Shown: positions 1 through 32,810 of the stretch, piece after piece
How positions within the stretch are numbered: the stretch's first letter is position 1
Layout of the letters: the number at the start of each line of letters is the position of its first letter
Source: Prolixibacteraceae bacterium
GTDB lineage: Bacteria > Bacteroidota > Bacteroidia > Bacteroidales > Prolixibacteraceae
Length of the DNA: 32,810 nucleotides
Assembly: GCA_947475715.1 (NCBI GenBank)
Contig: CANJNY010000046.1
Location: 1 to 32,810, forward strand
Reading direction: 5' to 3'
Translations under genes and position numbers: made by a program
The notes under the pieces: model-generated
Databases searched by the model: none
Seen by the model: only the letters and a program-made list of their open reading frames with translations
What the model was told of the DNA's origin: nothing

Positions 1-19
1 GGGGCGGCGCGGCCGCCCC
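1..19. repeat. GC-rich perfect palindrome at window edge
   Basis: Eight-base arms GGGGCGGC and GCCGCCCC flank a GCG core, an almost pure G+C hairpin in otherwise AT-rich surroundings. It lies at the very edge of the window, so what it belongs to on the left cannot be seen. It could be the hairpin of a terminator or part of a dispersed palindromic repeat. No T-run follows on the + strand; the other side is outside the window. Confidence 0.5.
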
Positions 20-51
20 GTCCGTCTCCCACACCAACATCAAGGGGACAT

Positions 52-270
52 GTCATTCCGAACGCAGTGAGGAATCTCCTTTTTTAATAGCCAATAGAAT
101 TCTGCTATTGGTAGGAACGACGAAGGAGTGACGAAGCAATCTCCTCTCATTGGCAGATTTTCACGATTCTGTCAATGGTAACGCAGTGAGGAATCGCCCT
201 ATTTAAATAGCCAATATAACCTATACAGCCTGCCCCTATAGCACAGATTAACGGTGACGGAAGCAATCTA
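52..270. repeat. Dispersed intergenic repeat fragments
   Basis: Several short phrases recur here. AACGCAGTGAGGAATC occurs at 61-76 and 180-195. GACG(G)AAGCAATCT occurs near 130-142 and 256-269. AATAGCCAATA occurs near 87-97 and 206-216. The pattern (CATTCCGAACGCAGTGAGGAATCT, then GACGAAGCAATCT) resembles short dispersed intergenic repeats remembered from Bacteroidota genomes. No open frame of note covers the stretch 1-386; it otherwise holds only the palindrome at 1-19 and a hairpin at 333-360. Confidence 0.5.
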
Positions 271-332
271 TCCGGAATTAAAATAACACAAACTTTTAAT
301 ATTTTTATTCCTTGTGTACCAGGACAACAACA

Positions 333-360
333 ATCCCCGCCACTTTTCAGCAGCAGGGAT
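333..360 (-). terminator. Candidate hairpin downstream of Gfo/Idh/MocA gene
   Basis: ATCCCCGC at 333-340 pairs with GCAGGGAT at 353-360 with one C/A mismatch and a 12-base loop. It lies 26 bases beyond the stop codon of the leftward gene, the right place for a terminator. No clear U-run follows in the leftward direction, so factor-independent termination is uncertain. Confidence 0.35.
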
Positions 361-386
361 ATTTATTTTAAGATGATCTTGTGTGA

Positions 387-1763
387 TTATCCTTTTTTCT
401 CCTCTTTAGGTTTTCCAGGAATGCGAACGACATAACTGCTCATATCCACCGGACCGATTTCAAGTTTTGAAGGGAGGGTATTCAATGCAGAATTGGAGAT
501 CTCATCCCAGGTAACTGCTGCGCCTGAATAAGCCGATTCGCGACCCATAATTGCAGTAAGACATGAATTGGCAGTATCTTCAGCCTGATTAATCGGGGTG
601 TTAGAACGGATATGATTCACAAAATCGACATGTTCCAAAACATACGGGTTTGTCTGTTTAAAATCTGCTTTCTCCTTCTCAGAATCATATTTCCAGATCA
701 CCTTCCCCTGAAGATCCTTGATATCCATGGAACTGCTGTCCCAGACCCCTTTTGTTCCCTGAATACGTTCGGAAACGTTGGTCTCGGTTCCGTCAATCTG
801 ACGGCACATACTATGCAGGTGAACACCACCCTCGTATTCAAAGTCAACACTGAACATATCGTACTGGTCGCCTGAAAGCCTGCGTTGTTTCGCTCCGAAA
901 GCCACAGCCTTAACAGGTTTTTTACCAACGAACCAATTGAAGACATCCAAATTATGAACATGCTGCTCAACGATATGGTCCCCTGAAAGCCATTTCCAGT
1001 TAACCCAGTCGCGTACCATGAACTCCATATCACTCCACTCCTTTTTACGCTCCCTGTACCATAACATAGACTGGTTCCAGTAAACATTTCCCGATACGAT
1101 CTCACCGATCACACCACTTTGAATCTGTTTAAAACTTTCGACATAGCTCCTCTGATGGCGGCGTTGTGTACCGGTAACTACGCAAAGTCCCTGTGATTCA
1201 GCTTTTTTTGCACTTGCAAAGATTGAGCGGGCTCCAACGGGGTCTACACAAAGTGGTTTCTCCATGAATACATGTTTACCGGCTTCAACGGCAGCTTCAA
1301 AATGGGTAGGACGGAAGGCAGGCGGAGTGGCGATAATGACAAGATCAACACCCGCAGCAAGTACATTTTTATAATTATCGAATCCCGTAAAACACATGTT
1401 ATCAGGAACCTCTACATTGTGCTTCTCTTTTAGTCCTTTACGGCAATCATCAATCCGGTCCTGGAACAGGTCTCCAAGAGCCACAATCTGAACATTGGTA
1501 GGAACCGCGTCCAAAAAGTTTTGAACAGCGCCTGATCCACGTCCACCGCAACCAATCACACCGGCTTTTAATAATCTTCCGTCATCTGCCTTATCGACAA
1601 GGTTTGGGATGTAGGCACCTGCAAGTGATTTCAACGGGACCAGCTTCTCCGAACCGGAGGCACATGAAGCTAATACAGCTCCTGCTCCAATTGTACCCAC
1701 AACACCAACGACTGCGGAGGTCGAAAAAAAGTCTCTCCTGCTTAATGAATTCTTTTTAGTCAT
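387..1763 (-). CDS. Tat-exported lipoprotein, Gfo/Idh/MocA family oxidoreductase
   Basis: A 458-residue NAD(P)-dependent oxidoreductase-like protein. The N-terminus has a twin-arginine signal (SRRDFF, RR at 9-10) followed by a hydrophobic stretch and a lipobox LASC (Cys34), so it should be exported folded, with bound cofactor, and lipidated. The Rossmann nucleotide-binding loop GVIGCGGRGSG is at 68-78. The family EKP motif is at 168-170 (MEKPL), and EQHVHNLDVF (267-276) supplies the usual His/Asp of the substrate site. Family members act on sugars, inositols and related polyols; the substrate here cannot be told. It starts 37 bases after the cytochrome-SUMF1 gene on the same strand, so the two are probably co-transcribed. 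Secreted members of this family are common in Bacteroidota glycan-use loci and often carry a tightly bound NAD(H). Confidence 0.9.
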   Translation of the reverse strand: MTKKNSLSRRDFFSTSAVVGVVGTIGAGAVLASCASGSEKLVPLKSLAGAYIPNLVDKADDGRLLKAGVIGCGGRGSGAVQNFLDAVPTNVQIVALGDLFQDRIDDCRKGLKEKHNVEVPDNMCFTGFDNYKNVLAAGVDLVIIATPPAFRPTHFEAAVEAGKHVFMEKPLCVDPVGARSIFASAKKAESQGLCVVTGTQRRHQRSYVESFKQIQSGVIGEIVSGNVYWNQSMLWYRERKKEWSDMEFMVRDWVNWKWLSGDHIVEQHVHNLDVFNWFVGKKPVKAVAFGAKQRRLSGDQYDMFSVDFEYEGGVHLHSMCRQIDGTETNVSERIQGTKGVWDSSSMDIKDLQGKVIWKYDSEKEKADFKQTNPYVLEHVDFVNHIRSNTPINQAEDTANSCLTAIMGRESAYSGAAVTWDEISNSALNTLPSKLEIGPVDMSSYVVRIPGKPKEEKKG

Positions 1764-1800
1764 GTTTTTTTGTTTAAGGATTAGAATCTATTTTTTTCAT

Positions 1801-3339
1801 TTACTTAATAACCACTGACTGATCAGGGTCGCACACCACCCGGAAGCCGACTCCCTTGATATCGGAGTACCACCAGATACTTTTAGGTTGTTGAGGATCG
1901 GTCTTAAGCCAATCGGCAGTCCGGGTAGATCCCCTTGCAGCAGAGCGGAAGTCTTTTGCATCATAGGCGTAGTTTCCGCCCCGGATGACATGTTCCTCTC
2001 CTGTTTCGGGTCCTTTCGGATCCTTGACAGAGGTGCTGGTTTTGGAATAGGCGTTATCGGCATAATAATCGGAACAGTATTCCAGAACATTACCCATCAT
2101 ATTTTTTAAACCAAATGGATTTGCTTTCACAAACCCGGGTTCTTGAGTCTTACCTGTCGAGTTAAGTGCATACACCACATATCTGCTTATATTGGAGGTG
2201 TCGGCCCCAAATATTTTACTGCGGAACCCTTCGGAAGATAAACGTTTTGGATCACCCGGAAAGAAATATGGGGTTTCACTTCCTGCCCTACAGGCATATT
2301 CCCATTCAGCCTCAGTAGGCAGGCGGTAATTTTTTCCTGTCACTTTTGAAAGCCACTGACAATAAATCGTTGCCGCATAATGGGTCAGGGTTATCGCGGG
2401 GCGTTTGCCACTACCCCATCCCTGTTCAGGAATTCCGAACGGAGGTGTAGGTCCGGTAACCGCATCGGGAGAATTGGCATTACGAGCCATAACCATCTTT
2501 GGATCGACGCGCCCCTCCGACATAGTCGAAGCAAAGAAGGTCCAGAATTCGTCCCACGAAACTTCAACCTCTCCCATAAAAAATGGGGAAACAGTAACCT
2601 GTCGAATAGGTCCCTCATCACTTTTCCGGAAAGGCTCTTTTTCAGGGCTTCCCATTTTAAACATTCCCCCTTTTACCGCAACCATATTAAAGGAGACGGA
2701 ACTATTGGGAATGAATTCCTTGAAGTTTTCAAAGGTGGTCACTTTTGCTGGTGCCGTATATTTATTTTGCGAAGCTCCTCCGGAAACCGGTACCCCCTTC
2801 ATTTTTTCATGTTTATAGTTGGGATTATAATGACCCACATCAAGATGGCAATTAATGCATTGTAATTCAAGTTTTACTGCATTTTTCTCATAGTAAAGAT
2901 GGGCCGTTCCCCCTTCGGCAGAGAGCCCTTTGGAAAACAGATTCTGGTGACATTTAACGCATGACTCGTTATACACTATTTTTACGGCATGTTCCAGAAG
3001 CCTTTTATTTTCCCAGTTAAACGATTTCTTATCCTTGAAATAGTAGCCATAAAGATCGTTCAATCCTGCTTTTGCCTTTATGAGTAAATAGCGATTATCC
3101 TCTTTGGGAGGTAAGTGGCAATCCACACAATGGACCCTCACCCCGCTTAGGTTATAAAAATGAGTAGATTTTTTCCATGAAGCATCTGCATCAGGATGAA
3201 TATGACACGATTGACAATATTCGTCGGTGGAGGTAACTTTGACTGCTTTATTTGTAATCAACAACACGATAACATAGGTTGTCATTCCAATAAAAAAAAC
3301 AAGCCACGACCACCTGGGTATTTTAAGCTTTTTGATCAT
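1801..3339 (-). CDS. NapC/NrfH-like tetraheme cytochrome fused to a SUMF1/FGE-like domain
   Basis: A 512-residue fusion. Residues 11-29 form one membrane anchor. Four CxxCH haem c sites follow: CQSCH (42-46), CVDCH (71-75), CVKCH (127-131) and CINCH (161-165). Their spacing and the anchor match NapC/NirT/NrfH quinol-oxidising tetrahaem cytochromes. Residues about 216-505 form a SUMF1 (formylglycine-generating-enzyme/EgtB/PvdO superfamily) domain, with GGMFKMGS, LPTEAEWEYACRAG, GNVLEYCSDYY, a C-terminal RGGNY (453-457) and GFRVV. True FGEs carry two catalytic cysteines just after RGGS; here that segment (AYDAKDFRSAARG) has none, so sulfatase-activating chemistry is unlikely. Inference: quinol electrons enter the cytochrome module and the SUMF1 module binds a partner or substrate in the periplasm. 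It is first of a two-gene unit with the Gfo/Idh/MocA lipoprotein. Confidence 0.88.
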   Translation of the reverse strand: MIKKLKIPRWSWLVFFIGMTTYVIVLLITNKAVKVTSTDEYCQSCHIHPDADASWKKSTHFYNLSGVRVHCVDCHLPPKEDNRYLLIKAKAGLNDLYGYYFKDKKSFNWENKRLLEHAVKIVYNESCVKCHQNLFSKGLSAEGGTAHLYYEKNAVKLELQCINCHLDVGHYNPNYKHEKMKGVPVSGGASQNKYTAPAKVTTFENFKEFIPNSSVSFNMVAVKGGMFKMGSPEKEPFRKSDEGPIRQVTVSPFFMGEVEVSWDEFWTFFASTMSEGRVDPKMVMARNANSPDAVTGPTPPFGIPEQGWGSGKRPAITLTHYAATIYCQWLSKVTGKNYRLPTEAEWEYACRAGSETPYFFPGDPKRLSSEGFRSKIFGADTSNISRYVVYALNSTGKTQEPGFVKANPFGLKNMMGNVLEYCSDYYADNAYSKTSTSVKDPKGPETGEEHVIRGGNYAYDAKDFRSAARGSTRTADWLKTDPQQPKSIWWYSDIKGVGFRVVCDPDQSVVIK

Positions 3340-3392
3340 AAAGAAATTGAAAAATGGGTAATCAAGAAATAAAACTGGCTAATTCGAGGTGT

Positions 3393-3400
3393 CAAATATA
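3393..3400 (-). promoter_or_regulatory. Candidate -7 element (TATATTTG) for the cytochrome-SUMF1 unit
   Basis: Read leftwards the bases are TATATTTG, fitting the Bacteroidota primary sigma -7 consensus TAnnTTTG, 54 bases upstream of the start at 3339. No convincing -33 TTTG lies at the usual distance. Confidence 0.4.
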
Positions 3401-3628
3401 GCGAAAAAAAGCGTTTACGTGCACGACATCAGAACGGATATATTCTGTTTATTTCTTCTCTGATATAATCACTTTTCTCAGTTTTTATTTATGAGAAAAT
3501 AAAGATTTCGCCTTAATTATTATATACTTATGTGGATAAAAAAATCGCCACCAAAACACCATCCCACACTTGCGGGACCAAATAAGCACCAAATCTATTC
3601 GTCAGATGTATTTTAGTGTTTTAATCCG

Positions 3629-3893
3629 TCAGGTGATGGATAGTGGCATTTTATTTTTGATCATTAAGGAGATATCAAAATACTTCACCTTCCCCTCTTG
3701 GTCGATATTCAGCTGCAACGGATGATAAGGCTTGAATTCAAGAGTCAATCCGATCTTATTTGTGGCATAATTTATTGTGATTGGAAACGATCTCTTTTAA
3801 AGATTCACCGATTGACCATATTCGAGCGGAAATTCCAGATGTTTGGATTTGGGGTTTGCAAAGAAAAACGCTAGACCGCTCCTCTATCAGCCA
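3629..3893 (-). pseudogene. Decayed 3' end of an unidentified gene (possibly a carbohydrate-active enzyme)
   Basis: Reading leftwards, one frame carries protein-like sequence interrupted by a TAA near 3797-3799. The upstream part includes GLAFFFANPKSKHLEFPLEYG. The downstream part includes ITINYATNKIGLTLEFKPYH, then PLQLNIDQEGKVKYFDIS, and ends at a TGA at 3629-3631. More stops (TGA, TAG) lie just upstream, near 3882-3890. The alternating hydrophobic pattern and the LEFKPYHPLQL...DQEGKV..FDIS ending resemble the C-terminal beta-sandwich end of some Bacteroidota glycoside hydrolases; this is remembered resemblance, not a search result. No intact start or upstream domain remains. Decay may extend further upstream, to about 4150. 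Confidence 0.4.
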
Positions 3894-4211
3894 TGGTCGC
3901 CTAGGTATGTAATGAACCGTATTTGTTTCATATAAACTATTTAAATACAGCTGCCACGTGTATCGACACCACCCCGGTTTCGAAATTAAAAGGGTCGCAC
4001 TTCACTTACAAGGTCAGAACTTATAACCATCTCTGTGGGTATCTCCAATCCATCAGCAAAGTCAGGATATTAAGGTATTATGAATATAAAGAAAATCAGG
4101 TTCAATGGCTCAATAGCCCCACTTTAATTCAGTTCCAGTTCGTTATTGTAAAATTATAATTCTTATTGAATTTTTAATTATCCAAAACCCCAGCCGGGAA
4201 AATACTGAAAT

Positions 4212-4239
4212 AAAAAAAGCCCTGAATCTAATCAGAGCT
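4212..4239 (-). terminator. Rho-independent terminator of the pLGIC operon
   Basis: Read leftwards, AGCTCTGA (from 4239) pairs with TCAGGGCT (to 4218) with one mismatch and a six-base loop, immediately followed by seven T residues. It lies about 40 bases past the stop codon of the last channel gene at 4280. Confidence 0.75.
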
Positions 4240-4279
4240 CTTTATCATATTTCATAAGTATTAATGAGCAGGCTAAATC

Positions 4280-5320
4280 TTAAAGAGCAAAAAGTATTGA
4301 TGCAACAATAAATACCAGGGGGAAAATAAACCTGACCCACAAAATAATACGTTTTGACAGGAGAAGTTTCTGCTGATCTTGTGTATTGTATAGATAAAAT
4401 GTCATCAGCGAAAGGGCCATCGAGATAGCAATGAGGAAGTAACAGGTATAAAATATCTTACTCACATAAATGATGTAACCGATTTCGGGAAGGTCATTGT
4501 TTATAGATGATTGAAATGCTATTGCGCTTAATAACGAAGTGACAGTAAGTGCTGCCGCAATATCGATCTTTTCCGCCGGGAGATAAAACACAAAATAGAC
4601 GAGCAATAAAATGATCATCAAGGGAATGATAAACTTGCTGATATAAGGAAGCAGCGACCTGTCTATAAATACTGAAAGGGTCAACCGACCATAGATTTCC
4701 TCCGCAGGGGCCTGATCATAACCAAAATCACTGTTGTATTTCCCCTCTCCTTCAACAAGCTCTGTTTTATAAATATGTGAACTGCTTTGATTATTATTCG
4801 CCAGAATATCATTTGACAAGCACCAGAATTTCCTCTCCTGCTTCGATTTAATATAAGATACTGAATCCGGTACAATCTTCAACAATTTGTTTTCCAGAAG
4901 AATATTCTCAATCACAATATCCATCCGCTGTTTATCGAATGGATACATCTTAAAATCGGGCGAGAAATAGAAATCACCCTGATGAAATCCTGTATAGTAG
5001 AATTTATGATTCCCAAGATCCTTCATGTCGATTATTTCACCTTTAAAAGCGCCTGTTGAAACGGCTATGCCATTCACATATTCGATGTTAAGGATATCAG
5101 TATTGGAGTGCCCGGTAACTGTTGAATCATTCTCAAAGATTGTCCACCAGTAGAACTCGGCATGAAACTTTGAATTCTTAAAATCGGGTGAGATATTTTT
5201 TAAAAACATACCGAATTTCAGGTCGATAGGTTTTTTTTCCTGACCCGATACTTCAGCGCCATAAAAAGCCAATATCACTACAATAAGAAATGTGCTGATG
5301 GAAGATTTAAAAAATTTCAT
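4280..5320 (-). CDS. Pentameric ligand-gated ion channel subunit (Cys-loop receptor homologue), second copy
   Basis: A 346-residue GLIC/ELIC-type channel subunit. A Sec signal (about 1-26, cleavage near VSGQ) precedes a beta-rich extracellular domain (about 27-220). This domain contains the Pro-loop DFKMYPFDKQRMDIVIEN (122-139), the bacterial counterpart of the Cys-loop, without cysteines. Four membrane helices follow: M1 (about 221-247, with the conserved Pro233), M2 (about 253-274), M3 (about 280-310) and M4 (about 326-346). Aligned from the M2-M3 proline (Pro278), M2 has Asp253 at -2', Ala at 2', Thr261 at 6' and Leu264 at 9'. An acidic residue at -2' and Leu at 9' suggest a cation-selective pore with a normal hydrophobic gate. 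It lies 44 bases after the first channel gene and ends the three-gene unit. The ligand is unknown; GLIC is proton-gated and ELIC amine-gated. Confidence 0.88.
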   Translation of the reverse strand: MKFFKSSISTFLIVVILAFYGAEVSGQEKKPIDLKFGMFLKNISPDFKNSKFHAEFYWWTIFENDSTVTGHSNTDILNIEYVNGIAVSTGAFKGEIIDMKDLGNHKFYYTGFHQGDFYFSPDFKMYPFDKQRMDIVIENILLENKLLKIVPDSVSYIKSKQERKFWCLSNDILANNNQSSSHIYKTELVEGEGKYNSDFGYDQAPAEEIYGRLTLSVFIDRSLLPYISKFIIPLMIILLLVYFVFYLPAEKIDIAAALTVTSLLSAIAFQSSINNDLPEIGYIIYVSKIFYTCYFLIAISMALSLMTFYLYNTQDQQKLLLSKRIILWVRFIFPLVFIVASILFAL

Positions 5321-5364
5321 TCTTTTAGAGTTAGTTAATAAGGTTAATATCTATTAAATTTGTT

Positions 5365-6498
5365 CTACAACCAGACCAACAATGCAAGCAAAATTACAAA
5401 TCCCACGATCTGTGCAGTAAAGCTCTTTTTATCCAGCCGAACCATCCGGGCTATGCTCTCGGGCGATTCCCTGTCCATTTTTGTATTGATATAAATTATC
5501 TGTAGCAGTGTTAGCACAATAAAAGCATAAGCCGCGACATAGATTTGATCCATCAATACCAGGGAGGGGCACTCCGGAATTGCATCGAGAGCTGATTGAT
5601 GCAGAAAAACAGTGGTCAACAGAGCAGTCGCGGGCATTGCTGTCCTCACTTCGATGAAAGTTGGATTCATTAGAAGTGCGATCCAGTTAGTCATCAAGAC
5701 GATCAATAATGGCAAAAGCATTTTCCAGAGAAAAAAATTCACATAACGATCAAGTTGTAACGAGAATTTAAGACTCGAATATTTTGAAGCATCACTCACA
5801 CCAACTTCACCAAAATTAGTACCATAATCGTGGAGATATGAGCTTACCCCTAACCCCTTTATTTTCCATCCCGGGATCAGAATAGAGCTGCTATATCCGG
5901 TAGATACACTATCGGGAATATAAACCACGTCATCGACAACATCGGTACTATTTTCGATATAAAGTGCAAGCTCTTGTTTATCAAGAGGGTATCTGCTCAG
6001 ATCAAAAGCCTGAAAGAATCGTCCATTAACCTCCAATACCTGATATTTGCTCCCATCGGGCAAAATCTTTGCAGAATCATATAGGGCCGCTTTGACCAAG
6101 CCCCAGTTCTCCACCACATTTGGAAACTCCAGAGATTTAACAGGATCTGCATCTCCTTTCCATCTTAACCAGACATAAAGGCTCATGTTAAAAGTATTTG
6201 AACGCAGATCAAGATCATAAACATTTACGCCATAAATTCCGACAGCTACTTTTACAGCTTTTGCAGGCGGAGAGTCCATTTTAACCAGGGTGCCGGCGCT
6301 ATTTTTGATTGTAAATTGTGGTTTATCACCATTTATACGATTCGGGAATGGTAATCCAAAGGAATCAATAATTCCGGTTGATAGCACTAAAATAGCTATC
6401 ATGGTTAAACTTCTTAATGGTTTAACCAATGTTCCGGCAGTGATTGCTTGAAACATCTTCCAGCCTGATTTTCTGGAGTGCATATGGGAATTGTTCAT
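5365..6498 (-). CDS. Pentameric ligand-gated ion channel subunit, first copy
   Basis: A 377-residue pLGIC subunit. The hydrophobic signal lies at about 29-48, unusually far in; a start at Met15 would give a more ordinary signal peptide. The extracellular domain carries YDLDLRSNTFNMSLYVWLRW (94-113), typical of the ligand-binding beta-sandwich, and the Pro-loop FDLSRYPLDKQELALYIEN (165-183). M1 is about 251-278 (Pro263), M2 about 284-304, M3 about 312-337, M4 about 361-377. M2 aligns without gaps to GLIC from Glu283 (-2') to Pro308: Ala287 at 2', Thr291 at 6', Leu294 at 9'. Glu at -2' matches GLIC Glu222 and predicts cation selectivity. The gene lies 16 bases after the TorF-like gene and 44 before a second, clearly diverged channel gene, so a hetero-oligomer is possible. 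Confidence 0.9.
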   Translation of the reverse strand: MNNSHMHSRKSGWKMFQAITAGTLVKPLRSLTMIAILVLSTGIIDSFGLPFPNRINGDKPQFTIKNSAGTLVKMDSPPAKAVKVAVGIYGVNVYDLDLRSNTFNMSLYVWLRWKGDADPVKSLEFPNVVENWGLVKAALYDSAKILPDGSKYQVLEVNGRFFQAFDLSRYPLDKQELALYIENSTDVVDDVVYIPDSVSTGYSSSILIPGWKIKGLGVSSYLHDYGTNFGEVGVSDASKYSSLKFSLQLDRYVNFFLWKMLLPLLIVLMTNWIALLMNPTFIEVRTAMPATALLTTVFLHQSALDAIPECPSLVLMDQIYVAAYAFIVLTLLQIIYINTKMDRESPESIARMVRLDKKSFTAQIVGFVILLALLVWL

Positions 6499-6514
6499 AG
6501 CTGTTTTTCAGATT

Positions 6515-7231
6515 TTATTTGGATGAGAAGGTCAGTCCAAACACAAAATAGGTTTTTTCAGTCTGGGGATTATCAATTACAGAAGCAAAAACAGGCACCT
6601 TAAACTTCCCGGAAAATTTAATATCATATTTCACCTTGAAACCAAGGTTCATCACACCCGCTTTATCGCCGTATGAGCTCGCCTGAGGAGTCATTCCCAC
6701 AGTAAAATCCATAGGGAAAAGTTTGTGTGTATTAAAGCGGTAACCTGCTTCGAGGTATGTGGCATCATCATTATAGAAAAACCTGTTATAACTTGCATAA
6801 AGTGGAAATTTATCCCCGCCATCATAGGCCAGAGTTACTTCAGCATAGCTTCCGCCGCTATTAAACGGCACATTATAATATCCACCATGTTGTGTTCCAT
6901 CCTCATCCTCGAATGATTGATTGTAATCGAACACTGAAACTGAAAATTGTTTTATTGAATATTTAGCCCAAAGGTCATATTCAGAATAGCCGTTACTAAC
7001 CCCAAAACTACCCCAATAGCCCACTTCAAGATTCTTGTAAGTTCCAACAACTGTAGGTTGAAAATGAAAACTTTTGCTTTCATCAAAACCAATTCCATTT
7101 TCGATACCGCGCCACAGATAGCGGTTAACCAGATCAGCTCCTAACTTGATACCATTTTCCTCCTGAGAGAATAAGTTGCTGCTTTGAAGCAATAGCATTG
7201 CTGCAAAAATAAGTTTGAATGTTTTACTCAT
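6515..7231 (-). CDS. TorF-like (Gcw_chp family) putative outer-membrane beta-barrel
   Basis: A 238-residue protein with a Sec signal (cleavage after about residue 22, NLFSQ). It then runs as alternating aromatic/polar beta-strands and ends in a strand closing FVFGLTFSSK, as expected for an outer-membrane barrel. The early motif DLVNRYLWRGI (33-43) and the strand pattern match the TorF/Gcw_chp putative porin family, in which a similar Y-x-(W/F)-RG motif follows the signal. Its role is unproven; a small pore or outer-membrane scaffold is a fair guess. It is first gene of the unit with the two channel subunits. This suggests a path in which a solute or ion crosses the outer membrane to reach inner-membrane channels; that link is inference from position only. 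Confidence 0.75.
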   Translation of the reverse strand: MSKTFKLIFAAMLLLQSSNLFSQEENGIKLGADLVNRYLWRGIENGIGFDESKSFHFQPTVVGTYKNLEVGYWGSFGVSNGYSEYDLWAKYSIKQFSVSVFDYNQSFEDEDGTQHGGYYNVPFNSGGSYAEVTLAYDGGDKFPLYASYNRFFYNDDATYLEAGYRFNTHKLFPMDFTVGMTPQASSYGDKAGVMNLGFKVKYDIKFSGKFKVPVFASVIDNPQTEKTYFVFGLTFSSK

Positions 7232-7593
7232 TATTTTTTCTTATGTTAATTATAATAATTATAAATAAAGGTTGCAAAATTGTTAAAAAAAATTGAAAAT
7301 AAAAAAATAATTGAACGGTTTATTACAAAAATAATTTCAATATTTATACTTGTTAGCTCAAGTGACAATTATAAGTTATTCATATTTAAATTTATTCCGA
7401 CGGCAAGAAGAGAGGTAACCTGATAAAAACAAATTTTACCAATATAATTGACCGAGGGTTCATAATTATTCGTAATTTTAAAATTCATAAAATGGGATAT
7501 ATAAGCTCATTATTTGAGGCTAAAATGAGGTTTGAGAGGAGAGATAAAGATCTGTCTTTTCATAGCCATTTAATAATTCAGAACGGATCTAAT
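7232..7593. other. AT-rich divergent intergenic region
   Basis: This region separates the leftward TorF/channel unit from the rightward adaptor gene and should hold both promoters. It is very rich in A and T, with the weak leftward -7 candidate at 7326-7333 and a one-mismatch rightward candidate TATACTTG at 7345-7352. The in-frame extension of the adaptor gene back to 7492 lies here and is probably not translated. Confidence 0.45.
7326..7333 (-). promoter_or_regulatory. Candidate -7 element (TATTTTTG) for the TorF/pLGIC operon
   Basis: Read leftwards it is TATTTTTG, fitting TAnnTTTG, 95 bases upstream of the start at 7231. The surrounding DNA is extremely AT-rich, which makes chance matches likely. 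No clear -33 element is seen. Confidence 0.3.
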
Positions 7594-8913
7594 ATGAAAA
7601 AGAAGAATAATACCCTCCTCTATATCGGAGTTGTTATAGTTATTGTGATTACAGCCCTTATTGCCGGAAAGAAAGCGGGCTGGATTGGGAAAGAGATGGC
7701 CATGAAGGTATCCGTTGAAAAGGTTCAGAAGCGGGATATAACCGAGATAATTACCGCAAACGGGAAAGTAGAGCCTCAATTATTGGTGAAAATCAGTCCT
7801 GAAGTACCGGGTGAGATCATTGAATTACCAGTTAAAGAGGGTGATGAAGTTACGATGGGTGATCTGCTTGTCGTGGTTCGCCCCGATATTTACATTTCGA
7901 ACCGAAATCGAAACGAGGCCGCTCTCAACAGTCAGAAGGCACGTATGGCACAGGCTGAGGCACAACTGGTCGAAAAAGAGCTAACCTATAAAAGGTCAAA
8001 GCAGCTGTTCGAAAAAAATACAATTGCAAAATCTGATTTTGAAACTATCGAGGCAGCCTTTAAAGTTGCACAGGCAGAGGTTCAAGCCGCCCGTTATGCT
8101 GTTAAGAGTGCAGAATCGAGCCTTAGCGAGGCGCAGGAAAACCTCACCAAAACCAAAATTTATTCTCCGATTTCGGGAACGGTTTCCAAACTAAATGTTG
8201 AAAAAGGGGAAAAAGTTGTTGGGACAAACCAGTTTGCAGGGACCGAGTTAATGACTATTGCCGATCTGACCAAAATGGAAGTAAAAGTTGAAGTAAATGA
8301 GAATGATATCGTGAATGTTGAAAAAGGGGATACTGCCAATATACAGATTGATGCCTACATGAAACGTAAGTTCAGTGGTTTGGTGACTGAAATTGCGAGT
8401 TCTGCCAATGTTTTGGGAACCTCTACCGATCAGGTGACCAATTTTAATGTGAAAGTTTTTCTTCTTCAGGATTCATACAAAGATCTGTTAACCAGCGCTC
8501 CGCACAGAAACCCGTTTCTGCCCGGGATGTCGGCAACAGTTGAGATCCGTACAGAAACCCGCTCTGGGGTGATCTCAGTTCCGATTCAGGCGGTGACCAC
8601 CCGATCGGGAAGTGGTACGGCTAAAAAGGGAACAAATCAGCAGGAAGTCGAGGGGGCAAATTCGAAAGATGATAAAATTTCATTGAAAGAACCCGAACAA
8701 TTTGAAGTCGTTTTCGTTAACAGAAAGGGATTAGCCAGACAGGTGAAGGTTAAAACAGGAATTCAGGACAATTCAAATATTCAGATTATTGAAGGTCTGA
8801 ACACCGAAGACGAAATAATTGTGGCGCCTTATGGATTGATTTCCAAGACACTGAAGGACTCCATGGTAATTGAAGTGGTCAAGATAGATGATTTATATAA
8901 AGTCAAAAAATAG
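7594..8913 (+). CDS. MacA/RND-type efflux periplasmic adaptor (HlyD family)
   Basis: A membrane-fusion protein of 440 residues from the start at 7594 (MKKKNN...). An earlier in-frame ATG at 7492 would add 34 residues that look unlike a signal, so the later start with its immediate anchor (LLYIGVVIVIVITALIAG) is preferred. After the anchor come the first half of the lipoyl/barrel-sandwich domain (VKISPEVPGEIIELPVKEGD), a long helical hairpin rich in Ala, Gln and Glu, the second lipoyl half (KIYSPISGTVSKLNVEKGEK), a beta-barrel, and a C-terminal membrane-proximal domain. The family bridges an inner-membrane ABC or RND pump to an outer-membrane TolC-like channel. No MacB, RND pump or TolC gene is next to it; the next gene is yidD, whose ATG follows the stop codon directly. 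Confidence 0.9.
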   Translation: MKKKNNTLLYIGVVIVIVITALIAGKKAGWIGKEMAMKVSVEKVQKRDITEIITANGKVEPQLLVKISPEVPGEIIELPVKEGDEVTMGDLLVVVRPDIYISNRNRNEAALNSQKARMAQAEAQLVEKELTYKRSKQLFEKNTIAKSDFETIEAAFKVAQAEVQAARYAVKSAESSLSEAQENLTKTKIYSPISGTVSKLNVEKGEKVVGTNQFAGTELMTIADLTKMEVKVEVNENDIVNVEKGDTANIQIDAYMKRKFSGLVTEIASSANVLGTSTDQVTNFNVKVFLLQDSYKDLLTSAPHRNPFLPGMSATVEIRTETRSGVISVPIQAVTTRSGSGTAKKGTNQQEVEGANSKDDKISLKEPEQFEVVFVNRKGLARQVKVKTGIQDNSNIQIIEGLNTEDEIIVAPYGLISKTLKDSMVIEVVKIDDLYKVKK

Positions 8914-9165
8914 ATGTTTAAGAAGTTATTTGGCGGTATCAGGTGGATAATCATCCGGCTATTTATGGTGCCAATCTATTTTTACAAATATGCCATCTCT
9001 CCGTTAACCCCTGCCTCGTGCCGTCATATCCCAACCTGTTCACAATATGCGCTCGAGGCCTTAAAGGTTCATGGACCATTTAAGGGGATCTATCTCGCAA
9101 CCCGGCGGATCTTGAAATGTCATCCCTGGGGTACACACGGGTTGGATCCGGTACCACCAAAATGA
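8914..9165 (+). CDS. yidD: Membrane protein insertion efficiency factor YidD
   Basis: An 83-residue protein with the hallmark run [19 protein letters not shown], then the [16 protein letters not shown] ending, near-invariant in YidD. The N-terminal hydrophobic/amphipathic segment would lie along the inner membrane, where YidD assists YidC-dependent insertion of membrane proteins. In many bacteria yidD sits between rnpA and yidC; here it is instead fused in transcription to an efflux adaptor gene with zero bases between the stop and the ATG, implying translational coupling. Length and the three conserved cysteines are normal for the family. Confidence 0.95.
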
Positions 9166-9212
9166 GTGAAGGAGAGACTAAGAGATGGAGCGAGGGAGTG
9201 AAGAATTAATTA

Positions 9213-10094
9213 ATGAAAGAATTACGGATGAATAGAATTTTAGTTACCCTTTTTATTGGACTAGTACTGTCAGGTTGTTTTTCAGAACCGCAGCGGTCGA
9301 AGCACAAGGTAATTTTTGTGAGCATACTGCCTTTAAAATATTTTGCCGACAAGATTATTGGAGACCACTACAAGGTTGAAGTAACAGTGCCGCCGGGTGC
9401 GGGGCCCGAGACTTATTCCCCCACTCCAAAGCAAATGATCATGCTCAATGAGGCTCAGGCATATTTTTCAATTGGGTATCTTGGTTTTGAACAAGTCTGG
9501 CTCGAGAGTTATAAATCATCAAATCCTGATCTTCATATTTTTTCAACCTCCAGGAGAATTGATTTAATTAAAGATGAGCATCATGATGGTGATCACGAAC
9601 ATTTGCAGGGTGTTGATCCCCACATCTGGTCTTCACCCAAGACAGCCCGTCTGATCGCCGAGAATATATATAATGGTATGATGCAGATAGATCCCGAGCA
9701 TGGTGATTCCTATCTTAAAAATTTGAATGCCCTTTTTATTGAAATTGCCCGGGTCGATTCAACAATAACCCATATCGTGGCGGGGGCTTTCTCGAGAAAA
9801 TTTATAATCTTTCATCCGGCGCTTGGGTATTTTGCGCGTGACTACGGTCTCGAGCAGCTATCCATTGAGTTTGAAGGGAAAGTACCCTCCCCAAAACATC
9901 TGCAGATGGTGATTGATGCAGCAAAATCGGGCAATACGAAAATTGTTCTGATTCAGAAGGAGTTTGATAAACGAAATGGGGAGATTATCGCACAGGAGAC
10001 CGGTTGCAAAATATTACAGATCGACCCGCTCGACTACAACTGGCCGGATCAAATGATCGATATTGCCAAAAAGCTTTCAGAAACACCGCAATAA
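9213..10094 (+). CDS. ZnuA-type metal ABC transporter substrate-binding lipoprotein
   Basis: A cluster A-I metal-binding lipoprotein of 293 residues; the internal ATG at 9228 is an equally good start. Lipobox LVLSGC places the lipidated Cys at 22. The fold is marked by VSILPLKYFADKIIG, VPPGAGPETYSPTP, VDPHIW (His137), and FHPALGYFARDYGL. A short His/Asp/Glu-rich loop, DEHHDGDHEH (121-130), is typical of zinc-binding ZnuA proteins. The first metal ligand position, usually His in GADPHTYEPTP, is Glu67 here. The protein captures Zn or Mn in the periplasm and hands it to the permease encoded two genes on; the His loop favours zinc. The ATPase gene follows after 10 bases. Confidence 0.9.
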   Translation: MKELRMNRILVTLFIGLVLSGCFSEPQRSKHKVIFVSILPLKYFADKIIGDHYKVEVTVPPGAGPETYSPTPKQMIMLNEAQAYFSIGYLGFEQVWLESYKSSNPDLHIFSTSRRIDLIKDEHHDGDHEHLQGVDPHIWSSPKTARLIAENIYNGMMQIDPEHGDSYLKNLNALFIEIARVDSTITHIVAGAFSRKFIIFHPALGYFARDYGLEQLSIEFEGKVPSPKHLQMVIDAAKSGNTKIVLIQKEFDKRNGEIIAQETGCKILQIDPLDYNWPDQMIDIAKKLSETPQ

Positions 10095-10104
10095 TCTTAA
10101 ATTG

Positions 10105-10860
10105 ATGGAAACATTAGTCGAAATACGTAATTTATCGGCAGGTTACGGGCAAAATATCGTTTTGCGGGAGGTTAATCTGACCATTCATCCTTACGATTTT
10201 ATCGGAGTAATAGGTCCAAACGGAGGGGGAAAGACCACCCTGCTGAAGGCCTTACTTGGTCTGATTCCTCCGATGGGGGGCGAAATAAACTTTGCAGAGA
10301 CCATGACCGCAGGAAGTGCTCACCGCATTGGTTACCTTCCACAAATAAATAATATCGACCGTAAATTTCCTGTAACGGTATTCGATGTTGTACGTTCGGG
10401 CTTAATGTCACGTAAACGGCTGATCGGACGCTATAGCAGCGAAGAGAATGAGCGGGCAAATAATCTGCTCAATGAAATGGGGATCTTCGTTATTCGCAAT
10501 AAAGCGATTGGAGAACTCTCCGGAGGACAGATACAACGTGCTCTTTTATGCCGCGCATTGGTTAATAACCCGAAATTGCTGATTCTGGATGAGCCCAATA
10601 CCTATGTCGATAACCGGTTTGAACGCGAGCTATACGAGAAACTCAAACTCCTCAATGAAAAACTTGCTATTCTGTTGGTCTCCCATGATCTTGGAACCAT
10701 CTCGACATACGTTAAATCGTACGCCTGCGTAAATTCTTCCCTCCATTTTCATGAAGGAAATGCAGTAACACCTGAACTTCTAAAGTCGTACGAATGTCCG
10801 ATTCAAATCATTTCGCATGGCGACATACCACATACTGTTTTACATAATCACGCTCACTGA
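10105..10860 (+). CDS. ZnuC-type metal ABC transporter ATP-binding protein
   Basis: A 252-residue ATPase with start at ATG 10105; an upstream in-frame ATG at 10063 would overlap the preceding gene by 32 bases and adds an unlike N-terminus. Walker A is GPNGGGKTT, the Q-loop is YLPQ, the signature is LSGGQIQRA, Walker B is LLILDEPN, and the H-loop is LLVSHD. The tail ends in a His-containing run (HGDIPHTVLHNHAH) seen in several ZnuC-like proteins. It energises zinc/manganese import with the binding protein upstream and the permease downstream. Its stop codon overlaps the next ATG by one base (TGATG), indicating coupled translation. Confidence 0.93.
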   Translation: METLVEIRNLSAGYGQNIVLREVNLTIHPYDFIGVIGPNGGGKTTLLKALLGLIPPMGGEINFAETMTAGSAHRIGYLPQINNIDRKFPVTVFDVVRSGLMSRKRLIGRYSSEENERANNLLNEMGIFVIRNKAIGELSGGQIQRALLCRALVNNPKLLILDEPNTYVDNRFERELYEKLKLLNEKLAILLVSHDLGTISTYVKSYACVNSSLHFHEGNAVTPELLKSYECPIQIISHGDIPHTVLHNHAH

Positions 10861-11720
10861 TGCAAAACCTTTTCGCTCTTTTCAACTTTGAATTCTTCAG
10901 GAATGCCTTCCTGGCAGCATTTATGGCAAGCATAACCTGCGGAATCATTGGAACCTATATTGTTTCACGACGCATTGTTTTCATCAGTGGAGGAATTACC
11001 CACGCCTCATTTGGCGGAATCGGCATGGGGTACTATTTTGGATTCAATCCAATTATGGGTGCTGTCGCCTTTGGGATTCTTTCCGCACTCGGCATAGAGC
11101 TTTTTACCAAGAAGGCAGATATGCGCGAAGACTCAGCAATTGCCATGCTATGGTCTTTAGGGATGGCACTTGGGGTAATCTTTATTTTTCTTACCCCGGG
11201 ATATGCTCCGAATCTGATGAGTTACCTGTTTGGTAATATTCTCACTGTTTCAAAATCCGATCTCCTTTTCCTCCTTTTTCTGTCTGTTTTTGTAATTAGT
11301 TTTTTCCTGGTTTTCTACCGGATGATCATTTTTGTTTCGTTTGACGAAGAATTTGCACTGACCAACAATGCCCCGGTGAGGCTTTTCAATTCTCTTTTAA
11401 TCAGCCTTGTAGCACTTACCATTGTTTTAAATATACGTGTTGTCGGAATAATCCTGGTCATGTCACTCCTTACTATTCCACAGGCCATTGCCAATCTTTT
11501 CACTAAAAGATTTGATGTGATGATGTTTTATTCGATTGGCTTCGGTTTTTTAGGATCAGTAGCCGGACTCTCTTTCTCGTACATCTATGATGTTCCTTCA
11601 GGAGCAGCAATCATATTTACCTTAATCGTCCTTTACGGAATTATTAAAACGCTGTTCCTGATTTTCGAAAAAGCCAAAATGGGAAATTCAGGGATTCGTG
11701 AAAATATTTTGAAAAGCTGA
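10860..11720 (+). CDS. ZnuB-type metal ABC transporter permease (ABC-3 family)
   Basis: A 286-residue integral membrane protein with about eight or nine hydrophobic helices. The ABC-3 family segments GTYIVSRRIVFISGGITHASF (split over helices 1-2), YLFGNILTVS and VRVVGIILVMSLLTIPQA-like sequence are present. It forms the inner-membrane pore through which the ZnuA-like protein delivers metal. The gene starts on the last base of the ATPase stop codon. It ends 20 bases before the stop of the convergent gene at 11741, with no room for an obvious hairpin. No Zur box could be identified upstream of the three genes. Confidence 0.92.
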   Translation: MQNLFALFNFEFFRNAFLAAFMASITCGIIGTYIVSRRIVFISGGITHASFGGIGMGYYFGFNPIMGAVAFGILSALGIELFTKKADMREDSAIAMLWSLGMALGVIFIFLTPGYAPNLMSYLFGNILTVSKSDLLFLLFLSVFVISFFLVFYRMIIFVSFDEEFALTNNAPVRLFNSLLISLVALTIVLNIRVVGIILVMSLLTIPQAIANLFTKRFDVMMFYSIGFGFLGSVAGLSFSYIYDVPSGAAIIFTLIVLYGIIKTLFLIFEKAKMGNSGIRENILKS

Positions 11721-11740
11721 GGCAAGGGAATTACAAAGGG

Positions 11741-14365
11741 CTATAACGTGGGTTTTAAGAAGATTGTTTTTTGAGTGTGATCACGGTCGTAATCCAGGAT
11801 AATACCCCCTGAAGAGCTATCAATCAACAATTTATTCAATATCAAAGTCAACGGATTTCCAATATTCCGGAATCCTGACACCGCCGCAATTGAGATATCA
11901 CCATTTTCAAAATCTGCTACAATAAATCGCGCCCAATTTTCAATCTTTATACTATTAAACAGCAGTGATTTGTGATCACTGGTTTTTAATGTAATAATTC
12001 CATACTCATTTTTCATTAAGGTTATCCGACCTAAGGTAGTAAATAACCCGGGATGAGTTGTTGCAAATGTCGGATTTATGGTTGAAATAAAGGTCTGAAT
12101 CTGATTTCCTGTAACCTCATTGCCAGATTTCTCAAGATATTTCATAACGGCGATGACACCTGAAACATCCCGATGGACATTTCCTTTTAGGCGTTTAAAT
12201 TCTCTGACAAGTGCAGCGGAGACGGTTCCTTGGTCGCCTTGCCTTGCTGGATAACCTGTTGATGAACCAAAATTTCCGGAACCGGTAAATGTAAGTCCCA
12301 TGGTGCTCACCCCATGAAAACCGATCATCAGATTTCTTAAATCTTCATTTGACCATTGAATGGAGATATTGTTTCCTGTCCGGTCAAAACTAACGGTATA
12401 GTTTAAGCGCTGATTTTCCATTGTTGAATCGATTGGAACACGCTTCATCCAGACTAACTCTCCAAGAGGGTTAAAATGAGCCAGTAACAGGCTGCTCCGA
12501 TCAGGATAACTTTCAATTGTTTTGCCATCCATATTAAATTTTCCGCTAAATGACCCGGCAATATAAATCTCATCCTCGTTAACTTTGGTGATGAACAATG
12601 GTGCAGCCAAACCTTCTCCTTCGAATCTTCGGATCCACTGCAGCTCTTTCCTTTCAGAGAAGCAGGCAACAAAAGGGTTATTGGAACGCCTGGTTGAAAA
12701 ATATCCCGTGATTAGCCCCCTGCCTTGTTTGTCAAATAACACATCCTGGTCAACCCCGCTTCGGCTGGCACCCATTTTATAGGCGAGATTCCATATTTGA
12801 CCTTCATTATCTGGGCGTGAGCCGCAGTTGGGCAGGATAATTAACTGTGGGGTTAATCCTGCAATTTCAGGCATAACCGCTCCAACGGGAACATTTTTAA
12901 ATGTTGGATCTGCAATGAGGTACTTTGCCCTATTCCAGTTGTAAGAGTCACCATCCATCTGTTCGTCGAAGGAGACTGCGGTAGAATAATAGCCCGGAAA
13001 ATGCAATCCCACAACCGGCAACCCGAGCAAGGTTCTGGTTAACCATGCAAAGAAGACAGCCTTACCAAGGTCGCCACCCGAATTGGAGGCAATCACCTGC
13101 TCAGCAAAGCGACAGGGAATTGCTTCACCTTTTTTGGGCGCAGCCACATAAGTTACCTCATTTTGGACAAACTGTTGAAGTATAGTCAGGGCCTCTGCTT
13201 TATTTATTTGGGATAAAATTGGATATAACTGCCTTAACAAATCCTCCTTTAACTGAGATGATACTGGAGCACCATAATAAACCGCCGGATCAGTTTTGGG
13301 ATAATCTGTGTAAAACCGGATTGATTCGGGGTTAACCCTTAATGCAAATCTGTATTTTTTATTTTTCCTTGTGATATTAAATACACGGCTTGTTAATTTT
13401 CCATGAAAATTAAGTGACTTATTAAATTTCAGGTCGATTGCTCTTTCTGCAGCAGGAAAGGGATTCGGACATGTTACGAGCAACGGGTTGCTCATTGGGC
13501 GATCAAGATAAAATCGCATCGGACCAATCATAATAAATTGTTTCTCAAAAATTACACTTTCGGACGGAAATAAAACAGTTGTGCTCCTTTGGTTAAATGC
13601 CAGTCTTACATCAAACCCCGATCGGATCATTAACCCCCAGGTTAATTGGTCTGAGTTCCATTGAATATCCCTGCAAATATGGTTCGAACAAGCTTTTACC
13701 AGCTGAAAATAACCCCAGTCACCTAGTCCCATCCGATCACGATAATCCATCAGCTGATTCACCAGCAGATTACTATTCGACTGTGAAAAGGTTTTCCAAA
13801 ATCCGGCTACTGAGTCTTCAGAAACAGAACATGTTGTCGACCGGATTAACAACTTGTCATAATCAATAGTGATCTGATGACCATAAAACAAGAACGATCC
13901 CTTTATGACACTATATCTCTCGTTCTCCGGCTTTCTTATTCCCGGAAACGATTTCGACTGACCCATTTTTATATCGGATAACTCCACAACTCCCGAATAA
14001 GGCAGATTAACAGGTGTGGACATTTCAAGGCTTGAATATTCGTAAACAGGTTGATTTATAAAGCACAGGCCAGGTTCCTCTGCCACTCCCGGAAAAATGG
14101 AATAATCGTGCCAGGTCTCCTTTAAAGTTTCGGAGAATTCATCATCACGAATTCTGGCATAATCATAAAAATCAGAGGGATAGACTAATTTATTCTGGCG
14201 TTGTCCTTGAAAATACCCGGATTGAAAATCCTGCCGGATATATTGCAATTGGTTTTGTGAATAAACACATGCAGGGACCATTATAGCTCCGACCATCATT
14301 CCAATCGGAAAAAGAGGAGCCATAATTTGGACGGAATTTTTTAATATCTTTATCAATCTAATCAC
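11741..14365 (-). CDS. Large secreted protein with degenerate transglutaminase-like domain and propeller-like repeats
   Basis: An 874-residue protein with a long hydrophobic N-terminus (signal about 1-36, cleavage near VYSQ); Met15 is an alternative start. Residues about 385-500 resemble a transglutaminase-like domain found in Bacteroidota proteins: SGGDLGKAVFFAWLTRTLLG, LPVVGLHFPGYYSTAVSF, KYLIADPTFKNVPVG. Compared with the active pattern D-C-x-D...H...DPT, Leu433 stands at the nucleophile Cys and Tyr459 at the His, while Asp486 remains. The domain is therefore probably non-catalytic. Residues about 540-660 contain repeat-like beta segments (GLITGYFS..., EIYIAGSFSGKF..., SLLLAHFNPLGELVWMKRV) similar to SBBP-type propeller repeats. 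The C-terminal third is unrecognised. It stands alone, divergent from the GH127 gene and convergent with the metal importer. Confidence 0.7.
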   Translation of the reverse strand: MIRLIKILKNSVQIMAPLFPIGMMVGAIMVPACVYSQNQLQYIRQDFQSGYFQGQRQNKLVYPSDFYDYARIRDDEFSETLKETWHDYSIFPGVAEEPGLCFINQPVYEYSSLEMSTPVNLPYSGVVELSDIKMGQSKSFPGIRKPENERYSVIKGSFLFYGHQITIDYDKLLIRSTTCSVSEDSVAGFWKTFSQSNSNLLVNQLMDYRDRMGLGDWGYFQLVKACSNHICRDIQWNSDQLTWGLMIRSGFDVRLAFNQRSTTVLFPSESVIFEKQFIMIGPMRFYLDRPMSNPLLVTCPNPFPAAERAIDLKFNKSLNFHGKLTSRVFNITRKNKKYRFALRVNPESIRFYTDYPKTDPAVYYGAPVSSQLKEDLLRQLYPILSQINKAEALTILQQFVQNEVTYVAAPKKGEAIPCRFAEQVIASNSGGDLGKAVFFAWLTRTLLGLPVVGLHFPGYYSTAVSFDEQMDGDSYNWNRAKYLIADPTFKNVPVGAVMPEIAGLTPQLIILPNCGSRPDNEGQIWNLAYKMGASRSGVDQDVLFDKQGRGLITGYFSTRRSNNPFVACFSERKELQWIRRFEGEGLAAPLFITKVNEDEIYIAGSFSGKFNMDGKTIESYPDRSSLLLAHFNPLGELVWMKRVPIDSTMENQRLNYTVSFDRTGNNISIQWSNEDLRNLMIGFHGVSTMGLTFTGSGNFGSSTGYPARQGDQGTVSAALVREFKRLKGNVHRDVSGVIAVMKYLEKSGNEVTGNQIQTFISTINPTFATTHPGLFTTLGRITLMKNEYGIITLKTSDHKSLLFNSIKIENWARFIVADFENGDISIAAVSGFRNIGNPLTLILNKLLIDSSSGGIILDYDRDHTQKTIFLKPTL

Positions 14366-14460
14366 GAGACATTGAAAAAACCTGTTAATATTTTATTCCC
14401 AACCTGTTTCCATTAAATCGAAAAGTGTGGTTGTTGTATCGGATATTTACTTACAATGCT

Positions 14461-14468
14461 CAAATATA
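14461..14468 (-). promoter_or_regulatory. Candidate -7 element (TATATTTG) in the divergent region
   Basis: Read leftwards it is TATATTTG, matching TAnnTTTG, 96 bases upstream of the gene starting at 14365. No -33 match is evident. The 149-base gap 14366-14514 must serve both this gene and the rightward GH127 gene. Confidence 0.3.
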
Positions 14469-14514
14469 CTGATAATTAGCATCTTTCATCTAATATTCGG
14501 CAAATTTATTTTCT

Positions 14515-16344
14515 ATGAGACTAACTTTTCTGTTTCTGGTTTTTGTTGGTGCATTAAATAGTTTTGGTCAAACAAGCTCTGGCGATAAACCCATTACCGA
14601 CCAGCTTAATTCAATTCAGTTAACTGATGTAAGAGTTGGAGGAGAGATAGGCCGACGCATAGCCGTTACAATTGAAAATAACCTGCTCCTTCTCGATATC
14701 GACAACGACTTTCTGGATAGTTTCCGGAAAAAAAATGATAAAGGATATATTGGGATAGGAAAATTAATCGACGGAGTAGTAAAAATGGCTTCGTATACAA
14801 ATAATGAAAAGGTTATCTCCCTGAAAAACCATCTGATCGGAGAGTTGGTAAAGTGGCAGGATCCCGATGGGTACATTGGGAATATGACACCTCCGTACCG
14901 TATTGTAAAGCTCTGGGATATTCATGAGATGGGTTATATTATTAACGGATTAATTACTGATTTTAAGCTATTTGGAGACAATAAATCGCTGGCGGCAGCA
15001 AAAAGTGCAGCGGACTATCTGTTGAAAAAGTGGTATTTAATTCCAAAAGATTGGGCTAATACAACCGGTGTTGCAAAGCGTATTGCCTTAACCGGTCTTC
15101 ACCGAACCCTCCTGGCCTTATATGGTATAACCAATGATCAGCGTTATTTTGATTTCTGTCTGAATCAGCTTGATCTAATAAATCTCGATCCGGACCTGGT
15201 TATCGGGCGTCGGAAACTCATCGAAGGACATATTTATGGATATATGGCAGGTTGTCTGGCTCAGTTGGAGATGTATCGCATCATTCATGATGAAAAACTT
15301 TTAGCCCCATCCGAAAAAGCACTTAACTTCCTGATATCAAAGAACGGAATGTCGATAACCGGGGGTGCAGGACAAGACGAAATCTGGACGGCAGATCAGG
15401 ACGGTAGTGGAGAACTTGGGGAGACGTGTGCAACTGCATACCAGCTTCGGGTTTACGATAACCTACTCAGGCTTCATGGTGATTCCCGTTATGGAGATAT
15501 CATGGAAAGGACAATCTATAATGCCCTTTTTGGGGCGCAATCGCCTGATGGAAGGCAAATCCGTTATTATACTCCGTTTGAAGGTGACCGTCACTATCAT
15601 AACGGAGATACCTACTGTTGCCCATGCAATTACAGACGAATCATTTCAGAGCTTCCCTCTATGGTCTACTATGGTGCGAAAAATGGCCTGGCGATTAACC
15701 TTTATTCAGCCTCAAATGCAACACTTTCACTGGATAATAATTGTAAAGTCACTGTCCGGCAGGAGACAGATTATCCAAATTCCGGGCACGTTGTTATTCA
15801 TATTGATCCTTCGGTTCCGGCGACATTTGCATTAAAACTAAGAATTCCATCGTGGTGCAGCAACCCCACAATATTGGTAAATGGCAAAGCTTCAAATGAA
15901 ATCATTAAGCCGGGAACTTTTGCATTAATCGACCGTTACTGGAAAAGCGGAGATCAGGTTATTCTCGAAATGCCTATGGTCTGGAGACTTGTTCGGGGGA
16001 GGGAGCGACAAGCGGGACGTGCAGCTGTTATGCGGGGTCCCATACTTTTCTCACTGAACCCTGAGCAGAACGAGACTCTGGCTAAAAAGAGCAGCGCAGA
16101 TCTTGACCGGATCGTGATTGACCTGGCCTCCATAGAGTCGTTACCTGTAAAAAACAGTGCGGTACGACCCGATGGAATAGCCTGCCGTTTAAAAGCAGGT
16201 GATAAGTTATTTTCCATGGGCAATAGCGGAAATCTCACCCTGATGCTGACAGAATTTTCAGATCCTGATTGTAAGAGTACCTATTTCAGGGTCCCCGACT
16301 TGTCTGAGACAGTGCCGGATGAACTAACTAATCTGTGGAAATAG
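14515..16344 (+). CDS. GH127-family beta-L-arabinofuranosidase (DUF1680)
   Basis: A 609-residue secreted glycoside hydrolase with a Sec signal (cleavage near NSFGQ, residue 19). It has the (alpha/alpha)6 barrel and beta-sandwich layout of GH127. The metal/nucleophile site is visible: GETC (Glu303, Cys305) and YCCPCN (Cys368-Cys369). These correspond to the Zn-binding Glu338/Cys340/Cys417/Cys418 set of HypBA1, in which Cys417 is the nucleophile; Glu289 is a candidate acid/base. The family releases beta-L-arabinofuranose from plant glycans and hydroxyproline-linked arabino-oligosaccharides. It is a single gene with no SusC/SusD pair nearby. Other specificities exist in the family, so substrate is uncertain. 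It is convergent with dusB, 32 bases between stops. Confidence 0.88.
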   Translation: MRLTFLFLVFVGALNSFGQTSSGDKPITDQLNSIQLTDVRVGGEIGRRIAVTIENNLLLLDIDNDFLDSFRKKNDKGYIGIGKLIDGVVKMASYTNNEKVISLKNHLIGELVKWQDPDGYIGNMTPPYRIVKLWDIHEMGYIINGLITDFKLFGDNKSLAAAKSAADYLLKKWYLIPKDWANTTGVAKRIALTGLHRTLLALYGITNDQRYFDFCLNQLDLINLDPDLVIGRRKLIEGHIYGYMAGCLAQLEMYRIIHDEKLLAPSEKALNFLISKNGMSITGGAGQDEIWTADQDGSGELGETCATAYQLRVYDNLLRLHGDSRYGDIMERTIYNALFGAQSPDGRQIRYYTPFEGDRHYHNGDTYCCPCNYRRIISELPSMVYYGAKNGLAINLYSASNATLSLDNNCKVTVRQETDYPNSGHVVIHIDPSVPATFALKLRIPSWCSNPTILVNGKASNEIIKPGTFALIDRYWKSGDQVILEMPMVWRLVRGRERQAGRAAVMRGPILFSLNPEQNETLAKKSSADLDRIVIDLASIESLPVKNSAVRPDGIACRLKAGDKLFSMGNSGNLTLMLTEFSDPDCKSTYFRVPDLSETVPDELTNLWK

Positions 16345-16376
16345 GAAGAATATTCTGACCTATCACCCTTATTCGG

Positions 16377-17390
16377 TTACTTTAAACTGATATTTGTGTA
16401 ATCGACACGTTGATTGGCATATACCTGGGCAATTTCTTCCAGAATCTGAATCACCTCATTTAATTCAACAGCCTGGAGCAGTTGAATCCGGTAATTGCGA
16501 AAATCTTCTAAACCGGGAAAATAGCGGTTAAAATGTCGCCTCATCTCAAGAATTGCGCCACGCGGTTCAGGTTTCCACGATATGGATTGATAAAGCTGTT
16601 CCTTAACACTCTCTACGACCTCCGGCACCAGGGGTGGTTGGAGCAGTTCACCCGTCTCAAAATAATGGCGAATATCACGAAAGATCCATGGACGCCCGAT
16701 TGCTCCGCGGGCTATCATCAACCCATCAACACCTGATAGTTCAGCACATGCCCTGGCCTTTTCAGGACTGCTGATATCACCGTTACCGATAACAGGAATC
16801 TTCATTCTGGGGTTTGCCTTGACTTTGCCAATCATCGACCAGTCGGCCTCTCCGGTATAAAGCTGGCTCCGTGTCCTTCCATGGATTGTGAGCATTTGAA
16901 TACCAACATCCTGGAGCCGTTCACCGATCTCAACGATAGGCATATCAGAGTGATCCCAGCCCAGCCTTGTTTTTGCGGTTACGGGAAGATCAACCGCTTT
17001 AACGATCTCCTCAGCCATTTTGACCATCTTCGGAATGTCCCGCAAAAGCCCTGCACCTGAACCTTTTCCAGCAATTTTCTTCATTGGGCATCCAAAATTA
17101 ATATCGATATAATCAGGTTTTGCCACTGCTGCCACCTTTGCAGCCGCCACCATAGCTTCAATATCTGAGCCATAAATCTGGATGGCAATTGGACTGTCGA
17201 AATCGAAAATAGTCATTTTCCGCCGCGTAGCCTCCATTTCACGTTTGATCCCATCGGCGGATATGAATTCGGTTGACATTACATCGGCACCAAACTTTTT
17301 GCATAAATAGCGGAAGGACTTATAGGTAACATCTTCCATGGGAGCCAGAAACAGCGGCAGATTTCCCAAATCCAGGTTGCCAATCTTCAC
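16377..17390 (-). CDS. dusB: tRNA-dihydrouridine synthase DusB
   Basis: A 337-residue FMN- and NADPH-dependent enzyme that reduces uridine to dihydrouridine in tRNA. Typical features are APMEDVTYKSFRYLC at the start of the barrel, the catalytic-cysteine segment INFGCPMKKIAGKGSGAGLL (Cys101), TAKTRLGWD, MLTIHGRTRSQLYTGEADW, VIGNGDI, and the phosphate-binding GLMIARGAIGRPWIF. Length and motifs fit the DusB group. The gene is read leftwards and faces away from the CPBP gene; a promoter with both -7 and -33 matches lies just upstream. Confidence 0.95.
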   Translation of the reverse strand: MKIGNLDLGNLPLFLAPMEDVTYKSFRYLCKKFGADVMSTEFISADGIKREMEATRRKMTIFDFDSPIAIQIYGSDIEAMVAAAKVAAVAKPDYIDINFGCPMKKIAGKGSGAGLLRDIPKMVKMAEEIVKAVDLPVTAKTRLGWDHSDMPIVEIGERLQDVGIQMLTIHGRTRSQLYTGEADWSMIGKVKANPRMKIPVIGNGDISSPEKARACAELSGVDGLMIARGAIGRPWIFRDIRHYFETGELLQPPLVPEVVESVKEQLYQSISWKPEPRGAILEMRRHFNRYFPGLEDFRNYRIQLLQAVELNEVIQILEEIAQVYANQRVDYTNISLK

Positions 17391-17428
17391 TGGTATATTT
17401 TTACGTTAATGATTTGAATATTTAAGCG

Positions 17429-17457
17429 CAAAGATAACCAAATGAACCTATTTCAAA
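17429..17457 (-). promoter_or_regulatory. Candidate dusB promoter (-7 TATCTTTG, -33 TTTG)
   Basis: Read leftwards, TTTG (17457-17454) is followed after 17 bases by TATCTTTG (17436-17429), close to the Bacteroidota -33/-7 arrangement. The -7 lies 39-46 bases upstream of the dusB start at 17390. Confidence 0.5.
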
Positions 17458-17493
17458 TGCAGGTTGTAAACGCACTACTTAAAAGAGGATTAT

Positions 17494-17501
17494 TAACTTT
17501 G
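17494..17501 (+). promoter_or_regulatory. Candidate -7 element (TAACTTTG) for the CPBP gene
   Basis: TAACTTTG matches TAnnTTTG and lies 17-24 bases upstream of the start at 17518, which would give a very short leader. No good -33 sequence is at the right distance. Confidence 0.4.
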
Positions 17502-17517
17502 TGAAAATTTTAAACAG

Positions 17518-18438
17518 ATGTTCCGACAAATACTCCACGAATCAAAACCATCAGCCCAATTACTCTTCTCCGCTCTCGTTCTGATAACCTGCGGCTTCAT
17601 AATCTCAGCATTGGGAATGGCCATTGGATGGGTGATCTATGGGGGCAGCATCACAGAATTAGATCAACTCATGCAGGACCTGACCAATCCTCAAAACATC
17701 TCAATCCTTAAGTTCTTTCAAACCGTCCAGTCCATCGGAATATTCATTATTCCTCCATTTATAATAGCCTGGCTGATCAGTGACCAACCATTGGACTATC
17801 TGCAGGTGCTCAGACGACCCGATTTTATAAGTGTGATAGCTGTTATTGGAATTGTCTTTTTCTCAAATCCTCTGATTAACTGGATGAATGAGCTAAACTC
17901 CAAACTTTCGCTTCCCGAATGGTTAAATTCAGTGCAGACCTGGATGCAAAATTCGGAAGATCAGGCCACTAAAATCACTGAAGCTTTTCTGACCGGAAAT
18001 TCGATAAGTTTTCTAATAAAGAATATCATCCTGATAGGGATACTTCCTGCCGTTGGAGAGGAATTGCTTTTCAGAGGCATTGTGCAACAACTGTTTAAGA
18101 AAATGTATGGGAATGCTCATTTGGCTATCTGGATTTCTGCGGCCTTATTCAGCGCGTTACACCTTCAGTTTTTTGGATTTCTTCCACGGTTACTATTGGG
18201 CGCCATGTTTGGGTATATGCTGGAGTGGAGCGGAAGTTTATGGTTGCCAATAATCGGTCATTTTATCAATAATACCACAGCAGTAGTTGCCTATTATTTG
18301 ACCCATCAGGGATTGCTAAATGCCGATTTGGATAAAACGGGTACGATGGCCGACGGAAGTTTCTTTTTTGTTATTGTGAGCCTGATATTTTTGGCGGTAT
18401 TGTTTAGAATGCTTTATCTTAAAAGAGAATTCAAATAA
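17518..18438 (+). CDS. CPBP-family intramembrane glutamic endopeptidase
   Basis: A 306-residue multi-pass membrane protein of the CAAX-protease/bacteriocin-processing (Abi, Rce1-like) family. The four conserved motifs are visible: EELLFRGI (Glu181-Glu182, Arg187), FSALHLQFFGFLPRLLLG (His215), and WLPIIGHFINN (His248, Asn252). They assemble the glutamate-activated active site within the membrane. About seven or eight hydrophobic helices can be counted. Substrate is unknown; family members process peptides, bacteriocins or prenylated proteins, or act in membrane homeostasis. It is a single gene, divergent from dusB and convergent with the DUF2147 gene, with a strong shared hairpin beyond its stop. 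Confidence 0.9.
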   Translation: MFRQILHESKPSAQLLFSALVLITCGFIISALGMAIGWVIYGGSITELDQLMQDLTNPQNISILKFFQTVQSIGIFIIPPFIIAWLISDQPLDYLQVLRRPDFISVIAVIGIVFFSNPLINWMNELNSKLSLPEWLNSVQTWMQNSEDQATKITEAFLTGNSISFLIKNIILIGILPAVGEELLFRGIVQQLFKKMYGNAHLAIWISAALFSALHLQFFGFLPRLLLGAMFGYMLEWSGSLWLPIIGHFINNTTAVVAYYLTHQGLLNADLDKTGTMADGSFFFVIVSLIFLAVLFRMLYLKREFK

Positions 18439-18465
18439 AGGATTCAAAGGACAAAATGCAAAAAT

Positions 18466-18514
18466 AAAAATGCAAAAATCACCCTGTGAGATACAGTTTG
18501 ATTTTTGCATTTTT
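18466..18514. terminator. Bidirectional terminator between convergent genes
   Basis: A perfect 16-base stem, AAAAATGCAAAAATCA (18466-18481) against TGATTTTTGCATTTTT (18499-18514), encloses a 17-base loop in which CTGT and ACAG can pair further. It lies 28 bases past the CPBP stop and 50 bases past the DUF2147 stop. T-rich arms in both directions suit termination of both convergent transcripts. A partial extra copy of ATGCAAAAAT sits at 18457-18466. Confidence 0.75.
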
Positions 18515-18563
18515 CACTTTTAATTTATTAAGCTTTTCCTGATTCTTTTGAATGACCAAATGA

Positions 18564-19010
18564 TTATAGCGTTGTCCGTGTCCATGCCGATTTACGGCCC
18601 AACGCAGGGATCCCGGTAACAAATCCCTTTAGTTGCAGAATATCCTTTCCTTCAAGCCAGACCTGACACTCGTAGGTTTTACCTGTTTTTGGATCATAAA
18701 TCATTCCACCAGTCCATTCTTTAGTTGCGGGATTATAGGATAATCCACTTAAAATCTGCAGATTAAGAATCGACCGGGTTTTCAGGTTCTCATCAGGATT
18801 TTTTCTATCCGTTTGGGGTACCCCGTCAACATATTTTTCAGGAATCAGGTAGACAACGGTTCCAATATATTTACCATCGACCAGTTCTACTTTAATCTTA
18901 GAGGCTTTAATTTCACTCCACCAGATTCCGGAAATATCATCAACAGTCTGGGCCTGCAGATTAAAAGCAACAGAACAGGTAAAAAATAAAATAAGCAGGG
19001 CTAATTTCAT
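18564..19010 (-). CDS. DUF2147 domain secreted protein
   Basis: A 148-residue protein with a Sec signal (MKLALLILFFTCSVAFNLQA, cleavage near residue 20). The rest is a single DUF2147 lipocalin-like beta domain, with GIWWSEIKASKIKVEL, GKYIGTVVYLIPE, NLQILSGLSY, and GGMIYDPKTGKTYECQVWLE. DUF2147 proteins are periplasmic or outer-membrane-associated and of unknown function. It begins 20 bases after the S41 peptidase lipoprotein gene and is probably co-transcribed with it. No catalytic residues are evident; one cysteine remains in the mature protein. Confidence 0.88.
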   Translation of the reverse strand: MKLALLILFFTCSVAFNLQAQTVDDISGIWWSEIKASKIKVELVDGKYIGTVVYLIPEKYVDGVPQTDRKNPDENLKTRSILNLQILSGLSYNPATKEWTGGMIYDPKTGKTYECQVWLEGKDILQLKGFVTGIPALGRKSAWTRTTL

Positions 19011-19030
19011 AACATAAAGCTTAAAACAGG

Positions 19031-20524
19031 CTAATTAGTTGTAGTCCTGCGTGGTGGGTTAATATACATATTTTGGGAAAAAGGGCGATCAGACTGTGAA
19101 TCATAAACTTTCTTTAATCCCATTTTCTCCGATTTAAGGGTGATTGCAGCCAGGGGAAGTCCCTGAATTTTATTGAGAACCGGTTTAAGTAAAGTCTCAT
19201 TGAGATCCCCAAAAGGTAACAGATCTACTATATCCTCTTCAATAAAGAAATCGGGGGCTAATCCATCGATAAAGTCAGAAACACCATTGGCGTTTGCCAT
19301 TTTTACAATAATGGGTTGCATGGCAAATTTGTTATTGCGGTTGCCATTTACGTACCGGTCAGTAATTGTAATCGATGCGACATATTTGCCAACGGTCTTG
19401 GTTCCGACTGAAAATACCTGTATATATGGCTTCAATCCATTAATTAACAGCTCGCTGGCTGAAGCAGTGTGTCGCGAGGTTATCACGTAGAGCGATGTCA
19501 GATTTATTGTATTAATGGGAGTCTCAGGTGTCTTTGAGGTTTTGGCGATCTTGTCTGTAAAGTTTTCAGATAAGGCTCCCGCCCCTTCAGTACTGGTAAT
19601 ATAAGTCTGCCACGATTGATTATACTGGCTTTTAAAGAACACATTGGAGGTAGCTGTTCCATAAATCATGCTTGCCAGATATTTTGCAGTTTGTACAGAG
19701 CCACCGCCATTATAGCGTAAATCGAGAACCAGCCTATCAATAGCTGCATCTTTAAATTTCTTAAATACATCATTCAACTGGATATTATAATCAGCATTAA
19801 ATCCGTTATAAACCAGATAGCCGACCTTAAGATTATTAACATTAAGAACAGTATCGAGCAGAATCGGATTCTCCTGCATTGTAATAGCAGTCATATTTAC
19901 CGATTTACCATTTGTTGCGATCGCATAACCCGTAGAAGTGGTTGTCACTGAAGCGAAGGATAATTTGTATGATATAGTAGAGAACAACAGAGTCTCATAG
20001 TTTGCAACGGTAATCTGGGTATCATTCACCTTCATAAACAGGTCACCCCGTTTCATTCCGGCTTTCTCTGCAGGAGATCCTTTATATACGTACCTCACAA
20101 AACCGAATAAATTATTTGTCGCTCCGATCCTTTCCAACATGAAATCATAGCCCATAGTTTCGGAAATTCCCTGAATCCAGTTAGTAATCGTTAAGGAATC
20201 ACTGACAAGAAACGACCACTTATCAACTGTAGTTGGCTTATAAAGCAGCTCTTTAAAGATTTTCTGCGGATCGGAATAACCGTTCAAAAAAACGTTCATT
20301 GAATCAGCATTGGTATACTTTGACTGTGCAAGATTTGGAACCAAGGCAGTCCACAGGTAATATTCCTGTAAGCCATTATAAATAAATCGATTTACAATGG
20401 AAGTGTCTTTAATTACTAAAGGTGGTTTTATCGCCGGAATACTCTCTTTCTTGCAATTTAAAAACAGGGAATTAAATATTGTTAGTATAGTGAGGCTTAA
20501 GAATAAATTACGCTTAATTTCCAT
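19031..20524 (-). CDS. PDZ-containing S41 family peptidase, lipoprotein
   Basis: A 497-residue secreted serine protease of the C-terminal processing peptidase family. A lipobox ends at Cys24 (SLFLNC), so it is membrane-anchored. Residues about 120-190 form a PDZ domain (YKGSPAEKAGMKRGDLFMKVND). The S41 core follows with VLDLRYNGGGSV (266-277), the nucleophile in SRHTASASELL (Ser355), and Lys380 in KTVGKYVAS, exactly 25 residues later as in CtpA. The substrate is not known; such lipoproteins are common in Bacteroidota and degrade or trim exported proteins. It precedes the DUF2147 gene in the same direction and follows lspA by 112 bases. Confidence 0.92.
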   Translation of the reverse strand: MEIKRNLFLSLTILTIFNSLFLNCKKESIPAIKPPLVIKDTSIVNRFIYNGLQEYYLWTALVPNLAQSKYTNADSMNVFLNGYSDPQKIFKELLYKPTTVDKWSFLVSDSLTITNWIQGISETMGYDFMLERIGATNNLFGFVRYVYKGSPAEKAGMKRGDLFMKVNDTQITVANYETLLFSTISYKLSFASVTTTSTGYAIATNGKSVNMTAITMQENPILLDTVLNVNNLKVGYLVYNGFNADYNIQLNDVFKKFKDAAIDRLVLDLRYNGGGSVQTAKYLASMIYGTATSNVFFKSQYNQSWQTYITSTEGAGALSENFTDKIAKTSKTPETPINTINLTSLYVITSRHTASASELLINGLKPYIQVFSVGTKTVGKYVASITITDRYVNGNRNNKFAMQPIIVKMANANGVSDFIDGLAPDFFIEEDIVDLLPFGDLNETLLKPVLNKIQGLPLAAITLKSEKMGLKKVYDSQSDRPFSQNMYINPPRRTTTN

Positions 20525-20636
20525 TTTTGATGCTATTTTAAAAATGATGATTACTGAATAGTTGAATTTTAATATCTAAATTAATATAGAATAGACGTTA
20601 AAACACCCCAAAATGTTTACTAAATTCAGTAATTAA

Positions 20637-21323
20637 TTACACATTTTCTCCTTTAATCTCCGAATCGTCTTCGCCTTCAGTACTAACACCTTGATTAGAA
20701 GTAATTTCGCCTGAAGGGTGTTTCTCTTCGAAGAATTGTCGGTAGAATATTAGGATTGCAATAATGCCTACTGTAATGGAAGAATCTGCCAGATTAAATA
20801 CCGGACGGAAAAAAATAAAATCATCCCCACCAAGATAAGGGATCCACATCGGATAATGGCCGGAAATCAAAGGAAAATAAAACATATCAACTACTCTTCC
20901 CTGCAGAAAGGATGAATATCCACCTCCGGCCGGGAAAAGTTTAGCCACATGACCATAACTATCATTAAACATTAACCCGTAAAAGGCACTATCCAGGATA
21001 TTTCCAATTGCCCCGGCCATAATCAGGGAAAAACAGGCCACCAGTCCAAAAGGGACATCCCTTTTCCATAATTTAACAATGTACCAGCCGATTGCACCAA
21101 TAGCCACGATCCGAAAAATACTAAGAAAATATTTGCCGATACTATTCCCAAACTCAAGACCGAAAGCCATTCCATTATTCTCTATAAAATGGATAATAAA
21201 CCAATTTTTGGCAATGATAAATTCATCCCCAAGCATCATGTTTGTTTTTATCCAGATCTTAAGAAACTGATCGAGAAACAGAATGATAAGAATTAGTAAT
21301 ATTGATTTGACTTTTGAACTCAT
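20637..21323 (-). CDS. lspA: Lipoprotein signal peptidase II
   Basis: A 228-residue four-helix membrane aspartic protease that removes signal peptides from prolipoproteins. The catalytic aspartates are Asp146 in GRVVDMFYFP and Asp180 in FNLADSSIT. Conserved ENNGMAFG and GAIGNILDS are present. It is longer than E. coli LspA (164 aa) because of an insert between about 112 and 140 (containing LFPAGGGYSSFLQ), another around 153-170, and a hydrophilic tail, features seen in Bacteroidota LspA. It belongs to the ileS - dksA-like - lspA cluster and would process the lipoproteins encoded in this window. Confidence 0.95.
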   Translation of the reverse strand: MSSKVKSILLILIILFLDQFLKIWIKTNMMLGDEFIIAKNWFIIHFIENNGMAFGLEFGNSIGKYFLSIFRIVAIGAIGWYIVKLWKRDVPFGLVACFSLIMAGAIGNILDSAFYGLMFNDSYGHVAKLFPAGGGYSSFLQGRVVDMFYFPLISGHYPMWIPYLGGDDFIFFRPVFNLADSSITVGIIAILIFYRQFFEEKHPSGEITSNQGVSTEGEDDSEIKGENV

Positions 21324-21351
21324 AAAGTAATAGTATTGATCTGAATAGAAT

Positions 21352-21380
21352 AAAAAAACGGGGCCAAATAAACCACCCCG
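21352..21380 (-). terminator. Weak candidate terminator between dksA-like gene and lspA
   Basis: Read leftwards, CGGGG (21380-21376) pairs with CCCCG (21363-21359) across a 12-base loop and is followed by seven T residues. The stem is short but all G-C. It could attenuate read-through from dksA-like into lspA. Confidence 0.4.
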
Positions 21381-21429
21381 AACTTATTAAGTAAATTTAA
21401 GCGACACAAAATTTGGCAGACTGCCTGAA

Positions 21430-21807
21430 TCAGCGCTGATTATTCTTTGCATCGATCGAAAGAGTTGCGTGAGGCACAGCCCGTAGCCGCTCCTTTGAAA
21501 TCAATACTCCGGTCTCACGGCAGATTCCATAGGTCTTATTTTCAATACGAACCAATGCCGCTTCAAGATACTGGATAAATTTCAGTTGGCGTTGTGCAAG
21601 TTTACCGGCCTCCTCTTTGGACAGGGTTGCGGCACCCTCCTCCAGGACCTTAAAAGTTGGAGAGGTATCCTCGGTATCATTACCGTCACCATGGGTAATC
21701 GCATTTTTATACAATTTGTAATCCTCACGGGCTTTTAAAAGCTTATCCTGGATTAACTCTTTGAACTCCTGGAGTTCATCGTCTGCATATCTCGTTTTCT
21801 CACTCAT
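21430..21807 (-). CDS. TraR/DksA-family protein with degenerate zinc finger
   Basis: A 125-residue DksA-like protein. The N-terminal two-thirds is a helical coiled-coil region of the type that reaches into the RNA polymerase secondary channel; the C-terminus carries the TYGICRETGVLISKERLRAVP segment. Of the four zinc-binding cysteines of DksA only one remains; the second pair is replaced by the PHATLS stretch, so zinc binding is lost, as in many Bacteroidota homologues. It sits between ileS (84 bases downstream of its stop) and lspA, the usual order in this phylum. A regulatory effect on RNA polymerase is inferred from the family. Confidence 0.88.
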   Translation of the reverse strand: MSEKTRYADDELQEFKELIQDKLLKAREDYKLYKNAITHGDGNDTEDTSPTFKVLEEGAATLSKEEAGKLAQRQLKFIQYLEAALVRIENKTYGICRETGVLISKERLRAVPHATLSIDAKNNQR

Positions 21808-21891
21808 TTTATTACCGTTTTTGTAAAAATAATATATTTAGGTTCGATTTATTTCGCAAGCTATAAAAAAAACTGAATTGGAACGATAATC

Positions 21892-24800
21892 TTACTGAAT
21901 TTCACGCGCTACGTAAATAAATGTTTCAATTCCTTTTTCAATTTCAATGAGTTTTCCCATACCTTCAGCCAGATGTCCAACGAGCTCCACCCTGGAGGCG
22001 AGGGTCTGACTGCCAATATAATCACAATAGGTATCCAATGCCTCATTCAGCTCAGGGTGACGCACAATCCGAAGAATAATCTTATCGGTTACTTCAAAAT
22101 TGCTCTCTTTACGAAGGTTTTGTATGCGGTTAACAAATTCCCGGGCAATTCCTTCAAGCCGTAATTCAGCGGTAACATTAATATCCAAAGCCACCGTGAT
22201 AGCTCCTTCACTGGCTACCTGCAATCCGGGAATATCTTCCGACTGGATCTCAACATCCTCGAGTGACAAGGTAACCGGTTCACCTTCGATAGTTGTTTCA
22301 AATGAACCATTACGCTCAAAGGTGGCAATCTCACTCTGGGTAAGTGTTCCAATCAAAACCGATACGGCTTTCATCAGTTTTCCATATTTGGGCCCCAATG
22401 CCTTAAAGTTCGCCTTGATCTTCTTTTTAATCACCCCTTCAGCATCGGTTAAATACTCAACCTGCTTAACGTTAACTTCGGTGAGAATTATACTTTCTAC
22501 GGCCTCAAACTGCCTTCTGAATTTTTCATTAAGCACAGGGACAATGATCTTTGCCAACGGTTGACGCACTTTTAACTTCTCTTTTCTGCGTAATCCAAGA
22601 ATCATGGAGGAGACTCTCTGTGCAATATCCATTTGCTCCTCAAGTTCCAGATTAATCAGATCCTTGTTATATTTAGGAAAGTAGGTCAAATGGATTGAAT
22701 TGTCCTCCTCATGACCGCTAATCCGGTTCAAATCACCATAAAGTTGATCCATATAAAATGGGGCTATGGGTGCAGCCAGTTTGGCAACCGTCTCCAAACA
22801 AGTATAGAGTGTTTGAAAGGCTGAGATCTTATCCGTATCATAATCACCCCCCCAGAATCGCTTGCGGCTTAATCTGACAAACCAGTTTGAAAGATTTTCA
22901 GATACAAACTCCGAAATCGCCCGACCTGCACGGGTGGGTTCGTAATTCTCGTAATCGTCTGTTACATTTTTGATCAGTGTATTGAGTAGGGATAGGATCC
23001 ATCGGTCAAGTTCAGGGCGAAATTCATGGGCTATCGGCTCCTCACTGTAAGTAAAACTATCAACATTGGCATAAAGTGCGAAGAAATTATAGGTATTGTA
23101 AAGGGTTCCAAAGAATTTACGACGAACCTCTTCAACACCGGCAATATCAAACTTGAGGTTATCCCATGGCTGAGAATTGGTAATCATATACCACCGCAAA
23201 GGATCGGAACCATACTTATCAATGGTCTCGAATGGGTCAATACTGTTACCATGCCTTTTTGACATTTTATTTCCATGTGCATCGAGCACCAATCCATTGG
23301 AAATAATATTTTTAAATGCCACAGAACCACTCACCATTGTGGATATGGCATGCAAGGTAAAGAACCATCCCCGAGTCTGGTCTACCCCTTCTGCGATAAA
23401 GTCTGCAGGAAAGGGAAAAGAAGCCCCATCGGCCCCATTCCCGGAGGGCTCTTCCTCGGGGAGGCACTCAAACGGATAGTGTGCCTGGGCATAAGGCATT
23501 GCACCTGAATCAAACCAGACATCGATCAGGTCGCTTTCGCGAACCATCCTAGCCCCCTTAGGTGAAACAAGGATTATTTCGTCCACATAAGGACGGTGGA
23601 AATCTATTTTTTCGTAATTCAATTTGGAGTAATCACCCACCTTAAAATCCTTAAACGGATTTTCTTTCATCAGACCGGCATCCACCGATTTATTGATCTC
23701 AGAAATCAGTTCTTCAGCCGAGCCGATGCAGATCTCTTCAGTCCGGTCTTCTGTACGCCAGATCGGGAGTGGTGTCCCCCAATAACGGGAGCGGGAGAGG
23801 TTCCAGTCGACGAGGTTCTCAAGCCAGTTTCCAAAGCGGCCCGTTCCTGTGGACTGAGGTTTCCAGTTGATTGTTTTATTCAGTGCGATCATCTGGTTAC
23901 GAACGGCAGTGGTCTTGATAAACCATGAGTCAAGCGGATAATATAAAACAGGCTTATCGGTTCTCCAGCAATGAGGGTAGCTGTGAACATGCTTCTCAAC
24001 CTTAAACGCGCGGTTTTCCCTTTTCAGCATCACCGAAAGGTCGATGTCAAGGGTTGAATCGTTTTCAGTTAAGGTGACGTCGTATTCATTTTTAACATAA
24101 CGACCAGCATATTCACCATATAACTTAACATCAATATGATGAGCTACAAAATCAACGGAGAGGTCTTCTACCCTGAAGAACCTTCCCTGACGGTCCACCA
24201 TCGGATGCTGTAAACCCTCCTTGTCGAGCAACATCAGCGGGACAATCCCGTTCTGTTTTGCAACACGATCATCATCTGCCCCAAAAGTAGGGGCAATATG
24301 GACAATTCCTGTTCCATCCTCTGTAGTTACAAAATCACCTGCGATTACCCTGAAGGCATCACCCATCGGTTTAACCCAGGGAACAAGCTGCTCATAATTG
24401 AAACCTACAAGATCCTGACCAGCAAATTCAGCCAGAACTTTGAATGGAATATTTTTACCATCCCCTTTGTAATCATCAAAGGAGAGTTCTTCATTTTTTT
24501 CGGAGAAGTAGTTCCTGAGCAATTCTTTTGCGAGAATTACAGTAACCGGTTCCGAAGTATATGGATTGAATGTTTTTACTTTCACATAGCGGATATGACC
24601 ACCTACGGCTAAAGCAGTATTGGAAGGCAAAGTCCATGGAGTGGTTGTCCAGGCAAGGATGAAAAGATCGGAATCAATATCCGCAAAAAGCGATTTTGAC
24701 TTCTCATTATTAACCACCTTAAACTGGGCAATACAGGTTGTATCCTTAACATCGCGATAGCAGCCGGGCTGATTAAGTTCGTGCGAGCTTAACCCTGTTC

Positions 24801-25362
24801 CCGCGGCAGGGGAATAGGGTTGAATACTGTACCCTTTATACAGGAGATTTTTATTATACAGATCTTTTAGCAGCCACCAAAGCGTCTCGATATACCGGCT
24901 ATCGTAGGTGATATACGGATCATCCATATTGACCCAATATCCCATTTGATGGGTAAGCTCTTCCCACTTATCGGTATATTTCATCACCTCCTTACGGCAG
25001 GCGGCGTTGTATTCGGCAACAGTGATCGTTTTACCGATATCCTCTTTGGTTATCCCAAGCATCTTCTCAACAGCAAGCTCAACCGGCAGACCATGGGTAT
25101 CCCATCCCGCTTTTCGTTTTACGAGAAATCCCTGCTGGGTTTTGTATCGGCAGAAAATATCCTTGATTGCACGTGAAACCACATGATGAATTCCAGGCAA
25201 ACCATTCGCCGATGGAGGACCTTCATAAAATACAAAAGTCGGTCTTCCGGCACGTGTCGAAATGGATTGATGAAACGTGTCATTCTCCTCCCAATATTTG
25301 AGGATATCCCTGTTAATTTTAGAAAGATCAAACTCCTTGTATTCCCTGAATTTCTTGCTCAT
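21892..25362 (-). CDS. ileS: Isoleucyl-tRNA synthetase
   Basis: A 1156-residue class I aminoacyl-tRNA synthetase that charges tRNA-Ile and edits misactivated valine. The class I HIGH-type motif is within PPSANGLPGIHH (49-60). The KMSKS motif appears as KMSKRHGN. The editing CP1 domain contains LAWTTTPWTLPSNTALAVG. Length fits the long bacterial/eukaryote-like form found in Bacteroidota. It ends without the C-terminal zinc-binding domain of the E. coli type, consistent with that group. It heads the ileS - dksA-like - lspA unit; a -7 promoter match lies about 32 bases upstream. Confidence 0.97.
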   Translation of the reverse strand: MSKKFREYKEFDLSKINRDILKYWEENDTFHQSISTRAGRPTFVFYEGPPSANGLPGIHHVVSRAIKDIFCRYKTQQGFLVKRKAGWDTHGLPVELAVEKMLGITKEDIGKTITVAEYNAACRKEVMKYTDKWEELTHQMGYWVNMDDPYITYDSRYIETLWWLLKDLYNKNLLYKGYSIQPYSPAAGTGLSSHELNQPGCYRDVKDTTCIAQFKVVNNEKSKSLFADIDSDLFILAWTTTPWTLPSNTALAVGGHIRYVKVKTFNPYTSEPVTVILAKELLRNYFSEKNEELSFDDYKGDGKNIPFKVLAEFAGQDLVGFNYEQLVPWVKPMGDAFRVIAGDFVTTEDGTGIVHIAPTFGADDDRVAKQNGIVPLMLLDKEGLQHPMVDRQGRFFRVEDLSVDFVAHHIDVKLYGEYAGRYVKNEYDVTLTENDSTLDIDLSVMLKRENRAFKVEKHVHSYPHCWRTDKPVLYYPLDSWFIKTTAVRNQMIALNKTINWKPQSTGTGRFGNWLENLVDWNLSRSRYWGTPLPIWRTEDRTEEICIGSAEELISEINKSVDAGLMKENPFKDFKVGDYSKLNYEKIDFHRPYVDEIILVSPKGARMVRESDLIDVWFDSGAMPYAQAHYPFECLPEEEPSGNGADGASFPFPADFIAEGVDQTRGWFFTLHAISTMVSGSVAFKNIISNGLVLDAHGNKMSKRHGNSIDPFETIDKYGSDPLRWYMITNSQPWDNLKFDIAGVEEVRRKFFGTLYNTYNFFALYANVDSFTYSEEPIAHEFRPELDRWILSLLNTLIKNVTDDYENYEPTRAGRAISEFVSENLSNWFVRLSRKRFWGGDYDTDKISAFQTLYTCLETVAKLAAPIAPFYMDQLYGDLNRISGHEEDNSIHLTYFPKYNKDLINLELEEQMDIAQRVSSMILGLRRKEKLKVRQPLAKIIVPVLNEKFRRQFEAVESIILTEVNVKQVEYLTDAEGVIKKKIKANFKALGPKYGKLMKAVSVLIGTLTQSEIATFERNGSFETTIEGEPVTLSLEDVEIQSEDIPGLQVASEGAITVALDINVTAELRLEGIAREFVNRIQNLRKESNFEVTDKIILRIVRHPELNEALDTYCDYIGSQTLASRVELVGHLAEGMGKLIEIEKGIETFIYVAREIQ

Positions 25363-25393
25363 AGCGTTCTAAATACTCCCTTAAAAAAGAGTA

Positions 25394-25401
25394 CAAATAT
25401 A
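25394..25401 (-). promoter_or_regulatory. Candidate -7 element (TATATTTG) for ileS
   Basis: Read leftwards it is TATATTTG, matching TAnnTTTG, 32-39 bases upstream of the ileS ATG at 25362. No strong -33 match accompanies it. No T-box leader is recognisable; none is expected in this phylum. Confidence 0.45.
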
Positions 25402-25450
25402 GGAATTATTTCAATCTGTAAACCGGTGTTTTGTGTTACAATACGGGTAC

Positions 25451-25472
25451 ATTAAATGAAATCACATTTAAT
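25451..25472. repeat. Perfect inverted repeat
   Basis: ATTAAATG (25451-25458) and CATTTAAT (25465-25472) form a perfect eight-base dyad with a six-base loop. It lies between ileS and the end of the hydroxyproline operon. It could be an operator or a weak hairpin; no T-run follows leftwards. Confidence 0.35.
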
Positions 25473-25547
25473 ATTTCAGGCCAGACCTTTTATAGGATAT
25501 TCCGGGATCTGCCGGGTCAGGATAGCCGTACTCCCAGCCAATCCAGC

Positions 25548-25600
25548 TTCGTGTAATTCGTGTAATTCGTGTAATTCGTACAAATTCGTGTAATTCGTAT
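25548..25600. repeat. Short tandem repeat tract, unit GTGTAATTC
   Basis: Three exact tandem copies of the nine-base unit GTGTAATTC start at 25551, followed by a variant (GTACAAATTC) and a further exact copy. A related tract lies at 32627-32674. The rest of the 326-base gap 25363-25688 holds the ileS -7 candidate, an inverted repeat and no gene. Confidence 0.8.
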
Positions 25601-25688
25601 AAAATATAGAGTGATTACCGCCGAAAAACAATTACCGGCCAGAGTCGGATATTAAAAAACCATTTGGCAAATTTAGTCCGGTTGATCT

Positions 25689-26930
25689 TTACCGATCAAT
25701 TCTGAAAGGCTTAATATCCAGACTCATTTTATTTTCATAGAGCAGTTCGCTGAGTAATTTTCCGGTTGCAGGAGCCAGGGTAATGCCCATCATCGAATGA
25801 CCGGTTCCCACAAATACATTTTGAAATGAAGGAATAGGTCCAATAAATGGCAATCCATCGAAAGAACAAGGTCTATGTCCCTGCCAGATTTGTTCCTGTT
25901 CTATTTTCAGATCCACTTCCGATGGATAAAATTGTCCGATAGCCTGTATAATTTGCTTAATTCGCATCTGTCTGATTTTCAATCCGCCATATCCCAGTTC
26001 CATGCCACCTCCGAATTGTGTCCGGTTGTTCCCAAACGGAGTTACGGCAACATTTGCGTCGGCCAGCAAAGCAGGATAATGGATTGGGCGAGCCGTTTGT
26101 ACTTTAAAGCTATACCCCTTGCCCGGTTGAACATCCAGATTGATCCTAAGTTGTTTCAGGATTTGAGTACTCCAGAATCCAGCGGTAATTACCAGCTGAT
26201 CGAATTGAAAGCTTCCAGATTGGGTTTCAAGCGAAATTGCTTTTTGTCCTGAAGTAATTACTTTTTGCAAAGCACAATTTCGTATCAGAGTAACTCCCGA
26301 TTTTTCCAGTCCCGAAATTAAAGATTTCATCAGTGTTGAAGGATCCAAATGAGCATCCGATTTGTAATGAACCCCTCCGGAGACCCTGGGTTTGGCATCG
26401 AATTCCATACGCTGAATCTCAGTGGCCGATAACGTTGAAACCTCCAAACCGGCATGACGGGCAATTTCAGCCTCTTCCAACAGTTCATCTCCAATTTTGG
26501 CTGATTGGTACAGCATCAGCAAACCTTTGTGCCACAATGGAAAATCAAGCTCTCCGGACTCTTTGAGGTCGGAATACAGATCTTTACTAAAAAGACTCAA
26601 CTCTTTTAAGACCGGAATCGATTTTTCAACATGACTTGCCGAAGCTACCCCGGCAAAACGCATATACCACCGTATCAAATCGTTGTCGGGAGCCATTCGG
26701 ATAGCTAAAGGTGATGTTGGATTAAACATGTTTTTAATTCCTTTGACTAACATGCCCGGTGATGCCAGCGGCACCACATGACTGGGGACGATAAGTCCGG
26801 CATTTCCAAAAGAGCAACCATCAGTGAGATCACCACGATCAATCACTGTAATTTCAGCCCCTTTTTTGCTGAGATACCAGGCAGTAAACAGACCAATTAC
26901 CCCTCCGCCAACAATTACGATCCTGCTCAT
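25689..26930 (-). CDS. FAD-dependent D-amino-acid/hydroxy-D-proline dehydrogenase (DadA-like)
   Basis: A 413-residue flavoprotein of the DAO/DadA family. The FAD-binding motif IVGGGVIGLFTAWYLSKKG is at the N-terminus, with TVIDRGDLTDGCSFGNAGLI following. The C-terminal substrate-domain markers are RPCSFDGLPFIGPIP and GTGHSMMGITLAPATGKL. As last gene of the operon with 4-hydroxyproline epimerase, its likely substrate is cis-4-hydroxy-D-proline, oxidised to pyrroline-4-hydroxy-2-carboxylate (the LhpB/HpoX-type step), with electrons passed to the respiratory chain rather than O2. DadA acting on ordinary D-amino acids cannot be excluded by sequence alone; the operon makes the hydroxyproline role much the better reading. 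It lies 12 bases after the epimerase stop. Confidence 0.88.
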   Translation of the reverse strand: MSRIVIVGGGVIGLFTAWYLSKKGAEITVIDRGDLTDGCSFGNAGLIVPSHVVPLASPGMLVKGIKNMFNPTSPLAIRMAPDNDLIRWYMRFAGVASASHVEKSIPVLKELSLFSKDLYSDLKESGELDFPLWHKGLLMLYQSAKIGDELLEEAEIARHAGLEVSTLSATEIQRMEFDAKPRVSGGVHYKSDAHLDPSTLMKSLISGLEKSGVTLIRNCALQKVITSGQKAISLETQSGSFQFDQLVITAGFWSTQILKQLRINLDVQPGKGYSFKVQTARPIHYPALLADANVAVTPFGNNRTQFGGGMELGYGGLKIRQMRIKQIIQAIGQFYPSEVDLKIEQEQIWQGHRPCSFDGLPFIGPIPSFQNVFVGTGHSMMGITLAPATGKLLSELLYENKMSLDIKPFRIDR

Positions 26931-26942
26931 AGTCTTTATTAA

Positions 26943-27947
26943 TTAGATCACTTGAAAACCAAAAGCATACGGATCATCCTGATCATCAATAAAAATGTTA
27001 TTAAACCCGGTAATTTTTGCCCATCCTTCAATGCTAGGAATAATTGCGGCATATTCCCCAACAACGGTAAGATCTTCAACGCGCCCTAAAAACTGACTCC
27101 CAATGATACTTTCATGCAGAAATTTATCCCCTTTTTGTAGTTTGCCTCGCGCAGTTAATTGTGCCATCCGGGCTGATGTTCCGGTGCCACATGGCGAGCG
27201 GTCAATGGCTTTGTCACCGTAAAAAACAGCATTTCTTCCATCGGCTTCAGATGACAATGTTGCACCTGTCCACTCGATGTGACTAACGCCTGCAATCTGC
27301 GGATTTTCGGGATGCTGAAACTTATACTTGTCATTGATTAAAGTACGAAGTGGACGGCTGAAGGCAATCAATTCATCGGCCGTATACTTTTCCAATCCTT
27401 CAAAATTTTCCTGAGGATCGACAATGGCATAAAAATTCCCTCCATAAGCCACATCAAACTTTAGTTTTCCCAAATGCGGAGACTCAACTTCCATATCTTT
27501 TCCGGCCAGAAATGATGGCACGTTGGTTAGTTTTACCGAACTCACTTTTTTTCCGTTCATCTGATATTCTACCTTAATCAATCCGGCAGGGGCCTCCACA
27601 AGGAGAAAACCGGGATTTTTCGGAGTGATCAACCCTTGCTCTATGACAACAGTAACAGTACCAATGGTTCCATGTCCGCACATAGGCAAACAACCGCTTG
27701 TTTCGATAAACAAAATTCCCATGTCGTTGGCCGGATCGCTGGGTGGAAAAAGGATGCTTCCCGACATCATATCATGTCCGCGGGGTTCATACATCAATCC
27801 TCTCCGGATCCAGTCAAATTCTTTCATAAAATGGAGCCGACGTTCGAACATGTTCTTTCCTTCCAGAAATGGCGCGCCGCCGGCAATTACACGCACAGGA
27901 TTTCCACAGGTATGAGCATCCACACAAAAAAATGTTTTTGAAGCCAT
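26943..27947 (-). CDS. 4-hydroxyproline 2-epimerase (proline racemase family)
   Basis: A 334-residue cofactor-free epimerase converting trans-4-hydroxy-L-proline to cis-4-hydroxy-D-proline. Both catalytic cysteines are present: Cys90 in MCGHGTIG and Cys253 in DRSPCGTGTSAR. This two-Cys arrangement separates epimerases/racemases from trans-3-hydroxyproline dehydratases, which carry Thr at the second site. The N-terminus DAHTCGNPVRVIAGG is also family-typical. Proline racemase is the alternative, but linkage with the deaminase and semialdehyde dehydrogenase favours hydroxyproline. It lies just four bases after the aldehyde dehydrogenase stop, within a tightly packed operon. Confidence 0.92.
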   Translation of the reverse strand: MASKTFFCVDAHTCGNPVRVIAGGAPFLEGKNMFERRLHFMKEFDWIRRGLMYEPRGHDMMSGSILFPPSDPANDMGILFIETSGCLPMCGHGTIGTVTVVIEQGLITPKNPGFLLVEAPAGLIKVEYQMNGKKVSSVKLTNVPSFLAGKDMEVESPHLGKLKFDVAYGGNFYAIVDPQENFEGLEKYTADELIAFSRPLRTLINDKYKFQHPENPQIAGVSHIEWTGATLSSEADGRNAVFYGDKAIDRSPCGTGTSARMAQLTARGKLQKGDKFLHESIIGSQFLGRVEDLTVVGEYAAIIPSIEGWAKITGFNNIFIDDQDDPYAFGFQVI

Positions 27948-27951
27948 GATC

Positions 27952-29541
27952 TTAAGTTTTAATCGGTTCTTTTGTTAGCTGACCATCAATCCGACGCCAA
28001 ATATTGAGCGGATTGGCATCTTTCAATTCGTCGGGTAGATAAGCGTTGGGTGCATCCTGAAACGCCACCGGCCGAACGAAACGTTTGATGGCATCCACAC
28101 CTACAGAGGTAAACCGGGTATCAGTTGTTGCCGGGAATGGCCCTCCATGCTGCATCGAATAACAGACTTCAACACCGGTTGGAACTCCATTAAAAATCAA
28201 TCGTCCAACTACCTGCTGAAGGATTTCAATTTGACTCCTGAAAGTTGTAAGATCGTCTGAAGTTCCAATCACCGAAGCGGTTAATTGTCCACGGAATGTT
28301 TTCAAAACTTCCGTCAATTCTTCTACTCCCTCAGCTTCAATCAGCAGGGAGAAAGGTCCAAAAATTTCTTCTGCCAAACCTGGCTTCGCAATGAAATCGT
28401 TTCCTGAGACCTTTACAACAAGCGGTCTTCCGCGTAATTCACCGGCTTTTAAATCCGATTCAGCTAACTTTTCAATAACAGGATCCTCCAGTAAGTCTTT
28501 GGTAATCCGCACAAAAGAGCTGCTGATGTTGCGGTGCAGCATCGGCTCCGGAAGAAGTTTCCGGATTTGTACAGAAAGTTCAGTTTTAAATGCTTCTGCT
28601 TCAGGAGATCTCAATACAATAAGCACGCCAGGATTGGTGCAAAATTGTCCGGCACCCAGATTAAGCGATCCGGCGATCGTTGCAGCCAGTTTAGCAGGGT
28701 CTTCTTTCAACTTTTCAGGAAGAAGCATTACCGGATTCACGCTTCCCATTTCGGCAAAAACAGGAATAGGTTCTTCTCGTTTCTGTGCCAGTTTATACAA
28801 ACTTTTCCCTCCGGAAAATGAACCGGTGAAAGCCACCGATTTCACTTCCGGATGAAGTACGAGTAACTGTCCAACCGACAAATCGATGTCGTTGAGCGAG
28901 GAGAAAACCCCATCGGGCATATCTGTCTTTTGTGCTGCCCGGATAATGGCTCCCGCAACCAGTTCGTTGGTTCCGGCATGATAAGGATGAACTTTTACAA
29001 TGACCGGATTCCCGGCGGCGAGTGCTGAAGTTGTATCTCCACCAGCCGTTGAAAATGCCAGTGGGAAATTGCTTGCGGTAAAGACAACCACCGGTCCTAT
29101 GGGCTGCACCATTTTCCGGATATCAGGACGAGCCACTGGTTTACGCTCCGGCATTGCAGGATCAATGGATGACTCAACCCATGATCCATCTTCCAAAACT
29201 GAGGCAAATAGCCGCAACTGACCCACTGTACGGCCGCGCTCACCGGTGATCCTCCCTTCGGGCAAGCCCGACTCAGCGCAGGCTCGTTCAATAAGAAGAG
29301 GACCCAGAAGTTCAATTTCCTCCGCGATGGCCCGCAAAAAAGCAGCTTTTTCTTTTCCACTCTTTTTTCTGAATACTTTATAGGCATTTACAGCTTTGTT
29401 AACCGCCAAATCTGTTTCCTGTTTAGTTGCCTGAACAAATAACTCAGGTAATTCCTGAAGATTAGCCGGACTAAAAGTTTGAAAACTATTCAATCCTTCT
29501 GCTTTCAGCTCATACCCGATAAAGTTTTTTCCGTGAATCAT
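27952..29541 (-). CDS. Alpha-ketoglutaric semialdehyde dehydrogenase (2,5-dioxovalerate dehydrogenase)
   Basis: A 529-residue NAD(P)-dependent aldehyde dehydrogenase of the KGSADH type. NAD-binding and active-site segments are GPVVVFTASNFPLAFSTAGG, KVHPYHAGTNE, VAFTGSFSGGKSLY, the general-base FAEMGSVNPV and the nucleophile GAGQFCTNPG. The length, somewhat over the roughly 480-500 of common ALDHs, and the GQFCTNPG form match enzymes converting 2,5-dioxopentanoate to alpha-ketoglutarate. It would carry out the last step of hydroxyproline breakdown, feeding the TCA cycle. It lies 10 bases downstream of the DapA-like gene and four bases upstream of the epimerase. Confidence 0.9.
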   Translation of the reverse strand: MIHGKNFIGYELKAEGLNSFQTFSPANLQELPELFVQATKQETDLAVNKAVNAYKVFRKKSGKEKAAFLRAIAEEIELLGPLLIERACAESGLPEGRITGERGRTVGQLRLFASVLEDGSWVESSIDPAMPERKPVARPDIRKMVQPIGPVVVFTASNFPLAFSTAGGDTTSALAAGNPVIVKVHPYHAGTNELVAGAIIRAAQKTDMPDGVFSSLNDIDLSVGQLLVLHPEVKSVAFTGSFSGGKSLYKLAQKREEPIPVFAEMGSVNPVMLLPEKLKEDPAKLAATIAGSLNLGAGQFCTNPGVLIVLRSPEAEAFKTELSVQIRKLLPEPMLHRNISSSFVRITKDLLEDPVIEKLAESDLKAGELRGRPLVVKVSGNDFIAKPGLAEEIFGPFSLLIEAEGVEELTEVLKTFRGQLTASVIGTSDDLTTFRSQIEILQQVVGRLIFNGVPTGVEVCYSMQHGGPFPATTDTRFTSVGVDAIKRFVRPVAFQDAPNAYLPDELKDANPLNIWRRIDGQLTKEPIKT

Positions 29542-29551
29542 GGTGAATCTC

Positions 29552-30466
29552 TTACAGATTTAAATAATCAGGTAACTCCGGACGTGAAGCGAGCGCCGTG
29601 ATTAAAATATTCAGGATTCGTTCGCGTTCGGCACCAATCAACGCAAGACGCGGTGGACGTACATTTTCATTACCAAGTCCAGTGAGTGTTTCAGCCAATT
29701 TAATGTTCTGCACCAGTTTTGTTGAAACGTCCAATTCAAGAACTGGCAAAAACCAGCGGTAAATTTTCAGGGCTTCCTGAATTTTTCCGGCTTTAATCAG
29801 GCGATAGATCGCAACTGTTTCGCGTGGGAAAGCGCAAACCAAACCAGCCACCCAGCCATCGGCACCCATCAGCAGACTTTCCATTCCAAGGGTATCCACA
29901 CCGGTCAAAACTGCAATGCGTTCGCCAAATTCATTTTTCATTCGGGTGATATTCGAAATGTCGCGTGTCGATTCTTTCACAGCCTGAATAGTTGGCAAAT
30001 CTTCCAACTGATGGAACATTTCGGGAGAAATCCAAATTTTGTAATCAGCAGGATTGTTGTACAAAATAATTGGTAAATCGGTCGCTTGCGCAACAACTCT
30101 GAGGAAAGCAACCGTTTCGCGATCGTCTGAAGTATATCGCATCGGGGGCAAAAGCATCAGTCCATCGGCACCATTATCGCGGGCACGTATAGCAGCCTCC
30201 ACAGCCGCCTTGGTTGATTGTTCAGCCACGTTCATTAAAACCGGCACTTGACGGGCAACTACACTAACTGTGTGTATTAGCAGCGCATCTTTTTCTTCCT
30301 GAAGTAAAGTACTTGCCTCTCCCAAAGACCCGCCCAAAATAATACCATCCACTCCGGCATCGAGTTGAGCTCTAAGATTAAGGTCAAAGGCGTCAAAATC
30401 CAATTGATCATCGTCAGTGAATTTTGTTGTGACTGCGGGGAAAACCCCTTTCCATTCGAATTTCAT
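29552..30466 (-). CDS. DapA-family lyase, probable pyrroline-4-hydroxy-2-carboxylate deaminase
   Basis: A 304-residue (beta/alpha)8 lyase of the dihydrodipicolinate synthase/N-acetylneuraminate lyase family. The Schiff-base Lys164 is in QAVKEST, Tyr136 in LYNNPADY, and the carboxylate-binding loop is GGSLGEAS (45-52). In operons with 4-hydroxyproline epimerase, family members deaminate pyrroline-4-hydroxy-2-carboxylate to alpha-ketoglutarate semialdehyde (LhpC type). It is the first gene of the four-gene operon; a -7 match lies 69 bases upstream. Sequence alone cannot exclude another keto-acid substrate, and lysine biosynthetic DapA is made unlikely by the context. Confidence 0.9.
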   Translation of the reverse strand: MKFEWKGVFPAVTTKFTDDDQLDFDAFDLNLRAQLDAGVDGIILGGSLGEASTLLQEEKDALLIHTVSVVARQVPVLMNVAEQSTKAAVEAAIRARDNGADGLMLLPPMRYTSDDRETVAFLRVVAQATDLPIILYNNPADYKIWISPEMFHQLEDLPTIQAVKESTRDISNITRMKNEFGERIAVLTGVDTLGMESLLMGADGWVAGLVCAFPRETVAIYRLIKAGKIQEALKIYRWFLPVLELDVSTKLVQNIKLAETLTGLGNENVRPPRLALIGAERERILNILITALASRPELPDYLNL

Positions 30467-30534
30467 TATTTCAACTATTTGATGTTATAAAATTCCCAAT
30501 ATTTGTACTTAGGATTTAATCATCGCTTATTCTG

Positions 30535-30542
30535 CAAAATTA
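30535..30542 (-). promoter_or_regulatory. Candidate -7 element (TAATTTTG) for the hydroxyproline operon
   Basis: Read leftwards it is TAATTTTG, matching TAnnTTTG, 69-76 bases upstream of the DapA-like start. It lies in the 151-base gap after the aminopeptidase gene. No clear -33 match. No regulator gene lies nearby. Confidence 0.4.
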
Positions 30543-30617
30543 TTTAGAATCAGTCTATATAAACACCCTGATATTAAACTAAAGATGCAAGATGAAGAGC
30601 TTACCGTTTAAGATAGA

Positions 30618-32003
30618 CTAATAATTCCTTATTGACTCCACCTCTTCAATCGTTTTGGGTTTTTCTTTTCCAAGACGACGATAACCGTTTTCAGTGACAA
30701 GAAAATTTTCTTCGTTTCGGATTCCGCCAAAGTTCCTGAATTTTTCAATTTCAGTCCAGTTTAAAAATTCATTAAATTTTCCTTCTGCCTTCCATTTATC
30801 AATTAATTCGGGAATAAAATAGATACCAGGCTCAATAGTGAAAACGTGACCCGGCTGAAGCTCCTTGGCAAATCTTAATGATTTAAGTCCAAATTGAGTA
30901 CTTTTAGGTTCACCGTTATACCCAACCCAAACTTCGCCCAGATCTTCCATGTCGTGTACGTCCAGACCCATCATATGCCCTGTTCCACAAGGGAAGAATA
31001 AGGCATGTGCCCCGACGGCAACGGCTTCATTTTCATCTCCTTTCATAAGTCCTAATTGTTTCATCGAATTGGTCAATGAAAGACATGCAGCCAAATGAAC
31101 CTCCTTAAACGGAATACCCGGAGCAATGGTTTTGACTGCTATTTCGTGCGCCATAAGGCTTGCCTGATAGATCTCTTTCTGAATAGTGGTAAATTTTTTG
31201 CTTACCGGAAAGGTACTTGAAAGATCACCCGCATAATGCAATTGCGATTCGGCACCTGCATCCACAAGAAATAAATCTCCTTCCTTCAGCAAGTTATGAT
31301 GTGAATGATTATGCAGTGTTTGTCCGTTAATGGTGGCTATAATCGGGAAGGAAATATTACAATCCTGCTCCAAGGCAACTTCATAAACCCTGGCCGCTAT
31401 TTGTGCCTCTATCATTCCTGGACGCGCCATTTTTATAGCAGCAACGTGCATATCCACCGATAGGTCCACTGCCTTCTCAATTTCGGTTATTTCTTCAACC
31501 GATTTGATTTCACGCTGACTTACAACACCTTTCACCAGAGCCAAAGAAGCCAGACCATTGATTTGATCAGGTGAGAGATTGAGCAAAGATTGAAGTTTGA
31601 GTTTGTTTTCGGCACGATAGGGAGGTAGAAAATGGATTTTTCTACCCGCATTTCCGGCTTGTTTCAGAAACCCAGATAAACCGGAAACCGGCATTGATTC
31701 AGAAATTCCTGATTGAAGGGCACGTTCCATAATGGTTGGCTGAGGGCCCATCCAGACAATGTCATCTATGGTATAATCATTACCAAAAATAATCTGGCGC
31801 TGATTATCAACATCAATTATTGCAGCGATTGACGGAAAGTCAATACCAAAATAATATAAAAAGGAGCTGTCCTGCCTGAAATGAAAGGTGTTATCGGTAT
31901 AATTCATGGGGGATTCATCATTACCCAGCAACAGGATTACTCCTGAACCCATCTTGTTACAAAGAACCTCTCTTCTTTGTGAATAAACGTCAGTTTTAAA
32001 CAT
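30618..32003 (-). CDS. Xaa-Pro aminopeptidase (M24B, aminopeptidase P)
   Basis: A 461-residue dinuclear-metal peptidase that removes an N-terminal residue followed by proline. The N-terminal creatinase-like domain covers about 1-170. The C-terminal pita-bread domain has all five metal ligands: Asp248 and Asp260 (VDAGAESQLHYAGDLS), His343 (GTGHMMGLDVHD), Glu391 (TIEPGIYF) and Glu431 (GGIRNEENFLV). No signal peptide is seen, so it is cytoplasmic. Collagen-type peptides are rich in X-Pro and X-Hyp bonds. Its position directly upstream of the hydroxyproline operon, same strand, suggests it frees imino acids for that pathway; the 151-base gap suggests a separate promoter is possible. Confidence 0.93.
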   Translation of the reverse strand: MFKTDVYSQRREVLCNKMGSGVILLLGNDESPMNYTDNTFHFRQDSSFLYYFGIDFPSIAAIIDVDNQRQIIFGNDYTIDDIVWMGPQPTIMERALQSGISESMPVSGLSGFLKQAGNAGRKIHFLPPYRAENKLKLQSLLNLSPDQINGLASLALVKGVVSQREIKSVEEITEIEKAVDLSVDMHVAAIKMARPGMIEAQIAARVYEVALEQDCNISFPIIATINGQTLHNHSHHNLLKEGDLFLVDAGAESQLHYAGDLSSTFPVSKKFTTIQKEIYQASLMAHEIAVKTIAPGIPFKEVHLAACLSLTNSMKQLGLMKGDENEAVAVGAHALFFPCGTGHMMGLDVHDMEDLGEVWVGYNGEPKSTQFGLKSLRFAKELQPGHVFTIEPGIYFIPELIDKWKAEGKFNEFLNWTEIEKFRNFGGIRNEENFLVTENGYRRLGKEKPKTIEEVESIRNY

Positions 32004-32626
32004 AATATTTGATCGTTATTAGTTATAAATATTGTTCAGATCAGGCAAAAAGTTAGCATTCGAGTAACTCTTTGGAACTACAAAATTTTCCTTTATGGTA
32101 CAAATTGAAGACACATGCAGGAAATTGAAACCAAACCGACCTTGTCGTTTGTATGCAAACCACGAGTGCTACCAAATAGTTGCAGGCGAAGGCGACATCC
32201 ATTGTCTTATTGTAAATAAAAAAGTAGCCGGCCCATTTTTTAAACGTTTAGTCATCTCACCGATACCGAAACGGTCGTGGAAAAAGAATGCAACGGTTAA
32301 TTCCCGGGCAGCAGTTGTAACGGGAATATCCGGCATCGTGTCCAAATCCTGATTAACGTAGACAAAAATAGTCAGAACTTATCCAAAATCTTGTTTATCA
32401 ATCATAATATAATTCAAAAGAACCAAGAAAATCGAGGAATAAGCACTGATCGCGTACATTTATCTCAAATATTCAAAGGGACCAGGCACAATAAGGCTAT
32501 GGATAATATCTGATACTGGGGAAAAATCGGTAAAAATGATTTTGTGGAACTTAATTCTCCGGTAATAAACTGATAATTTTAATTCCGGAGCCATCCTGTT
32601 GGGTAAGAAGATAAAGTTTTATCAAT
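32004..32626. other. Intergenic stretch with one unassigned open frame
   Basis: No recognisable gene lies between the aminopeptidase start and the rRNA operon. A + strand open frame at 32095-32352 (85 codons) encodes a basic peptide with CRLYANHECYQIVAGEGDIH and AAVVTGISGIVSKS that matches nothing I recognise. The opposite strand is also open over much of it (32178-32345), which suggests either a chance frame or a gene remnant. A possible dyad CTCCGG/CCGGAG lies near 32557-32590. Confidence 0.4.
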
Positions 32627-32674
32627 ATTCGTATAGGATTCGTGTAATTCGTATAGAATTCGTGTAATTCGTAT
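32627..32674. repeat. Second GTGTAATTC repeat tract
   Basis: ATTCGTATAGG, then ATTCGTGTAATTCGTATAG and again AATTCGTGTAATTCGTAT: two exact copies of GTGTAATTC interleaved with GTAT variants. It is the same motif as the tract at 25548-25600 and lies immediately beyond the rRNA terminator. Confidence 0.75.
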
Positions 32675-32682
32675 CCAATAGA

Positions 32683-32714
32683 AAACCCCGGACTCAATTA
32701 AGAATCCGGGGTTT
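32683..32714 (-). terminator. rRNA operon terminator
   Basis: A perfect ten-base stem, AAACCCCGGA (32683-32692) with TCCGGGGTTT (32705-32714), with a 12-base loop, sits seven bases beyond the 3' end of the 5S gene in the direction of transcription. The stem ends in T residues leftwards. Confidence 0.8.
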
Positions 32715-32721
32715 GAATAAG

Positions 32722-32810
<89 letters not shown>

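Follow-up and report, generated by a model that had tools for sequence, protein, structure and literature searches.

The Gloeobacter ligand-gated ion channel GLIC (glr4197), one of the closest known systems to the channels reported here, is encoded by a single gene and is gated by protons. In pentameric ligand-gated ion channels (pLGICs) an acidic ring at pore position -2' confers cation selectivity, and the subunits of animal hetero-pentameric receptors are not required to be encoded together. In the sections of Tasneem et al. (2004; PMC549065) covered here, bacterial ART-LGICs are described as sporadic and spread by lateral transfer, fusions with Cache and PBP-I domains and operons with PBP-II proteins are reported, and homopentamers are deduced from the presence of a single member in most genomes. 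The locus studied here, from a Prolixibacteraceae bacterium, resembles these ART-LGICs in sporadic spread and in neighbours or fusions with solute-sensing proteins, but differs in having two members together with an outer-membrane-type protein in a likely operon, a case that those sections do not contain. No report on co-encoded or heteromeric bacterial pLGIC subunits was found in the parts of the literature searched, which left most subscription journals outside.

The window (the whole stretch of 32,810 nucleotides that was analyzed) is an entire contig, one of 315 in an assembly with an estimated contamination of 3.2%, and a search with NF033918 found two pLGICs in it, A and B, and no other. 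Three minus-strand genes, each with an ATG start, follow one another: O (6515-7231; 238 aa), the first gene of the likely unit; A (5365-6498; 377 aa), a GLIC-like pLGIC subunit; and B (4280-5320; 346 aa), a pLGIC subunit of a lineage separate from A. An earlier sequence-only reading of this DNA had described three leftward genes with gaps of 16 and 44 bases, and the ORF coordinates confirmed these gaps for O-A and A-B, respectively; judging from this spacing, O, A and B are likely transcribed as one operon. The same reading had assigned the unit one terminator, which was borne out in part. A terminator-like hairpin lies directly 3' of B (4214-4243, minus strand; 12 pairs, of which 4 are G-C, with a T-rich tail) and the hairpin scan found none on the minus strand in either the O-A or the A-B gap, but it also returned minus-strand sites inside B (4541-4556) and beyond B (3561-3578). 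Since these extra sites are present and the number of terminator-like sites is not above chance (4 found vs 2.9 ± 1.7 in shuffles), the hairpin at 4214-4243 is weak evidence for a terminator of the O-A-B unit. The best sigma-70-like promoter match upstream of O (7258-7286, minus strand; 11 of 12 positions) is a lead only; such matches are not above chance in the window (16 found vs 16.7 ± 3.8 in shuffles). N-terminal hydrophobic stretches are visible in O, A and B.

By sequence, A and B are pLGICs, with a similarity to this family far beyond chance. Among solved structures, A matched GLIC with an E-value of about 8e-13 and a GLIC-GABA-A chimera with 4.4e-19, and B matched 4yeu, which we take to be an ELIC-GLIC chimera, with 1.9e-10 and GLIC with about 8e-8; the best solved-structure sequence matches of B are 4yeu and the 6fl9 group, 6fl9 presumably being sTeLIC. 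The NCBIfam model TIGR00860 matched both proteins (E 3.9e-14 for A and 1.9e-9 for B), in each case under its curated cut-off. The check proposed in the sequence-only reading, a search with Pfam PF02931/PF02932, had a mixed outcome in that A gave no Pfam match even at E 10, and so reached neither family, and B gave a sub-threshold match to PF02932 alone (E 0.0075); we take this miss as a limit of sensitivity. Of the features on which that reading had relied, the Pro-loops YPLDKQ (A) and YPFDKQ (B), the M1 proline and four C-terminal helices are present in the two proteins. Alignment placed the residues that we take to define pLGICs (Pro-loop YPxD, pre-M1 arginine, M1 proline and M2-M3 proline) at P171, R251, P263 and P308 in A and at P127, R221, P233 and P278 in B. 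The two proteins share with GLIC the fold, the Pro-loop, the four helices and the acidic -2' residue, and A aligns with it over residues 80 to 374; they differ from it in being about 20% identical and in forming a tandem of two unlike genes. A and B are new members of a known family, and it is their arrangement that is unusual.

AlphaFold2 models, generated from alignments of 25 rows (A) and 24 rows (B), predicted a beta-rich domain followed by four helices for A (mean pLDDT 83, pTM 0.68) as well as for B (mean pLDDT 73, pTM 0.61), and the combination of a beta-sandwich extracellular domain with four helices was found in both predicted models. GLIC structures or chimeras headed the Foldseek results for each: the GLIC chimera 5osb_C for A (E 1.3e-20; TM 0.70 by target length and 0.59 by query length) and GLIC 6zgk_A for B (E 3.1e-15; TM 0.76 and 0.69, respectively). 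While B resembles ELIC/sTeLIC in its best sequence matches, it differs from them in having its own insert at about 157-203 (pLDDT < 50), which replaces the PGW motif of the A lineage and is lineage-specific, being common to the relatives of B. In the pore, in prime numbering, the alignment gave an acidic -2' residue in both (Glu283 in A, Asp253 in B) and a leucine at 9' in both (Leu294 and Leu264), and the 2' alanine and 6' threonine also agree; the acidic -2' residue suggests that A and B form cation-type pores. A further motif, HDYGTNFG in A and KYNSDFG in B, resembles loop C and would be placed there.

O is probably an outer-membrane beta-barrel protein of a remote TorF/Gcw_chp type. The TorF-like label that it had received in the sequence-only reading suits its family better than the protein itself: in a scan of O and 21 of its 29 homologues with an E limit of 0.5, 12 of the 22 members matched TIGR02001 (TorF family putative porin; best E 7.8e-11) and 8 of 22 matched PF09694 (Gcw_chp; best E 9.8e-9), but the O of the window matched no Pfam or NCBIfam model at that threshold. 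No related solved structure was found for O. Given that a match to O was present in 45 of the 61 genomes searched, its own included, the O family is common in relatives that lack the channels.

The channels themselves are rare. Neither A nor B was found in any of 17 congeners (completeness 64-99%), and among the same 61 genomes matches to A and to B were confined to two, namely the genome of the window and G029, where the match is a multidomain pLGIC of 713 aa. In surveys with a 36-row profile in which mostly five candidates per genome were scored, so that second pLGIC genes could be undercounted, pLGICs turned up in 29 of the 395 phylum genomes and in 11 of the 393 order genomes, counting our own in both sets; 5 of these 29 carriers and 3 of these 11 have two pLGICs, which, outside our own genome, are either on separate contigs or some 640 kb from each other. 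We then compared 94 pLGIC loci, in two sets of 82 and 12, several of which come from the same genomes and some of which are cut by contig ends (in L214 the channel ends 122 bases from the contig edge). Short copies of places already counted and loci fetched for O were left out of the 82 (L001, L002, L031-L058 except L054, L056 and L057, L079-L130, L140-L161 and L168-L186), and L202-L213 were left out of the 12 on the same grounds. The results showed that the window is alone among the 94 in having an O-like gene beside a pLGIC, with none in the 93 further loci, and that A stands beside B nowhere else among them. Intact tandem pLGIC pairs were seen in two of the 94, the window and the Anaerolineae locus L162; L199, where a single channel gene is broken into two pieces, was left out of this count. 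The sequence-only reading had staked its proposal on the three-gene order being kept in relatives, and as far as the search went it is kept in none. In keeping with this, no A lies beside any of the four B relatives (two of which, L060 and L131, are near a contig end), and a sister-species locus, described below, has neither channel. Carriage on mobile elements found no favour either: B had no match in 72,556 plasmid records, A had only matches of 23-28% in 10 plasmid records, and no relative of A or B was found in viral contigs. UPF0114, considered as a partner of A, was seen at one locus only, and clustering for a recurrent neighbour led to no conclusion, many clusters being frames that overlap the channel genes themselves.

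A and B are 21-22% identical to each other, and phylogeny placed them apart. A tree of 43 rows joins A to a gene of a Chromatiaceae MAG (60% identity; support 97/93) within a set of 10 that includes Desulfamplus genes and genes of the same-phylum family f43 (99/93), and B, far from A, falls in a set of 3 with genes of G061 and G462 (100/100), the relatives of the B group belonging to families f38 and f48; the B group sits on a long branch (2.97), and the tree tool gave a long-branch warning. Each type also occurs alone. With every first-look candidate scored, the B type is the only pLGIC found in G061, G462 (85% complete) and G264 (where the copy is a fragment), and the A type is the only one found in G269, G344 (88% complete), G265, G446 (80% complete) and G154; A relatives, from close to distant, are the only pLGIC found in the fully scored genomes G464, G466, G469, G472 and G479. 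At L217, the ORFs (110 aa or longer) on either side of a full-length B relative (55%) run on the opposite strand, and the gene looks monocistronic (5 of 30 candidates in that genome were scored for further pLGICs); in two f48 genomes an acyltransferase-like gene follows the B relative instead. Neither protein departs unusually from the residues fixed in its solo relatives: of 60 alignment columns that do not vary among 13 A relatives, the A of the window deviates in 0, and of 133 that do not vary among the 3 other full-length B relatives, its B deviates in 18; the same test on B relatives gave 18 of 133 (L131), 27 of 142 (L059) and 23 of 138 (L217). The separate lineages, the solo relatives, the opposite-strand-flanked B relative and this lack of unusual departure argue that A and B each probably make a homopentamer.

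The sister-species locus is that of G005, of the same genus. G005 has the same gene order as the window, i.e., a GFO-type oxidoreductase, a cytochrome-FGE gene, O (84% protein identity), an HlyD-type gene, YidD and Znu genes. No channel gene separates O from the cytochrome gene there, and an ABC transporter unit that is lacking in the window stands between O and the HlyD-type gene. Homology with G005 runs through O to position 6496, the last base of the start codon of A, and resumes at 3751; the intervening 2,744 bases (3752-6495, minus strand), which hold B and all of A except its ATG, are extra relative to G005, and no direct repeat was reported at their two ends. They were either gained in the window or lost in G005. 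Just beyond the junction lies a decayed coding remnant common to both species (3663-3751, minus strand; reading GLTLEF...VKYFDIS), and since CTGAAAAACAGCTATG in G005 shares the reading frame of this remnant, insertion in the window seems at least as likely. A polyamine link, raised by G005 genes beside O that read as PotABCD, was dropped after a search of O homologues: across six further such loci (L110-L115) the one match, by PotA, fell on a different ABC ATPase in L110, and the window gave its ZnuC gene alone.

Several explanations of the pair were weighed against these data. Tandem duplication within one genome followed by divergence, for which the adjacency of the genes is the sole argument, is extremely improbable and was rejected on the tree, which, its long-branch warning notwithstanding, separates A (with Chromatiaceae, Desulfamplus and f43) from B (with f38 and f48) at high support; in addition, the identity between A and B compares with 60% (A) and 54% (B) to their best relatives in the tree. 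It is also very unlikely that the locus is an artefact of assembly or binning. The fragmented assembly with its estimated contamination would allow for one, but both flanks, including the closely similar O, match the same-genus G005 in order, and each gene is intact. That the channels were acquired only transiently or are in decay, and do little for the host, is a minor possibility; it agrees with their absence from all congeners examined and from the syntenic G005 locus and with the decayed remnant beside them, but the frames are intact, residues invariant in the family are kept, and GC3 (0.40 in A, 0.415 in B) falls within the span of 19 other genes of the window (0.35-0.46). Intact frames and ordinary GC3 together indicate that A and B are neither freshly arrived nor visibly decaying, and a recent foreign composition was dismissed on this ground, though the total GC of B (0.368) is the lowest of the 21 window genes measured.

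The sequence-only reading had raised the possibility that A and B co-assemble as a hetero-pentamer, in the manner of animal nicotinic receptor subunits; those of GABA-A receptors would be a further parallel, and O would supply the ligand. The joint encoding of two different subunits by adjacent genes 44 bases apart, pore and loop-C signatures kept in both, the unlike tandem pair (26% identity) of an Anaerolineae genome and the presence of more than one pLGIC in 13 of the 18 genomes behind the A-relative loci all speak for it. We nevertheless regard this as unlikely, given that A and B belong to separate lineages, that each type is alone in some genomes, with one B relative apparently monocistronic, that none of the other loci searched has the pair or the three-gene order, and that neither protein departs unusually from its solo relatives. 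The broader proposition, that bacteria make hetero-pentameric channels from co-encoded subunits of separate lineages, in A/B and independently in the Cache-bearing/Cache-less pair of L162, we hold to be doubtful to the same degree. What stands of the earlier reading is two diverged pLGIC genes with an outer-membrane-type protein in a likely operon; the idea of a receptor dedicated to these two subunits and partnered by a porin is not supported.

With moderate confidence, we favor the explanation that two pLGICs of separate lineages came to lie behind a resident outer-membrane-type gene, are probably read as one transcript and are each most likely homopentameric. A and B would have been gathered behind O by lateral transfer or insertion, or left there after loss in the sister species, and would now be read from the O promoter. 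Both would be exported to the inner membrane, where each most likely forms its own homopentamer; the beta-sandwich domain would lie in the periplasm, small solutes there would open a cation-type pore, and O, in the outer membrane, may admit these gating solutes. Since each channel is found by itself in relatives, the pair has the look of two self-sufficient channels that have come together, not of a conserved two-part receptor. Counting against this explanation are the short A-B spacing, which co-assembling subunits would also give, the agreement of the pore rings at -2', 2', 6' and 9', the frequent presence of a possible mate elsewhere in the genomes of A relatives, the second tandem pair, the Pfam miss of A and the low total GC of B.

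The tandem pair of L162 is independent of that in the window, so selection may occasionally favor pairing. The one genome behind the A-relative loci to hold a tandem pair is G468, to which Anaerolineae locus L008 belongs: there the gene for a 734-aa pLGIC that includes a Cache-like region precedes, by about 50 bases, one for a 440-aa pLGIC without Cache, and the two proteins are 26% identical over 378 columns. The 440-aa protein was matched in 14 of 298 genomes of the class, G468 included, and no tandem intact pLGIC pair was seen in the other carriers among 15 stretches fetched. Natural tandem pairs of this kind allow the assumption of bacterial homopentamers to be put to the test in laboratory hosts with just two small genes. 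Should mixed channels form, hetero-assembly would not be confined to animals; should none form, the pair would be a clear example of two independent channels within what is likely a single transcription unit. Triple fusions of Cache, pLGIC and solute-binding protein also occur in genomes of the class of the Anaerolineae locus.

A second tandem pair of unlike pentameric ligand-gated ion channels (pLGICs) was located on the minus strand of the Anaerolineae genome G468 (L162:6084-9652), and this pair is independent of the window's adjacent pLGIC genes A and B. One member has an N-terminal Cache-like region, matched by dCache_1 at E 6.8e-8, which is under the cut-off of that model, and the other member is without such a region. 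Cache fusions of pLGICs are already on record (PMC549065). Further multidomain pLGICs were found at L077:5723-7861 and at loci L136, L137, L139, L138, L219, L220, L221, L223 and L224, most being about 680-760 aa long, with a stop-to-stop frame of 1,074 aa at L136; sub-threshold dCache_1 matches were obtained in three of the four scanned (L077, L136, L137 and L139). Three longer open frames of 1,323-1,399 aa, two from genome G641 and one from G701 (L191:2023-5991, L194:5880-10076 and L197:4990-9180), are triple fusions of dCache_1, a pLGIC core and SBP_bac_5, with dCache_1 over the cut-off and the solute-binding domain at the C-terminus (E about 1e-55).

With regard to neighboring genes, relatives of B at L131:3219-4969 and L060:1-1009 are each followed by an overlapping gene matching HGSNAT_cat. 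A UPF0114 (YqhA-like) gene (L063:7388-7933, plus strand) lies directly upstream of a relative of A, the sole locus where this was seen.

In the window, a minus-strand gene at 1801-3339 fuses a NapC/NirT-type multihaem cytochrome with an FGE-sulfatase domain, and its counterpart in the sister species G005 shows 84% identity. Between the outer-membrane-type gene O and the HlyD-type gene, G005 has polyamine ABC transporter-like genes, read by eye (L109:10830-14621, minus strand), that are absent from the window; a single 616-aa frame among them appears by eye to join permease and binding protein. A minus-strand run at window 25689-32003, also read by eye (amino-acid oxidase-like, proline/hydroxyproline racemase-like, aldehyde dehydrogenase-like, DapA-type and aminopeptidase-like genes), may perhaps serve hydroxyproline breakdown.
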